A stretch of 57,288 bases of DNA, from the NCBI GenBank assembly GCA_003331985.1, contig QOQK01000005.1, forward strand, positions 1 to 57,288, read 5' to 3'. The translations under genes and the position numbers were made by a program. The notes under the pieces were generated by a model, which searched no databases, was not told the DNA's origin, and saw only the letters and a program-made list of their open reading frames with translations. This stretch comes from PS1 clade bacterium (GTDB lineage Bacteria; Pseudomonadota; Alphaproteobacteria; RS24). Below, one piece after another: positions 1-57,288 of this stretch; the stretch's first letter is position 1; the number at the start of each line of letters is the position of its first letter.

Positions 1-1
1 A

Positions 2-1483
2 TGTGAAGACGGGCGTCGCTTTTTCGCTCCCGCAGTCGTGCTGACCACGGGAACTTTTTTGGATGGCCTTATTCATATTGGTGAAAAGCGAATACCCGCA
101 GGGCGGCATGGCGAAGCGCCGTCCAAGAAGCTTTCGGAGCGCCTTTATGCGCACGGGTTTAAAATGGCGCGCCTCAAAACCGGAACACCCGCTCGGCTGG
201 ACGGGAGAACAATCAATTATGATAAATGCGAACCTCAGCCCGGGGATATGCCCCCTGAGCCGTTTTCATTTTTAACGGATCGCATAACAACACCCCAAAC
301 CATTTGCCATATCACCGGAACAACCCCTGAAACACATCAGATCGTCGCCGATAACCTCAAGAAGTCGCCCGTTTTTTCGGGTCAGATTGATGGCGTCGGG
401 CCGCGATACTGCCCTTCTATCGAGGACAAAATTTATCGCTTTGCTGACCGCGGAAGACATCAGATTTTTCTGGAGCCTGAAGGGCTTGATGATTACACAG
501 TTTACCCAAATGGTATCTCGTCTGCCTTGCCTGAAAATGTTCAGGAGGCATTTGTGCGAACCATTCCGGGGCTGGAAGACGTCACTATCATTCGTCCGGG
601 CTATGCCATCGAATACGATTATATTGACCCTCGTGAATTACTGCCCACCCTTGAGGCAAAAACTTTCCCCGGCCTATATCTTGCTGGACAGATCAACGGG
701 ACCACCGGCTATGAAGAGGCGGCGGGGCAAGGCCTAGTAGCCGGCCTGAATGCTGCGCGAAAGGTCGGCGGCAACGATGCCTTTGTTCTGGATCGTGCAG
801 AGGCCTATATTGGCGTGATGATCGACGACTTGGTTACGAAGGGTGTGAGTGAGCCGTATCGGATGTTTACAGCACGGGCCGAGTACAGACTTTCATTGCG
901 CGCGGATAATGCCGATCAAAGGTTAACCCCAACGGGCATTGCTCTTGGCTGTGTAGGTGCGGAAAGGGCTGCATCTTGGGCGGCAAAAAGCGACGCTCTC
1001 ATAATTGCCAGAAGGTTTGCGTCAGAAACAAATTTAACCCCTAGTGAAGCCCAAAAGCGTGGACTACCTGTAAATGCAGACGGCATTCGCAGGAGCGTCG
1101 CTGACTTATTGGCGCATCCAGATATTGAGTGGGGGCAACTCCGGGCGATATGGCCGGAAATGTCCGGCTGGCCCCCCGCTATACGCCAGCAGATTGAAAC
1201 TGATGCGCAGTATGCGGGCTACCTCGACAGACAAAAGGCAGACATCGCCGCCTTTAGGCGCGACGAAAGGCTTCGGCTTCCTGAAAATATGGACTTCCTT
1301 TCTGTTGAAGGTATGTCCAACGAGGTTAGGCAAAAGCTTGCCGCCGCACGCCCGACAACATTGGGGCAGGCGGCGCGCGTTGACGGCATTACACCCGCCG
1401 CCTTGACGCTCTTGTTGCACCTTGCCAAGCGGGATGCGGCGGCCTCTAAGTCCAGAAAAGCGCCGGAGGAGGCCGATGCGTGA
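2..1483 (+). CDS. mnmG: tRNA uridine-5-carboxymethylaminomethyl modification enzyme MnmG (5'-truncated by window edge)
   Basis: FAD-dependent subunit of the MnmE-MnmG complex that modifies the wobble uridine of certain tRNAs in the cytoplasm. The open frame runs in from the left edge with no stop; the first readable residues lead into the family motif [13 protein letters not shown], which in full-length MnmG lies near residue 150, so roughly the first 130-140 residues (the FAD-binding start) are outside the window. The motifs [14 protein letters not shown] and [16 protein letters not shown] are family hallmarks. The C-terminal helical tRNA/MnmE-binding region is present ([13 protein letters not shown]). 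The stop overlaps the start of rsmG by 8 bases, so the two are translationally coupled, the usual gidA-gidB order near a chromosome partition locus. Confidence 0.97.
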
Positions 1484-2159
1484 GGCAGATGCCAACCCTG
1501 ATGTTGAAAACCTCGCTCAGGCCTTCAATGTTTCACGTGAAACAATTGATCAGTTAAGGGTTTATCAATCGCTTTTGGAAAAATGGCAGAGCTCTATTAA
1601 TCTCGTTGGGCCGGCCACGCTACGTCAATTTTGGACGCGGCATGTTGCGGACTCCGCGCAGCTCGCCTCTCTCGCCTCTCCTTTGGCTCGAAAATGGGTT
1701 GATCTTGGAAGCGGCGGCGGTTTTCCTGGCCTCGTGATTTCCCTTATGTGGGCGGGGCGCCCTGCGCTAGATGGCGGGGCCGTGCATTTGATTGAGAGTG
1801 ATGGCAGGAAGTGTGAGTTTCTTAAAACTGTTATTAGGGAAACCGGAGCGCCAGCCAAGCTGCATGAGGGCCGCATTGAGGAGATGTGCCAAAAAAACCC
1901 CGAAACCTTCGAGGGTGTTGATGTTATAAGCGCCCGCGCGCTGGCACCATTAGATAAGCTCCTCCTTATGTCCGCACCATACTTTGATATCCACACAATT
2001 GGGCTCTTTATGAAGGGGCGTGGGTGGCAAGAGGAATTGACGGCGTGCGAGGTTTCGTGGAATATGGGCCTTGAGGTTGTGCAAAGCAAAACAGATCAGG
2101 AGGCCAAAATCCTGGTTTGTCGTCAGCTTGAGTTGCGTCAATCTGGATACGCTAGTTAA
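1476..2159 (+). CDS. rsmG: 16S rRNA (guanine527-N7)-methyltransferase RsmG
   Basis: SAM-dependent methyltransferase (227 aa) that modifies G527 of 16S rRNA. The Rossmann SAM-binding loop [12 protein letters not shown] and the downstream SARALAPL motif are visible. I chose the ATG at 1476 because an AGGAGG lies just upstream and it overlaps the mnmG stop; the frame is open further upstream, but that part is inside mnmG. Codons 19-24 (NVSRET) are written by a perfect parS palindrome, so this coding sequence doubles as a partition site. parA follows about 80 bases downstream. Confidence 0.96.
1529..1544. promoter_or_regulatory. parS centromere site (perfect 16-bp palindrome) inside rsmG
   Basis: The sequence TGTTTCACGTGAAACA is a perfect inverted repeat and matches the widely conserved chromosomal parS consensus bound by ParB. 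It lies in the rsmG reading frame, about 700 bases before parA and 1.6 kb before parB. By established knowledge, ParB loads here as a CTP-dependent clamp and ParA moves the complex. Its presence suggests this window is near the replication origin side of the chromosome. I did not find a second exact copy by eye. Confidence 0.93.
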
Positions 2160-2237
2160 GGCATGGCTTTATCTCTAAGACCCAGTTTTATTGATTTTGG
2201 CGAGTGTATGAATAAGGTTAATAAAGAGGAATAAATT

Positions 2238-3122
2238 TTGTCAGCACAGCCGATAGTTTCACAATCAATAGATGCAGACCCGTCAGCGTCTCCCGCACCG
2301 CGTATTTTGGCGGTGGCGAACCAAAAGGGCGGCGTTGGCAAAACAACCACAACAATTAATCTTGGTACGGCGTTGGCTGCGATTGGGGAGCGTGTTTTAT
2401 TAATAGACCTCGATCCGCAGGGCAATGCGAGCACCGGACTGGGGGTGAACCCAACGGACCGAGAGGCCTCGGCATATGAACTCTTGCTAGATGAAACAGA
2501 TTTAGACAATGCTGTTGTGAAATCAGTTGTCCCAAATTGTGACCTTGTGGCATCCAGCATGGATTTGCTGGGCATTGAGGTGGCTTTGGCTGATAATCCG
2601 CGGCGTTTGCACCGATTGAAGGAAGCGCTTGGGGCCGCCACAGTTCGTTACAACTACGTTTTGATTGATTGCCCGCCGTCGCTAAACATGCTGACTTTGA
2701 ACGCGATGACCGCTGCAAATGCTGTGTTGGTTCCGATGCAGTGCGAGTTTTTTGCGCTTGAGGGTCTCAGCCAGTTGCTTAAAACAATTGAACAGGTGCG
2801 CACGGCGCTTAACCCCGGCCTGGAAATTCAAGGTGTGGTTCTGACCATGTATGATCCACGTAATAATCTTTCCGGCCAGGTTGAGGAAGATGTGCGTACG
2901 CATTTAGGCGAGCGCGTCTATAAGACTGTAATACCTAGAAATGTGCGTATTTCAGAGGCGCCCTCCTTCGGTCAGCCCGCGCTTCTTTATGATCATAAAT
3001 GTGCAGGAAGTCAGGCTTATATGCGGCTGGCATCCGAACTTATTCAGCGCGAGAGACAGCTAAATGCTGAGCTTATGGCAGCTGAAAAGACAACTAAAAA
3101 GGGAGAAAACCATGGCGGATAA
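2238..3122 (+). CDS. parA: chromosome partitioning ATPase ParA (Soj)
   Basis: Deviant Walker-A ATPase (294 aa) that pulls ParB-parS complexes apart along the nucleoid. The A motif KGGVGKTTTTINL starts at about residue 30, the A' motif is LLIDLDPQGN, and the Walker B segment is VLIDCPPSLN. The start is a TTG with AAGAGGA about 7 bases upstream; the first 20 or so residues are a low-complexity extension before the conserved core. The 3' end overlaps parB by 11 bases, so the two are co-translated. It lies downstream of mnmG-rsmG, the common order. Confidence 0.96.
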   Translation: MSAQPIVSQSIDADPSASPAPRILAVANQKGGVGKTTTTINLGTALAAIGERVLLIDLDPQGNASTGLGVNPTDREASAYELLLDETDLDNAVVKSVVPNCDLVASSMDLLGIEVALADNPRRLHRLKEALGAATVRYNYVLIDCPPSLNMLTLNAMTAANAVLVPMQCEFFALEGLSQLLKTIEQVRTALNPGLEIQGVVLTMYDPRNNLSGQVEEDVRTHLGERVYKTVIPRNVRISEAPSFGQPALLYDHKCAGSQAYMRLASELIQRERQLNAELMAAEKTTKKGENHGG

Positions 3123-4047
3123 AAAGAGAGGCCTAGGGCGCGGCTTGTCGGCGCTTATCGGTGATGTGGATATTGGGTTGTCGGCTGACACTAAGGCGCC
3201 CACTAAAGGAAAGCCAAACAAAGGTTCTGCCTCCGCCACTCAGGACGCTTCTGCTCAGGGGCTCAACACTATTGGCGTTGAGAAACTTGTCCCAGGCAAA
3301 TTCCAACCGAGGCGTGAGTTTGACAAAGAGGCCTTAAGGGATTTGGCCAATTCTATCCGTGAAAAGGGCATATTGCAGCCGATTTTGGTGCGCTCAAATC
3401 CGGATGATAGCGCGAAAGCACCTTATGAGATTGTCGCTGGCGAGCGACGCTGGAGAGCTGCACAAATCGCTCAACTCCATGATGTTCCCGTCATTATTAG
3501 AGACATGACCGATAATGAAGCCTTGCAAATTGGCATTATCGAAAATGTTCAGCGGTCTGATCTTAATCCGATTGAGGAGGCCGAGGCTTTCCAGAGGCTC
3601 ATTGATGAGTTCAGTTATACTCAAGAGGTTCTGGCAAAAACTCTCGGAAAAAGCAGAAGTCACATCGCCAATACACTCCGGCTTGTTGGTGCGTCTAATA
3701 AGGTGCGTGATTATCTCGTAACTGGGCAACTCTCCGCCGGGCATGCCCGCGCACTTTTGGGGCACTCTCATGCAAATCGTTTGGCCTCAGAAATCGTCAA
3801 ACAAGGCCTCAGTGTGCGCGATGTTGAAAGGCTTGTTTCTGACAAAAAGCTTAATAAAAGTGGGTCTAAGGCCAAGAGGTCGCCCGAAAAGGATACAGAT
3901 ACGCGCGCACTTGAGAAGTCAATTGCAGACAATCTGGGCTTGACTGTTGCCATTCAACACGAAAAAGATGGTGGGCATGTTCATGTTGCTTATAAAACAC
4001 TCGAGCAGCTTGATGAGGTTGTAAGACGCCTCATGGCATCTTCGTGA
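3112..4047 (+). CDS. parB: chromosome partitioning protein ParB (Spo0J)
   Basis: CTP-dependent DNA clamp that binds parS (311 aa). It starts with the classic GRGLSALIGD segment (residues 8-17), which I used to place the start at 3112, preceded by AAGGGAG. The CTP-binding motifs are GERRWRAA and ENVQRSDLNP, followed by the helix-turn-helix (LAKTLGKSRSHIANTLRL) that reads parS, and a C-terminal dimerisation region. A matching parS site lies in rsmG. The gene ends 6 bases from the convergent holA. Confidence 0.96.
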   Translation: MADKKRGLGRGLSALIGDVDIGLSADTKAPTKGKPNKGSASATQDASAQGLNTIGVEKLVPGKFQPRREFDKEALRDLANSIREKGILQPILVRSNPDDSAKAPYEIVAGERRWRAAQIAQLHDVPVIIRDMTDNEALQIGIIENVQRSDLNPIEEAEAFQRLIDEFSYTQEVLAKTLGKSRSHIANTLRLVGASNKVRDYLVTGQLSAGHARALLGHSHANRLASEIVKQGLSVRDVERLVSDKKLNKSGSKAKRSPEKDTDTRALEKSIADNLGLTVAIQHEKDGGHVHVAYKTLEQLDEVVRRLMASS

Positions 4048-4053
4048 GGTGAT

Positions 4054-5130
4054 TTATCTTTTAGCTGCGCGTGCCAAGCGCAACATTGTGTAGGCCGCCA
4101 GCGTTACATCAGGGCTGCCTGTTTCCCGACAGCTGGCCTCTGTTTCATGGATAATGCTTAGAGCGGTTGAAATTTTCGCTTTTGACCAGAGATTGATTTG
4201 GCGCTCGACTAGCGACACTCTCTTAAAATGAAGAGGTGGGCGGAAGGATGCCCTGAGCGCTTCATTCCGTGACATACCATTTTCTATATGGCCCTGAGTT
4301 AGGTGAAGATTTTGGAAATGTGTGCGTAATCGGTTAAGCACCGCAGGTGCTGGGGTTCCGGCTAAAGATAAACGGGTCAAGGCTTGGTCGGCATTATCCA
4401 GCATGCCGCCAGCGACAGCATCAATCACACTTTCCATGGAGGCAACCGCTCCATCCCCAATCATTTGCTCCACATCATCGAGTGTAATCATAACGGTGTC
4501 ACGCCCGTCTCTTTTAGCTGAGCCGCGTGGCCCCACATAAAGAGCAAGTCTTTCAAGTTCCTGCCTTGTTATGCCTCGATCAGCCCCGAGCCTTTGGCTC
4601 AACCTATCCATCGCAGCGGCCTCGATGCGAAAGCCCTCACTTTCCAACCACTCACGGGCCAATCTTTGGATAGTTCCCGGATCGTCCTCAAAGCATGGTA
4701 GAGCCATGGCCTGTTTGTCGCTTTCCACGGCTTTGCGGAGCTTGGAGGCTGGGGTTAGCTTACTCGCCTCAATAATTATCAGCGCTTCAGATACCGGGTC
4801 AGCGAGATAATCCTTAACAATTTGAGCATTCTGATCACCTGCCGTGCGCAGCATAACAACGCGACGGCTATTGCTGTCAGGGTTGGCAAACATAGAGAGT
4901 GAGGCCGCTTCATCACGCAAAAGCCCTGAGTTTCGTGCCAGGGTAGCGGCATCTAGGTCAACACGCTCCATTGGGTCTGCATTTTGCCAGCCGTCGCCCA
5001 AAGCTAGATTTGCAAGCACTCTGGCATGTTCGCGGATCATGCCAAGGTCGCTTCCATAAATCAAAACCAGCAAGACGCTAGGGTCCGGCGATTTTATAAA
5101 CCCATCAACCTGATGCGCTTTCAGCTTCAT
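4054..5130 (-). CDS. holA: DNA polymerase III subunit delta (HolA)
   Basis: Clamp-loader delta subunit (358 aa), which opens the beta sliding clamp during DNA replication. The N-terminal region (LLVLIYGSDLGMIREHA), the central degenerate AAA+ fold and the C-terminal collar domain follow the family pattern, and the length is typical. Its ATG shares one base with the lptE stop (TAATG), so it is the last gene of a DUF3576-leuS-lptE-holA run. The same lptE-holA coupling occurs in many Proteobacteria. It converges on parB. Confidence 0.93.
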   Translation of the reverse strand: MKLKAHQVDGFIKSPDPSVLLVLIYGSDLGMIREHARVLANLALGDGWQNADPMERVDLDAATLARNSGLLRDEAASLSMFANPDSNSRRVVMLRTAGDQNAQIVKDYLADPVSEALIIIEASKLTPASKLRKAVESDKQAMALPCFEDDPGTIQRLAREWLESEGFRIEAAAMDRLSQRLGADRGITRQELERLALYVGPRGSAKRDGRDTVMITLDDVEQMIGDGAVASMESVIDAVAGGMLDNADQALTRLSLAGTPAPAVLNRLRTHFQNLHLTQGHIENGMSRNEALRASFRPPLHFKRVSLVERQINLWSKAKISTALSIIHETEASCRETGSPDVTLAAYTMLRLARAAKR

Positions 5131-5651
5131 TATTGCGCCATAGGCTTGTGCCAGCCGCCAAGTTTCAGCACGATTTTCTCGGCGACTGCTTTGGCGGTTC
5201 TTGCTTCTGCGCTTTCGAGCGCAACCAAATTGGCATATTCGCTGACATTGACATTAAAAGATGTTGAAGAGGATGCGGAACCGCTCGTTGCAATGGTTCC
5301 CTCTTTTATATCATAAAGGCTGTAATGAACCTTGAGCATGTATCGTGTTCTAGCTTCACGGCTATTATTGTCCATAAGCACGCCGGCTTTATTGCCCCCA
5401 GCTATAACATCAAGACGATAGCGCGGTTTGCCTTCCAGCTTTAAGGTTTTTGCGAGTGCGTTATAAACCGCTCTATTGAGGTCATTATCCGGGTTATTGC
5501 CGGGCTGTTGGATTTGAATTGTCGAGAAGAGAGATGAAAGCCCGGGCGCGGCGCGCTCCCCATAAAGCGGTTCAAAACCACAACCGGATAAACTCATGCC
5601 AACCATATTTATAATGCCCAAAACAACAATGATGCGGGCATATTTAGGCAA
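5130..5651 (-). CDS. lptE: LPS-assembly lipoprotein LptE
   Basis: Outer-membrane lipoprotein that plugs the LptD barrel in lipopolysaccharide export (173 aa with the start used here). A hydrophobic signal segment ends in the lipobox LSGC, followed by GFEPLYG, the signature start of mature LptE. The frame is open far upstream into leuS, but only a TTG at 5651, four bases after the leuS stop, gives a normal signal-peptide length; no strong ribosome site precedes it, so translational coupling to leuS is likely. The next in-frame ATG would leave too short a signal peptide. Confidence 0.85.
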   Translation of the reverse strand: MPKYARIIVVLGIINMVGMSLSGCGFEPLYGERAAPGLSSLFSTIQIQQPGNNPDNDLNRAVYNALAKTLKLEGKPRYRLDVIAGGNKAGVLMDNNSREARTRYMLKVHYSLYDIKEGTIATSGSASSSTSFNVNVSEYANLVALESAEARTAKAVAEKIVLKLGGWHKPMAQ

Positions 5652-5655
5652 GGTA

Positions 5656-8244
5656 TTAAACAACAAAATTAATGATTTTTCCGGGAACAAAAATAAATTT
5701 CCTAATATCTTTATCTGCAATTGCTTTAACGATCCGCTCATCGGCCAACGCCAGTGCTCTGATTTCTTCTTCACCGGCTTCGGCGGGCGCTTCAATCTCT
5801 GCTCGCTTTTTCCCATTCACTTGAACCGGCAATGTAATTACATCATCCATAAGAACGGCGTCATCTGCAACCGGCCATTTGGTTTTGGCAAGAATTTCTG
5901 TATATCCGAGGCGCTGCCAACAAGTTTCTGCCAGATGCGGTATCATCGGACCAGCCATAATTACCAGATAGCTAAGCCCCTGAAACAAAACTGATTTGCT
6001 AACAGTTTCATTGGCGGCGGCAGAAGATAAGGCGTTGCTTAGTTCATAAATTCTCGCGACAGCTTTATTGAAGGCCAGTCGATTTAAATCATCAGTCGTG
6101 GCAGCAAGGGCTTGATGAACGGCCTTGTAAAGCGCCTTGTCTCCATCGCTTTGTGGCTGAATTTCTATTTCATTTGTGTTGGCAATTTCAGAAAGCTGGT
6201 CAGCGTGGCTATCCACAAGCCGCCAAAGCCTCTGTATAAATCTGTAAGCCCCTTCAACACCCGCATCTGTCCAATGAACATCGCGTTCTGGCGGGCTATC
6301 GGACAACATAAACCAGCGAGCTGTATCTGCACCATATTTGGCGATGATGTTCGTTGGGTCGACCACGTTCTTTTTGGACTTGGACATTTTTTCAACCGGC
6401 CCGATATTAATGGCAATGGACGGGTCGGATTTTAAAACATAGTGACCGCTATCAGTTTGGGTGACCTCTTCCGGCGTTACAAATGACTTCTCAGAAGTGC
6501 TGAAAGTTTCGTGTATAACCATGCCTTGAGTAAAAAGCCCGGCAAATGGCTCTTTTATGTGTAAATGCCCGGTTTTTTCCATGGCACGGGCATAGAAACG
6601 CGAATAAAGCAAATGTAGGATGGCGTGTTCAATGCCGCCAATATATTGGTCAACAGGAAGCCAATAGGCGGCTGATTGTAAGTCCGTAGGCTGCGCTTCG
6701 GGTAAGCCGGTAAAGCGCGCGTAGTACCATGAGCTGTCGATAAAGGTATCAAATGTATCTGTTTCGCGTTGTGCATCGGCGCCGCAAGATGGGCATGGGG
6801 TGGCTTTCCAATCTTCATCCCTGTCAAGCGGGTTGCCCGGTTTATCAAAATTGACTTCTGTAGGCAGCGTCACGGGTAATTCAGATTTGCCAACCGGCAC
6901 TACGCCGCATGTTTTGCAATGCACAATAGGTATCGGGCAGCCCCAATATCTCTGGCGTGAGACCCCCCAGTCGCGGAGGCGATAATTAGTTTTCCGGTCC
7001 CCCGAGCCAAGCGCCTCTAACTTTTTCGCGACAGCCTGGAAGGCTTCTTGCGGCGTCATGTTGTTCAAAAAGTCCGAATTAATCATTTTGCCGTCGCCTA
7101 TATAGGCATCGTTTGCAATTTCATAATTCTCGGCAGTTTCTTCGGGAGGCAATACTACGGGGGTGACGGGTAGGCCATATTTTCGTGCGAAATCAAGATC
7201 GCGTTGGTCATGCGCGGGACATGCGAAAACTGCGCCTGTTCCGTAATCCATCAATACGAAGTTCGCGACATAGACGGGCAACGTCCAGTTGGGGTCAAGA
7301 GGGTGTACAGCCTGAATATCTGTGAGAACACCCTTCTTTTCAGCAGCCTCAATGTCTGCTTCGCTGGTGCCGCGTTGTGCGCACTCTGCCAAAAACCCCG
7401 CCAACTCTTCATTAGTCTCTGCCAGCTTACGGGCCAACGGGTGGTCGGGTGAAATGGCGCAAAAGCTTGCCCCGTAGAGTGTGTCCGGGCGTGTGGTGTA
7501 AATGGCAAGTTTTTCGAAGCTATCGGGCGCGCCGTTAAGCTCAAAGTTAAGCTCCAGACCTTCTGATCGACCAATCCAGTTTTTCTGCATGAGGCGCACA
7601 TTTTCCGGCCAACGCGTGAGCTCTTCCAGATCATTTAGCAATTCTTCTGAAAAATCCGAAATTTTTAAAAACCATTGGGTTAAACTTTTTTGTTCAACAG
7701 GCGCGCCTGAGCGCCACCCTAATCCATCAATGACTTGCTCATTTGCAAGCACTGTTTGATCAACCGGATCCCAGTTAACGATGCTTTCACGGCGCTCAAC
7801 AAGCCCGGCTTCCAGAAAATCAAGAAACATGGATTGTTCGTGCTTATAGTAAGCGGGGTCACAGGTAGCGAATTCGCGGGACCAGTCAATGGCAAGCCCC
7901 ATGGATTTTAGCTGCTCGCGCATTGTATCAATGTTTTGATAAGTCCACTCGCGTGGGTGAACGTTTTTTTCCATAGCGGCATTTTCAGCGGGCATGCCGA
8001 ATGCGTCCCAACCCATAGGATGCAAGACATTATAACCCTGAGCCATGCGAAAACGGGCGATTACATCGCCCATTGTATAATTCCTGACATGCCCCATATG
8101 TATCCGTCCGGAGGGGTAGGGAAACATTTCGAGCACATAATATTTCTCACGACTGTCGTTAGCCGCACCTGCTGCAAAACAGTTTTCGGCATCCCAGATT
8201 TTTTGCCAATTTGGCTCGTGTGTCTGAGGTTCGTAAGAGGACAT
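5656..8244 (-). CDS. leuS: leucyl-tRNA synthetase
   Basis: Class I aminoacyl-tRNA synthetase (862 aa, normal bacterial length) that charges tRNA-Leu. The HIGH-type motif is HMGH at residues 49-52, and the KMSKS motif lies near residue 618 ([14 protein letters not shown]). The CP1 editing domain sits between them, including the conserved [11 protein letters not shown] segment, and the C-terminal anticodon/ZN-type region is complete. It is the second gene of the minus-strand run DUF3576-leuS-lptE-holA, 25 bases after the DUF3576 gene. Confidence 0.98.
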
Positions 8245-8269
8245 AATACCGTTCTATAAAGAGGGGGGG

Positions 8270-8821
8270 CTAATTTCTGGTTTCGAGTGTCAAAATATGA
8301 AGCTCACGAGCCCGAGAAAGAATGGCGTTTTCAAGTTTGATAGCAATTTCCGGCCTCATTGAGACATCTTGCCAGCCATTTGATGTCATCTCCTGCTTGA
8401 ATGCAGAAACACGAACGCCGTCAGCGCGCAAGTTCTTGTCCAAAATATATACGGTGACCTTAAAGCGTTCTTTTGGTGCGCTTCGACTTTGATACCAATC
8501 AGTTATTACTATCCCGCCAATTGAATCGGCAGAGGTCATCGGCATGAAGGATAATGCATCGAGTGTCGCTTGCCAAATAAAGCCGTTTACCCCTAGCTCT
8601 TGTTCAGAATTAAGTGTTTGAGATTTATCGCCGCCGCCAAAAAGCCCCAAGCCAAGTGAAAACCCGCCTTTTTGCTCAACTGGCTCAGCGTTTTTTTCGA
8701 GTTTAAAGGTGCTGCAACCCGCTAAACCCCCTGTGATGAGCATGACGAGAAGCGCTTGCTTAAAAAGGGCAAATGTTTTTAGGGTGGGTGTGTTGTCGGG
8801 ACGGAATGTTTTTCGTGTCAT
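8270..8821 (-). CDS. DUF3576 domain-containing lipoprotein
   Basis: Putative envelope lipoprotein (183 aa) of unknown molecular function. Residues 18-36 form a hydrophobic signal segment ending in lipobox LAGC, so the mature protein should be lipid-anchored and periplasmic. A Gly-rich stretch (LGLGLFGGGD) is followed by the DUF3576 core with VNGFIWQATLDALSFMPM and GGIVITDWY. It sits directly upstream of leuS on the same strand, the position in which this family usually occurs in Alphaproteobacteria, which makes a role alongside LptE in envelope assembly plausible but unproven. Confidence 0.88.
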   Translation of the reverse strand: MTRKTFRPDNTPTLKTFALFKQALLVMLITGGLAGCSTFKLEKNAEPVEQKGGFSLGLGLFGGGDKSQTLNSEQELGVNGFIWQATLDALSFMPMTSADSIGGIVITDWYQSRSAPKERFKVTVYILDKNLRADGVRVSAFKQEMTSNGWQDVSMRPEIAIKLENAILSRARELHILTLETRN

Positions 8822-8879
8822 TTAAAAGCCTGTATCGCCTCATCAAATTTTTAAGACAATAACATATCCGTCAATGACT

Positions 8880-8914
8880 TAAACCTTAAATTTCCTTCAC
8901 ATGAATAAGGTTTA
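8880..8914. repeat. 9-bp inverted repeat between two minus-strand genes
   Basis: TAAACCTTA pairs perfectly with TAAGGTTTA across a 17-base loop, just downstream of the ThiE-like gene and upstream of the DUF3576 gene. There is no T-run on either side, so it is not a canonical intrinsic terminator; it could be an operator or an mRNA-end hairpin. Confidence 0.35.
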
Positions 8915-8931
8915 CAGGACATAAATTGAAC

Positions 8932-9486
8932 TTAAATTGCGAAGGCATCAATCGCGGCGTACCCAACAAGGTTATGTGTGTGTATTGAGTTTACTCGTTT
9001 GAGCTGTGCTTCTGACATGCCGCCTAATGCGTAAACCGGACATGGGCTGTTTTTAGCTAATGACGCAAAACGTACAGGCCCGAGCTTTGCGGCATCAGGA
9101 TGACTGTTGGTCGTGAAGACCGGTGAGATTAAAATCGCATGAACGGGTAAGTGCTGTGCAGAAATCAATCCCCTCATATTGTGAACGGAGAGTGTCACAA
9201 ACGCATTCACAGGTAATCTGGAGAGGTGTCGAAAAAGAGATGGGGCTTGCTTTTCAGGCATGTGGAACCCCGCATTAAGCCCTAGGGCTAGCTCTGGGTC
9301 GCCGGCAATGCTCAGAATAAGGCCCTGCGCCAAGCAAATATCCGCCACCCGTTCTGCCATTTTCTTGCGATCAGGTGCATCATAATCGCGAAATATGACG
9401 CCCGTTCCCTCTGGTAGGAAGGTTAGCACATCTTGCCAGTTAGGGAGGCGATGGCGGTCGGTCATGAAAATTCTTGGCGGCAGCAT
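8932..9486 (-). CDS. thiamine phosphate synthase-like (ThiE/TenI fold) protein
   Basis: Small TIM-barrel protein (184 aa) resembling ThiE, which joins the pyrimidine and thiazole halves of thiamine. Visible family elements are the N-terminal PRIFMTDR strand, the HAILISPVFTTNSHPDA loop and the C-terminal phosphate-binding strand PVYALGGMS. It is shorter than typical ThiE (about 210 aa) and several pyrimidine-binding positions are not obvious, so it may be a divergent paralogue rather than the working enzyme. No other thi genes are nearby. Confidence 0.75.
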   Translation of the reverse strand: MLPPRIFMTDRHRLPNWQDVLTFLPEGTGVIFRDYDAPDRKKMAERVADICLAQGLILSIAGDPELALGLNAGFHMPEKQAPSLFRHLSRLPVNAFVTLSVHNMRGLISAQHLPVHAILISPVFTTNSHPDAAKLGPVRFASLAKNSPCPVYALGGMSEAQLKRVNSIHTHNLVGYAAIDAFAI

Positions 9487-9629
9487 GGGTCTTTATTGAA
9501 TTAATCCGGTTAAATAAACTTTGTTAGTTGGGCGTCTTGCCTAATTTCTGGCATCTAGTTTGTGCTAAGCGGGGCTGCTTATGATAGAATATATCACCTG
9601 AAACCATGTATTGATCTGAAACTTTTATT

Positions 9630-10328
9630 ATGACCGCGACACGACCACAAGATGATCAAGAAAACGATAGCATGACTGCTCCGGAAAGGCTGATGAAAAT
9701 TAGTCGTGACATTGCGGTATTGTCAGAGGGCGTAAACATTATTGCAGTTTCAAAAACATTTTCTTCTGAGTCTATTAAGCCTGTTTTGTCAGCGGGTCAT
9801 CGTATCTTTGGAGAGAACCGCGTTCAGGAGGCCGCAGAAAAGTGGCCGGACTTAAAAAAATCCTATCCCGATACTGAATTACATTTAATCGGCGCCTTGC
9901 AAAGTAACAAAGCCGCGCAAGCGGTGGCGATCTTTGATGTGATACACAGTCTTGATCGTATCAAGCTGGCGCGCGGGCTGGCAGAAGAAATGAAGCGACA
10001 AGACCGTCGCCTCAAAATTCTCGTGCAGGTTAATACAGGTGAAGAAGATCAAAAATCTGGTATATCGCCCGAAGAAACCGTCGAATTTGTTAGCACCTGT
10101 CGTGCTGAGTTAGGGCTTAATATTGTTGGTTTGATGTGCTTACCCCCGCAACAGGATGTGGCGGGTCCGCATTTTGCTCTGCTCCAAAAGCTCTCCCAGC
10201 AATGTGAGGCCCCTTTGTTAAGCATGGGGATGAGTGGTGATTATGAAGAAGCGATTAAATTTGGCGCGACCCATATTCGGCTCGGCACCGCGATTTTTGG
10301 TCCCAGAACTCCAATGCCCGCTCATTAG
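9630..10328 (+). CDS. pyridoxal phosphate homeostasis protein (YggS/PLPHP family)
   Basis: Cytosolic PLP-binding protein (232 aa) with the fold of the alanine racemase N-terminal barrel; it buffers free PLP rather than catalysing a known reaction. The PLP lysine lies in IIAVSKTFS, followed by FGENRVQEA, LHLIGALQSNK and the C-terminal phosphate-binding segment SMGMSGDYEEAIKFGATHIR. The ATG at 9630 is used; an in-frame ATG 42 bases later is an alternative. Its stop overlaps the stop of the convergent YkuD gene by 4 bases. Confidence 0.93.
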   Translation: MTATRPQDDQENDSMTAPERLMKISRDIAVLSEGVNIIAVSKTFSSESIKPVLSAGHRIFGENRVQEAAEKWPDLKKSYPDTELHLIGALQSNKAAQAVAIFDVIHSLDRIKLARGLAEEMKRQDRRLKILVQVNTGEEDQKSGISPEETVEFVSTCRAELGLNIVGLMCLPPQQDVAGPHFALLQKLSQQCEAPLLSMGMSGDYEEAIKFGATHIRLGTAIFGPRTPMPAH

Positions 10329-10840
10329 GTTTGAATTATCATATTTGTTTCAGGCGTCAGTAAGGGTAAAATTTCCCTCATATGCGCATGCGAAATAGCG
10401 ACACAACCTTCAGTCGGGCCATAATCCTGCTTGGCGAGGTGAAAAAATATGGCACTTCCCGCCCCCGGTACGATTGGCGTTAGATTATGGTCAAGTGTTA
10501 TGATGACATCATACTGGTCATCTAGGCGCCAAAGCTTTTCATGCGAAAAAATATGCGGCAGTGTGACCGGGCAGTTATAGTCAGGGTCGTCGGGATCATC
10601 TGACCAGCCGCTTGAGGCTGTTATTATGCGGGTTGGCAAGTATTGCGGCGGTGTCGGCCACTTATCTGAACGAAGCCAGCATGTTTGTAATTTCCAAACA
10701 CCTGCAGGCGTACCGCCGTCGCCCTCCCTTTTATCACCAACGATGCCGCTTCTGCCAAGTGCGCAGGGAAAGTGTTTTTCACCAATGCATAATTGCCCGT
10801 TATGAATGTCGGAGCCTTGCTGTATGACTGTGATATCCAT
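10325..10840 (-). CDS. L,D-transpeptidase family protein (YkuD domain)
   Basis: 171-aa YkuD-fold protein. The catalytic signature is present with His134 (IFFHLA) and the nucleophile Cys146 in TEGCVAIS. Members cross-link or modify peptidoglycan in the periplasm, but no signal peptide is visible here, as in other short YkuD proteins of this type, so the export route or location is unclear. The N-terminal part KREGDGGTPAGVW is also typical of this subgroup. It converges on the PLPHP gene; the orphan response regulator is divergent from it. Confidence 0.88.
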   Translation of the reverse strand: MDITVIQQGSDIHNGQLCIGEKHFPCALGRSGIVGDKREGDGGTPAGVWKLQTCWLRSDKWPTPPQYLPTRIITASSGWSDDPDDPDYNCPVTLPHIFSHEKLWRLDDQYDVIITLDHNLTPIVPGAGSAIFFHLAKQDYGPTEGCVAISHAHMREILPLLTPETNMIIQT

Positions 10841-10972
10841 AAAACAAGAGTGGTAAACATCAGCTTATTTGTCGAGATAAATATCACGCAAGTTCACATT
10901 TTCGTTATGTGTTAATAAAAAGCTGTCAATTTGAACATGAAAACGCATAATGATTTTGTTAAGAGTTGAGTA

Positions 10973-11659
10973 ATGAGTCAAAACAGAAAAATTTTAATTA
11001 TTGAAGATGATACGCTGCTGGTTGAAGAGCTTAGCGAGCAAATCCTTATGCATGAGGAGTTTGATGTCATATCTGCTGAAACAGCAAGCACCGGTTTGGC
11101 TGCCGCCAAGAGCGAAGCCCCTGACCTTATCTTGCTGGATGTGGGCTTGCCCGATCAAGATGGTCGCGAAACTTGCAAGCTTATGCGCAAGGCCGGCATA
11201 ACAACCCCGATTATTATTCTAACAGGCGCAGATTATGATGCTGATACGATTCTAGGTCTTGAGGCAGGGGCGAGTGATTACGTCACTAAGCCTTTTAGAT
11301 TTGGAGTTTTGCTGGCCCGTATCCGTACGCGGCTTCGACAGTATGAGATGACTGAGTCCGCCCAGTTTAATCTGGGCAGCTATCAGTTTAAACCATCGGT
11401 TAAGACTCTTGTGCGTGAAGATGAAAGTAAAATCAGGCTAACTGAAAAAGAAACCAATATTCTCAGGCTACTGTTGCGCGCAGGAGGTGAAACCGTGACA
11501 CGCGATAAATTGCTGGAAGAAGTATGGGGCTATAATGCACAAGTGACCACCCACACGCTTGAAACCCACGTTTACAGATTACGCCAAAAGATTGAAGAAG
11601 ACCCCTCAAACTCTGAATTGCTTATTACAGAGGCGGGCGGCTACAGATTGAACATATAG
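10973..11659 (+). CDS. OmpR/PhoB-family response regulator (orphan)
   Basis: Two-domain response regulator (228 aa). The receiver domain has the acidic pair EDD (residues 11-13), phospho-acceptor Asp56 (LLDVGLP) and Lys106 (VTKPF). The C-terminal winged helix (RLTEKETNILRLLL ... THTLETHVYRLRQKIE) binds DNA. No histidine kinase is encoded in the window, so the partner is elsewhere or absent. It sits between the L,D-transpeptidase (divergent) and xthA (convergent, 6 bases apart). Target genes cannot be read from the sequence. Confidence 0.92.
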   Translation: MSQNRKILIIEDDTLLVEELSEQILMHEEFDVISAETASTGLAAAKSEAPDLILLDVGLPDQDGRETCKLMRKAGITTPIIILTGADYDADTILGLEAGASDYVTKPFRFGVLLARIRTRLRQYEMTESAQFNLGSYQFKPSVKTLVREDESKIRLTEKETNILRLLLRAGGETVTRDKLLEEVWGYNAQVTTHTLETHVYRLRQKIEEDPSNSELLITEAGGYRLNI

Positions 11660-11665
11660 TCGGGC

Positions 11666-12466
11666 TTAAGCCAAATCTATAACGACCGGCACATGATCTG
11701 ATGGTCTCTCCCAGCCTCGCGCTTCTCTCATAATTTTATAGCTTTTCAACTGCGGCTCGAGTGCGGGCGTAACCCAGATATGGTCGAGTCTGCGACCACG
11801 ATTGGACGCATCCCAGTATTTTGAGCGGTAGCTCCACCATGAATAAAGCTTTTCCTCGAAGGGAACAAAGGCGCGCGCCACATCAACCCAGTTATGAGAC
11901 TTTCTAACTTGTTCCAGCAACTCTACCTCTTGGGGTGTATGGCTGACCACTTTCAGCAGTTGCTTATGCGACCAGACATCATGCTCATAGGGGGCAATGT
12001 TTAAATCACCAACGAGGATGCGTTGAGCCGAAGTTTTTTGCTTAGATTTTGCGAACCGGCTTTGCATTTCGTTTAGAAAATCAAGTTTATGACCGAATTT
12101 CTCGTTGATTTTGCGATCGGGCTCATCACCGCCGGCAGGGACATAAAAGTTATGGAGTGATAAGGGGGCGCCCCCATAGTCGAGGATGGTCTCAATATGT
12201 CGACCATCTTTTTGACTGCAATAATCAATAATATTTGTTTTGGCAAAAGGGACTTTGCTCAGTGTTGCTACGCCGTGATAGCCCTTAATGCCGTTAATCG
12301 CGACATGTTCATATCCCATTTTATTAATAGCCTTGGTCGGAAAGCTGTCATTTGGGCACTTTGTTTCCTGTAAGCAGATAACATCCGGTTTCAGTTTTTT
12401 TGCCATTTTGGCTACAAGTTCAATTCTAAGCCTTACTGAATTGATGTTCCACGTCACGATGCGCAT
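11666..12466 (-). CDS. xthA: exodeoxyribonuclease III
   Basis: Metal-dependent AP endonuclease/3' exonuclease of base-excision repair (266 aa). Motifs of the family are the N-terminal TWNINSVR, catalytic Glu34 in CLQETKCP, the DLNIAP loop, RLDHIWVTP and the C-terminal SDHVPVVIDL. It is the last gene of a minus-strand run beginning with the dapC-like gene and passing through ftsK and lolA. Its length is normal. Confidence 0.96.
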   Translation of the reverse strand: MRIVTWNINSVRLRIELVAKMAKKLKPDVICLQETKCPNDSFPTKAINKMGYEHVAINGIKGYHGVATLSKVPFAKTNIIDYCSQKDGRHIETILDYGGAPLSLHNFYVPAGGDEPDRKINEKFGHKLDFLNEMQSRFAKSKQKTSAQRILVGDLNIAPYEHDVWSHKQLLKVVSHTPQEVELLEQVRKSHNWVDVARAFVPFEEKLYSWWSYRSKYWDASNRGRRLDHIWVTPALEPQLKSYKIMREARGWERPSDHVPVVIDLA

Positions 12467-12493
12467 GATTAATATCTCGCTTTTAAAAAATTA

Positions 12494-13198
12494 TTAAAAA
12501 AGATTCAGGCTGTTGCCGATGAGAGAGACAGGCCAGCGGCCCATCTCGAAAAGTCTGTATCTAAGCATTAGGGGGTGGTTGGCAATTTCTTCATCATCTA
12601 AATTAAGTGTCTCTGTGTGTGGGTCAGACTTTAAAACATTGGCGGCATAGGCGGCCAGGCTTAGGGCTGCACCATGAACAGCTTGTTGTGCGGCACCTGC
12701 GGCGAGATTACGCAGAGCCTCTGAAGAGGCTTCGTCAGCCATAAAAAGTGCCTCTTCCACGCAATTTGACACATCTTCAGATAGGCTGGAGGCGAGGTGA
12801 GTAAGCATAATGCCGAGCCCTTCTTCACTGATCAGGGTAAGCGCTTCCGTTGCGGCAGCAGCGCGGAATTGCTCTTCAATTTCCCAGGCTTCGCTATTGA
12901 TGTCCATACTTTGGGCGGCATCAGCTGCGTCGCGCCAGTCGAGCAGGGGCGCGGGGGATGCCTCTGGCAAACCAAGCCCTTCGAGGTAGAGCGTGATGAC
13001 CTCGAGGCAATCCTCATCAAGAGGCTCACCGAGATCGTTAAACCAGCTTACACGGGCGGCACGATTGGCAAAGTCGCGCAAGACTGTCAGCGCAGGTAAC
13101 TCCGCCTCTAACGCCTCAAGCGCTATATCAGATATTGCGTCTTCATCGGGGTCTTCTGTTGGGCCTTCTGAGCCAAGCGGGGGTTCTGATGCGATCAA
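12494..13198 (-). CDS. conserved hypothetical acidic protein in the ftsK-lolA-xthA run
   Basis: 234-aa protein I do not recognise. The start is a TTG preceded by AGGAG at 6 bases, which is convincing. The product is very acidic and Ala/Leu/Glu-rich, mostly helical by composition, with no signal peptide, no membrane segment and no Cys cluster. The N-terminal 25 residues are a Pro/Glu/Asp-rich tail. It lies between lolA (22 bases upstream) and xthA (27 bases downstream), so it is almost certainly co-transcribed with them. A helical repeat or UPF0262-like scaffold role would only be a guess. Confidence 0.75.
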   Translation of the reverse strand: MIASEPPLGSEGPTEDPDEDAISDIALEALEAELPALTVLRDFANRAARVSWFNDLGEPLDEDCLEVITLYLEGLGLPEASPAPLLDWRDAADAAQSMDINSEAWEIEEQFRAAAATEALTLISEEGLGIMLTHLASSLSEDVSNCVEEALFMADEASSEALRNLAAGAAQQAVHGAALSLAAYAANVLKSDPHTETLNLDDEEIANHPLMLRYRLFEMGRWPVSLIGNSLNLF

Positions 13199-13219
13199 GG
13201 GAACTCCTGACGGGTGAAA

Positions 13220-13870
13220 TTAAAATTTTCTGTAGGGACGGCGGCGTGGCTCATCGAGCTTGAAGTCTTTTTTATCAATATTTTCACGGTTTTGTAAGTC
13301 GTTCAGAATAATTGTGATTGCCTGTCCTTGAGCGTCGACAATATGCCAACTTCTTAAAAGTGTCGTTTCCGCCGAACCTTGATAGTTGAATGTGAGGCGC
13401 GCATAGCCCGGGAAGTCTCCTGTTGGGTCTTGCAACATCATCTCGGCGGCTGTGTCAAACACATCAAGTTTTGAGATATACTGCGCTTTATCGGCGAGTG
13501 ATCCCTTGCCCCAGAAAATTGGCAGCGGTGTTTGGCTTAGCGGATATCGGTCAGCTTTTTCGCCGGGGACTTCTTGAACCGCTAACCATTTTCCATCTGC
13601 GACGACTTTTAGTTTCTGCGGCGGGTCATAATCAAAGCGCATCATGCCCGGCCTCTTCATTAGAAATTTACCAGTGGACGAATTCCCTTGCTGGTCAATT
13701 TGCAGAAAAGTGCCTGCCACATTATCCAGTTCGTCCAGATAGGTGGATATGTGATTAATGGCGGTTACATTAAGCTTTTCCTCAGCCTTTCCAAGGGTCT
13801 GAGCCGGAACCTCGGGCAGGTTCAGTAATAAAGCCAAGCAGACCGACAGGAGCGTTTTGAAAATTTTCAT
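13220..13870 (-). CDS. lolA: outer-membrane lipoprotein carrier protein LolA
   Basis: Periplasmic chaperone (216 aa) that ferries lipoproteins to the outer membrane. Residues 1-23 form a signal peptide (MKIFKTLLSVCLALLLN) ending near VPA-Q. The mature part shows the LolA pattern: TAINHISTYLDELDNVAG, GKFLMKRPGMMRFDYDPP and VADGKWLAVQE. The frame is open 30 codons upstream, but the signal peptide and a nearby AGGGAAGC fix the start at 13870, 10 bases after the ftsK stop. Confidence 0.93.
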   Translation of the reverse strand: MKIFKTLLSVCLALLLNLPEVPAQTLGKAEEKLNVTAINHISTYLDELDNVAGTFLQIDQQGNSSTGKFLMKRPGMMRFDYDPPQKLKVVADGKWLAVQEVPGEKADRYPLSQTPLPIFWGKGSLADKAQYISKLDVFDTAAEMMLQDPTGDFPGYARLTFNYQGSAETTLLRSWHIVDAQGQAITIILNDLQNRENIDKKDFKLDEPRRRPYRKF

Positions 13871-13880
13871 CAATGCTTCC

Positions 13881-16313
13881 CTAATGCTTCCCTGCGAGGA
13901 CTTCGCGTTTACCGGCATGATTGGGTTGGCTGATGACCCCTTCTTCTTCCATTTTTTCAATCAGGCTTGCGGCTCTATTATAGCCGATTTGCAAGCGCCT
14001 TTGAACATAGCTGGTCGATGCGCGGTTATCACGGGTGACTATTGCAACCGCCTGATCGTAAAGACTGTCACCTGAGGTATCATCTTCCATGCTGCCCATT
14101 TCGATAGGGTCGCTATCTTCCGTGACAGCATCAATATAAACTGGCTGGCCTTGTTTTTTAAGAAATGAAACGAGGTTTTCGACTTCATTATCGGAAACAA
14201 AGGGGCCATGCACACGCTGGATGCGACCGCCGCCTTCCATGAAAAGCATATCGCCCATGCCGAGCAGTTGTTCTGCTCCCATGTCTCCAAGCACCGTCCG
14301 ACTGTCAATCTTTGACGTAACCTGAAAGGCAATCCGGCTTGGGAAGTTTGCCTTAATCGTCCCCGTTATAACATCAACTGATGGGCGCTGGGTCGCGGTG
14401 ATAAGATGTACACCCGCCGCGCGAGCCATCTGGGCTAATCGCTGAACGGCCGCCTCAATTTCTTTACCGGCGACGAGCATTAAGTCTGCCATCTCGTCAA
14501 TGACAACGACTATATAAGGAAGTTTCTCGAGATTAATTTTCTCGGTTTCAAACATGGCCTCGCCGGTCTCCGGGTCAAACCCCGTCTGAATTTCGCGTGT
14601 CAGCGTCTCGCCCTTATCTATCGCCTCCGCCATACGCGAATTGTAGCCCTCAATGTTGCGTACCTTGATTTTGGACATTTTGCGGTATCTATTTTCCATT
14701 TCCTGAACGGCCCATTTCAGTGCCGCGACTGCTTTTTTAGGCTCCGTTACGACAGGCGCGAGCAAATGCGGAATTCCATCATATATTGATAATTCCAGCA
14801 TTTTAGGGTCTACGAGGATCATGCGGCATTCTTCGGGGGTCAATCGGTACAAGATTGACAAAATCATGGTGTTAATACCGACGGATTTGCCTGAGCCGGT
14901 AGTCCCAGCGACAAGTAAGTGGGGCATTTTTGTCAAATCGCTCAGCACAGGTTCGCCCCCAATGTCCTTGCCGAGGGTCAGGGGCAGTTTCGCATTGCTC
15001 TTTTCGAACGCTTCGCTGGATAATATTTCACGAAGGAAAACCGTTTCCCTATTGCTGTTTGGCAATTCGATGCCAATGACATTATGACCGGGAACGGTAG
15101 CAACACGGCAGGAAATTGCACTCATGGCGCGCGCGATGTCGTCTGCCAGTCCAACCACGCGGGAGGACCGGATGCCAGCCGCTGGCTCCAATTCATAGAG
15201 CGTGACCACTGGACCGGGGCGCACACGTCCAATTTCGCCCTTAATCCCAAAATCCTGTAAAACTGTTTCCAACAGGCGCGCGTTAGACTCCAAGGCGTCC
15301 ATGCTGACTTTTTGGGGCGCCCTGCCGCGCGGCTCAGACAACAATCGAAGGGGCGGCAGGGTGAAGCTGCTTTCTGGCTCTAATGGTAAATTATTTTGCG
15401 CTTCTTTGGAGGCCCGGCGACCTTGGCGCGGTGCGCTTTTTTTCTCAACAGGTATCGGCTTGCGAGATGCCGGCTTTGCCTTCACCGCAGGGGCTTTTGT
15501 TTCAAGGCCAGCCGAGGCAGCAGCCTGATAGTTCCGGGTTTTGAACATAAACCCAAAACCCCTCATCCGCTCTTGAGCGCCCGAAACAAAACTTCTGAAA
15601 AATTCTAGTATGGTCGCGAATGCTGACTCAGCCTTTTCAGATGTGTCAGGTTTTTTATTAGTTAACAGGCTTCTCAGAATGCGGAAAATAGTGGCGAAAA
15701 TATAAAGCGTTGTTTTGATAAATAGACCGAACCAGCCTGCGGACATTAACGCAAGGGCGAAGCCTGCGAGGCCTAACGATGCTGCAGACGCCCAAAGCCA
15801 GAGCGTGATGGAGCCTGATAAACTAGTAAGCGTGTCTCCTAATAACAGCTCAAGCCAGCCGCCAATTGGCGCGACAAGTGTCTGCCCCAAAACCCCGCCT
15901 GCATGCGGCGCAAAGGACTCTGAATGAAGCGGTGCAATTGTTGCCGCCATTGACAATAAAATAATGCCGGAAAGCCAAAGGAAAAATTTAAGTATCGGGC
16001 GCGCGGCAGATGCATGACGCATATAGCGCCACCCCAAAGCAGCCACGCCGGGTATGACACCCCAAGACCCGTTCCCTGCAAATTGATAAAGCAAATCCGC
16101 GATGACGGCCCCGTACGACCCAAACCAGTTTTCAATATCTATATTGCCGACACGGTTTAGGCTGGGATCAGAAGCGTGATAGCTAAATAAAACAAGCGCC
16201 AAAGACAGGCCGACCGCCATCAAGATGATGCCGATGACCTCTTGCCCGCGAAAAATTAGGAAGCTGCCCAATCGCCCGCGGAGTTCGCTCAAGGTGCTCA
16301 TTATTCTTGCCAT
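13881..16313 (-). CDS. ftsK: DNA translocase FtsK
   Basis: Septum-bound hexameric DNA pump (810 aa) that clears and decatenates chromosome termini during division. The N-terminal 200 residues carry several membrane segments (from about residue 25). A Pro/Lys/Arg-rich linker follows, then the motor with Walker A GTTGSGKSV near residue 470 and Walker B VVVIDEMADLM near 606. The C-terminal gamma winged helix (TSYVQRRLQIGYNRAA) reads KOPS sequences. The start lies 1 base after the dapC-like gene stop; lolA follows. Confidence 0.97.
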   Translation of the reverse strand: MARIMSTLSELRGRLGSFLIFRGQEVIGIILMAVGLSLALVLFSYHASDPSLNRVGNIDIENWFGSYGAVIADLLYQFAGNGSWGVIPGVAALGWRYMRHASAARPILKFFLWLSGIILLSMAATIAPLHSESFAPHAGGVLGQTLVAPIGGWLELLLGDTLTSLSGSITLWLWASAASLGLAGFALALMSAGWFGLFIKTTLYIFATIFRILRSLLTNKKPDTSEKAESAFATILEFFRSFVSGAQERMRGFGFMFKTRNYQAAASAGLETKAPAVKAKPASRKPIPVEKKSAPRQGRRASKEAQNNLPLEPESSFTLPPLRLLSEPRGRAPQKVSMDALESNARLLETVLQDFGIKGEIGRVRPGPVVTLYELEPAAGIRSSRVVGLADDIARAMSAISCRVATVPGHNVIGIELPNSNRETVFLREILSSEAFEKSNAKLPLTLGKDIGGEPVLSDLTKMPHLLVAGTTGSGKSVGINTMILSILYRLTPEECRMILVDPKMLELSIYDGIPHLLAPVVTEPKKAVAALKWAVQEMENRYRKMSKIKVRNIEGYNSRMAEAIDKGETLTREIQTGFDPETGEAMFETEKINLEKLPYIVVVIDEMADLMLVAGKEIEAAVQRLAQMARAAGVHLITATQRPSVDVITGTIKANFPSRIAFQVTSKIDSRTVLGDMGAEQLLGMGDMLFMEGGGRIQRVHGPFVSDNEVENLVSFLKKQGQPVYIDAVTEDSDPIEMGSMEDDTSGDSLYDQAVAIVTRDNRASTSYVQRRLQIGYNRAASLIEKMEEEGVISQPNHAGKREVLAGKH

Positions 16314-16314
16314 G

Positions 16315-17535
16315 TTATTTTATGCCTTCCGCCGACAAAATATCATGCATTCTTGGTAAAGCCAATTTCATCTCTGCCATATCGCCGACAAGTGCGACGC
16401 GGATATATTGAGCCCCCGGGTTTTCCCCGTTCACCTCAGCCCCTAGATAGGCGCCCGGCAACACACGGATGCCGCCTTTTTCCCAAAGCAATTTTGTGAT
16501 TGCCTCACTATCTCCAACATCCAGCCAAAGAAAAAATCCGCCTTCAGGCCTGTAGAAATTATAATTCGCACCGAACACATCCTCCGCCAAGTCAATTTTG
16601 TCCTGATAGAGGCTACGGTTTTCCTGCACATGCGCATCATTCGCCCAGCAAAGCGCTGCCGCTTTTTGGGCGGCAATCGGGCTTTGTGGCGCGGCAAGCA
16701 TTCTAAGTTTAAGAAATTGTTTCATCAACTCTTCACCACCAACCCCTAAGCCTGAGCGAAGGCCGGGCAGGCTGGAGCGCTTGGAAAGAGAGTGAAACAC
16801 CATCAGGTTTTTCAAGCCTTCCTTCCGTTGTGCGGCGACATTCAGTGCCGATATGGGAGGAGATGCTTCGTGTCGTCGGTCAAAAATATCAATGTAGCAT
16901 TCATCCATTATCAACAAAAAATTATGCCGCTCTGCCCGCGCCAACCATTGGTCGAGATAGCCCCAATTAGCTATAGCCCCCTGAGGGTTGGCGGGGCTGC
17001 ACATAAAAACCGCGCGCATTTGATCGAGCGTTTCATCTGACAGCGCAAGCGGGTCGGGAAGAAAGCCATTTTCAGCAACAGCGTTCATATAGAGTGGTGT
17101 CGCCCCAGCTGAGAGAGTGGCGGCGGCGTAAAGCTGGTAAAACGGATTGGGCATTGCCATAAATTTTTTATTGGGCCCGTCTGGGGCAATTTGTGCGGCA
17201 AGAAACAAGGCCTCACGCGTTCCGGTGGCCGGGAGAACTTGATGCGGCGCACCGTAAATTTCGGGCAACAGCTGAAAACGCCTTGCGAGCCAGTCACGTG
17301 CAGAGGTTTGCCATGGCTCAATACCGTTAATAGGCGGGTAGTCGCCATAAGATGCGAGGTTGTCGGTCAGGCAATCCAGTGCGAATTGCGGGGGCTTGTG
17401 TCTTGGTGAACCAACAGCAAGAGATATGGGGTCTGTCTGGCTGGTTGGGATGTCCAGTAAAGCGCGGAGGCGCGCAAAGGGCGACTCTGACAGTCCGGCG
17501 AGAACGGCGTTTTGAGCCGGTTCATCTGGCTTCAT
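16315..17535 (-). CDS. class I/II aminotransferase, DapC-like (N-succinyldiaminopimelate aminotransferase type)
   Basis: PLP-dependent fold-type I aminotransferase (406 aa). The PLP lysine is in FHSLSKRSSLPGLRSG and the conserved Asp in IMDECYIDIF; the N-terminal SPFARLRALLD ... ISLAVGSPRH pattern matches the alphaproteobacterial DapC group of the lysine pathway. AAAGGAG sits 8 bases before the ATG at 17535, which decides the start over an in-frame GTG 15 bases upstream. It heads the ftsK-lolA-xthA run, with one base between it and ftsK. Other aminotransferase substrates cannot be ruled out. Confidence 0.85.
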   Translation of the reverse strand: MKPDEPAQNAVLAGLSESPFARLRALLDIPTSQTDPISLAVGSPRHKPPQFALDCLTDNLASYGDYPPINGIEPWQTSARDWLARRFQLLPEIYGAPHQVLPATGTREALFLAAQIAPDGPNKKFMAMPNPFYQLYAAATLSAGATPLYMNAVAENGFLPDPLALSDETLDQMRAVFMCSPANPQGAIANWGYLDQWLARAERHNFLLIMDECYIDIFDRRHEASPPISALNVAAQRKEGLKNLMVFHSLSKRSSLPGLRSGLGVGGEELMKQFLKLRMLAAPQSPIAAQKAAALCWANDAHVQENRSLYQDKIDLAEDVFGANYNFYRPEGGFFLWLDVGDSEAITKLLWEKGGIRVLPGAYLGAEVNGENPGAQYIRVALVGDMAEMKLALPRMHDILSAEGIK

Positions 17536-17585
17536 GTCATCTCCTTTCACATTTTCTCCACAAACAGACTCTCATAAAAACCCAC

Positions 17586-17617
17586 AAAAAAACCGAGGCA
17601 AGCATAACCCGCCTCGG
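17586..17617 (-). terminator. intrinsic terminator downstream of amt
   Basis: On the minus strand CCGAGGC pairs with GCCTCGG across an 11-base loop and is followed by seven T residues, a textbook Rho-independent terminator. It ends the amt transcript and separates it from the dapC-like operon. Confidence 0.85.
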
Positions 17618-17676
17618 CTGATTTGGTCAAAACCAATTACGAAATGCTGCTTAAGCCAGCATTAAGTATTTGTGTT

Positions 17677-18891
17677 TTATTTCATGCCGCCTTCCGGCTC
17701 GGACTGAATATTATGGACAGCAAGGTCAGCGCCCATAATTTCTTCCTCTTCAGTGAGGCGAATGCCAATAGTTTGCTTAAGCACGCCATAAACGACGAGA
17801 CCGCAAATCAATGCGTACCCGCAACCGACGACCGTACCGATGAGCTGGGATAGGAAGCTGACACCACCAAGACCGCCAAACATTTCAAGGCCGAAAATAC
17901 CTGCTGCAATGCCGCCCCATGCGCCGGCAAGGCCATGCAATGGCCAAACTCCTAGAACATCATCAATTTGCCACTTTTCCTGACATAAATTGAAGAAATA
18001 AACAAATACAAAGCCACCAATGCCGCCTGTAATAAAGGAACCGATTGGGTGCATGATATTTGATCCTGCGCAAACAGCCACCAGACCTGCGAGTGCGCCA
18101 TTATGGACAAAGCCTGGATCACCACGCCCGACAATGAGCGCTGCAAGAATGCCGCCGGTCATGGCGAGCAGTGAGTTCATGGCCACTAAGCCCGTTACGC
18201 CTTCAAGTGACTGAGCTGACATGACATTAAAGCCGAACCACCCGATGCAAAGCATCCATGATCCAAGCGCCAGCCAGGGTATGGATGAAGGTGGGAAAGC
18301 CCGGCCTTTCTCGCCATATCTGCCGTGGCGCGCGCCAAGCATTAAAACGGCACCCAGTGCTAACCAGCCGCCTACACCATGGACGACAACCGAACCGGCA
18401 AAGTCGTTAAAGGCGTAGCCAAAAGTCGACTCGAGCCAAGACTGGAAGCCAAATTTTCCGTTCCAAATGATGCCTTCAAAAAATGGATATATTAGCGCGA
18501 CGATGATCGCCGACGCTGCCAATTGCGAACCAAATTTGGCACGCTCGGCAATGCCGCCGGAAATAATTGCCGGAATGGCCGCGGCAAATGTTAACAGGAA
18601 GAAAAATTTAACCAATGAAAGGCCCTGCCCATCAAAGCCTGTGCCCTCACCGCCTTGAATAGTTGCCGCACTCGCGAAAAAGTTGATGCCATACGCAACG
18701 CCATAACCAATTAAAAAATAGGCAACTGTTGAAATAGCAAAGTCTGATATGATTTTGACCAGGGCGTTAACCTGGTTTTTTTTACGAACAGTTCCAACTT
18801 CTAAAAATGCAAATCCGCCATGCATGGCAAAAACCAATATGGCACCAATAAGCAAAAAGAAGACGTCACCGCCCAATTGCGATTGAGACAT
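17677..18891 (-). CDS. amt: ammonium transporter (Amt/MEP/Rh family)
   Basis: Inner-membrane ammonium channel (404 aa, about 11 membrane helices). The pore histidine pair can be seen in SVVVHGVGGWLALG and VWPLHGLAGAWGG. The ATG at 18891 is preceded by GGAGGGG, which decides the start although the frame stays open 41 codons upstream. A good terminator follows. Unusually for amt, no glnK/PII gene sits beside it in the visible flank: the next gene upstream is a divergent UbiH-type hydroxylase. Nitrogen control is likely but I see no clear NtrC or sigma-54 site. Confidence 0.95.
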   Translation of the reverse strand: MSQSQLGGDVFFLLIGAILVFAMHGGFAFLEVGTVRKKNQVNALVKIISDFAISTVAYFLIGYGVAYGINFFASAATIQGGEGTGFDGQGLSLVKFFFLLTFAAAIPAIISGGIAERAKFGSQLAASAIIVALIYPFFEGIIWNGKFGFQSWLESTFGYAFNDFAGSVVVHGVGGWLALGAVLMLGARHGRYGEKGRAFPPSSIPWLALGSWMLCIGWFGFNVMSAQSLEGVTGLVAMNSLLAMTGGILAALIVGRGDPGFVHNGALAGLVAVCAGSNIMHPIGSFITGGIGGFVFVYFFNLCQEKWQIDDVLGVWPLHGLAGAWGGIAAGIFGLEMFGGLGGVSFLSQLIGTVVGCGYALICGLVVYGVLKQTIGIRLTEEEEIMGADLAVHNIQSEPEGGMK

Positions 18892-19128
18892 GTTCCCCTC
18901 CATTATAATTATCTCAGATACAATACAAGCAAGATGTATGCCAGAAATCTTGACTAACCCACTGATATTATTGATATAATTATGCCCAAATTGAATGATT
19001 ATTCCTATTTGCATAAAATTTAATCATTTACAGATTATTCGCGTGCAGGCGCCTATTTAATAGTCACTTTATAAGCGTCACATGTCGCATCTGTTGTACT
19101 GGACTTTAGCCCTCATGTCGGTCACTTT

Positions 19129-20391
19129 ATGCAAATGAGTTCTCTGTCACCTGAAACGTGTGAAATTGTGATTGTCGGCGCCGGTCTTGCCGGTTATGCG
19201 GCGGCGTTAGCATTGTCGGGAACGGGAGCAGACATTATTATGCTGGACCGTGGGACGGATAAGGCTGGCAATGCCTCTCACTCTGATCCTCGAACAACAG
19301 CATTATCACCCTCCTCTTTTAAAATGCTGAGCTGTCTTGATGTGCTGTCGGCCTGTCGAGAAACCCCTACGCCCATTTCCGCGATGAAAATTACAGAAGC
19401 TGTCTCAGTGCCTAAATGGCCAGGGGGTTTGTTAAATTTTGAGGGTACGGATGATGGGGCATTGGCCTACATGGTTCGCAATCATGACTTGCATGCCGCT
19501 TTTGCAAAAGTCAGCAGGAACATACCTAATATTTCAATCCGCCAGGGCCAGACCGTTACCGACATGGAGCAGACGCCAAACGGGATGCAATTGACTGTTA
19601 ATAATCATCAGATGATATGCGACCTCGTCGTTGCGTGCGATGGCCGCCAATCACTTGTCAGGGATTTTCTCGGTACACGCGTTATACAGCGTGATTATCA
19701 CCGCGCCGCGTTGGTGGCAGATTTTTCCCATAGCTTGCCGCATGAAAATATTGCGCGTCAGATTTTTAAAACGGATGGCCCTTTGGCCTGCTTACCGCTG
19801 GGTAGAAATCCAAATGGTGATCATGTCAGTAGTTTTGTTTGGGTTGAAAAAACAAAAAGAGCCCAGAACCTTTCGGCCCTATCTTCCGAGAGATTTTCCT
19901 ACGCTTTGTCAGAACAACTTGATGGCGCGTTGGGAGATATTGAAATTTCTGATACGCCGCATTGCTTTCCGCTGGCTTTGATGTTGGCTGAAAATTACGC
20001 CGCACCTCATGCAGTTCTTCTTGGGGATGCCGCGCATGTCATCCACCCGCTTGCCGGGCAAGGTTTTAATCTTACGCTTCGGGATGCCGCGACGCTTGCC
20101 GACAACGTTTTTGAAGCCAAAATGGTTGGTCTGAAAGCTTGCGATATGAGCGTCACAGCCGGGTATCAACTTAGTCGCCGGGCTGATGCTTTTGCGATGG
20201 CAGGTTTGACGGATGGCTTAAACACAATGTTCGGGACTTCTTTTCTGCCTTTATCTTGGTTACGCCATGCGGGTCTTGCCCTTGTTAATAACGCCCTTCC
20301 CAGTCAAGCCAAACTTGCGGGGCAAAAATATGCTGACAGAGGCACGACTGCGCCACCGCGCCTATTAAGAGGCCATAAATTTAATGGATAA
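19129..20391 (+). CDS. UbiH/UbiF-family FAD monooxygenase (ubiquinone biosynthesis)
   Basis: Flavoprotein aromatic-ring hydroxylase (420 aa) of the UbiH/COQ6 family. The FAD motif VIVGAGLAGYAAAL is at about residue 13, the middle DG motif is DLVVACDGRQS, and the second FAD signature is LLGDAAHVIHPLAGQGFNL. Such enzymes hydroxylate the ubiquinone ring on the cytosolic face of the membrane. Which ring position cannot be decided from sequence, so I give no gene symbol. The gene is convergent with the Trm112 gene 15 bases away and divergent from amt. Confidence 0.9.
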   Translation: MQMSSLSPETCEIVIVGAGLAGYAAALALSGTGADIIMLDRGTDKAGNASHSDPRTTALSPSSFKMLSCLDVLSACRETPTPISAMKITEAVSVPKWPGGLLNFEGTDDGALAYMVRNHDLHAAFAKVSRNIPNISIRQGQTVTDMEQTPNGMQLTVNNHQMICDLVVACDGRQSLVRDFLGTRVIQRDYHRAALVADFSHSLPHENIARQIFKTDGPLACLPLGRNPNGDHVSSFVWVEKTKRAQNLSALSSERFSYALSEQLDGALGDIEISDTPHCFPLALMLAENYAAPHAVLLGDAAHVIHPLAGQGFNLTLRDAATLADNVFEAKMVGLKACDMSVTAGYQLSRRADAFAMAGLTDGLNTMFGTSFLPLSWLRHAGLALVNNALPSQAKLAGQKYADRGTTAPPRLLRGHKFNG

Positions 20392-20406
20392 ACGTATTTT
20401 TAAAAC

Positions 20407-20616
20407 TTAATCTTTTGAAATTTTTCGAGCTTCGCTCTCCAGCATTACTGGAATACCCTGCCTTACAGGATAGGCTAACCCGGCTTCTTTACTAATCAAC
20501 TCCTGTTTATCGCTGTCATAGCTTAAGGGACGGCGCGATACTGGGCAGACAAGAATTTCCAACAGGCCGGGGGCAGGACTGGCGATGTCAATTTTTTCGT
20601 TATTTTCTTTGGTCAT
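20407..20616 (-). CDS. Trm112 family protein (YcaR-like)
   Basis: Small protein (69 aa) with the Trm112 core [17 protein letters not shown] ... [17 protein letters not shown]. In eukaryotes Trm112 activates methyltransferases; in bacteria the role is less settled. Only one Cys is kept, so no zinc site is expected, as in most bacterial members. It is the last gene of a thioredoxin/LON/Trm112 run, starting 10 bases after the LON gene ends. Confidence 0.9.
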
Positions 20617-20626
20617 CTATTAAGCC

Positions 20627-21283
20627 TTATTGAAGTGGCGTGTCCTCATCATTGCCTTGCGCAAGGGCTACCTCGGTCATGGCAATAAGCATATCAGCCC
20701 GGCGCGCAAGCGTGTCTGCCTCTAAGAGAGCTTGTTTTTCAGGCGGGCCATAGGGGCTTACAACACTTAAAGAATTCACTAATTCCTCGGTGGGTGAGCC
20801 TTCGATAGACGGCCAATCACCCTGAAGTTGATTGGCGTCCAGATAATCTTTAAGCACTTCAAGCAGACCCTTTCGGTCAACATCATCCACACCGTAATCT
20901 TTAACAAGATCGTGTGAAAAAGGCTCGTAGTCAGCTTTAACCTGACGATAGGGGGTCGTGACGTCTAATTCCTCTTGCACCTGAAATCTGCAAAGTCCGG
21001 TTAAGGTGACGAGTATCCGGCCATCCTCAGTTTCATTATATGTCGTGACTCTCCCGACACACCCCGCATCATAGAGGCCGTAAGGCCCTGACTGGCTACT
21101 ATTGCGTGGTTGGATAATCCCAATAATGCGCGAACTGCTCATAGAGTCATTGGCCATTGAGAGATAGCGCGGCTCAAAAATATTGAGCGGCAATAAAACG
21201 CGTGGCAATAATAGGGCTCCTGATAACGGAAATACCGGAATTACAGGCGGCAAATCTGCCGGAAGTTTATAATCAACAAGCAT
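20627..21283 (-). CDS. LON peptidase substrate-binding domain protein
   Basis: 218-aa protein made only of the Lon N-terminal (PUA-like) substrate-recognition domain, without ATPase or protease domains. The typical start VIPVFPLSGALLLPRVLLPLNIFEPRY is visible across residues 16-42, followed by RIIGIIQPR and GCVGRVTTYNETEDGRI. Function is unproven; these stand-alone proteins may handle unfolded or selected client proteins. It starts one base after the thioredoxin gene stop and precedes the Trm112 gene, a recurrent alphaproteobacterial trio. Confidence 0.92.
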   Translation of the reverse strand: MLVDYKLPADLPPVIPVFPLSGALLLPRVLLPLNIFEPRYLSMANDSMSSSRIIGIIQPRNSSQSGPYGLYDAGCVGRVTTYNETEDGRILVTLTGLCRFQVQEELDVTTPYRQVKADYEPFSHDLVKDYGVDDVDRKGLLEVLKDYLDANQLQGDWPSIEGSPTEELVNSLSVVSPYGPPEKQALLEADTLARRADMLIAMTEVALAQGNDEDTPLQ

Positions 21284-21284
21284 A

Positions 21285-22244
21285 TTAACTGAACAGCAGG
21301 GAGGATAACTTGCGTCGCCCCTCTACCGTTACCTCATCTGTGGGTCCATAAGCTTCAAAAAGCTCGAGTAATTGTTTACGGGCGGCATCATCCTGCCATT
21401 GGCGATTGCGCTGAATAATATCCAGCAAAGCATCTATTGCATTTTCCTTCTGCCCGGCGGCATGATAGGCCAGGGCCAAATCATAGCGCGACTGGTGATC
21501 GTCTGCGTTGTTGGCAATGTTAGCAAGAAGGGTGTCAATCGCACCCTCTTTTTGATCGGCGGTCTTGCCAAGTGAAGCTGATTTTTTAGCCAATTCAAGG
21601 CCTGCAATTGCCGCAGTGTAAAGCGGGTCGGGGGTCGTTGCGTCCTCAGTCATAGCAAGAGCTTGTTCCGCCGCCTCGGCATTGCCCATTGCCAGATAAC
21701 ACTGTGCCAGTCCACCAATCGCGGCTGTGTTGGTATAGTCTTGTTGAGCAATGGAACCGAAAATTTGCATGGCGTTTGTAAAATCATACTGCTCCAAAGC
21801 AGCTTTACCGGCGGCGAGCATCTCCTCGATTGGGTCTGGTGCGAGACCTTCACCAAGATTTTTTTCGATAAAGGCTTTGAGTTGGCTCTCAGGCAGGGCG
21901 CCTGCAAAACCGTCAACAGGTTGGCCATTCTTAAAAGCAAAAACCGCCGGAATGGATTGTACCTGCAATTGCTGGGCGACTTGAGGATGCTCATCAATAT
22001 TCATTTTTGCCAGTCGGACAGTGCCATTACTTTGCACAGCCAATTTTTCAAGAAGTGGTGTCAGTTGCTTGCAAGGTCCACACCATGGTGCCCAGAAATC
22101 AAGTAGAACCAACATATGCTGTGAGGCCTCAATCACATCGACCATGAAGGTTTGTGTGGTTGTTTCGACAATACTTTCAGATGACTGTCCGCTTACCGCA
22201 CCCATACCTGATGGGTTCTGTTGGGTTTCCGGTGTTTCGTCCAT
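21285..22244 (-). CDS. thioredoxin-fold co-chaperone with TPR (CnoX/YbbN-like)
   Basis: Cytosolic protein (319 aa) with an N-terminal thioredoxin domain and a C-terminal TPR-type helical domain, as in CnoX/YbbN, a holdase that protects GroEL and DnaK clients during oxidative stress. The redox motif WAPWCGPCKQL is intact at about residues 51-61, so unlike E. coli YbbN it may be a working disulfide reductase. Helical repeats rich in Ala (AEQALAMTEDA, YDLALAYHAAGQKENAIDALL) follow. It heads the LON/Trm112 run. Confidence 0.92.
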   Translation of the reverse strand: MDETPETQQNPSGMGAVSGQSSESIVETTTQTFMVDVIEASQHMLVLLDFWAPWCGPCKQLTPLLEKLAVQSNGTVRLAKMNIDEHPQVAQQLQVQSIPAVFAFKNGQPVDGFAGALPESQLKAFIEKNLGEGLAPDPIEEMLAAGKAALEQYDFTNAMQIFGSIAQQDYTNTAAIGGLAQCYLAMGNAEAAEQALAMTEDATTPDPLYTAAIAGLELAKKSASLGKTADQKEGAIDTLLANIANNADDHQSRYDLALAYHAAGQKENAIDALLDIIQRNRQWQDDAARKQLLELFEAYGPTDEVTVEGRRKLSSLLFS

Positions 22245-22373
22245 AATTTATCCCGTTTTGGCTTCCTTAAAGGAAGTTCATACCATTGTATTTATAAAGT
22301 GGGGTCTCTTGATGGTTTTGCCAAGGGCTTTTGGCGATTTTCCTTTTTACTTGAACCTTTGAACTTTCTGGCT

Positions 22374-23330
22374 TTAAGGGCTTGCGTCTCCAAGAAGTGC
22401 GGAGACAACGGCAACATCAATAATATCCTGTACGCCACATCCACGCGATAAATCCATCCATGGCTTGGGAAACCCGCCGAGAATAGGTCCGATGGCCCGC
22501 GCGCCGCCAAGCTCTTGTGTGATTTTGTAGCCTATATTACCCGCGTCGAGGTCCGGAAAAATAAAAACATTTGCTTTGCCCGCTACCGGAGAGTCCGGGG
22601 CCTTTTTAGTGCCTATTACCGGGTTAATCGCTGCATCATATTGCAATTCACCGTCAATATTGAGCTGAGGAGCTTTTTGAGTTACGAGCGCCATGGCTTC
22701 GGTTACTTTATCTACATCTGCATGATTCGCCGAGCCTTTGGTGGAAAAGGAAAGCATCGCCACATTTGGGGTCTCCCCAGTTAGGCGCTGATGTGTTTCA
22801 GATGTGAAAATTGCAATGTCTGCTAATTGCGCCGCAGTTGGGTTTGGGACAACAGCGCAATCGCCATAACTTAAAACCCTTCCATCCGGCAAAGCCATTA
22901 AAAACATGCTGGAGATGGTTTTGGTGCCGTCCTTGACCCCAAGGCTTTTAAAGCCCGCTTTTAAAACATTGGCTGTTGTTGCAATTGATCCTGCAACACC
23001 GCCATCCACATAACCTGTAGCTAACAAATAACAGCTCAACAAAAGTGGGTTTGAAAGGGATTGCTCGACCTTAGAGCGTTCAAGCCCTCTTTTGCTTTGA
23101 ACATGCTCATAAATCCGACCTAGCCAAAGGTCCTTATCGGGATGGTCGAGAAAAACTTCAGTGCCCTCAGGCAGTCCATCATCTGTGTTAAGCGCGATGG
23201 GTATTACTTCGCCGCCTTGGTGGAGCAACTTTATAGCTTCTTGAATGCGCGGGTCGGATGTTTCGGGAAGTAAAATGCGCTTCTTATTTTTTTTGGCACG
23301 ATGGTAAAGATTATTAATGATGTCAGTCAT
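22374..23330 (-). CDS. phosphate acetyl/butyryltransferase family protein (Pta/EutD-like)
   Basis: Single-domain phosphotransacylase (318 aa, like EutD or short Pta) that exchanges CoA for phosphate on an acyl group. Family segments: RILLPETSDPRIQEA, GYVDGGVAGSIATTANVLKAG, and the C-terminal FIFPDLDAGNIGYKITQ. No acetate kinase is nearby. Its start overlaps the AtuA-like small protein gene by 8 bases, so it is the third gene of an AtuA/AtuA-related/Pta run and may act on the acyl-CoA product of that pathway rather than in general acetate overflow. Confidence 0.93.
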   Translation of the reverse strand: MTDIINNLYHRAKKNKKRILLPETSDPRIQEAIKLLHQGGEVIPIALNTDDGLPEGTEVFLDHPDKDLWLGRIYEHVQSKRGLERSKVEQSLSNPLLLSCYLLATGYVDGGVAGSIATTANVLKAGFKSLGVKDGTKTISSMFLMALPDGRVLSYGDCAVVPNPTAAQLADIAIFTSETHQRLTGETPNVAMLSFSTKGSANHADVDKVTEAMALVTQKAPQLNIDGELQYDAAINPVIGTKKAPDSPVAGKANVFIFPDLDAGNIGYKITQELGGARAIGPILGGFPKPWMDLSRGCGVQDIIDVAVVSALLGDASP

Positions 23331-23676
23331 GTTTTATTGTCGAAAGAAGGCTTTCATCAATCTGTACCACCATATGCAGAAGTGCAAGCCCATGCACTTT
23401 GCCTTGGGCGTCGGTAATAAGTGTCTCCGTACCGCCGCCGCCAAGCGACTCCTCAAGAATAAAATTAAACGCATTTAAATTTGGCAAATCATAGCGCGTA
23501 ACCCCGCCGAGTGCGATTTCGCTAAAATGGTCAGCGACTTTTGCGGCGGTTAACTCTTTATCAAGATAGGCGTAAATTTCTGGTGATCTGGCGATGACGC
23601 CGACATTACTTCCGTTGCCCTTGTCGCCAGAACGCGCGAGAGCGATGTCCATCAGTTTTACCTGTTTGGTTGCCAC
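23323..23676 (-). CDS. AtuA-related C-terminal-type protein
   Basis: 117-aa protein matching the small domain that in some proteins is fused to the C-terminus of AtuA-like (DUF1446) proteins. Visible segments are LARSGDKGNGSNVGVIARSP, the Gly-rich loop LGGVTRYDLPNLNAFNFIL and ESLGGGGTETL. The start is a GTG one base after the AtuA stop, with GAGGAGG 6 bases upstream; the much longer open frame upstream lies inside the AtuA gene and is not used. Its 3' end overlaps the Pta gene start, so the three are translated together. Function is unknown beyond a link to terpene or acyl catabolism. Confidence 0.88.
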   Translation of the reverse strand: MATKQVKLMDIALARSGDKGNGSNVGVIARSPEIYAYLDKELTAAKVADHFSEIALGGVTRYDLPNLNAFNFILEESLGGGGTETLITDAQGKVHGLALLHMVVQIDESLLSTIKHD

Positions 23677-23677
23677 C

Positions 23678-25051
23678 TTAGACCTCCTCAACCTTAACGG
23701 TTGTTTTGATTTTATCTTTGCCAATAAGCGCCGGCCAATAACCGACAACCTCAGACGCACGCGATCTCCCCGCAGCAAATCCGGTAATACCCGGAGGGCC
23801 GGAAGTCAAAACCGGAGCAATCTCGCTCGACATTACATTAAGCTTGCTGGCATCCATTCCCTTTGCGCCGAGCCGCATCAGAATTTCATGAGGCTGGTCG
23901 GGGCTTTCCACAATGCCCTTATAAAGAACATTGCTACCGAATAATTCTAAAAAGCGATCATCTTCAGGGATATCTGCGCCGAGCATTTTCATTCGGGCAA
24001 ATACCATGTCAGAAACAATATGTGCCTTTTCAATTGCGTCGGGGCCACTAATGCAAAGCGTTGCAAGAATTTTATAACCGTTCGCATAGGACATGGAGAC
24101 CTTGAAGCTGTCAGTCGCTGGAAGCCCTTTAACGCTATGAACTTTTACGCGGTTTGCGCCATCCTGCTCCATTTGGATTGTTGTAAAATCTGCAACACAA
24201 TCCGGGCTGAGGTATCGTGCCGGGTCACCAAGTTCATAAAGTAACTGTGAGGTGACGCTTTCCACATTAATCAATCCGCCTGTGCCGTCATGCTTGGTGA
24301 CGAGAAAAGACCCATCCTCGTAAGCCTCAACAACCGGAAAGCCAATATGCGCAAAATCTTTAACATTTCGCCAATCCGTATAGTTACCGCCCGTGCATTG
24401 GGGGCCACATTCAATGATATGCCCTAGTACTGTTGCGGCTGCAATTTTGTCATAATCTTCGAATGACCATCCAAATTCATAGGCCAATGGTGCGACAGCC
24501 AGTGAGGGGTCACTCGCACGCCCGGTGATAACAATATCTGCGCCTTGTTGCAGTGCCTCAACTATCGATGCGGCGCCTATATAAACATTGGCGCTGATGA
24601 TGTCGTCTTTCACGGATGCTAAATCTGCGCCGGTATCCATATTAACCAGCGCCTCGCCTTCATTTGTCAGCGCGTCCAGCCTGTCAAGAATATCATCACC
24701 CTCAACAATGCCGATACGGACACCTGAGAGGCCAATCTCTGAAAGTGCTTGTTTGGTGGCGGCAAGACATGCCGGGGCATTAACCCCCGCCGCATTGGCA
24801 ATCAATTTGATGCCCTTGTTTCTGCATTGCGGCATAATCATTTTGAGCATTTTAATAAAATCACGTGCGTAACCTGAATTCGGGTCGCGCATTCTTTGTT
24901 TTTGCATGATGCTCATCGTGATTTCGGAAAGATAGTCGAAGGTCAGATAATCAACTGGCCCTTCTTCAACAAGCCTTTTGGGCCCGAGCAGACTGTCGCC
25001 CCAGAAGCCTTGGGCATTTGCAACCCTTATCATTTTTTTTGCTGTATTCAC
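23678..25051 (-). CDS. acyclic terpene utilization AtuA-like protein (DUF1446)
   Basis: 457-aa DUF1446 protein. Family segments: IRVANAQGFWGDS at the start, TFDYLSEITMSIMQ, the stretch DIVITGRASDPSLAVAPL and HIIECGPQCTGGNYTDW. AtuA is needed for citronellol/geraniol use in Pseudomonas, but its reaction is not settled and relatives occur in other acyl-CoA pathways. Here it heads a run with the small AtuA-related gene and Pta, with a divergent MFS permease, and without the carboxylase genes of the classical atu cluster, so a different substrate is likely. Confidence 0.9.
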   Translation of the reverse strand: MNTAKKMIRVANAQGFWGDSLLGPKRLVEEGPVDYLTFDYLSEITMSIMQKQRMRDPNSGYARDFIKMLKMIMPQCRNKGIKLIANAAGVNAPACLAATKQALSEIGLSGVRIGIVEGDDILDRLDALTNEGEALVNMDTGADLASVKDDIISANVYIGAASIVEALQQGADIVITGRASDPSLAVAPLAYEFGWSFEDYDKIAAATVLGHIIECGPQCTGGNYTDWRNVKDFAHIGFPVVEAYEDGSFLVTKHDGTGGLINVESVTSQLLYELGDPARYLSPDCVADFTTIQMEQDGANRVKVHSVKGLPATDSFKVSMSYANGYKILATLCISGPDAIEKAHIVSDMVFARMKMLGADIPEDDRFLELFGSNVLYKGIVESPDQPHEILMRLGAKGMDASKLNVMSSEIAPVLTSGPPGITGFAAGRSRASEVVGYWPALIGKDKIKTTVKVEEV

Positions 25052-25171
25052 TGTAGCCTCCAGCCCTCAATTTAAAAGCCTACCTCTTAATGTCAATTAT
25101 AAGTTTTCTGGGACGCGAGAAACATATTGAAGTAGTGTGTTTTTCACTTTTAATCATTAAACGGAAAAAAA

Positions 25172-26440
25172 ATGATAGGAACACCTCCCCGCGTGGGAAC
25201 GATTTATACTGGCTGGATTGTTTTATCTGCCTGTTTTGTGTCGGCCATGTTGATTGTAGGTGCGACGATTTACAGCTTCCAGCTTTTCGTTATCCCCGTC
25301 ACTGAAGAATTCGGGATCTCGCGAGCAACAGCCAATAATGCCTATATTTCCATGTTGGTCGGGCTTGCACTCTGGTCGCCATTGGTTGGGCGGCTACTTG
25401 ATAAATTTGATGCAAAATATGTGATTATGTTTGGCGCGCTAAGTTTTGGGGGCGCCTTCACACTTGTTGCGATGGCCCAAAGCCTGATGGTAATGATGGT
25501 CGGCATTTTTGTGATGCTGAGCATTGCCGTTTGCTCATGTGGTGGGCTTGCCGGTAACGCCGTTACAGTGCGGTGGTTTCAAAAACGCAGGGGGCTGGCA
25601 TTGGGGATTATGTCCGTGACGTCATCTGTCGGTGGCGCATTTATGGTGCCGGTTGTGTCCTATCTTATCTCATCTTATGGCTGGCGTACGGCGATGCTTC
25701 TCACCGGCTGGTCGGTGGCAATAATTATATTCGTCCTCGTTGGTCTGTTTGTTAGGGGGCGTCCCGCGCAAGCCGATATTAATGATTTTGATGAACTTGA
25801 TAGCCAAGCTGATACACCACTACAAGATGCGCCGACAGGGGATAAAACTCTGAGCCTCAAGCAGATTGTGACGACGCGAAATTATTGGCTTGTCGCAATG
25901 GGGTGCGGTCTTTTGCTGGCGAGCGATCAGGCTGTTCTCACCTCGAAATTCCCGTTTCTAGTCGATAGCGGTTTTACAGTTTTGCAGGCCACCACTATTA
26001 TTTCTACCATGACGATATCTGCGGTCGCCGGAAAGCTGATAATCGGCTTTATGGCTGATTATTTTGATGTCAGGCATTTGTTCGCCTTGGTTGCCTTGTT
26101 CCACTTTCTTCTCTTGGCTGTGTTTTTAATGCGACCTGACTATTGGAGTTTATTGATTTTTGTTTCTATTTTTGGGGCGGCCGTTGGCGGTATTTACCCT
26201 GTGTGGTCATCGCTAACGGCAAACGCTTTTGGTCCGGCCAGCATTGGGTCTGTCTTAGGATTTATGGCACCGGTCATGCAGGGTCTTTCGATTATTTTTG
26301 TAAGCTTTATCGGCGAGGTGCACAGTCGGACGGGGGCCTATGATGTTGCGTTTCAAGGATTTATGGTAACTGTCGTAATGTCTGTATTCTTTATTTATGC
26401 GATGAAGCTACAGTCAAAATCATCTGCAGATACCGCTTAA
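25172..26440 (+). CDS. MFS transporter (monocarboxylate/oxalate-formate antiporter-like)
   Basis: Inner-membrane secondary transporter (422 aa, about 12 helices). The first helices (GWIVLSACFVSAMLIVG), the FGISRATANNAYISMLVG segment and the central soluble loop at residues 195-225 fit the OFA/monocarboxylate group of the major facilitator superfamily. It is divergent from the AtuA/AtuA-related/Pta run with about 120 bases between starts, so it is the likely uptake or efflux route for that pathway's organic acid. Substrate is inferred from context only. Confidence 0.9.
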   Translation: MIGTPPRVGTIYTGWIVLSACFVSAMLIVGATIYSFQLFVIPVTEEFGISRATANNAYISMLVGLALWSPLVGRLLDKFDAKYVIMFGALSFGGAFTLVAMAQSLMVMMVGIFVMLSIAVCSCGGLAGNAVTVRWFQKRRGLALGIMSVTSSVGGAFMVPVVSYLISSYGWRTAMLLTGWSVAIIIFVLVGLFVRGRPAQADINDFDELDSQADTPLQDAPTGDKTLSLKQIVTTRNYWLVAMGCGLLLASDQAVLTSKFPFLVDSGFTVLQATTIISTMTISAVAGKLIIGFMADYFDVRHLFALVALFHFLLLAVFLMRPDYWSLLIFVSIFGAAVGGIYPVWSSLTANAFGPASIGSVLGFMAPVMQGLSIIFVSFIGEVHSRTGAYDVAFQGFMVTVVMSVFFIYAMKLQSKSSADTA

Positions 26441-26468
26441 GGGTAAGCTAAAGAGCTTGCAATCGCTT

Positions 26469-26495
26469 TTGCTTTGGGGCATAACCCGCTATGCT
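26469..26495 (+). promoter_or_regulatory. possible promoter of tRNA-Gly
   Basis: TTGCTT and TATGCT are separated by 15 bases, with the second box 13 bases before the mature tRNA 5' end. The spacing is short of ideal and the boxes are imperfect, so this is a weak call. Confidence 0.3.
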
Positions 26496-26508
26496 ATTAA
26501 ACAGCAAT

Positions 26509-26583
26509 GCGGGCGTAGCTCAGGGGTAGAGCGCAACCTTGCCAAGGTTGATGTCGTGAGTTCGAATCTCATCGCCCGCTCCA
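26509..26583 (+). tRNA. tRNA-Gly (GCC anticodon)
   Basis: Full cloverleaf: acceptor GCGGGCG pairs with CGCCCGC, D-arm GCTC/GAGC, anticodon stem CAACC/GGTTG with loop TTGCCAA (anticodon GCC at 26541-26543), and T-arm GTGAG/CTCAT with TTCGAAT. The 3' CCA is encoded. It marks the left border of an accessory region; tRNA-Gly genes are common integration targets, but no duplicate of its 3' end was found within the window. Confidence 0.97.
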
Positions 26584-26693
26584 TTTCTTGAGATATGAAT
26601 ATCGCTGTAACAGCCCGTTTTCCGTGAGAATATTATAATTACACATATCAGGGGTGGCTGGCAAGCTGTCCAACCTGATTATAAAAAATACAC

Positions 26694-27011
26694 TCAAATT
26701 TGTGGCGAGTTGTGACCAGATTGTGACCGATGCTCTATTATTGAGCTCTGCACTTCCAGAAGCGCAGTCAGGTAGTCAGACTTGTCTGTAAGAACCTCCA
26801 TCTTTGGCTTACCCCAACCTCTATCCAGCAATGCTTGAGCAGCAGTGCCTCTCACACGCTCATCTTTACCATCACGCATCAGCTCCACCAGCGTCTCAAG
26901 AGCCTCTGTCGTGTAGCTCCTTGCAAGCTCAATGACGTTATGCTCGTCCTTAGGTCTGCCCCCAGGGTTGCCTGAAGAGCCTTTGATAAATCTGCCCGTC
27001 TTATCTCTCAT
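26694..27011 (-). CDS. DUF5681 domain-containing protein (phage-associated type)
   Basis: 105-aa protein with the DUF5681 signature: a basic start TGRFIKGSSGNPGGRPK followed by a short helical region. Family members are frequently encoded next to phage terminase or in prophage remnants; no terminase is present here. The ATG at 27011 has AGGAGG at 8 bases, and a strong promoter (TTGAAA, 18-base spacer, TATAAT) lies upstream inside a 61-bp repeat. It is the first gene after tRNA-Gly and supports the idea of an integrated element. Confidence 0.8.
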   Translation of the reverse strand: MRDKTGRFIKGSSGNPGGRPKDEHNVIELARSYTTEALETLVELMRDGKDERVRGTAAQALLDRGWGKPKMEVLTDKSDYLTALLEVQSSIIEHRSQSGHNSPQI

Positions 27012-27015
27012 CGTG

Positions 27016-27076
27016 AACGCCTCCTGACTTGAGGTTGCATTATACAATGGATGAAATTAGAATTTCAAAGGGTGGT
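27016..27076. repeat. 61-bp direct repeat, copy 1
   Basis: 58 of 61 positions are identical to the copy at 28137-28197. On the minus strand this copy supplies the promoter and ribosome-binding site of the DUF5681 gene; on the plus strand it ends 25 bases before the start of a small lipoprotein gene. The repeat begins exactly at the leader next to the DUF5681 start and does not include its coding sequence. Confidence 0.93.
27039..27068 (-). promoter_or_regulatory. sigma-70-type promoter of the DUF5681 gene
   Basis: On the minus strand TTGAAA is followed after 18 bases by a perfect TATAAT, then by a leader with AGGAGG before the DUF5681 ATG. It lies inside the 61-bp repeat. Confidence 0.7.
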
Positions 27077-27101
27077 AGATATTCATTAATTGGGAGGGTT
27101 C

Positions 27102-27389
27102 ATGAAACGGTTTTTAATTATTGCTTCAATGGTTTTTTATTCACTTATGTTGTCGACGTGTAATAGTGCCTCTAATAAGTTATCTGTAAATATTGGGCCG
27201 ACGAAGCAGGACTGCAAAGAATTGGCTCAGGGCGCTGGGGCATTATTGATTGAAGCTGATAAGCTTTGGGATGAACTCAGAAACATTCCTGAAAATTCTT
27301 CTGAACGCCAGGAGTCAGCTGCTAAAATTAAATGGCTGACTGATATAGCTGCCAACTATTCTGTTTATTACGAAACTTTTTGTAAGTAA
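27102..27389 (+). CDS. small putative lipoprotein/secreted protein
   Basis: 95-aa protein with a clear N-terminal signal segment (KRFLIIASMVFYSLMLSTC). The Cys could be a lipobox, though Thr at -1 is atypical, so simple secretion is possible. The mature part is short, with two further Cys and a helical, charged middle (ALLIEADKLWDELRNIPENS). The ATG at 27102 follows GGGAGGG. I do not recognise a family. It is read away from copy 1 of the 61-bp repeat. Confidence 0.7.
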   Translation: MKRFLIIASMVFYSLMLSTCNSASNKLSVNIGPTKQDCKELAQGAGALLIEADKLWDELRNIPENSSERQESAAKIKWLTDIAANYSVYYETFCK

Positions 27390-27391
27390 AA

Positions 27392-27436
27392 ATGAAACCA
27401 CTACTCCCCAGCATCGCACTGCTTTTCTTATGCTAG
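27392..27436 (+). pseudogene. truncated signal-peptide start fragment (copy A)
   Basis: Three bases after the previous stop, an ATG opens a 14-codon frame reading MKPLLPSIALLFLC and then a stop. Its DNA is closely similar to 28680-28730, and its end resembles the start of the SOUL gene at 29896. It looks like the left-over 5' end of a secreted-protein gene. Confidence 0.45.
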
Positions 27437-27460
27437 CGATTGAAATGTCTTTATTTAAGA

Positions 27461-28087
27461 ATGATTGAGTATCTTAAATTTTTTCATCCTTTGATAATTG
27501 AGGGAGTGGGTGGATATGACAGTAGAGACCCAAAGTCTGTTAGCACGCATATTTTAGATGACCTACAGAAATACTGGCTTAAATTTCCACCCTCAAAGTC
27601 AATTATTCTCGTTACCCAAGGCGACCCATATGAGGAAAGGGGGATATCTGCAATAACTCGTCTGGTATGTGACGGGCTAGATATTCCTAGAGCTTTGATT
27701 TTTCTGGACCCTGACATCGCAGATTATCATTGGCCACTAGCGGACCGCTATAAACTGAAATTCGAAATATCCTATTCATCTATGTCCAGTTGGTTAGAAA
27801 CGCGAACACCAGATGTAGTCTCAAAGATTTCTAGCCAGGTAAGCGCTACCCTCGCTCAGAAAAACGCTCAGCGATTGCAAGAGACCAAAACTACCCTGCC
27901 GAAATATTATTTTGATTTTGTAATGCTTCAAGAGGTAACTAAAATAGCCTGTAAGCAGATTTGCGGAGAGGTTACCATCGCTCATACAAGTAGAGAAATC
28001 AGTCCATTTTCGATAACTAGCTTCTATGAAGTAGGGTTAGGGTTGGGGCTTATATGTGAAAAAGATATGGTTCCTTATTACGATTAA
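27461..28087 (+). CDS. hypothetical protein
   Basis: 208-aa protein from the ATG at 27461 (a TTG seven codons upstream is possible; neither has a strong ribosome site). I do not recognise a family. It has no signal peptide; alternating hydrophobic strands and loops such as SIILVTQGDPYEERG and ALIFLDPDIADYHWPL suggest an alpha/beta fold. It contains three Cys in the C-terminal third, two of them in KIACKQICGE. It is AT-rich like the rest of the island. The 3' end is followed closely by copy 2 of the 61-bp repeat, whose orphan promoter points back into this gene. Confidence 0.6.
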   Translation: MIEYLKFFHPLIIEGVGGYDSRDPKSVSTHILDDLQKYWLKFPPSKSIILVTQGDPYEERGISAITRLVCDGLDIPRALIFLDPDIADYHWPLADRYKLKFEISYSSMSSWLETRTPDVVSKISSQVSATLAQKNAQRLQETKTTLPKYYFDFVMLQEVTKIACKQICGEVTIAHTSREISPFSITSFYEVGLGLGLICEKDMVPYYD

Positions 28088-28136
28088 ATCTGCGCTATAG
28101 CTTTCGATGAACCTACCCTTTCAACCTCTTCTAGAT

Positions 28137-28197
28137 AACGCCTCCTGACTTGAGGTTGCATTATATAATGGATGAAATTAACATTTCAAAGGGTGGT
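28137..28197. repeat. 61-bp direct repeat, copy 2 (orphan)
   Basis: Nearly identical to 27016-27076 (58/61). Here the minus-strand promoter and AGGAGG are not followed by a start codon or a DUF5681 gene, only by the 3' end of the unknown gene at 27461-28087. On the plus strand it ends 21 bases before the DUF4149 gene, mirroring the position of copy 1 before its downstream gene. Confidence 0.93.
28160..28189 (-). promoter_or_regulatory. orphan sigma-70-type promoter in repeat copy 2
   Basis: TTGAAA, an 18-base spacer and TATAAT on the minus strand, followed by a leader with AGGAGG but no start codon. If active, it would make antisense RNA across the unknown gene upstream. Confidence 0.55.
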
Positions 28198-28218
28198 TTA
28201 ATCATTTAGAGGTCATGG

Positions 28219-28635
28219 ATGTTCATCGGATTGTTTCTAATTTTGCACGCCATGGTTTTGGGCTTCATGGTGCTTTTTTTGAGTGTAATCGCCCCATCTG
28301 TCTTTACATCGCTTGATGAAGAGAATGCAGGTAAGCTGCTTCGGAAATTATTCCCTAGAATGTTCATATATGGTCTGGTGCTCACTCTATTTGCTTGTTT
28401 TTTCGCATATCAGGCTGGGAGAGGTGATTTAGCGATACTGACAATGGTTTCAACCTTCGGCTTTGGATTTAACGCTTTTTATTTAACGCCATTAATCAAT
28501 GAAAAAAGAGATGCATTGCTTAAAGAGCCTAATGCCTTTAGCAAAAGTTTTGATTTATTGCATCGCCTCTCGGTAAGTATTTTTATGGTGCAAATGATAA
28601 TTTCTATTGTTGCCTTAGCTTGGGTTCATCATTGA
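28219..28635 (+). CDS. DUF4149 domain-containing membrane protein (TMEM205-like)
   Basis: 138-aa inner-membrane protein with about four hydrophobic helices (residues 3-28, 47-66, 71-92, 112-135). The conserved pattern is a first helix ending near APSVF, then NAGKLLRKLFPRMF, then the loop NAFYLTPLINEKRD. The family has no settled function. It is transcribed away from copy 2 of the 61-bp repeat. Confidence 0.82.
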   Translation: MFIGLFLILHAMVLGFMVLFLSVIAPSVFTSLDEENAGKLLRKLFPRMFIYGLVLTLFACFFAYQAGRGDLAILTMVSTFGFGFNAFYLTPLINEKRDALLKEPNAFSKSFDLLHRLSVSIFMVQMIISIVALAWVHH

Positions 28636-28679
28636 GACATGGCGCAAATGAAAATTAATCAAATACTGGAAATGCTGAA

Positions 28680-28730
28680 ATGAAACCACTACTCCTCACT
28701 ATCGCACTGCTTTTCTCGACGCCAGCTTGA
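28680..28730 (+). pseudogene. truncated signal-peptide start fragment (copy B)
   Basis: A 16-codon frame reading MKPLLLTIALLFSTPA then TGA. The last 21 bases are identical to the signal-peptide region of the SOUL gene (29923-29947), where the following codons continue as TGG GCG. It therefore looks like a copied start of a secreted-protein gene that lost its body. It ends 21 bases before the YdjM-like gene. Confidence 0.5.
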
Positions 28731-28751
28731 ACGAGAGCTTGTTAAACTGAC

Positions 28752-29765
28752 ATGGACCCAATATCTCAAGGAACAGTTGGAGCAGCTTTTGCGCAATCAG
28801 CGGCAAATAAAAATAATATTGCAAAGATAAGTGTCGTCGGTTTTCTTGCTGGATTGGCGCCCGATTTAGACGTTTTAATTCAGTCGTCGACTGACCCCGT
28901 TTTATTTCTTGAGTACCACAGGCAATTTACTCATTCCCTTATCTTTATTCCCTTTGGGGCGTTAATCGTCTCCACCCTTATTTTCCCATTGGTTAGAAAA
29001 TCTCTCAGTTTTCAAGCGACCTATTTGGCAAGTTTTTTGGGCTATGCGACCCATGGTTTGCTGGATGCATGCACATCTTACGGTACGCTTCTCTTTTGGC
29101 CCTTTTCCAATGAGCGCATAACTTGGAATAATATATCTATTGTTGACCCGCTCCTTACAATTCCCGCCCTCATTTTTCTGGCCGCGGCAATCAAAACAAG
29201 TCGGCGGCGATTTAGTTTTCTTGCGGTTGGGTGGATTGTCTCATATCTGGCGTTAGGTCTTGTTCAGTACGAGAGGGCATTGTCATCTGGTATCAAACTG
29301 GCCCAGTCAAGGGGGCACAGTGCAGAGCGTATGACTCTTAAGCCATCTTTTGGAAACCTAATTCTCTGGAAGTCCATTTATCAGTATGGAGATAGTTTTT
29401 ATGTTGATGCCATTCGCGCTGGACGCACCCTGACTTGGTGTCCAGGCGAAACTATTAAAATATTTGACTATCAATACCACTTACCAGATTTAGAAAAAAA
29501 TAGTCAGCAGATGAAGGACATTGAAAGATTTCGTTGGTTTTCACAGGATTATTTGGGCTTTGACGGCGATAAAAATCTTGTCACAGATGTACGTTACTCG
29601 ATGGTTCCAAATCAAATTGCGCCTATGTGGGGGTTGGTTATTAAAGAACAGCAGGGCACAAATCAGCACGCGGTTTGGTGGGCAAGCCGCGATTTAGATG
29701 ATGAAAGTTTGACTTTATTTAAGGAAATGTTGCTTGGTGATAAATGTGCCCAATCACCCAGTTAA
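28752..29765 (+). CDS. YdjM/DUF457-family metal-dependent hydrolase, membrane-bound
   Basis: 337-aa inner-membrane protein of the YdjM (LexA-binding, inner membrane-associated putative hydrolase) group. Conserved polar motifs that could bind metal are DPISQGTVGAAF at the start, FLAGLAPDLDVL, YHRQFTHSLIF, ATHGLLDACTSYGT and FWPFS. Four to five membrane helices occupy the first 190 residues; the C-terminal 150 residues are soluble. The reaction is unproven. E. coli ydjM is SOS-controlled, but I see no LexA site here. Confidence 0.85.
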   Translation: MDPISQGTVGAAFAQSAANKNNIAKISVVGFLAGLAPDLDVLIQSSTDPVLFLEYHRQFTHSLIFIPFGALIVSTLIFPLVRKSLSFQATYLASFLGYATHGLLDACTSYGTLLFWPFSNERITWNNISIVDPLLTIPALIFLAAAIKTSRRRFSFLAVGWIVSYLALGLVQYERALSSGIKLAQSRGHSAERMTLKPSFGNLILWKSIYQYGDSFYVDAIRAGRTLTWCPGETIKIFDYQYHLPDLEKNSQQMKDIERFRWFSQDYLGFDGDKNLVTDVRYSMVPNQIAPMWGLVIKEQQGTNQHAVWWASRDLDDESLTLFKEMLLGDKCAQSPS

Positions 29766-29895
29766 TGCACATCTTTTTAGATTTCACCAACCTCAAACAA
29801 CAGTTGAGTAATTATATCTAAAATAGAACTGATTACTTTGCAGAGCGATCAGAAATGCATAATAATTGGCTGAGATATCTGCTGGAGGCAGAGTG

Positions 29896-30519
29896 ATGAA
29901 ACAAATTTTAGTCATTATTATTATGCTTTTCTCGACGCCAGCTTGGGCGGAATACGAACAGCCGAGTTATAAAGTTATTCTTGAGCAGGATAAGTTTTCT
30001 ATAAGAGATTACTCAGAAGTTATTGTTGTTGAAACTGAAGTGGTGGCCTCAAGAAGGGATGCAACAAGCGAGGCATTTCGCAAGTTGTTTAGATATATTA
30101 GTGGAAACAACGAAGCTAACTTGGAAATCTCAATGACTTCACCTGTGGCGCAAACTTTAACCAATCAAGATGGTGAAATTGGCGAGAATTGGGCTGTAAG
30201 GTTTTTTTTGCCAAGGAGTTTGAGCGAAGAAAATATACCTAAGCCCAGTGAGACGGGTGTGGCAGTTGTGAAGCTTAAGGCTCAGAAATACGGCAGTGTA
30301 TCTTTTAAAGGAACACAAAATGATAAAAAGGTTTCGGAAAATTTAGCAAAGCTTGAGGCATTCATTGCTGAGAATGATTATGAGGTTTCAGGCCCCCCCG
30401 TCTATGCTTTTTATGACCCGCCTTTTATTCCATGGTTTTTAAGGGACAATGAGATTTTACTTCCTGTGATTGCAAATCAAATAAATTCTGAAAACCCTGG
30501 AGGGTATAAAACTGAATGA
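29896..30519 (+). CDS. SOUL heme-binding family protein, secreted
   Basis: 207-aa protein with signal peptide MKQILVIIIMLFSTPAWA, so periplasmic. The mature part follows the SOUL/HBP pattern: SYKVILEQDKFSIRDYSEVI, a middle AFRKLFRYISGNN, MTSPVAQT, and the C-terminal YAFYDPPFIPWFLRDNEILLP. SOUL proteins bind heme or related tetrapyrroles. GGAGG precedes the ATG at 29896, which I prefer to an in-frame GTG-type start 30 bases upstream. Its signal-peptide DNA recurs as truncated copies elsewhere in the island. Confidence 0.9.
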   Translation: MKQILVIIIMLFSTPAWAEYEQPSYKVILEQDKFSIRDYSEVIVVETEVVASRRDATSEAFRKLFRYISGNNEANLEISMTSPVAQTLTNQDGEIGENWAVRFFLPRSLSEENIPKPSETGVAVVKLKAQKYGSVSFKGTQNDKKVSENLAKLEAFIAENDYEVSGPPVYAFYDPPFIPWFLRDNEILLPVIANQINSENPGGYKTE

Positions 30520-30648
30520 AACCATCACTTTCAGAATATTTATTTTTCAGTTTTCCCCACACTTCACAATCTTATCAGCACTATATTTTATTTCCGACTA
30601 ATCCGATTTCTTTTCCTTTCGTAAAGAAAATATGAAGGAGATACTGCA

Positions 30649-31560
30649 ATGTTTAGGCACATTTTAATTTTTTTGATTTCATTGACACTCTCTGCTTGCG
30701 GCGGTGGCGGCGGCGGTGGTGGATATGGAGGTAATTCATTAACTCAAAATAATGGTGACACATCCATCCCGGGGGCGGGCCCTACAACGACGGAAAACTC
30801 AGCTATTACATTGTATACCAGTGATGGCGAACAATATTCAGGTGAGTATCATCAAATGGAAAATGGAACTTATCATTCCGGCACTACCCACGATGCAACT
30901 TTGCCGGAGGGTCATCAAATACTCACACAAACACCGCCTGCAAACCCGACTGAGGTTCCTAATACAACTAGGACACAATCAAGCGGATATTCGGATAACT
31001 CAGGCTCAGGTTACGGATTAGCCCAATCAAAATTTGATATTTTCAATAATGTTTATGAGGCAGAAGGCGTAACCATTGTAACCAACCTTCCTCAGAATTT
31101 TCAATTACCCTTTAAGGGTACAAACCTGTCGGTATTCACAACCTCAAATATTTCAAGAAAGAATGAACTGCTCAGTAGCATTGAGAGATACACAACCGGT
31201 CTGACTTTTGAGCTGAACAATATCAGTGATTATAAGCTTTTAAGCTCCTTGGGTGTTTCTCATATTTCCGGTTACGGTGATTTTGAAGACGCTCTGGGAA
31301 CTGTCCTTGAATTACAGATGAAATCTACAAGTCAAGATCCAAGCAGCATTACTTTTAGAGTTTCAAGTTTTGTTCATCCGATCAGAGGATCTTTTTATAA
31401 TTTTGATCGTGAGGACGAAACATATGAGGTGCGTTATGAGAAAAAATTCTACATAGCAAACCACAAGTTAGGTGTTGAGTTGAATTATAAAGATAAATCT
31501 TCGTCTGTTAATACATATGATTTTGATACGCTGAAAGTCATATTCAAAGCTGATTTTTAA
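30649..31560 (+). CDS. glycine-rich hypothetical lipoprotein
   Basis: 303-aa lipoprotein with signal segment FRHILIFLISLTLSAC and lipobox LSAC, followed at once by eight glycines and a low-complexity Thr/Ser/Asn/Gly stretch to about residue 120. The remaining 180 residues are beta-rich (VTIVTNLPQNFQL, YEVRYEKKFYIANHKLGVELN). I recognise no family; a tethered, surface-exposed beta domain on a flexible Gly/Ser linker is the likeliest architecture. An AAGGAG lies 9 bases before the ATG. Confidence 0.75.
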   Translation: MFRHILIFLISLTLSACGGGGGGGGYGGNSLTQNNGDTSIPGAGPTTTENSAITLYTSDGEQYSGEYHQMENGTYHSGTTHDATLPEGHQILTQTPPANPTEVPNTTRTQSSGYSDNSGSGYGLAQSKFDIFNNVYEAEGVTIVTNLPQNFQLPFKGTNLSVFTTSNISRKNELLSSIERYTTGLTFELNNISDYKLLSSLGVSHISGYGDFEDALGTVLELQMKSTSQDPSSITFRVSSFVHPIRGSFYNFDREDETYEVRYEKKFYIANHKLGVELNYKDKSSSVNTYDFDTLKVIFKADF

Positions 31561-31872
31561 TCCGCTAAAGGTGTTGTTTTTTGCCTTTAGGCGTGTCACA
31601 GAATTTGAAACGGTAACTTTTTAAAATCTGAGCTGCTTGTCTTGTATTTCAATACCACGCGGATGCGAGCCGGAGGCGTTGTCGCCGTATTCAAAGGCTT
31701 ACCATGGCGCATTATGCCAAATATTTCTTGCTGCAAAACTTTTAGCCCTCACAATTATAAAGCTATTCTTGTCGCCAGTTTGGGCTGAGGAAGTCTTCCA
31801 TTAGTGTTCAGGTGACATAGGTGCGGGGCTTCCCCCATCAGAAAATGAAAAAAATTTATTGAGGGGTGGCAA
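31561..31872. other. 312-base gap with gene debris
   Basis: No intact gene is visible. A CTAAAGG/CCTTTAG inverted repeat at 31564-31590 lies just after the lipoprotein gene but lacks a 3' T-run. At 31621-31698 the minus strand reads 25 codons containing GDNASGSHPRGIEI and ending in a stop, like the tail of a lost gene. At 31758-31797 the plus strand reads KLFLSPVWAEE, a degenerate copy of the signal-peptide sequence of the SOUL gene, soon ending in a stop. Confidence 0.5.
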
Positions 31873-32679
31873 GTGTCTGGAGCCATGGATGAAACTCACA
31901 AAATTCTACTGTCGGTCAAAGGGCACCCTTATGAGCGTCAGGCGTTTTACGATATTTTTGATGATATGGACAATCTTGACTGGACGTTGGTTGAGCAACC
32001 CGCCTCGCAAGCACTTTTTAATATTAATCAGGCGGCAGCTTTTGATGCGCTGGTGCTTTATGATATGCCCGGCATCACCTTCCATGAAAATGCGCCGCCG
32101 GATATCTCATCGCCGCCCGAAGTCTATCAGCGCGATTTTCAACAGCTTGTCGAAGCCGGTCATGGGTTTGTTTTTTTGCATCATGCGATTGCGGGCTGGC
32201 AAGATTGGGAAGCCTATAGCGAGATTATCGGCGGGCGGTTTTTCTATTTACCGCGTGAATTGCGCGGCGAAAGGCGACAGGATAGTGGCTACCGCCATGA
32301 TGTGACGCATCAGGTGGAGGTGTTGGCAGATCATCCTGTGACTGCGGGCCTGCCACCGCATTTTGAAGTTACTGATGAGCTTTATCTTTATGAGGTATTC
32401 GAGGACGATGTCACACCGCTACTGCGCAGTGATTTCAATTTCACGGCGAATAATTTTTATTCCGCTACTGCCGCCGTGCGTGATGGCCGACTAAATGATA
32501 ATAGCGGCTGGGCGCACAATCAGGGCAGTTCTCTCGTTGGATGGACAAGGGAGGTCGGCGGAAGTCGAATTGTCTATCTCCAATTCGGTGATGGCCCATC
32601 CGCTTATGCCAATCCGCATTACCGAAGGCTTATTGCCAATTCTATTGAATGGGTCAGCACTAAAGGCCGACCACTTTAG
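31873..32679 (+). CDS. ThuA-like domain protein
   Basis: 268-aa protein of the ThuA-like group (class I glutamine-amidotransferase-like fold), often linked to sugar or glycoside catabolism. Family segments: DALVLYDMPGI, GHGFVFLHHAIAGWQDW, DHPVTAGLPPHFEVTDELYLYEVF and the closing GGSRIVYLQFGDGPSAYANPHYRRL. I use the GTG at 31873 with GAGGGG upstream; an ATG four codons later is possible. No signal peptide. A second ThuA-like gene lies at the right end of the window (56373). Confidence 0.87.
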   Translation: MSGAMDETHKILLSVKGHPYERQAFYDIFDDMDNLDWTLVEQPASQALFNINQAAAFDALVLYDMPGITFHENAPPDISSPPEVYQRDFQQLVEAGHGFVFLHHAIAGWQDWEAYSEIIGGRFFYLPRELRGERRQDSGYRHDVTHQVEVLADHPVTAGLPPHFEVTDELYLYEVFEDDVTPLLRSDFNFTANNFYSATAAVRDGRLNDNSGWAHNQGSSLVGWTREVGGSRIVYLQFGDGPSAYANPHYRRLIANSIEWVSTKGRPL

Positions 32680-32771
32680 GTTTAATGTCTAAGGCAAAAA
32701 TTAACGAAAATCATGTTGATGCGCCTGCAAGTAAACCTAAGTTAATAGTGTTATAAACTATGGAGGCTTAA

Positions 32772-32996
32772 ATGCTTAAACTGCTCACACCGTTTGTTAT
32801 TGTGTTTCTGATGATGGGTCTTGTTAATACACCATCACAAAATGGATACGCCACTCCTTCAAATCTTGAAATGTCTTCAGGTTCATTAATGCTTGCCGGC
32901 CATTGTAATGGCGACCATGGCGATGATGATCACGGCGATGAAGAAGATGCAGGTGAAGGTGAATCCAGCAACGCCGGAACCACTTACAGATCATAA
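32772..32996 (+). CDS. small secreted His/Asp/Glu-rich peptide
   Basis: 74-aa product with a good ribosome site (GGAGG) and an N-terminal hydrophobic segment (LLTPFVIVFLMMGLVNT), so likely exported. The C-terminal part is GHCNGDHGDDDHGDEEDAG, a dense cluster of His and acidic residues that could bind divalent metal. A strong terminator follows, which supports expression as a short transcription unit. I recognise no family; metal binding is inference from composition. Confidence 0.65.
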   Translation: MLKLLTPFVIVFLMMGLVNTPSQNGYATPSNLEMSSGSLMLAGHCNGDHGDDDHGDEEDAGEGESSNAGTTYRS

Positions 32997-33026
32997 AACC
33001 TACCAAAAATTTCAAATTACTTTAAT

Positions 33027-33053
33027 GCCCCGCTATCATGCGGGGCTTTTTTT
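33027..33053 (+). terminator. intrinsic terminator
   Basis: GCCCCGC pairs with GCGGGGC across a 6-base loop and is followed by seven T residues. It ends the small peptide transcript and lies just beyond the stop of the convergent SMR gene. Confidence 0.88.
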
Positions 33054-33057
33054 ATGT

Positions 33058-33399
33058 TTATGCGTCAAAAAAGGTCGTGGGTGTTTTGAATATGTTCACA
33101 ATAATCACGCCGAGAACAATGAGGCTCAATCCGAAAATGACCTGCCAATTAAGACTTTGCTTATGAAAAAAATAGCTGAGGACGGTCACAGAAAAAACAC
33201 CTAGCCCGGCCCAAGATGCATAGACAATTGATAGGGGTAATTTTTGAGAGAGATAAGCAAGCAGATAAAATGAGATTGCATATGAAACGAGCGTGATGGA
33301 GCTAGGCATAAGCTTGGTAAAGTTTTGTGTGGCAGGGAGCAGCATCGTGCCCAATACTTCAAAACTGATGGCGATGAATAGCAGAAGATATAAATTCAT
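33058..33399 (-). CDS. small multidrug resistance (SMR/EmrE-type) transporter
   Basis: 113-aa inner-membrane protein with four helices. The essential membrane-embedded Glu14 of SMR exporters is present at exactly residue 14 (AISFEVLGTMLL), and the third-helix pattern SIVYASWAGLGVFSV is typical. These dimeric antiporters expel cationic compounds, or guanidinium in a sub-group, using protons. Closest type is EmrE/QacC rather than a paired system, since only one SMR gene is present. It converges on the small peptide gene. Confidence 0.9.
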   Translation of the reverse strand: MNLYLLLFIAISFEVLGTMLLPATQNFTKLMPSSITLVSYAISFYLLAYLSQKLPLSIVYASWAGLGVFSVTVLSYFFHKQSLNWQVIFGLSLIVLGVIIVNIFKTPTTFFDA

Positions 33400-33642
33400 A
33401 TAATCAGTCTACACGATAGTGCTCAGCTATTGCTAAGCATAATTACGGGCGATTTTGAGAGCGATATTTGTGTTTTTTTATGAAAAATTTAATCATCAAA
33501 ATCTATATTTTCAGTAGCAATTTTGTTCTGCTCCTGTTAGCAATATTATGACGGGTAATTTAAGGCATGTTTTAGCCCGCTCCCAACTCTTGTTGTTCAA
33601 GTTTTTGGTAAACACACAAATTTTGCCTAACTTGGATTTAAG

Positions 33643-33846
33643 ATGACTACAGGAACTTGTAAGTGGTTCAACGCCACAAAAGGATACGGATTTATTGCTG
33701 TTGAAGGTGAAAATGACGTATTCGTGCATATCTCAGAAGTACAAAAATGCGGAATTACCCTTGATGAGGGAACCGTTGTTACTTTCGAGAAGCAGGTTGG
33801 GAATAACGGCAAGCAATCTGCCTGCAATCTGGCACTTGCTGAATAG
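33643..33846 (+). CDS. cold-shock protein (CspA family)
   Basis: 67-aa single-stranded nucleic acid-binding protein. RNP1 is KGYGFIAV and RNP2 is VFVHISE; it starts TGTCKWFNATKGYG. There is no convincing ribosome site, and a long AT-rich leader of over 200 bases lies upstream with no gene in it, consistent with the structured 5' UTRs that control csp translation. Two hairpins follow the stop. Confidence 0.93.
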   Translation: MTTGTCKWFNATKGYGFIAVEGENDVFVHISEVQKCGITLDEGTVVTFEKQVGNNGKQSACNLALAE

Positions 33847-33868
33847 CTAACCTTTATCAGGCTTTTTA

Positions 33869-33918
33869 AAAATACCCTCCGTTAATGCTTTTGTCGATTA
33901 ACGGAATAAGGGTATTTT
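33869..33918 (+). terminator. long hairpin downstream of csp
   Basis: An outer stem AAAATACCCT/AGGGTATTTT and an inner stem CCGTTAAT/ATTAACGG stack with a 4-base bulge and a 10-base loop. The T-rich right arm could act as the terminator tail. It may also stabilise the csp mRNA. Confidence 0.6.
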
Positions 33919-33947
33919 GTCTGATTTTGGGCTTTCAAATAATTAAA

Positions 33948-33976
33948 ACACGCCCCAATGCCGGGCGTGTTTTTTT
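33948..33976 (+). terminator. second intrinsic terminator downstream of csp
   Basis: ACACGCCC pairs with GGGCGTGT across a 7-base loop, followed by seven T residues. It backs up the hairpin 30 bases earlier and insulates the bfr gene. Confidence 0.85.
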
Positions 33977-34021
33977 GTTTAGCCCAAATTTTGAAGAGTG
34001 ACAGGGCCTCTAGTTGCGAAT

Positions 34022-34034
34022 GGTAATGCTTATC
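34022..34034. promoter_or_regulatory. Fur-like box upstream of bfr
   Basis: GGTAAT-G-CTTATC fits the 6-1-6 Fur pattern (GATAAT-N-ATTATC) at 10 of 12 positions, about 100 bases before the bfr start. An AT-only inverted repeat ATTGTTT/AAACAAT (34046-34061) lies just beyond it. Confidence 0.35.
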
Positions 34035-34136
34035 AGTTGCAAGCTATTGTTTTTAAACAATTTTTTCTTTTCTTTTTGCGAATATAGATTATATATAACC
34101 TTAATTGACATCCATCTTTATAATAAGGAGAGCATT

Positions 34137-34613
34137 ATGAAGGGCAGTCCAGAGGTCATTAAGCACCTTAATACTATTTTAAAAAATGAACTGACAGCAA
34201 TTAATCAGTACTTCTTGCACGCACGCATGCTCAAAGATTGGGGCTTTAATGTTCTGGGTGATAAGGTCTATCACGAAAGTATCGGTGAAATGAAACATGC
34301 CGATATGATTATTGGCCGCGTCCTGATGCTTGAAGGATTACCAAATCTTCAGGATCTGGGACTGCTTAAAATCGGGCAAAATGTGCCTGAAATGCTATCA
34401 GCTGATCTTTCCGTCGAGATGCTTAATCAAAGTTGCCTCAAAGAGGCGATTGTTTTGTGTGAAAATGAGCGCGATTTTATCACTCGGGATATTTTTGACA
34501 AAATCTTAGACGACACAGAAGAACATATTGATTGGATTGAAACCCAACAGGGTCTTATTGAAAAAACAGGCCTTGAAAACTATCTGCAGGAGCAGATCGG
34601 AACAGAGGCATAA
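34137..34613 (+). CDS. bfr: bacterioferritin with altered ferroxidase ligand
   Basis: Iron-storage subunit (158 aa) of a 24-mer cage. The start [12 protein letters not shown], the heme ligand Met52 and ferroxidase ligands Glu18, Glu51, His54, Glu94 and His130 are in place. The bridging ligand Glu127 of other bacterioferritins is Thr here (codons GAC GAC ACA GAA GAA CAT), with Glu128 and Glu129 next to it. The ATG at 34137 follows AAGGAG; the longer open frame upstream is not used. bfd converges on it 18 bases away. Confidence 0.95.
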
Positions 34614-34631
34614 ATTTAATGATTTATGTGT

Positions 34632-34820
34632 TTAGGCGTGAGCTGGAGCTGCGGGCTGAATGTCTGTGGCTTCCAGTAATTCTAACATCCGCTCGGCACA
34701 GCGGCCACATTGGGGCTTCGTCCCGCATTGAGAGTAAATGTCGTTAGGACGCCTGCATCCGCTAGTAATAGCAGATTCTACTTGTTTGTCAGTTAAGGCG
34801 TTGCAGACACATATATACAT
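34632..34820 (-). CDS. bfd: bacterioferritin-associated ferredoxin (Bfd)
   Basis: 62-aa [2Fe-2S] protein that passes electrons to bacterioferritin to release stored iron. The four cluster ligands are Cys4, Cys6, Cys38 and Cys41 (ICVCNAL and QCGRC), the unusual Bfd spacing. The C-terminus has a short Pro/Ala tail. The gene converges on bfr, and a good Fur-like box lies directly upstream, so it should be induced by iron shortage. Confidence 0.93.
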   Translation of the reverse strand: MYICVCNALTDKQVESAITSGCRRPNDIYSQCGTKPQCGRCAERMLELLEATDIQPAAPAHA

Positions 34821-34837
34821 AAAATGCTCCGTTAGTT

Positions 34838-34850
34838 GCTAATGATTATC
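34838..34850. promoter_or_regulatory. Fur-like box upstream of bfd
   Basis: On the minus strand GATAAT-C-ATTAGC fits the 6-1-6 Fur pattern at 11 of 12 positions, 18 bases before the bfd start codon. Position and match make iron-dependent repression likely. Confidence 0.6.
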
Positions 34851-34947
34851 AAAAACACCTAATGTTGGCAAGCATTTTTTTATGTTCGGCGCGTAATTAT
34901 GTGCATAACCATCGGCGCATTATTTTTCTTAGAGATACGAAATCCCT

Positions 34948-35361
34948 TTAAGCTTGAGTTACCTGAAGATAGGTAATCACTATGTTGGCTGTTTGCTCGC
35001 TAGCTGTGAGTGAAATTTGGTGATACACCTCGCCGCCTGCAACCGGGATAACGGCATCATTCAAAATTTCGAAGCCATGCTCAATTAAGTACTCACGGGT
35101 ATCGTTAATATCTTCCACTTCATAAACAATGGTCAGGATGCCCTGTCCATTTGCCGTAAGAACTGGATCCAGCACACCGCCAGGAACGGGCGCAACCAAC
35201 TCAGTGCCAAGTTCAATATTCATCAGTGACAACGAACCAAATGGACGTGTCTGCTCTTGGTGATCAATAAATTTCGTGTTGAGCAGTTTCGAGAAGTTAA
35301 CCTCGGCTTCTTCAACATCATTCACAAAATATTCTACTCTATGAAGTCGTAAGATTTTCAT
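34948..35361 (-). CDS. VOC-family (glyoxalase/bleomycin-resistance fold) protein
   Basis: 137-aa protein with the paired beta-alpha-beta-beta-beta modules of the vicinal oxygen chelate fold: RLHRVEYFVNDVEEAEVNFSKLL at the start and a second module GILTIVYEVEDINDTREYLIEHG. A metal site is suggested by His8 and Glu residues, but only part of a canonical triad can be placed. Of two adjacent ATGs I chose the second, 5 bases after AGGGGG. It follows an SDR gene on the same strand with about 50 bases between, so likely one operon; substrate unknown. Confidence 0.78.
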   Translation of the reverse strand: MKILRLHRVEYFVNDVEEAEVNFSKLLNTKFIDHQEQTRPFGSLSLMNIELGTELVAPVPGGVLDPVLTANGQGILTIVYEVEDINDTREYLIEHGFEILNDAVIPVAGGEVYHQISLTASEQTANIVITYLQVTQA

Positions 35362-35412
35362 CATTTCCCCCTTTGATGTATTGGGCTGTTAATTAATGCC
35401 CGATAATTTAAA

Positions 35413-36165
35413 TTAACCCGCCAGTTGTCCACCATCCATGGTGAAGAGAGACCCAGTAACCTTGCTGGCTTCCTGACTGGCAAGATAGGCAAAGAGGCTA
35501 GCGATATCTGATGGTTGGCAAGTTCCGTCCACAAGCTTGGGCGCGTTCCGCATGACCAAATCAAAATCTATATTACCCTCAGGGATATTTTCCTGAATCA
35601 TAGCTGCCATTGGGGTATCCACATGACCCGGGCAAATCGCATTCACACGAACACCTTTTGCACCATATTCAAGAGCAAGGCCTTTCGTAATTGCGGCAAC
35701 TGCATGCTTGGAAGCAGAGTAGGCAATTGTGTATGCTATGCCCTGCAAGGCGGCGGTTGATGCCGTATTTACAATAGTACCCTTAGTTTTTTCCAGATGC
35801 GGCAATGCGGCCTGACAAATGGCAAATACGCTTGTTGTGTTGATTTGCATAATTCGCTCAAACTCTCCAAGTGAAAAATTCTCTGATGGGCCCCATCCAA
35901 ATGTGCCTGAAATATTGCAGACAACATCTAGTCCACCTTCAGCGGCTTCATTGACAAGCGCCTGAGAAGAGTCATTGTCGAGGGCATTATAGGGTTTGAT
36001 TATCGGCGCTTGCGCCATCAGCTCTGCCGTCGTTTGGAGACCCGCCTCGTTAACATCGGCGATGACAACATTTGCCCCTTCCTCTGCGAAGCGAATGGCT
36101 GTCGCTTGTCCAATGCCGGATGCGGCGCCTGTGACTAAAACTTTTTTTCCTTCAAACCTGTTCAT
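35413..36165 (-). CDS. SDR-family oxidoreductase
   Basis: 250-aa classical short-chain dehydrogenase/reductase. Cofactor motif TGAASGIGQATA at residues 12-23; Asp38 region (VVIADVNEAG) suggests NAD(H). Catalytic Ser in NTASTAALQG and the YSASK tetrad. The C-terminal LFTMDGGQLAG is typical. It lies between the VOC gene and the DUF3604 gene, all on the minus strand. The substrate alcohol or ketone cannot be named. Confidence 0.92.
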   Translation of the reverse strand: MNRFEGKKVLVTGAASGIGQATAIRFAEEGANVVIADVNEAGLQTTAELMAQAPIIKPYNALDNDSSQALVNEAAEGGLDVVCNISGTFGWGPSENFSLGEFERIMQINTTSVFAICQAALPHLEKTKGTIVNTASTAALQGIAYTIAYSASKHAVAAITKGLALEYGAKGVRVNAICPGHVDTPMAAMIQENIPEGNIDFDLVMRNAPKLVDGTCQPSDIASLFAYLASQEASKVTGSLFTMDGGQLAG

Positions 36166-36202
36166 AATATCTCCCTAATTTATTTGATATGCTTCCATGC
36201 GG

Positions 36203-38269
36203 CTATTGAGTTGAGCCCGATTTATGCTGAGGTGAAAACCAGATGGGCGATGTCCATGCCATTTCGTGGATGTAATCGTCAACCGGCAGGTTCTTACATT
36301 TTTCTTCACGCACATTATCAGGTAGCCCATCGCAATAAGTTTTGTGCCAACGTGGTGACACCTGCTCTACGACACGAAGGTAATAATAGCTGTCAGTGTT
36401 GGGCATATAATCCGGGTCTGAAAACACGGCGCATAGCCTGTTGGCGCCTTCCGGATTATTTTTATTGTTTGTGGTCACAACATCGATAACTTGGTTATGT
36501 TTTTGTCCGGCCTCGTCAATCCAGCCTTTAACAAGTTGAAGCCGTTCCAGCGGTTTTGACATTGGGTCAGCCTTGGCTTCGAGTAAAAAGTTAAAAGAGG
36601 TCTGTTGTGGGGGTAAATGTGCGCCCATAGGTGTGCCGTTTGCATAGGCTTGTTCGAGCCAGTCGGATTGCTCACAAATATTTTCGTCATAGCGTCCGGC
36701 AAAAAAGCGTGGGGCGATGCGTGTGCCGGATGTACCAAAAGTTTCTCGGCGCTTCATGGAATGAAAAAGCGCATCCCGTGAATTTTCAACAGCCCATACA
36801 CCTGCCAGACCTCCGGGATTGGTGCGAATGGCATCCGTATGGCCGACATCTGCTGTGCTAAAGCGACCGGAGAGGCCAAGTTCTGTCTTTTTATGACCCG
36901 GCCAGCGTGCTTCCTCTGTGCTACCGGAAGTGGAGATATGAGTATCAGTGCTACCGATGAAACCGAATTCATGCGGGTTTACCCCACGCTCTTGTTGAAC
37001 CTGCATACCTTCCAAAAGTGCGCCACGGGCAAAATCACGGCTCGATAGACAGCCGCCATTATAAAAACCTGTTTTAGGGTCGCGGTGGTCTTCACTACAT
37101 TCTGGTGTATTCGTCGATCCGAATTTAGGCACGAGCCGGTTCAAGGCAAAATCCAGTTCTTTGTTACCAAAATCCCGGCGTTTCTCGATATCGCAGAGCT
37201 CGTCAACGTCTCCCAAAATATCTGTTACCCTGTTTAGACATTCCGAGTACCCTTTGTGTTGGGCAATTTCGTAAAGTCTTTCATAACTCCGGGTCAGCGC
37301 ATATGAAGCGTAACGGGAGGCGTCTGACATATTCTCAACTTCACGAGGGTTAAACATATTACCCCCTGAGAGATTTGCATTATGCGGGATAACGATAACG
37401 TCACATGCCTCTCGACCGCCCCGACAAGCCTCTTCCAAGTGACCAAAAAGTTGATATGGGAAAGGAAACATATGGTGTGACGGCGGAAGGTCCGGAACAT
37501 CTGTGTTGCGGAAAATCAAATTACGATGAGTGTGCTTGGCATCAGGACTTCTTGTATATTCGAGACCGACAAAAGATGTGAAGCGACAAGCCTCAGTTTT
37601 GTCATCTGCAGCTTCTGCGGCTTGGATAATTTGTTGCCAGACAATTTTATCTGCCGCAATGCAATCTTTATTCTCAGGCCCGCAAACAGCCTCGCGTCTT
37701 TTGGGCGTTAAATCGGCATTAATTTGGTTAAACACACGGACGCCTTCAAAACCCCCACCGCGAAAGGTATCACAGGCACGGGTGTCATGGCCGGCAAAAG
37801 CTCCGGGGTTACGGCAGATATAACCTTCTCCCAACGCTTCTGCGTGGTCGGTGACGGCGGCAAAATCAAGCGCTCGGAGAAGCTGGAACTTTTGAGGGGC
37901 ATCAGCTGGTGGATCAGGAAGAGCTATCGCCTCGCCTTTGGCAAAGCGATAAGCTGCCTCCGGGAAAGTGCGTGTCCCTTCAGGAAAAGCATCTGCCGAC
38001 AGTGCAGTATGGATATGCAGATCACCATAATAGGCATTCTTCAGCCCATTGTTATTAATGCAATTTTTATTTGGCTCTGTGTATTCAGGTGACGGGTCGT
38101 AACCGAACGCATATGTTTCGGGCTCAGATTTGGGCGATTGTGGCAGATTAATAATTGTTGTTGCGTCTATCTCATAATCCGGAATGCTTGATAGAATTTT
38201 ATACGCAATAAAAAGCAAAACTAGCAAAGCGATTATGATTGCGAATACACGCCCTATTATTTTAAGCAT
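36203..38269 (-). CDS. DUF3604 domain protein, membrane-anchored (PHP-like)
   Basis: 688-aa protein with an N-terminal membrane anchor (residues 5-27) and a large extracytoplasmic DUF3604 domain. PHP-type metal-binding motifs are visible: GDLHIHTALSADA (HIH at 85-87), DFAAVTDHAEALG, VGLEYT, VIPHNANLSGGNMF and GSTDTHISTSG. The start at 38269 follows GGGAGAAA; the open frame upstream has no signal. A metal-dependent hydrolase or phosphoesterase is likely but unproven. A second DUF3604 gene with a lipoprotein anchor lies at 40982. Many Cys in the middle (for example DTRACDTF, ENKDCIAA) suggest disulfides, fitting a periplasmic site. Confidence 0.88.
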   Translation of the reverse strand: MLKIIGRVFAIIIALLVLLFIAYKILSSIPDYEIDATTIINLPQSPKSEPETYAFGYDPSPEYTEPNKNCINNNGLKNAYYGDLHIHTALSADAFPEGTRTFPEAAYRFAKGEAIALPDPPADAPQKFQLLRALDFAAVTDHAEALGEGYICRNPGAFAGHDTRACDTFRGGGFEGVRVFNQINADLTPKRREAVCGPENKDCIAADKIVWQQIIQAAEAADDKTEACRFTSFVGLEYTRSPDAKHTHRNLIFRNTDVPDLPPSHHMFPFPYQLFGHLEEACRGGREACDVIVIPHNANLSGGNMFNPREVENMSDASRYASYALTRSYERLYEIAQHKGYSECLNRVTDILGDVDELCDIEKRRDFGNKELDFALNRLVPKFGSTNTPECSEDHRDPKTGFYNGGCLSSRDFARGALLEGMQVQQERGVNPHEFGFIGSTDTHISTSGSTEEARWPGHKKTELGLSGRFSTADVGHTDAIRTNPGGLAGVWAVENSRDALFHSMKRRETFGTSGTRIAPRFFAGRYDENICEQSDWLEQAYANGTPMGAHLPPQQTSFNFLLEAKADPMSKPLERLQLVKGWIDEAGQKHNQVIDVVTTNNKNNPEGANRLCAVFSDPDYMPNTDSYYYLRVVEQVSPRWHKTYCDGLPDNVREEKCKNLPVDDYIHEMAWTSPIWFSPQHKSGSTQ

Positions 38270-38438
38270 TTTCTCTCCCTGTATCTCACCCTCTACCCCC
38301 CACTTCATGATCGTTATATTGAATATGGAGAAAGCTAAGATACCTAATTTTAACCATTTATAGGAACTGTTCTAAACATGTTTTTGAGGGATTCTTAAAA
38401 TTGTTAACATTTACATCTATGCTAAAGTGACATTGTTG

Positions 38439-38452
38439 AATTGATATCAATT
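38439..38452. repeat. 14-bp perfect palindrome before the crotonase gene
   Basis: AATTGATATCAATT lies 14 bases before the GTG start and just before the GGGGGA ribosome site, in the gap between the divergent DUF3604 and crotonase genes. It could be a repressor operator; palindromes of this length also arise by chance in a window this size. Confidence 0.35.
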
Positions 38453-38466
38453 AGGGGGACAAGCGT

Positions 38467-39366
38467 GTGAGCTATGAGCATATTTTAACTGATTTGGATG
38501 ATGATGGTATTTTGACTGTAACGCTTCATCGTCCTGAAGCCATGAATGCGTGGACAATGACTATGACCAAGGAACTGGTTGATATGGTCGAAAAGGCAGA
38601 CGCGAATGATGATGTTCGTGCTGTGGTCGTTACCGGTTCGGGCGAAAGAGCGTTTTGCGCGGGTGCAGATTTATCCAGCGGTGTGGATACGTTTCAGTCG
38701 GCACTCATGGAAGACACTGATGGCTTACATAATGCGGACGGAAGCATTAATTGGGCGCATCCCGGCATTCGCGATACGGCGGGGCTTTTTGTCCTAAAAG
38801 TCTATAATTCGGTTAAGCCATATATTGGCGCGATTAACGGCGTAGCTGTTGGTGTTGGGGTTACCATGACCTTGCCGATGGATATCCGTATTGCATCTGA
38901 TAAAGCGCGGTTCGGGCTTGTTTTCAGTCGGCGGGGCATCGTGCCGGAAGGATGTTCGGCTTGGTTCTTGCCAAGACTGGTCGGCATCTCTAAAGCCTTG
39001 GAGTGGTGCTATAAGGGAGACGTCTTCCCTGCACAAGAAGCACTTGATGGCGGGTTGATTAATGAAGTTGTTCCGCAAGAGCAACTGCTTGAACGTGCCA
39101 AGGAAATCGCGCGATCCTTTACGGGTGAAAGCGCGCAAGTATCAATTGCTCTTACACGCCAGATGATGTGGAAAATGCTGGGTGCCGATCATCCGATGGA
39201 GGCACACAAAATAGATAGCCGCGCCGTTTATGCGCGCGGGCAGCAAAGTGATGCCAAGGAAGGCATTGACTCTTTCCTTGAAAAGCGCGCGGCGGTGTAC
39301 ACCGATAAGCCGAGCGAACATATGCCGGAATTTTATCCGTGGTGGGATGAACCGGATTATGGCTAA
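38467..39366 (+). CDS. crotonase-family (enoyl-CoA hydratase/isomerase) protein
   Basis: 299-aa crotonase-fold enzyme acting on acyl-CoA thioesters. The oxyanion-hole segments are RAFCAGADLSSG and INGVAVGVGVTMTL; the acid position falls in SRRGIVPEGCSAWFLP with Glu retained. A 30-residue insert (FQSALMEDTDGLHNADG) after the first segment is typical of a longer sub-group. GTG start with GGGGGA upstream. It is convergent with a MaoC gene and divergent from a DUF3604 gene; a role in side-chain beta-oxidation of the local substrate is plausible. Confidence 0.92.
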   Translation: MSYEHILTDLDDDGILTVTLHRPEAMNAWTMTMTKELVDMVEKADANDDVRAVVVTGSGERAFCAGADLSSGVDTFQSALMEDTDGLHNADGSINWAHPGIRDTAGLFVLKVYNSVKPYIGAINGVAVGVGVTMTLPMDIRIASDKARFGLVFSRRGIVPEGCSAWFLPRLVGISKALEWCYKGDVFPAQEALDGGLINEVVPQEQLLERAKEIARSFTGESAQVSIALTRQMMWKMLGADHPMEAHKIDSRAVYARGQQSDAKEGIDSFLEKRAAVYTDKPSEHMPEFYPWWDEPDYG

Positions 39367-39375
39367 CTTTAAACT

Positions 39376-39828
39376 TTAATTATCCTTGCGGCAGTTTATC
39401 AGAGCGATACTTCGGAATTCAAAGACCGTTGTGCCGCAAGGTTTTTCCAGTCGGCAAATATAGGTGATTACGCCGCGGGTCGGGTCTGAGGATGAGAGCC
39501 TTTTCTCAACCACCTCGCTTGTGGCACGAAGTGTGTCTCCTGCCCGCACAGCAAGTTTCCACTCGGCTTTTTCCCAACAGACACCACAAATGTAATCAAC
39601 GTCGCCATTCAACTCATGATCAAGTTTGCGCCATAATGCGGCAACATAAATTCCGCTAGCAATGACTTCGCCAAATCGAGTGGAATCAGCGCCCTTAACT
39701 TCTACATGGAACCACTGGGGGTCATAATTCTTGGCAAAAGTAATCATGTCTTCGCCATCTACAACCAATTCGGAAGATGTCAGATGCTCACCAACTTGAA
39801 TATCTTCGAAGCAACGCATATTTTCCAT
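39376..39828 (-). CDS. MaoC-family dehydratase
   Basis: 150-aa hot-dog-fold protein. The hydratase motif is ITFAKNYDPQWFHVE (Asp and His in the usual order) followed by GEVIASGIYVAALWRKL. Such proteins hydrate enoyl-CoA (R-specific type). It lies between the crotonase and MDR genes; the MDR gene is 20 bases upstream on the same strand, so the two probably share a transcript. Confidence 0.9.
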   Translation of the reverse strand: MENMRCFEDIQVGEHLTSSELVVDGEDMITFAKNYDPQWFHVEVKGADSTRFGEVIASGIYVAALWRKLDHELNGDVDYICGVCWEKAEWKLAVRAGDTLRATSEVVEKRLSSSDPTRGVITYICRLEKPCGTTVFEFRSIALINCRKDN

Positions 39829-39848
39829 TGTGATTTACCATTATATTT

Positions 39849-40859
39849 TTAAAGGTCTACGACGGTCTTACCGAAATTCTGCCCGTCGAACATCTGGCAA
39901 AAGGCCACACCGACATTTTCAATGCCGGTCAATTTATGTTCAAAGCTTTTAAGCTTGCCCTCTGAAAGCCAGGCCTCCAGCTTCCTACGTACATCATCAT
40001 ATTGATCATGCCGAAAATGCGTCATTAAACCTTGAGCTGTTATTTCTTTGGAGGAAAGTTCGAATAAATTATTAGGCGCAGTGGGGGGCCCTTCGGATGT
40101 GTAATGTGTCACAGCGCCAATCATTACAATCCGCCCACGATGGTTCATATTGGTTATGGCAGCCTGTAGCGTTTCACCTCCAACATTATCAAGAAAAATA
40201 TCTACTCCATCTGGGCAGACTGCCTTAATAGCCTCAGCTTGACCTTCAGGAGCCTTCCTGTTTACAGCGGCGTCGTAGCCAAGTTCATTGATAAGAAAAT
40301 CACATTTTTCGAGGCTGCTGGATATACCAACCGCTCGAGCGCCATAAATTTTAGCTATTTGTCCGGCAATTGATCCAACTGCGCCGCCTGCGGCACTGAT
40401 AAGAACGGTTTGCCCTTTTTTGGGGGGTGCAATTTCAGTTAGCGCAAAGTAGGCGGACATGCCAGTGTCGCCGAGCACGCCGAGGTAATAGCTATAGGGA
40501 AAAGAGAGGTCCTTGGGAAGTTTGGCAATAAAATCCCCCGGCTTTCCAATGGAATATTCTTGCCATGCGAACCGTGCCATCAATTTATCGCCAACTAAAT
40601 ATTCAGGATTTTTTGTTTCTATTACTTCACAAAGCGAAAGACCCATTACAGGCTCACCTAATGGCATCGCGGGAAGAATTTCGTCACCAGCGTCCTCGTT
40701 CATCCAGTTGCGAAATCCGGCATCAAGTGAAATGGCGAAATTTTTTACTAGAATCTCATTATCATGAATTTCTTCTAGCTCTCTTTCTTGCAGAGCGAAG
40801 TCGTCATGCTTTGGATTGCCTAAAGGTCGTTTCGCTAGAATAATACTACGATTTTTCAT
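39849..40859 (-). CDS. NADP-dependent oxidoreductase (MDR, CurA/leukotriene-dehydrogenase type)
   Basis: 336-aa medium-chain reductase without the zinc ligands, like CurA or prostaglandin/2-alkenal reductases, which reduce conjugated C=C bonds with NADPH. Landmarks: RPLGNPKHDDFAL, the GMSAYFALTEIAPPKKGQTVLIS segment (over residues 130-152) and the nucleotide loop AAGGAVGSIAGQIAKIYGA. The ATG at 40859 follows GGGGG; a TTG four codons upstream is less likely. It is co-directional with MaoC and divergent from the second DUF3604 gene. Confidence 0.92.
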   Translation of the reverse strand: MKNRSIILAKRPLGNPKHDDFALQERELEEIHDNEILVKNFAISLDAGFRNWMNEDAGDEILPAMPLGEPVMGLSLCEVIETKNPEYLVGDKLMARFAWQEYSIGKPGDFIAKLPKDLSFPYSYYLGVLGDTGMSAYFALTEIAPPKKGQTVLISAAGGAVGSIAGQIAKIYGARAVGISSSLEKCDFLINELGYDAAVNRKAPEGQAEAIKAVCPDGVDIFLDNVGGETLQAAITNMNHRGRIVMIGAVTHYTSEGPPTAPNNLFELSSKEITAQGLMTHFRHDQYDDVRRKLEAWLSEGKLKSFEHKLTGIENVGVAFCQMFDGQNFGKTVVDL

Positions 40860-40981
40860 ATCAGCCCCCAAAAGTGTTTTAAGAACTTATCAATAGAATA
40901 GATGATTAAAACAAGCTTTTTCGATAGGATTAATAAAATATTTAAATGGTTAAAATACCTATTAAATGGAGGGATAATAAT

Positions 40982-42937
40982 ATGACAATGTCTCAGTTGG
41001 GTCGCCATGGCCTATCTTTACTTTTTGTAACTATTTTGAGCGTCAGTATGATTGGTTGCGGTGATCCGCAAGAAACTCAAAAGCAAGGAAATAGTGGCGT
41101 TACTTCTCTTTCAAATCAGATGCTGCCTTCAGGGTCTATGCCAGATGGGGTTTATTGGGGTGATCTACATGTTCATTCAAGACTATCGATGGATTCATTC
41201 TCGTTTGGTAATCGGATGATGACTGCGGATGATGCATTTAAGTTTGCAAAAGGGGAGCCCGTTGAGGCGCACACTGGGGACATCGCGCAATTAAGAAAAC
41301 CGCTGGATTTTTTGTTGGTGTCTGATCACGCAGAATTTTTGGGGGTTATTGCGAGTATTATGGATCGCAAGCACGGCATCGAAACAACCGCACTTGGCAA
41401 GCGATGGAGTGGTTGGTTAGAGGATAACAATATTCAGAGTATTATTAATGAATGGGTGGGTTCATTTGATGCTGATACATCATCCCCAGATGCAAAACCA
41501 AAGATTGAGTATCCAGATGAGGCCTTTTTCAAAGGAGTTTGGGGTGAGATGGTTGAGACTGCTGAAAGGCACAACGACCCAGGAAAATTTTCAGCTTTTT
41601 CAGGTTATGAGTGGACTTCAATGATTGACGGTGACAACATGCATCGTGTGGTTATTTTTAGGGACGGTGCAGAGAAAACTCTCGGCGCTATCCCGGTTTC
41701 ATCAACTGAAAATAGTGATCCAGAATATCTATGGGAAAGGCTGGAGGCCTATGAAAATCAGACTGGCGGCGAGGTTCTAGCTATCCCTCATAACAGTAAT
41801 TTGTCTGAGGGCCGGATGTATTCTAGTGAGCGCGTGTCTGGTACAATTTTTGACACCAAATATGCTAAAACCCGAATTAGATGGGAGCCAGTGCTTGAGA
41901 TGACACAGGTAAAGGGGGACTCTGAAACACACCCACTTTTATCGCCAGATGATCCTTTTGCAGATTTTGAGAGATGGGATGAAACAGACATCAACTCTAA
42001 TGTTATACCAGACGATAAAAAGATAGAAGTTTACACGGGGAGTTATGCACGTCCTGCCCTTAAAACTGGCCTCGCCATGGAAGAAAGCTTGGGAGTGAAC
42101 CCCTTTAAATTTGGTATGATTGGTAGTACAGATTCACACACGGTTATGGCAACGGCTGACAGTGATAATTATTATGGTAAATTTGTTGACTCCGAGCCAT
42201 CGCCCGAGCGTTTAATGAGTAAAATGGGTGGCATATTGTGGAATAACAGAATGCTCACTGCGGCAGGCTATGCCGCCGTTTGGGCAGAGGAAAATTCGCG
42301 TGAAGCAATTTTTGACGCAATTAAACGTAAAGAAGTTTTTGCTACTACTGGTCCGCGTATAGTTTTACGCTTTTTCGGCGGTTGGGATTTTGAAAATGCC
42401 GATCTCGAGCTACCCGATTATGCTACGCAGGGTTATAAGAGAGGCGTTCCAATGGGTGGAGACTTAACGGGATCAGACTTAGCCGTACAAAGCTCCAAAA
42501 ACCTCTCACCGCGTTTTATAATTACGGCTAGTAAAGATCCAGATGGAGCAAACCTCGATAGAGCGCAAATCGTCAAGGGTTGGCTAGATGATGATGGCTC
42601 ATTACATGAGAAAGTCTTTAATGTTGCCTGGTCTGGCCCACGAACTTTGGATAATGTGTCGGGGGGTCTTGCACCTGTTGGGTCAACCGTTAATGTTGCC
42701 AAGGCAAGTTACACAAATACAATTGGTGCAGAAAACCTTGCAACCGTATGGAGAGACCCAGAGTTTGACCCTTCTTTAAGAGCCTTTTATTATGTTCGTG
42801 TGCTGGAAATACCAACACCACGATGGACAACTTATGACGCACAAAGATTTAATCTTGATTTGCCTGACGATATTCCGGTTTCAATTCAGGAAAGAGTGTA
42901 CTCATCGCCAATTTGGTTCACGCCAGCTGTGAATTAG
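40982..42937 (+). CDS. DUF3604 domain lipoprotein (PHP-like)
   Basis: 651-aa lipoprotein: signal segment with lipobox MIGC (Cys26), a Ser/Gln-rich linker, then the DUF3604 domain. Metal-binding motifs: YWGDLHVHSRLSMDS (HVH at 63-65), FLLVSDHAEFLG, FSGYEWTS, AIPHNSNLSEGRMY and MIGSTDSHTVMA. The start at 40982 follows GGAGGG. It heads a plus-strand run with a parvulin and a HupE/UreJ gene that meets a TonB receptor. A periplasmic or outer-membrane metal-dependent hydrolase is the best guess; catalytic activity is not established for the family, to my knowledge. Confidence 0.9.
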   Translation: MTMSQLGRHGLSLLFVTILSVSMIGCGDPQETQKQGNSGVTSLSNQMLPSGSMPDGVYWGDLHVHSRLSMDSFSFGNRMMTADDAFKFAKGEPVEAHTGDIAQLRKPLDFLLVSDHAEFLGVIASIMDRKHGIETTALGKRWSGWLEDNNIQSIINEWVGSFDADTSSPDAKPKIEYPDEAFFKGVWGEMVETAERHNDPGKFSAFSGYEWTSMIDGDNMHRVVIFRDGAEKTLGAIPVSSTENSDPEYLWERLEAYENQTGGEVLAIPHNSNLSEGRMYSSERVSGTIFDTKYAKTRIRWEPVLEMTQVKGDSETHPLLSPDDPFADFERWDETDINSNVIPDDKKIEVYTGSYARPALKTGLAMEESLGVNPFKFGMIGSTDSHTVMATADSDNYYGKFVDSEPSPERLMSKMGGILWNNRMLTAAGYAAVWAEENSREAIFDAIKRKEVFATTGPRIVLRFFGGWDFENADLELPDYATQGYKRGVPMGGDLTGSDLAVQSSKNLSPRFIITASKDPDGANLDRAQIVKGWLDDDGSLHEKVFNVAWSGPRTLDNVSGGLAPVGSTVNVAKASYTNTIGAENLATVWRDPEFDPSLRAFYYVRVLEIPTPRWTTYDAQRFNLDLPDDIPVSIQERVYSSPIWFTPAVN

Positions 42938-43008
42938 AGTAATGAAATCAGAAGTATGGTTGATAAACCTTAAAGCCTCTTGGCATTTTTATAAGCATAT
43001 TGAGTAAA

Positions 43009-43848
43009 ATGAAAAGAATTATGGCCATGCTGCTCAAAGAGCCGCTATTTATTTTTGTCCTTTTTTCGATTTTGTTGTTCTGCATTTTTCTTTCGCAAAA
43101 AGCAGTGCCTGATAACGTTATAATTGTGTCAGAGGAGCGCTTGAAAGAATTCTATCAATATAGTCGCCAAAGTTTTGGATTGGCCGCCATATCAAACAAG
43201 CTGCAGGTTATGTCAACTGAAGAACGAAATGAGCTCACCGAGGAATTTATCCGCGCCGAAGTGCTTGTTAGAGAAGCCCGCCGTATGGGTTTAGATGAGG
43301 GTGATTTTATAATTCGCCAGCGCTTGATACAGAAGTTAGAGTTTCTCTCAGACACTCAAGCAAACATTCCTGAAAAAGCTGAAGCATTATTAGTGGATTG
43401 GTTTGAGAAAAATAAAGACAATTATCGTCAGCCTTCTGAAATAAGTTTTACACATATTTACTTTATTCACGAAGGGAGAGAAAAAGCTCAAGAAGTATTG
43501 GCAGCCCTTATTAGCCAAGATCCTATGGCGATTACCGAGCAGGGGAATAGATTCCTTTATCACAAATCTTATCAACGAAAGTCACAAGAAGAAATTACCG
43601 CCCATTTTGGTGAAAATTTTGCCTCGTCTGTATTCGACCTTCCATTCAGTTCAGAGTGGCAGGGGCCATTAGCCTCTCGCCACGGTTATCATTTGGTGCG
43701 AATAACTGATAAAAGTGAAGCACAAATCCCAGAACTTATGGATGTACGCCAGAAGGTGCTCTTTGATCTTAAGCTTTCACTTAGCTTAGCGTCGCGTAAT
43801 GAATATGCCGATACTCTGCGCGATAAATACACGATTATTTCTAAGTAA
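43009..43848 (+). CDS. membrane-anchored parvulin-type peptidylprolyl isomerase (PpiC/SurA-like)
   Basis: 279-aa protein with one N-terminal membrane helix (about residues 10-29), a helical SurA-N-like segment (EERNELTEEFIRAEVLVREA) and a C-terminal parvulin-type domain (residues 140-245: EISFTHIYF ... WQGPLASRHGYHLVRI). It would act in the periplasm as a folding catalyst or chaperone. The start is an ATG at 43009, with a TTG three codons before as an alternative; neither has a strong ribosome site. It lies 71 bases after DUF3604 and 2 bases before HupE/UreJ, so DUF3604 is the obvious client. Confidence 0.88.
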   Translation: MKRIMAMLLKEPLFIFVLFSILLFCIFLSQKAVPDNVIIVSEERLKEFYQYSRQSFGLAAISNKLQVMSTEERNELTEEFIRAEVLVREARRMGLDEGDFIIRQRLIQKLEFLSDTQANIPEKAEALLVDWFEKNKDNYRQPSEISFTHIYFIHEGREKAQEVLAALISQDPMAITEQGNRFLYHKSYQRKSQEEITAHFGENFASSVFDLPFSSEWQGPLASRHGYHLVRITDKSEAQIPELMDVRQKVLFDLKLSLSLASRNEYADTLRDKYTIISK

Positions 43849-43850
43849 TC

Positions 43851-44894
43851 ATGAACCAGTGTAGTCAATTTATTTTTCTTGTTTTATTTTTAAGCTTATC
43901 CTCCATATCCTCAGCTATTGCTCACGATCCAAGACCAGTGTTGATAGATATTTATCAAGACGATACACGCGCTGGTGAGCTAAAACTAGAATGGAAAATA
44001 CCTGGCTCGCTATCTTCTAACAAGCACCCCCTAATCGGGTTCTCAGATTTTTGTAATGTCACACAAAAATACCCAATTCGGTATACGGGAGAGGCTTTCT
44101 ATGGGGGCGCCAATTTTCTGTGTTCTGGAAACACAACTGGTTCACCATACGTATTGGATCTCATATACCCATTAGGTAATCCATCTCTTTCGAGCTTTAT
44201 AAGGCTGCACGAAAATAACCTTGCAGGTGATAAGCGTACAGCAATGTTCCTGCTTAAGCCGGACGAGCTTTCCTGGTCGATACCTCAGTCACTAGCACCC
44301 TCAAGTGCCTCGCCGTCTTTGATTACGCAGGCTTATCTTGAGTTAGGTTTCAATCATATTTTAAAAGGCTGGGATCATCTCTTGTTTATCATTTGCCTAA
44401 TGGCGTTGTCTCGAATACCTAAAAAAATATTTTTGGCCATTACTGGCTTCACGGTTGGCCACAGTCTTACATTGGCTGCAGCATCTTTGAACATCCTTAC
44501 TCTGCCTGTTATCTATGTTGAAACACTTATTTCATTGAGTATTGTGCTAGTTTGTGTCGAGTTGTTGCAAACTAGCAGAAATACTTTTTCGCGAACCTAC
44601 CCAGTTTTGATTTCCCTGTTTTTCGGGCTGGTGCATGGGCTGGGCTTTGCCAATGAACTTATCAGTATTGGGTTTCCAGAGGATGGGCTGGTTGCGGCAC
44701 TCCTGTTTTTTAATCTCGGGGTCGAGGCTGGGCAACTCGCCTTTGTTGTGCCGCTAATGTTGCTCGGTTTTGCGGCGCGAAGATTTATTGGCTCTTCAGG
44801 CAAACTTTACGAGGGGTTAGGTTACAAGTTTATATTTTTCACAATTGGTTTTATTGCTTGTTACTGGTTTGTTGAGCGAAGCCTGCAATTTTAG
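43851..44894 (+). CDS. HupE/UreJ-family membrane protein
   Basis: 347-aa inner-membrane protein with a cleavable signal peptide (ending AIA-H), a 125-residue extracytoplasmic domain (26-150) and a C-terminal six- to seven-helix HupE/UreJ domain. Family motifs: FNHILKGWDHLLFI (His169, Asp175, His176), TGFTVGHSLTLAA and FFGLVHGLGFA. HupE/UreJ proteins are linked to nickel or cobalt entry; this long form with an outer domain is a distinct sub-group of unknown cargo. The start is 2 bases after the parvulin stop. Confidence 0.9.
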   Translation: MNQCSQFIFLVLFLSLSSISSAIAHDPRPVLIDIYQDDTRAGELKLEWKIPGSLSSNKHPLIGFSDFCNVTQKYPIRYTGEAFYGGANFLCSGNTTGSPYVLDLIYPLGNPSLSSFIRLHENNLAGDKRTAMFLLKPDELSWSIPQSLAPSSASPSLITQAYLELGFNHILKGWDHLLFIICLMALSRIPKKIFLAITGFTVGHSLTLAAASLNILTLPVIYVETLISLSIVLVCVELLQTSRNTFSRTYPVLISLFFGLVHGLGFANELISIGFPEDGLVAALLFFNLGVEAGQLAFVVPLMLLGFAARRFIGSSGKLYEGLGYKFIFFTIGFIACYWFVERSLQF

Positions 44895-44913
44895 GAGTCT
44901 AAATTTAGAACAC

Positions 44914-44944
44914 AAAAAAACCCCCACCCAAGGGCGGGGGTTTT
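44914..44944. terminator. bidirectional terminator between hupE/ureJ-like and TonB receptor genes
   Basis: AAAACCCCC pairs with GGGGGTTTT around a short CC/GG-extended loop. The minus-strand side is followed by seven T residues, the plus side by four. It serves the two convergent genes. Confidence 0.82.
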
Positions 44945-44965
44945 AATCTTGTGTAACCTTATGGC

Positions 44966-47245
44966 TTAGAATTCATATCCAATTTTCATTCCGAAATGCT
45001 GTCTCTTTGCAGGAGCTGCAAATGCGAATGCACCAGCGTCAAATGGGCGAGCAATACGGCCACCCTCTTCTAGGATATCATTACCAAATACAGTAACTCT
45101 GATTTGATTACCGTTTGAGGTTTCAGCACGGAATGTCGCTGACAAATCAAGTGACTCGTATGAGTCAACTTCAACATTTGGACCTTGTGCAAAGTTAAAG
45201 GTCTTCCAGTTTGCCTGACCCCAATATGAGTCACGGCCGCTATAGCTTCCTGATACTGTTAGGTCACCACCAGCTAAGTTGACGTCATAGTCAAAACCAA
45301 AGTTGAAAGTAACTTCAGGGGCCATTCTCAGCTTAGCAATGTCGGAAATATCAACACCGCCGTCATCATAGGAATCATAATCAGAGTCGAGAATACCAAT
45401 TGCAGTATTTAAGCTAAGGTTTTCATTAGCGTAATAACGGCTTTCAATTTCTAAACCCGAGATTGAAACTTCCGCAGCATTAAGACTAAAGGTACAAGTG
45501 GCAGATGCTGCATTACCGCAAACAAGACCATTAGTTGTAACCTGCTCTTGCTTGTCCTTATAGTCGGCCATGAAGGCGGTGATGTTAAATACGAGGGCAT
45601 CTGATGGCTCTAATCTGAGACCAGCTTCGTAGTTAATGACTTCCTCTGTGCCGAAAGGCGCACAAGTTACCGGGTCAGTACAGCGGGCAAAAATACCGCC
45701 ACTTCTAAAGCCGTTAGATACTGAAGCATATACCATTCCGTTGTCGAAGTTTCTTTCAACAATAAAACGATGCTGGATATAATCATCTTCATAAACTTCG
45801 TTAACAGCGTTAGCGAAACCAGCTGCTGGAATAGTTCCAGACCCTTGGAAAGCGAACTTATCTGCCACTGCAGTAGCGCCTGCAAAGTTTCTAACGAAGA
45901 AGTCTTTTTCTTCCTCAGTGTACCTCAAGCCCAGTGTGACTGACCACTCTTCGTCGATGTCGTAAGATACTTCACCGAAAATTGCTGTCGCCTCAAGCTC
46001 TTGCCCTGAAACAAAGTTTTGAACTGGGCCTGACTCTTGGTCGAAGCTTGCATCTAAGTAATAGTAGCCCAAAACATAGCTTAAGGGACCGTCGAAATCA
46101 GAGACGAGTTGGAACTCTTGAGAGAACTGTTCAAATCCAATGTTACGGGTAACGGGGAACACAATAGTTGGAGACCCCCAAGAACTAATTATCATTTGCT
46201 CAAAAGAGTCTTGATCACCTGTAATTGACTTCAGAGTATGGTTACCCAAATCAATGTCAACATTCAATGAAAGGTTCTCAGTTTCATAAGTCATTCCAAA
46301 TGGAGCGGCATCGTATGTTGTAGAGTAGTCATTTGCTGCTGAAAGATCAGCTGATGCGCTTGCACATTTAAGCGGGTCAGCGGGTATGCCAGCCGGCGCA
46401 ATACCAGTACAGAATGTAAACGGTAGTGTGTTAGAAGTTATTGCCAAATTGTTTCTTTGGGATTTGTCATCAACTTCATCATATATAAAGTCTACAGTGA
46501 TGTTATCCGTAACATCAGCATTTAATCTGATGGAATGAGACTGAACATCTTTAAAATCACTGTCATTTCTTCCAGTGGTTACGTTGTACATCCAGTTGTC
46601 GGCATTAAGATCTCTAACAGCAATCTTCAAGCCAGCTCTGTCGCCAATTGGAAAGTTGACAACTGCTTGGAGATCTTTTGTGTTGTCTTCTTCAACACCA
46701 ACTTGAAACTTTGCACCAAGCTCTCTTGTAGGCTTCGAGCGATTGATATTAATCACGCCGCCGATAGTGTTACGACCGTAAAGTGTGCCTTGAGGTCCGC
46801 GAAGGACTTCAATTGACTCAACATCAAATAAATCAAGATTAACACCACCATTGTTGGCGGCAAACACACCGTCAACTGTGACGCCAACTGCCGGGTCATT
46901 TGATTTTTCAGTATCATCATAATTAAGGCCACGAATTGAAGCAGAAAGACCTGCCCCAGCGTATGCCATGTCATGAAGCGCAACGTTAGGAACAAGTTTT
47001 CCTAAGTCTTGAGTCATTGGGATGTTTCCCTTTTGAAGCTGCGCAGCAGTAAGTGCTGACACTGCAACTGGGACATCCTGAATTGACTCGGAACGCTTAC
47101 GTGCCGTTACAATGATTTCGTCTGTCGCCTGAGCCTGAGCCTCGGTGACGAGCGACAAGTTTGTGTGTGTACTTATCATCGACACAACAAATGCACCAGC
47201 CGCAAAACCTGCCACTAATTTTGGCAGTTTTTTTGTGAATTGCAT
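44966..47245 (-). CDS. TonB-dependent receptor
   Basis: 759-aa outer-membrane receptor: signal peptide (to about residue 40), TonB box region DEIIVTARKRSESIQDVPVAVS, plug domain with VTVDGVFAANNGGVNLDLF and VESIEVLRGPQGTLYGRNTIGG, a long beta barrel with external loops, and terminal KIGYEF ending in Phe. This is the common large-substrate (FecA-unlike) class lacking an extra signalling domain. No Fur-like box is evident upstream, so the cargo is probably an organic compound rather than a siderophore. It converges on the DUF3604/parvulin/HupE run. GGGAGG lies 7 bases before the ATG. Confidence 0.95.
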   Translation of the reverse strand: MQFTKKLPKLVAGFAAGAFVVSMISTHTNLSLVTEAQAQATDEIIVTARKRSESIQDVPVAVSALTAAQLQKGNIPMTQDLGKLVPNVALHDMAYAGAGLSASIRGLNYDDTEKSNDPAVGVTVDGVFAANNGGVNLDLFDVESIEVLRGPQGTLYGRNTIGGVININRSKPTRELGAKFQVGVEEDNTKDLQAVVNFPIGDRAGLKIAVRDLNADNWMYNVTTGRNDSDFKDVQSHSIRLNADVTDNITVDFIYDEVDDKSQRNNLAITSNTLPFTFCTGIAPAGIPADPLKCASASADLSAANDYSTTYDAAPFGMTYETENLSLNVDIDLGNHTLKSITGDQDSFEQMIISSWGSPTIVFPVTRNIGFEQFSQEFQLVSDFDGPLSYVLGYYYLDASFDQESGPVQNFVSGQELEATAIFGEVSYDIDEEWSVTLGLRYTEEEKDFFVRNFAGATAVADKFAFQGSGTIPAAGFANAVNEVYEDDYIQHRFIVERNFDNGMVYASVSNGFRSGGIFARCTDPVTCAPFGTEEVINYEAGLRLEPSDALVFNITAFMADYKDKQEQVTTNGLVCGNAASATCTFSLNAAEVSISGLEIESRYYANENLSLNTAIGILDSDYDSYDDGGVDISDIAKLRMAPEVTFNFGFDYDVNLAGGDLTVSGSYSGRDSYWGQANWKTFNFAQGPNVEVDSYESLDLSATFRAETSNGNQIRVTVFGNDILEEGGRIARPFDAGAFAFAAPAKRQHFGMKIGYEF

Positions 47246-47428
47246 AGTTTCACCCTCCCTTAAATAAACAATAAATCAGATTAATAAGTAATTTCTGACT
47301 TGGCTGAGTTTACAAATAAAGAGTTGGAGCAAACCTGAATAATAGACTAGTTTAAGAACTATTGGCATTTCCAAATAATTTTGTTGCAAATATGCATCAC
47401 AACTGATGGGTTGCTCTCGTTTGGGAAA

Positions 47429-48394
47429 TTAACCGAAGATATCATTCAGAAAAATCTCGATTTCCTGCTTGCACCGCTGGGCCGGAGCCGAAGTCGGTGC
47501 AATGCCGTCAAATCCATGGCAAACCCCTGCATAAACATGCAAATCAGTTGGTACGCCGGCCTGTATCAAGTTGCCGGCATAAAGAATATCTTCTCCGGCG
47601 AACAAATCGAGGTCACCGACCACCATAAAGGTTTTGGGTAGGCCGGATAAATTCACCGCGCGGGCCGCAGCGGCGTAGGCGGGTATGTCGGGCTGACCAA
47701 ACAACTCCCCAAGATAGGATTGCCAACCAAAAAGGTTACTGGCGCGTTGCCAAACAAAAAAATCATCATCCGGGTTGGTGGCGGGTGCTATATTCGTATC
47801 GTCCAGCATGGGGTAGACCAGCACCTGCCCGCATAAATCATGTCCGGCTTCGTCTCTGTTCAAAAGACTGAGGCCAGCGGCAAGCCCGCCACCTGCGCTG
47901 ACGCCAAGAATGGCGACTTTATTTTGATCAATCGTGAAGCTTTTAGCCTCACTCATCAGCAGATTAAGCGCGGCGTAACAATCATGGAGCGGTGCGGGGT
48001 AAGCATGTTCCGGTGCCAAGCGATAATCGACAACAGCGACGGCGCAGTTGAGCGTCAGGGAGAGTTGCTTCGCCATATAGCCGTCGCTTTCGGCCGAGCC
48101 AAGAATATAGCCCCCGCCATGAACCCATAAAAGACAGGGTAATTGTGCAGTCGTGTCTGTTGGGCGATGTAAAAATACCGGCACCTCGAAACCATCTTGT
48201 GCATTTTTGGCGATTAGTTTGTGTGTTTCAATCCCCTCAATAGGAGGCTGATCTTTTGCCATGTCAGCCGCGATAACCCCATAGGCAGCCCGCTTCTCCT
48301 GATAGTTCTCCGCCGTTAGGGGCTTGGACATCAGGTCGGGGAGGTGATCGAGAATGTTGGCAATGTCATCAATAAGGTGCTTGGTGGAGGTCAT
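47429..48394 (-). CDS. alpha/beta hydrolase, HSL-family esterase
   Basis: 321-aa carboxylesterase of the hormone-sensitive-lipase family. Oxyanion motif HGGGYILGS (from residue 92), nucleophile Ser166 in GVSAGGG, acid Asp in VGDLDLFAGED and His in VCHGFDGI. The YRLAPEHAYPAPL segment is typical. No signal peptide, so cytosolic. It is co-directional with a GFA gene upstream (32 bases) and lies between the TonB receptor and a Rieske oxygenase gene; it could cleave an ester in the imported substrate. Confidence 0.94.
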   Translation of the reverse strand: MTSTKHLIDDIANILDHLPDLMSKPLTAENYQEKRAAYGVIAADMAKDQPPIEGIETHKLIAKNAQDGFEVPVFLHRPTDTTAQLPCLLWVHGGGYILGSAESDGYMAKQLSLTLNCAVAVVDYRLAPEHAYPAPLHDCYAALNLLMSEAKSFTIDQNKVAILGVSAGGGLAAGLSLLNRDEAGHDLCGQVLVYPMLDDTNIAPATNPDDDFFVWQRASNLFGWQSYLGELFGQPDIPAYAAAARAVNLSGLPKTFMVVGDLDLFAGEDILYAGNLIQAGVPTDLHVYAGVCHGFDGIAPTSAPAQRCKQEIEIFLNDIFG

Positions 48395-48426
48395 GTTACC
48401 GCCTTCATAGATTGGTTCTTAATGTT

Positions 48427-48834
48427 TTAAGCTGGTGGATTTCTGTCAAAACTCGTCAGAGCCGCATCCACGGGTGACCATGTGCTTTCAGACTCATGCC
48501 AGCAATTCGCTTCCGGCTTAACCCATGACGAGTCATCCATTGTGCCGGCCTTAACAAAAACATGATTCGGGATTTCCTCAACAAAAGTCAGCATTTGTGA
48601 ACCACATATAGGGCAAAACCCCCGCCCGACATGCGAGCCGTCCGTCCCCCTGCTTTTATAAAGTTTATGTTCACCTGAAAGCTTAACACTCTCACGGGGT
48701 AACATCACAATCGTTGCTTTGCCGGAGCCGGTAACTTTTTGACAATCCTTGCAATGACAATGGAGTGCCGCCTCGGTTTTGGTTTCGTCCAATTCATAAG
48801 ACAACTGCCCGCATAGGCATGACCCTGTAATCAT
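48427..48834 (-). CDS. GFA-family protein (glutathione-dependent formaldehyde-activating/CENP-V domain)
   Basis: 135-aa zinc-binding protein. Cys pairs in GSCLCGQ, HCHCKDCQKVTG and FCPICGSQ are the expected zinc ligands. Family members add glutathione to aldehydes or act on sulfur compounds; the exact role is uncertain and many are mis-annotated. It is followed by the HSL-type esterase gene and divergent from a Rieske oxygenase gene, separated by a gap holding three 11-base repeats. Confidence 0.9.
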   Translation of the reverse strand: MITGSCLCGQLSYELDETKTEAALHCHCKDCQKVTGSGKATIVMLPRESVKLSGEHKLYKSRGTDGSHVGRGFCPICGSQMLTFVEEIPNHVFVKAGTMDDSSWVKPEANCWHESESTWSPVDAALTSFDRNPPA

Positions 48835-48866
48835 TTACCCCCCCCTTATATAACTTAAACGCCCCC

Positions 48867-48901
48867 AGCTAACCGAGAGTTAACCAAGAGCTAACCTCAA
48901 G
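48867..48901. repeat. three phased 11-base repeats between divergent genes
   Basis: AGCTAACCGAG, AGTTAACCAAG and AGCTAACCTCAAG follow each other at 11-base steps, about one helical turn, in the 185-base gap between the GFA gene (minus) and the Rieske gene (plus). This looks like a tandem operator for a regulator not encoded in the window. Confidence 0.5.
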
Positions 48902-49019
48902 ATAGCCTTAATTTAGCCACAAGCTTCAAAATTTACGGCCTGTATAGCTACTCCCACAAGTTCTAGGTGTCGTAATTTCAATGTTAGATTAAGCTTATGA
49001 CAAATTTGAGGAGGTCACA

Positions 49020-50381
49020 ATGTCACTAACTATGGAAGAACGTAACATTACGCCATCGGAGGCCTATCCGGGCGATAAAACAACCACCAAAGCCGCCGAA
49101 CCGGAGCTTCTCAGGGTCGAGATTACGGGCGACAGATATACCAGCAAGGAATTTAAAGACCAGGAATGGACACATATGTGGCGTCGGGTCTGGATGATTG
49201 CCGGCATGGCAGATGATTGTGCCGAGCCGGGCGATTTCTTTACATCTGATCTAGGGCATGAGCCTCTACTTTTTGTGCGCGGTAAGGATGGCGTTAACGG
49301 CTTTTACAATATCTGCCAGCATCGCGGCGCCAAGCTTGTGCTCCAAGAAAAAGGCATGATGGACAGTTTTTCCTGCATTTATCATGGTTGGAAATATGGC
49401 TTAGAGGGGGAGCTTATCGAAGCGCAGGATCGTGATGATTTTGAAAGAGACCCTTGTGAGCATGTTCGACTAGCGGATTTCAGAACTGAAATATTCGCCG
49501 GTTTTGTCTGGTACTGTCTTGATGATGACGCGCCCGGCCTTGATGAATTTTTGGGTGATATGAAAGAGCAGCTAGAAAGCTGGCAGCTTAATGATGGTTT
49601 TCGCGTTGAGCATTTCACGGTTGAATTACCTTGTAACTGGAAAGTCGTAATTGATAATTTTCAGGAGGGCTATCACATCCGCACATTGCACCCACAGCTC
49701 ATGGAAACGGTAAACGAAAATAAAGAGTCTGTTCAATATGACCTTTATGATGGCGGGCATTCTCGCATGATATTGTTAGGTTGCGACCCCAGTCCTAATT
49801 TCAAGCCGCAAAATACATTGCCGGACTCCATCACGCATATGTTGACGAAATGGGACATTGACCCTGAGCAGTATAAAGACAAGCATGGAGAAATCCGGCC
49901 CGCTCTGCAGCAGACGAAACGTGATAAGTCTGCCGAGCGGGGAAAAGATTTTAGCCATCTTTCAGATGCTCAACTTACAGATAATTTCCTCTATGACCTT
50001 TTCCCGAGTTGTGCGCTGAGTGTTTATCCAGAAGGTGAATATGTCTGGCTCTTACGTTCACGCCCACATCCGGATGATCCCGAAAAATGCATTTTTGATT
50101 ATTGGACCATTGCCAAGTTTCCTGAAGGTGAGGACACTTTATACTGGGAACATATGGATATGACCCTGACCCGCGATGCTGAAATTGAGCATAAACAGTT
50201 CAAATGGGGAGAGGAGCCTATCAGCTTTGGTATTGATCAGGATGTGGATATTGCACCTATCGTCCAGCAGGGCATGCGGTCTCACGGTTTTAAGAAAGCC
50301 ATTTTGTGCAACCAAGAACGCCGGGTTCAATTTTTGCACGACAATATAGACCGCTACATTAAAGGTGATTTGGGGCGCTAA
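49020..50381 (+). CDS. Rieske non-heme iron oxygenase, alpha subunit
   Basis: 453-aa ring-hydroxylating oxygenase large subunit. Rieske ligands Cys99/His101 and Cys119/His122 (CQHRGAK ... CIYHGWKYG). Mononuclear iron ligands His219 and His224 (DNFQEGYHIRTLHPQL), with a C-terminal Asp in GIDQDVDIAPIVQQG as the likely third ligand. GAGGAGG lies 5 bases before the ATG. An NTF2-like gene follows. No ferredoxin or reductase gene is visible, so electrons must come from elsewhere. Substrate unknown. Confidence 0.94.
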   Translation: MSLTMEERNITPSEAYPGDKTTTKAAEPELLRVEITGDRYTSKEFKDQEWTHMWRRVWMIAGMADDCAEPGDFFTSDLGHEPLLFVRGKDGVNGFYNICQHRGAKLVLQEKGMMDSFSCIYHGWKYGLEGELIEAQDRDDFERDPCEHVRLADFRTEIFAGFVWYCLDDDAPGLDEFLGDMKEQLESWQLNDGFRVEHFTVELPCNWKVVIDNFQEGYHIRTLHPQLMETVNENKESVQYDLYDGGHSRMILLGCDPSPNFKPQNTLPDSITHMLTKWDIDPEQYKDKHGEIRPALQQTKRDKSAERGKDFSHLSDAQLTDNFLYDLFPSCALSVYPEGEYVWLLRSRPHPDDPEKCIFDYWTIAKFPEGEDTLYWEHMDMTLTRDAEIEHKQFKWGEEPISFGIDQDVDIAPIVQQGMRSHGFKKAILCNQERRVQFLHDNIDRYIKGDLGR

Positions 50382-50414
50382 ACCCCAACCTCACAGGCTA
50401 AGCAGGAGGGAAAT

Positions 50415-50921
50415 ATGAAAACGGTGGATATGGAGTTTATTCAAACTGAGGCCACGTTAAAGAATCTGATTTATTTGTTTGCCAGATCAATTGACAGGGT
50501 TGATGAAGAATTGATGCGCGAATTGTTCTGGCCTGATGCCACAGACGATCACGGGCTGTTCACCGGAACGGCGGCAGATTATGTCGCTTGGGTTATTCCA
50601 TTATTAAAGTCTATGAATGGTACCCAGCACACGATTGGGAATATTCTGGTCGAGGCGGATGGGGACAAGGCTACCGCAGAGACCTATTTTGTTGCCTATC
50701 ACCAGATGGGTGAAGGCGATGAGGCCATTGATATGATTGCCGCCGGTCGTTATTTTGACAAGTTTGAGAAGCGCGGTGATGAATGGAAATTCTCTCATCG
50801 CAAGGCCGTTTACGACTGGAACCGCAATGACCCCGCAACGGAGAATTGGAGTTCCCCTGAAATGAAGCCGTTGCTTGAGCGAGGAGCGCGCAAGCCTGAC
50901 GATTATCTCTATAAGAATTAG
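50415..50921 (+). CDS. NTF2-like/SnoaL family protein (possible oxygenase beta-type subunit)
   Basis: 168-aa single-domain cone-fold protein. It starts with a helix (EATLKNLIYLFARSIDRVDEELM), has FWPDATDDHGLFTG and NGTQHTIGNILVE, and ends KFSHRKAVYDWNR, the SnoaL_4 pattern. It follows the Rieske alpha gene by 33 bases with its own AGGAGG. Beta subunits of ring-hydroxylating oxygenases have this fold, but so do independent dehydratases and isomerases such as steroid isomerases. Converges on lpdA. Confidence 0.87.
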   Translation: MKTVDMEFIQTEATLKNLIYLFARSIDRVDEELMRELFWPDATDDHGLFTGTAADYVAWVIPLLKSMNGTQHTIGNILVEADGDKATAETYFVAYHQMGEGDEAIDMIAAGRYFDKFEKRGDEWKFSHRKAVYDWNRNDPATENWSSPEMKPLLERGARKPDDYLYKN

Positions 50922-50940
50922 AATTTACGAGTAGGCTTTA

Positions 50941-52347
50941 TTAAAGGTGCAGAACTTTGTCGTAAGCATCCAGCACAGACTCATGCATCATTTCTGACAA
51001 AGTCGGGTGCGGGAAGACGATTTGCATGAGCTCTTCTTCTGTGGTTTCAAGCCCGATGGCAGTTACGAAACCTTGAATAAGTTCAGTCACTTCCGCACCG
51101 ATTAAATGCGCGCCAAGCAATTCACCTGTCTCGTCACAAAAGATGACTTTCACAAGCCCTTCTGTTTCACCCATGGCTAGGGCTTTACCATTTCCCTGAA
51201 ACGGAAAGCGTCCGATACGAATTTCATGACCCTCAGCGAGAGCTTTTTCCTCTGTAAGGCCGATAGAAGCAATTTGCGGTGTGCAATAAGTGCAAGCCGG
51301 AATTTTATTTTTATCCAGCGCATGCGGAGAGTTGCCGGCGATTGCTTCCACACAAATAACTGCTTCATGCGAGGCTTTATGTGCCAACCATGGCGGAGCC
51401 GTTACATCACCAATCGCATACAGGCCTGAAATATTTGTCGCGCCATAGCTGTCAGTTTTAATGGCGCCTTTTTCAAGTTCAACACCGAGCTCTTCAAGGC
51501 CCATATCTTCCGTATTGGCAACCACACCAATCGCTAAAATGATATTGTCAAAGGTGAGCGTCTGAGATGCCCCATCTTTTGTAATGGTAGCATCAACCCC
51601 TTTTTTGGTAGGCGCGACAGCTTGTAATTCGGTAGATGTCATAAAATTAACACCGCGCTTTTCAAAACTTTTCTGGGCGAGCGCAGCAATTTCTGCATCT
51701 TCCTGTAAAAGGATGCGATCCATGACTTCGATGACTGTGACCTCTGAGCCAAGCCCATTATAGAAGCTGGCGAACTCAAGCCCGATTGCGCCTGAGCCGA
51801 CGACCAATAGTTTTTTCGGCAAAGTTTCCGGCACCATAGCCTCGCGTGAGGTCCATATGGTTTTGCCATCCGGCACAGCACCAATACTTTCGATTGTCCG
51901 TGCTCTAGCCCCAGTCGCAAGGATAATATTGTCGGCACTGTAGGTGGCATCGCCGGCTGTGACCGAGGGCGTGTTGCTGTCAGATGCATGAAGGCTTGCG
52001 GCGGCCTTAATGACGGTGACTTTGTTTTTCTTCATAAGAAAGTCGATGCCGCCCGAAAGTTTGCCGGCTATATCGCGGGAACGTTTAACAATTGCTGAGA
52101 GGTCAAACCCCGGTTTTGCGGAAAGCCCGTAATGTTCGGCATTTTGCATATGGGCATACATTTCTGATGACCGAAGCATAGCCTTGGTCGGGATGCATCC
52201 CCAGTTCAGGCAGACGCCGCCCATATCGGCCTTCTCAACAATGGCGGTTTTCATACCAAGTTGTGATGCTCTGATGGCGGCAACATAACCTCCGGGGCCG
52301 GCGCCGATTACAATAATGTCAAAATGATCCGTTGGTTTTTCTGTCAT
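50941..52347 (-). CDS. lpdA: dihydrolipoyl dehydrogenase
   Basis: 468-aa FAD disulfide oxidoreductase. FAD motif VIGAGPGGYVAAIRA at residue 13, redox Cys46/Cys51 (GGVCLNWGCIPTK), NAD motif VVGSGAIGLEFASFY, and the C-terminal base in FPHPTLSEMMHE. It normally serves 2-oxoacid dehydrogenase complexes or glycine cleavage, yet no E1, E2 or lipoyl protein is nearby. It is the last gene of a minus-strand run with three SDR genes, with 37 bases between it and the nearest SDR. Confidence 0.95.
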   Translation of the reverse strand: MTEKPTDHFDIIVIGAGPGGYVAAIRASQLGMKTAIVEKADMGGVCLNWGCIPTKAMLRSSEMYAHMQNAEHYGLSAKPGFDLSAIVKRSRDIAGKLSGGIDFLMKKNKVTVIKAAASLHASDSNTPSVTAGDATYSADNIILATGARARTIESIGAVPDGKTIWTSREAMVPETLPKKLLVVGSGAIGLEFASFYNGLGSEVTVIEVMDRILLQEDAEIAALAQKSFEKRGVNFMTSTELQAVAPTKKGVDATITKDGASQTLTFDNIILAIGVVANTEDMGLEELGVELEKGAIKTDSYGATNISGLYAIGDVTAPPWLAHKASHEAVICVEAIAGNSPHALDKNKIPACTYCTPQIASIGLTEEKALAEGHEIRIGRFPFQGNGKALAMGETEGLVKVIFCDETGELLGAHLIGAEVTELIQGFVTAIGLETTEEELMQIVFPHPTLSEMMHESVLDAYDKVLHL

Positions 52348-52384
52348 GGATTGATCTTTCCGCTATAGGTTTCAGAGGGCAGTT

Positions 52385-53164
52385 TTATACAGAAGTAAAG
52401 CCACCATCAATATTAAGCTCTGCGCCGGTCACAAATGCCGCAGACTCGGAACATAAATAGACTACACCGCCGCCCATATCTTCCGGGACGCCGAGCCTTC
52501 CGATTGGGTGGTCCGTAATAATTCCGGCTTCTGCGACTTCATAGGACGGCACCACCCCTTTATCTATGTAGGTCTCAATAATAGATTTTAGCATCGGGGT
52601 CTCGACACCTCCCGGATGAATAGAGTTCACTCGAATGTTGTAGCCCAGTGCTGCAAATTCTATCGCCGCACATTTTGTGAAAATTTTCACAGCACCTTTA
52701 CTGGCGCAATAGGCGGCGTTAAAAGCCGCGCCTCTTTGTCCGGCAATAGATGAGAAATTCACCACTGAAGCCCCGCCTTTTCGGGTCTCACCACTTTTTT
52801 TCAAGAGGGGCAACATAGTATGAAATGACAGCAGAATTGACTCAACATTAATGCTGTTCACCCGCCGCCATTCCGCAAGGCTAGTTTCCTCAATAGAAAC
52901 AACAATTGATAGCCCGGCAACATTCACAAGCGCATCAAGTTGTCCATAATCAGTTTCAATCTGATCGGCAATTTTTTGCCAATCGTCTTGTGAGGTTACA
53001 TCATGCTTATAATAAGCCTCGGCCACCAGGCCGCCTGGTTTGTCGGCAATATCAGTCGCTATGACTTTCGCACCTGCCTCGGTCATGGTGGTGCAAACGG
53101 CGCGGCCTATGCCGCCCGCAGCGCCTGTGACGAGAGCAATTGTGTTTTCTAGATTGATTGTCAT
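52385..53164 (-). CDS. SDR-family oxidoreductase (third gene of SDR run)
   Basis: 259-aa classical SDR. TGAAGGIGRAVC cofactor loop at residues 13-24, catalytic Ser in VNFSSIAGQRG and YCASK. The C-terminal GAELNIDGGFTSV is typical. The start is an ATG at 53164 rather than an in-frame TTG 27 bases upstream. It shows the HPGGVETPML motif after the active site, as in hydroxysteroid-type SDRs, but this is not diagnostic. Upstream SDR gene ends 52 bases away; lpdA follows. Confidence 0.92.
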   Translation of the reverse strand: MTINLENTIALVTGAAGGIGRAVCTTMTEAGAKVIATDIADKPGGLVAEAYYKHDVTSQDDWQKIADQIETDYGQLDALVNVAGLSIVVSIEETSLAEWRRVNSINVESILLSFHTMLPLLKKSGETRKGGASVVNFSSIAGQRGAAFNAAYCASKGAVKIFTKCAAIEFAALGYNIRVNSIHPGGVETPMLKSIIETYIDKGVVPSYEVAEAGIITDHPIGRLGVPEDMGGGVVYLCSESAAFVTGAELNIDGGFTSV

Positions 53165-53215
53165 TGTTTTTTCTTTCTTATGGTCCGGCAATAATTAGGC
53201 GTTGATGGCTCATCA

Positions 53216-54013
53216 TTATTGTGCGGTCCAGCCGCCATCGATTACCAATTCAGACCCCGTCATATAACTGCTATCATCAGAAGCCAGAAACCAAGCACCT
53301 GAGGCAATTTCTGAAGTTTCTGCAATCCGACCCATCGGTGTGGCCTGTGCAATCATGCCTTTGAGATCTTCTGGCTTTTCTGCTAGCCCTTCTGAAACCA
53401 TGCGGTTCATCCCCGTATCCAGTAATGGGGTTTGCACAAATCCCGGATGAAGTGAATTAACTCTAATGGGTGTCCGTTTGGTTGCAAACTCAACCCCAAC
53501 AGCTTTGCTCATTAGGGTCACAGCACCTTTACTTGTATTATAGGCTGAGGTGTCGATATAGCCGACCTTTCCCATAACCGAGCTTATGTTAATAATCGAA
53601 CTACCTGCGGGTGTTGTTTGGCCGGTTTCAGCAAGGAGCGGGGCAGATGTTTTTATACCAAGGAAAACACCATCCACATTAACCGACATAATGCGACGCC
53701 AGCTTTCATAGGTCAGTTCTTCAACCGGGCCGACGCAGTCGACGCCCGCATTATTGACAAGGCAATCCAATCGTCCGGTCGCACTTTTGATGGCGCCAAT
53801 AACTGACTGCCATTCAGTTTCTTCAATGACGTTCAGTTTCAAATAAGTTGCCTGGCCTTCAATGCCCTGCATAAGGTCGGCGGCGGTTTCATCACTTTCA
53901 ATATCGACGAGATAGACCTGCATGCCTTCAGCGAGCAGGCGTTCGGCGATACCGCGACCGATACCACGAAGACCGCCTGTCACAAGGGCTGCGCGTTCAC
54001 CATAATTTGTCAC
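53216..54013 (-). CDS. SDR-family oxidoreductase (second gene of SDR run)
   Basis: 265-aa classical SDR. VTGGLRGIGRGIAE cofactor loop (residues 10-23), NNAGVDCVGPVEE, Ser in NISSVMGKVG and the YNTSK tetrad; HPGFVQTPLL after it. It starts 2 bases after the first SDR gene stop, so they are co-translated. About 40% alike by eye to its neighbours, so a family expansion for successive alcohol/ketone steps is more likely than a recent duplication. Confidence 0.92.
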   Translation of the reverse strand: MTNYGERAALVTGGLRGIGRGIAERLLAEGMQVYLVDIESDETAADLMQGIEGQATYLKLNVIEETEWQSVIGAIKSATGRLDCLVNNAGVDCVGPVEELTYESWRRIMSVNVDGVFLGIKTSAPLLAETGQTTPAGSSIINISSVMGKVGYIDTSAYNTSKGAVTLMSKAVGVEFATKRTPIRVNSLHPGFVQTPLLDTGMNRMVSEGLAEKPEDLKGMIAQATPMGRIAETSEIASGAWFLASDDSSYMTGSELVIDGGWTAQ

Positions 54014-54015
54014 AA

Positions 54016-54795
54016 TTAAACTCCCATCATGCCTGAAGTTGTCGCGCCGTCGATTTTGTAATCTGCGCCTGAAATAAATGCTGCCTCATCTGAAACAAGA
54101 TAGGTGACCAATGCGGCAACTTCATCGACATGAGCCATACGCTTTAGGGGGGCCATGCCTTCAAATTGAGCGCGGGCCGCCGCCGGGTCAGGTGCGCCAT
54201 TAATCACATCGCTAATCATTTCAGTCTCTACCACGCCGGGGTGAATTGAATTGCATCTGATAGGCAGGCTTTGATTGGCACAATGCATGGCCACAGATTT
54301 CGCCATGGCAATGAGCGCGCCTTTGGTGGTCGAATAGGTGACATAATTACCCATGGGAATATAAGCGTTCATTGAGCTGTTCAAAATAATCGCCCCGGAT
54401 GGCCCGTCCGGATTTTTACGCATCGCGCGCACAGCATGCTGGGCACTGAGCATCACTCCGGTCAGATTAATATCCAGAAGGTTCTGCCAGTTTTCCAGAG
54501 GCACATCCTCAATACTTGCGTCGCCGGACTCGGTTCCGGCATTGGCGAACATAATATCCAGCCGTCCATATTTGGTGCTGACATGTTCCATAAGGCTTTC
54601 CCAGCCTGCAGCATCTTGAACCTGATGCTTGATAAATTCGGCACCTGTTTCAGAAATAACTTTTTCAGCTTTGCTTTCATTCGAGCCGGTAAAAATAACT
54701 TGTGCACCTTCTTGTACAAATCGTCTGACTGTTCCGGCGCCGATACCTGATGTACCGCCTGTGATGATGGCAACTTTATTTGCGAGACGTGTCAT
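54016..54795 (-). CDS. SDR-family oxidoreductase (first gene of SDR run)
   Basis: 259-aa classical SDR. TGGTSGIGAGTVRRF cofactor loop, NAGTESGDASIEDVP, Ser in LNSSMNAYIPMG and YSTTK; HPGVVETEMI after it. It heads the minus-strand run SDR-SDR-SDR-lpdA and is divergent from the second Rieske oxygenase gene with about 165 bases between starts. Shared regulation with that oxygenase is likely. Confidence 0.92.
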   Translation of the reverse strand: MTRLANKVAIITGGTSGIGAGTVRRFVQEGAQVIFTGSNESKAEKVISETGAEFIKHQVQDAAGWESLMEHVSTKYGRLDIMFANAGTESGDASIEDVPLENWQNLLDINLTGVMLSAQHAVRAMRKNPDGPSGAIILNSSMNAYIPMGNYVTYSTTKGALIAMAKSVAMHCANQSLPIRCNSIHPGVVETEMISDVINGAPDPAAARAQFEGMAPLKRMAHVDEVAALVTYLVSDEAAFISGADYKIDGATTSGMMGV

Positions 54796-54961
54796 TATAT
54801 CCCCCTGTTTTATCTTCTCTGGATTAACTATCCAGCTTAATGAACAAAAATTAAACCTATGCTTTGGTTAAGGTTGTGGGTTTTGCTATTTTTAGGCAGT
54901 ATGATTATCAGGAAGGCGGATTATTCCGTAATGCGTCACACAAAATATTCAGGGGGATATG

Positions 54962-56368
54962 ATGTCGGAGAAAACTTCAAATCCGTCAGACGAGGATCTG
55001 ACAAGACAAGCAAAGGGAGTCAACTGGGTTGATTTGATGGAAGAGGACGCGCGTCCCGTTCCAGATTTTCTTAAAGAGCCAAGTTATGAATATCTGGGAT
55101 CGGACCCCATTCCAGCAAGCCGTTATACATCTGTCGAGTTTGAAAATCTCGAGAAAGAAAAAATGTGGCCAAACATCTGGCAGTTTGCTGCGAGGGAAGA
55201 AGATCTGCTCGAGCCGGGTGATTATGTGGTCTTTGATAATGCAGACCGGACATTCTTAATTGTCCGTCAGGATGATGGTGGTGTCAGAGCTTTTCACAAT
55301 GTCTGTTTACACCGAGGCCGTAAGCTTAGAACTGAAGATGGTTGTGCTGATAAATTCCAGTGCCCTTTCCATGGCTACACATGGAATAAAGACGGTAGCT
55401 TGAATGAGATTCCAAATCGTTGGGACTTTGGTCATTTGAGTGATGAAAAAATGAAACTGCCAGAAGCTGAAGTCGGACGCTGGGGCGGCTATATTTTTAT
55501 CAAAGAAAATCCGGGTGGCCCTACGCTTGAGGAGTTTTTGGCCCCTTTGCCGGAGCATTTTAAGCGCTGGCGGCATGAAGAGTGTGCAACCGTTTTATGG
55601 GTTGGCAAAGTAGTTCCAGCCAATTGGAAGGTAACAGCAGAAGCCTTTATGGAAGCTTGGCACACGCTGGTCACGCACCCGCAGATTTTGCCGTTTACGG
55701 GTGATGAAAACAGTGCCTATTGGTTCTGGGGAGACAATGTGAATGTCAATCTTGTGCCATTTGGCGTTATCTCACCTCATATTGATCCGACGGATAAAAA
55801 ACAGCAGTGGATTGTAGATGAGTTTGTGAAATATAATGGTCGTTCAGCAGAAAATTACGATCCAGACAGCGACCCGTTTAAAATTGAAGTACCTGAAGGT
55901 GTTTCCGCGCGTCGTGCTTTAGGATCTAATTTCAGAGAATATTACACTGAAATTTTTGGTCATGACCATAGTGAGGCGACGGATGCTGAGCTTCTTGATG
56001 CGATTGTTTATAATGTATTCCCGAACTTCGCGCCTTGGGGCGGGTTCATGCCGAACATTGTTTACCGCTGGAAGCCATGGCAAGACCCGGATCATTGCTT
56101 GATGGAAGTGCGGATTTTATCTCGCATTCCACCCGGTCAGCCAATGCCTGCGAGCCCGCCTATGAAGTTTCTTTCTGTTGATCAGAAATGGACTGAAGCT
56201 CCTGAGTTGGGAGCGCTTGGCGAGGTTTTTGAGCAGGATATGGAAAACTTACCTTATGTTCAGGAAGGGCTTAAGGCCTCCAAAAATGGTGAGGTGCAAC
56301 TTGGCGATTATCAGGAAATTCGTATTCGTCAGTTCCATCAAACATTAGAAAAATACGTGGAGAAATAG
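54962..56368 (+). CDS. Rieske non-heme iron oxygenase, alpha subunit (second)
   Basis: 468-aa oxygenase large subunit. Rieske ligands in NVCLHRGRKL and FQCPFHGYTWN (about residues 115-138); mononuclear iron ligands in EAFMEAWHTLVTHPQ (His near 234 and 239). The region before the Rieske domain is about 45 residues longer than in the first alpha subunit in the window, and the two differ widely. Of two adjacent ATGs I prefer the second, 5 bases after AGGGGG. A ThuA-like gene follows by 4 bases, not a beta subunit. No reductase is visible. Confidence 0.94.
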   Translation: MSEKTSNPSDEDLTRQAKGVNWVDLMEEDARPVPDFLKEPSYEYLGSDPIPASRYTSVEFENLEKEKMWPNIWQFAAREEDLLEPGDYVVFDNADRTFLIVRQDDGGVRAFHNVCLHRGRKLRTEDGCADKFQCPFHGYTWNKDGSLNEIPNRWDFGHLSDEKMKLPEAEVGRWGGYIFIKENPGGPTLEEFLAPLPEHFKRWRHEECATVLWVGKVVPANWKVTAEAFMEAWHTLVTHPQILPFTGDENSAYWFWGDNVNVNLVPFGVISPHIDPTDKKQQWIVDEFVKYNGRSAENYDPDSDPFKIEVPEGVSARRALGSNFREYYTEIFGHDHSEATDAELLDAIVYNVFPNFAPWGGFMPNIVYRWKPWQDPDHCLMEVRILSRIPPGQPMPASPPMKFLSVDQKWTEAPELGALGEVFEQDMENLPYVQEGLKASKNGEVQLGDYQEIRIRQFHQTLEKYVEK

Positions 56369-56372
56369 TCCA

Positions 56373-57143
56373 ATGAGCGACGCTTCTGAAGACCAGCCCA
56401 AACGCATTGACTGCGTTCTCATCGCTGCGGGCAAATATCATGATATTGATTTCGCACGTTTGGAATTACTCAAACTTCTAGGCGAGGATATGCGTTTTAG
56501 AGTTAGGGTTTTTGAAGATTATGAAAACCTTGAAGCCCTGAAAGCGGCTGACTGCATCGTAACTTATACTTGTGATGTTGTGCCTTCCCTTGCAGCTCAA
56601 GAAGTGTTGAAGGAATGGTTGCATGCCGGTGGTCGGTGGTATGCACTACATGGAACCAACTCCATTCTGAGAATGTTAGATGATGGGCTGTGGGACGCGC
56701 CGCGTTGGGCGCCAGCATTTATGGATTTGCTCGGGTCGCAATTCATCTCGCATCCACCGATCGAGCCGTACAAAGTGACTGTCACGCAACCTGACCATCC
56801 ATTGGTTAAGGATGTGGAAGCCTTTGAGACTACTGATGAGTTATATCATCTTGAGACGCATGGCGATTTAGATGTTTTGATGGAGGCGGCGTGTGACCAG
56901 CCAGGCACAGGCTTTGCAGAAGCGGATGACGCCCATGGCACTCACCCTGTTTTCTATATTAAAGAACATGGCGAGGGGGCTGTTTTATATCTGACTTTGG
57001 GTCATTGTCGCGGGCATTATGATTTGCAGCCTGCTTTGGACTGGTGGCCGACAGTTGATAGATGCGCTTGGGACTTGCCTGTTTTTTACAAGCTTCTCAA
57101 ACGCGGTATGAACTGGATGATTAGAGAAAATATTCAGGCTTAG
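56373..57143 (+). CDS. ThuA-like domain protein coupled to Rieske oxygenase
   Basis: 256-aa ThuA-like protein (class I glutamine-amidotransferase-like fold). Family segments: RIDCVLIAAGKYHDIDFAR, GGRWYALHGTNS, QPDHPLVKDVEAFETTDELYHLE and YLTLGHCRGHYD. The start is 4 bases after the oxygenase stop, so the two are translated together. ThuA-like proteins are usually linked to sugar conversion; pairing with a Rieske oxygenase suggests a role on the oxygenated product. A distant paralogue sits at 31873. Confidence 0.88.
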   Translation: MSDASEDQPKRIDCVLIAAGKYHDIDFARLELLKLLGEDMRFRVRVFEDYENLEALKAADCIVTYTCDVVPSLAAQEVLKEWLHAGGRWYALHGTNSILRMLDDGLWDAPRWAPAFMDLLGSQFISHPPIEPYKVTVTQPDHPLVKDVEAFETTDELYHLETHGDLDVLMEAACDQPGTGFAEADDAHGTHPVFYIKEHGEGAVLYLTLGHCRGHYDLQPALDWWPTVDRCAWDLPVFYKLLKRGMNWMIRENIQA

Positions 57144-57163
57144 AAACCTCTCAAGCAAAATTT

Positions 57164-57288
57164 TTATGCTGAGACTCCGGCGTAAATATCCATCGCACTT
57201 TCAGCCGAGTAGGGATAACGCGCCAGCATCATAAGTCTTTTATGTCCGGTGGCGACAATAACCTCTTCGGATACACCCATGCCGCCAT
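57164..57288 (-). CDS. C-terminal end of an unidentified gene (cut by window edge)
   Basis: On the minus strand the last 40 codons of a protein are readable, containing GGMGVSEEVIVATGHKRLM and YPYSAESAMDIYAGVSA before a stop. The frame is open to the window edge. Too little is visible to name the family. It converges on the ThuA-like gene. Confidence 0.55.
   Translation of the reverse strand, partial: GGMGVSEEVIVATGHKRLMMLARYPYSAESAMDIYAGVSA

Follow-up and report, generated by a model that had tools for sequence, protein, structure and literature searches.

A DUF3604 protein, a membrane parvulin and a long-form HupE permease form a near-obligate gene set across several phyla

Gene organization

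The window analysed here is a 57,288-nucleotide stretch of a PS1 clade genome (contig QOQK01000005.1). An open-reading-frame and Pfam check of the window located three plus-strand genes and a convergent minus-strand gene at the positions given in the first-pass annotation, and the sequence also reproduces the gaps of 71 and 2 bases and the terminator common to the permease and receptor genes reported there. The DUF3604 gene (40982–42937, +) matches PF12228 over its full length, with 758.6 bits against a gathering score of 20.4 and coverage of 588 of 591 positions (4–591); a further in-frame ATG is present at 40946. After the 71-base gap follows a parvulin gene (43009–43848, +; PF13145, 52.4 bits), which starts at ATG 43009 and has TTG 43000 as an alternative start, and 2 bases beyond it a long-form HupE_UreJ_2 gene (43851–44894, +; PF13795, 146.6 bits). 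The convergent gene (44966–47245, −) encodes a TonB-dependent receptor with Pfam plug and barrel domains (PF07715 and PF00593), for which the best NCBIfam match was far below the cut-off. Between the HupE and receptor genes lies a bidirectional Rho-independent terminator (44917–44944; AAAACCCCCACCCAAGGGCGGGGGTTTT) with a 12-pair stem; an A run precedes the stem and a T run follows it, so that it can be used from both sides.

A second, divergent DUF3604 gene (36203–38308, −; 450.8 bits) encodes a 701-residue protein that carries a membrane anchor at its N-terminus and shares all nine candidate metal ligands with the first (see below). Its position, ∼3 kb upstream of the triad, is conserved within the clade of the window. 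Another contig of the same genome carries a second, divergent DUF3604–parvulin–HupE triad. Neither the second gene nor the second triad was included in the first-pass annotation.

The DUF3604 protein

The first-pass annotation described PHP-like metal-binding motifs in DUF3604, which is borne out by both the conserved residues and the predicted fold. Nine candidate metal ligands (His63, His65, Asp71, His116, Glu210, His221, His270, Asp384 and His386) are encoded between positions 41168 and 42139 of the plus strand (the codons of His63 and His386 begin at 41168 and 42137, respectively), and each of them is identical in all 72 sequences compared. Read in sequence order (H, H, D, H, E, H, H, D, H), they agree with the consensus published for PHP proteins, in which nine residues coordinate the metals (H, H, D/H, H, E, H, C/H, D/N, H; PMC3666897, Table 1); the correspondence was set by motif order because hhalign against the single sequence of YcdX covered motif I only. 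The AlphaFold2 model (pLDDT 90.7) resembles TM0559, and the best PDB match found by Foldseek is the PHP phosphoesterase 2anu (probability 1.00, E = 6.5e-4, target TM score 0.53–0.59), with RNase AM also among the matches listed. On the model and the ligands, the protein is a predicted PHP-fold hydrolase built around a PHP barrel, and metal-dependent phosphoesterase activity, typical of this superfamily, is putative for it. No credible relative in the PDB and no solved structure was found by sequence, and in the open-access literature searched DUF3604 appeared by name in a single paper, as a label in a table of Chlamydia mutants.

The N-terminal region ends in SVSMIGC, a plausible but not ideal lipobox. 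The protein is a predicted lipoprotein with Cys26 as the candidate lipid-attachment site, and is probably exported.

The parvulin and the HupE protein

The parvulin is a Rotamase_2 protein of the PEB4/SurA/PrsA-like type with a PpiC-type domain; its profile matches 3rfw (E = 1e-13), HP0175, SurA and PrsA. It shares with PEB4, HP0175, SurA and PrsA an N-terminal region followed by the PpiC-type domain and an exported or membrane-anchored location, but differs from them in its single gene context and in a strongly conserved EPLxHF membrane segment (in the window parvulin, the N-terminal transmembrane segment carries the motif EPLxxF). The G-x-H motif (His231) is invariant in alignment A3, whereas the position of the first conserved, catalytic-type parvulin histidine (FTHIY in the window) is occupied by glutamine in most members, for which reason the isomerase activity of these parvulins may be weak.

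The HupE protein consists of a signal peptide, a β-sandwich domain and a six-helix membrane domain. The membrane domain contains His169-X5-Asp175-His176, His204 and His262, all five of which are invariant (30/30 for His169, Asp175 and His176 of the first membrane helix); HX5DH is the nickel-permease signature. Signal-peptide cleavage, read by eye (SSAIA|HDPRP in the window), would leave His25 as the mature N-terminus, and a histidine occupies this position in 27 of 30 aligned sequences; the exceptions (L064, L071 and L079), from Bradyrhizobium and one further member, have aspartate there. A two-histidine brace of the CopC or LPMO type was considered and rejected since the outer domain lacks a second conserved histidine; judged by its sequence, only a mono-histidine type of site is possible there.

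A related HupE_UreJ_2 N-domain with an N-terminal histidine binds copper (Kd 74 nM) and nickel (220 nM) (PMC12537917). Like the anglerase Ang-1, the window protein has a PF13795 membrane domain after a β-sandwich and a predicted mature N-terminal histidine, but its N-domain is shorter and its gene neighbours differ: DUF4198, indigoidine A-like and PfkB proteins are listed for anglerases, and neither DUF3604 nor an isomerase is mentioned (PMC12537917). The HupE model (pLDDT 83.3) gave no Foldseek match at E = 0.001, no credible PDB relative was found by sequence, and the solved Ang-1 structure (PDB 9GCE) was not matched at E = 10 by the protein or its profile in a PDB copy that may not include this entry. 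We thus name the protein anglerase-like rather than an Ang-1 member, with copper or nickel binding as a putative property.

Co-occurrence across genomes

The first survey covered 142 genomes of Alphaproteobacteria, with each family represented about once. Of the 12 genomes that encode a full-length DUF3604, 11 also hold a cassette-type parvulin and a long-form HupE, whereas none of the other 130 has this pair (Fisher p = 1.5e-15). A second survey, of 299 Pseudomonadota genomes, found the pair in 16/16 genomes with a full-length DUF3604 versus 1/283 others (p = 1.3e-25), and in that sole exception (G293) a broken DUF3604 fragment adjoins the pair. Of the 413 genome searches without a full-length DUF3604, 412 gave no long-form HupE of the window's profile. 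All genome counts were made with the clean alignments A2 and A3 and not with the iterated HupE model, which includes an odd antisense frame in L089.

Adjacency is less constant than co-residence. In 41 genomes the sampled DUF3604 locus lacks a full pair alongside, and 35 of these encode both proteins elsewhere; in the other six the pair was not found, five lacking HupE or both proteins and one having a divergent version only. Several of the six are incomplete bins. DUF3604 is often multi-copy, with one or two parvulin–HupE pairs per genome (DUF3604-to-pair ratios of ∼7 to 1 in G091, 4 to 1 in G009 and 3 to 1 in G304), a pattern that fits a shared accessory. A 4-base overlap joins the parvulin and HupE frames in 23 of the 36 loci that hold both, including loci where DUF3604 is not adjacent. 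On the DUF3604 tree, linkage to the pair changed 13 times, at least 12 of them on well supported branches, and the phyla are interleaved, so these genes probably move between lineages.

DUF3604, parvulin and HupE therefore form a near-obligate set over several phyla. The first-pass annotation had the unverified impression that the genes recur together; for these three families the association goes beyond what it claimed and lies far above background, and, with the DUF3604 metal residues conserved as well, both of the refuting checks it named came out in favour of the three. Its marine and sphingomonad range proved too narrow, as triads occur in Rhizobiales, Ruegeria, Aromatoleum, Acidobacteriota, Planctomycetota, Verrucomicrobiota, Nitrospirota and Myxococcota.

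Other neighbours

TonB receptors are enriched beside DUF3604 (17/144 adjacent positions versus 5/857 others in the same loci), and the order of receptor and triad is kept in four relatives of the window (L016, L017, L021 and L024). Most triads, however, have no adjacent receptor, and the nearest relatives of the window receptor reside in other genomes and are not linked to DUF3604. The receptor is a conserved neighbour in the IMCC14465 clade, lineage-specific and no constant part of the module; for the receptor, the four-gene module first suggested is only partly supported.

A Pfam search of 134 flanking proteins for pan-lineage neighbours returned only LysR, Rieske and clade-specific genes. 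A Rieske oxygenase recurs in several marine loci; as a constant neighbour it was rejected (6/280 near DUF3604 versus 14/721 elsewhere in the same loci, p = 0.8). Relatives of HupE without the parvulin showed no common neighbour on inspection by eye.

Proposed function and alternatives

The near-constant co-residence of DUF3604 with the parvulin and HupE suggests that the three work as one unit. We propose, with about even confidence, that the parvulin–HupE pair is a dedicated folding and metal-handling unit for an exported, trinuclear-metal DUF3604 hydrolase. DUF3604 would belong to the PHP superfamily as an exported metallo-hydrolase whose site holds three metals, served by a single membrane accessory in which the parvulin would fold the exported enzyme and HupE would capture or move the transition metal that it needs, by way of the N-terminal histidine and the membrane His/Asp sites; a TonB receptor, where present, may deliver substrate as an optional, lineage-specific addition. 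The analysis establishes the genes, their near-obligate co-occurrence, the overlapping parvulin–HupE frames, the PHP fold prediction and the conserved ligands; the export of DUF3604, its catalysis, its role as client of the parvulin and its metallation through HupE are inferred. The members with aspartate for the N-terminal histidine, the six pair-less genomes of 41 and the parvulin glutamine count against a dedicated unit. Moreover, HupE proteins are known to import into the cytoplasm and DUF3604 has export signals, so that to supply the enzyme with metal HupE would have to release it at the periplasmic face or act indirectly. A further, rather doubtful suggestion is that DUF3604 is a large envelope PHP hydrolase family whose metallation depends on a parvulin–anglerase complex at the periplasmic face, the HupE-type protein being a dedicated metal donor and not a general cytoplasmic importer.

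Known HupE family members are importers (PMC4284471; PMC12537917), and the set could instead act in metal release and uptake: DUF3604 would hydrolyse a metal-bearing or phosphorylated periplasmic ligand brought in by TonB receptors, HupE would import the freed metal into the cytoplasm and the parvulin would fold the HupE outer domain or the enzyme. The receptors enriched next to DUF3604 and the several DUF3604 copies that could supply one permease agree with such a scheme. We consider it unlikely, as a general importer would be expected without DUF3604 too, yet the long-form HupE is missing from nearly all such searches, most triads lack an adjacent receptor and the window receptor falls outside any DUF3604-linked subfamily. 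The receptor-centred module of the first-pass annotation, in which the four genes form one unit for substrate import and hydrolysis, draws on the same enrichment and on the gene order kept in the four relatives; it is very unlikely given that most triads have no adjoining receptor, that the closest kin of this receptor sit in genomes without DUF3604 and that the receptor gene itself lies on the opposite strand behind the shared terminator.

The pair might instead be a general envelope biogenesis factor that accompanies DUF3604 through a common lifestyle or joint horizontal transfer rather than direct function. The interleaved phyla on the DUF3604 tree, with probable gene movement between lineages, would be expected in that case, but the pair was not found in essentially all surveyed genomes without DUF3604 and its linkage to DUF3604 was gained or lost many times, so we regard this explanation as quite unlikely.

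Relation to known systems and significance

The dedicated-unit reading has partial counterparts. In E. coli, the ycdX–ycdY–ycdZ operon encodes the PHP zinc phosphatase YcdX, its dedicated chaperone YcdY and the inner-membrane protein YcdZ, with partners in cis or trans (PMC4464133); the operon was also observed in the present analysis. The triad likewise combines a PHP enzyme with a membrane protein and a chaperone putatively devoted to its maturation, encoded in cis or trans; YcdX, however, is a single-domain protein without an export signal, whereas DUF3604 is predicted to be exported and has ∼650 residues, large insertions and a C-terminal β domain, and the chaperone is TorD-like in E. coli and a parvulin here, with DUF1097 (YcdZ) in place of HupE. 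The cyanobacterial sodN–sodX–sodT genes, for Ni-SOD, a maturation peptidase and a nickel permease (PMC4284471), similarly join a metalloenzyme, a maturation factor and a metal permease in one gene set, although the protein families are unrelated to those of the triad.

Families annotated separately, as an unknown protein, an isomerase and a hydrogenase/urease accessory, thus form one near-obligate set in several phyla, and many HupE/UreJ annotations in genomes would thereby be explained as other than hydrogenase or urease accessories. DUF3604 gains a predicted fold, a candidate active site and two partners, and with them a first point from which this uncharacterised family of enzymes can be tested; for metal biology the set offers a case in which an exported enzyme seems to be tied to a permease.

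Genomic organization

In the window, a DUF3604 gene (40982–42937), a membrane parvulin gene (43009–43848) and a long-form HupE/UreJ_2 gene (43851–44894), all on the plus strand, meet a convergent TonB-dependent receptor gene (44966–47245) across a strong bidirectional terminator (44917–44944), confirming the arrangement described in the first-pass annotation; gene starts and signal peptides were judged by eye. Upstream of this triad lies another DUF3604 gene (36203–38308, minus strand), whose product carries a membrane anchor; genes of crotonase, MaoC and enoyl-reductase-like type stand between it and the triad. Loci L017 and L024, and apparently L016, are laid out in the same way. Two Rieske-type oxygenase α-subunit genes lie downstream (49020–50381 and 54959–56368); similar genes recur in marine loci, not specifically near DUF3604, and were rejected as constant neighbours.

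The source genome bin (1.32 Mb, 78% complete) is close to Rhodobiaceae bin CPC66 and alphaproteobacterium IMCC14465, whose DUF3604 proteins are 98 and 77% identical, respectively, to that of the window. It contains five DUF3604 genes, one of which, on contig C1, belongs to a further triad. This second, very divergent triad (L012:6414–10906, about 43413–47905 on C1) consists of a 759-residue DUF3604-like protein (41 bits to Pfam), a parvulin 19% identical to that of the window and a 434-residue HupE. Weak DUF3604-like proteins of 750–800 residues likewise occur near parvulin–HupE pairs in genomes G054 and G123. On contig C2 (L011:5594–9780), another DUF3604 gene directly adjoins a TonB receptor gene of the same orientation, with neither parvulin nor HupE present.

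The DUF3604 protein

AlphaFold2 models DUF3604 with confidence (pLDDT 90.7, pTM 0.89), with a C-terminal β-rich domain following the PHP part. At E < 0.001 the model matches a single PDB entry, the PHP phosphoesterase TM0559 (2anu, probability 1.00); the structure matches also include RNase AM, likewise a PHP protein. The PHP consensus has nine metal ligands (H, H, D/H, H, E, H, C/H, D/N, H; PMC3666897). The first-pass annotation named PHP-like metal-binding motifs, and the metal residues are conserved: each of the nine candidate ligands (His63, His65, Asp71, His116, Glu210, His221, His270, Asp384 and His386) is present in 72 of 72 sequences, and all nine are kept by the divergent second DUF3604 protein of the window. 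Correspondence with YcdX was assigned from the order of the motifs and their local sequences (DLHVHS/DLHMHT, SDH/TDH, IPHN/ISHP and STDSHT/GSDSHT for DUF3604/YcdX); when the profile was aligned to YcdX as a single sequence, the first motif alone was matched. Phosphoester hydrolysis would be the natural expectation. A further family, mostly of 750–830 residues and matching DUF3604 weakly, chiefly at profile positions 376–460, occurs in genomes without the parvulin–HupE pair (G001, G034, G065, G079, G080, G087, G096 and G122) and is perhaps a separate PHP family.

Parvulin and HupE

By sequence, the window parvulin groups with PEB4, HP0175, SurA and PrsA. The cassette parvulins have a conserved membrane segment, and their first conserved histidine is often glutamine, so they may act more as chaperones than as isomerases. 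In HupE, His169, Asp175, His176, His204 and His262 of the permease domain are invariant, and the predicted mature N-terminus, in a β-sandwich outer domain, is histidine in 27/30. In the anglerases, a related HupE_UreJ_2 N-terminal domain that begins with histidine binds copper (Kd 74 nM) and nickel (220 nM) (PMC12537917). Because the searches here reported no sequence match of the DUF3604-linked HupE to the solved Ang-1 domain and the main text of the anglerase paper (PMC12537917) mentions neither DUF3604 nor an isomerase, these proteins are best called anglerase-like. Other long HupE/UreJ_2 genes (L106–L124) have neither cassette parvulin nor DUF3604 in their 1.5 kb flanks; L117 has a weak parvulin.

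Recurrence and co-occurrence

GTDB representative contigs were scanned with the DUF3604 protein alone, so that partners were not selected for. About half of the resulting loci (39/79) contain parvulin and/or HupE, bearing out the recurrence guessed earlier, and the linked loci span Alpha- and Gammaproteobacteria, Aromatoleum, Acidobacteriota, Planctomycetota, Verrucomicrobiota, Nitrospirota and Myxococcota. The order is nearly always DUF3604–parvulin–HupE or parvulin–HupE–DUF3604 on one strand. The parvulin and HupE frames overlap by four bases in 23 of the 36 loci with both, which makes translational coupling between the two look likely; DUF3604 is less tightly joined to either of them. A phylogeny of 72 DUF3604 proteins shows 13 switches between linked and unlinked, and well supported branches require at least 12 of these; the association has thus been made or broken repeatedly. 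The interleaving of phyla on this tree suggests horizontal transfer. Tandem or near-tandem DUF3604 copies are present in L039 (three close together), L043, L045, L052, L064 and L073, several with a single parvulin–HupE pair alongside.

We searched 142 genomes of Alphaproteobacteria, with roughly one genome for each family, for DUF3604 and with HupE (A2) and parvulin (A3) profiles. The scores leave a gap for both profiles: full-length HupE proteins all lie above 270 bits, with the next match at 208, and the cassette parvulins, one of which is split by a frame break, lie above 150 bits, with the next match at 129. HupE and parvulin occupy an identical 16 places in an identical 11 genomes. The pair is present in 11 of 12 genomes with full-length DUF3604 (G052 is the exception) and in 0/130 without it. 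Among 299 Pseudomonadota the counts are 16/16 and 1/283, the one being G293, in which the pair adjoins a broken DUF3604, with none in the other 282. Co-occurrence is therefore far above background, as had been proposed, with Fisher p values of 1.5 × 10−15 and 1.3 × 10−25; these make the case look somewhat too strong, since the test assumes independence although the genomes are related, and some genomes occur in both sets. The contigs and bins searched are incomplete. Outside Pseudomonadota, co-occurrence is covered by the 79-locus scan and the 41 genomes with no complete adjacent pair at the sampled DUF3604 locus. The latter are the most telling: 35/41 carry both proteins elsewhere, the exceptions being G437, G440, G441, G460 and G464, together with G459, which has a divergent version only. 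DUF3604 is often multi-copy, whereas most genomes have one pair, which is what a shared accessory would lead one to expect.

The TonB receptor, which the first-pass annotation included in the module, is an optional partner. Receptors are enriched directly beside DUF3604 or the triad (17/144 adjacent positions versus 5/857 others in the same loci, p = 3 × 10−11), perhaps in about six lineages. In its own clade the window receptor keeps this position, but elsewhere the genes most closely related to it lie away from DUF3604.

Functional implications

The weak point of reading the pair as an accessory to DUF3604 is the direction of transport: known HupE proteins import (PMC4284471; PMC12537917), whereas DUF3604 is predicted to be exported. 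For this reason the main rival is a system for metal release and uptake. The accessory reading is favoured by a dependence that is near-obligate in both directions, by the service of one pair to several enzymes and by the close coupling of parvulin to HupE. Functional parallels, from other protein families, are E. coli YcdX with its chaperone YcdY (PMC4464133) and Ni-SOD with SodX and SodT (PMC4284471). On the accessory reading, the parvulin–HupE pair would be a unit dedicated to the folding and metal handling of DUF3604 as an exported PHP enzyme.
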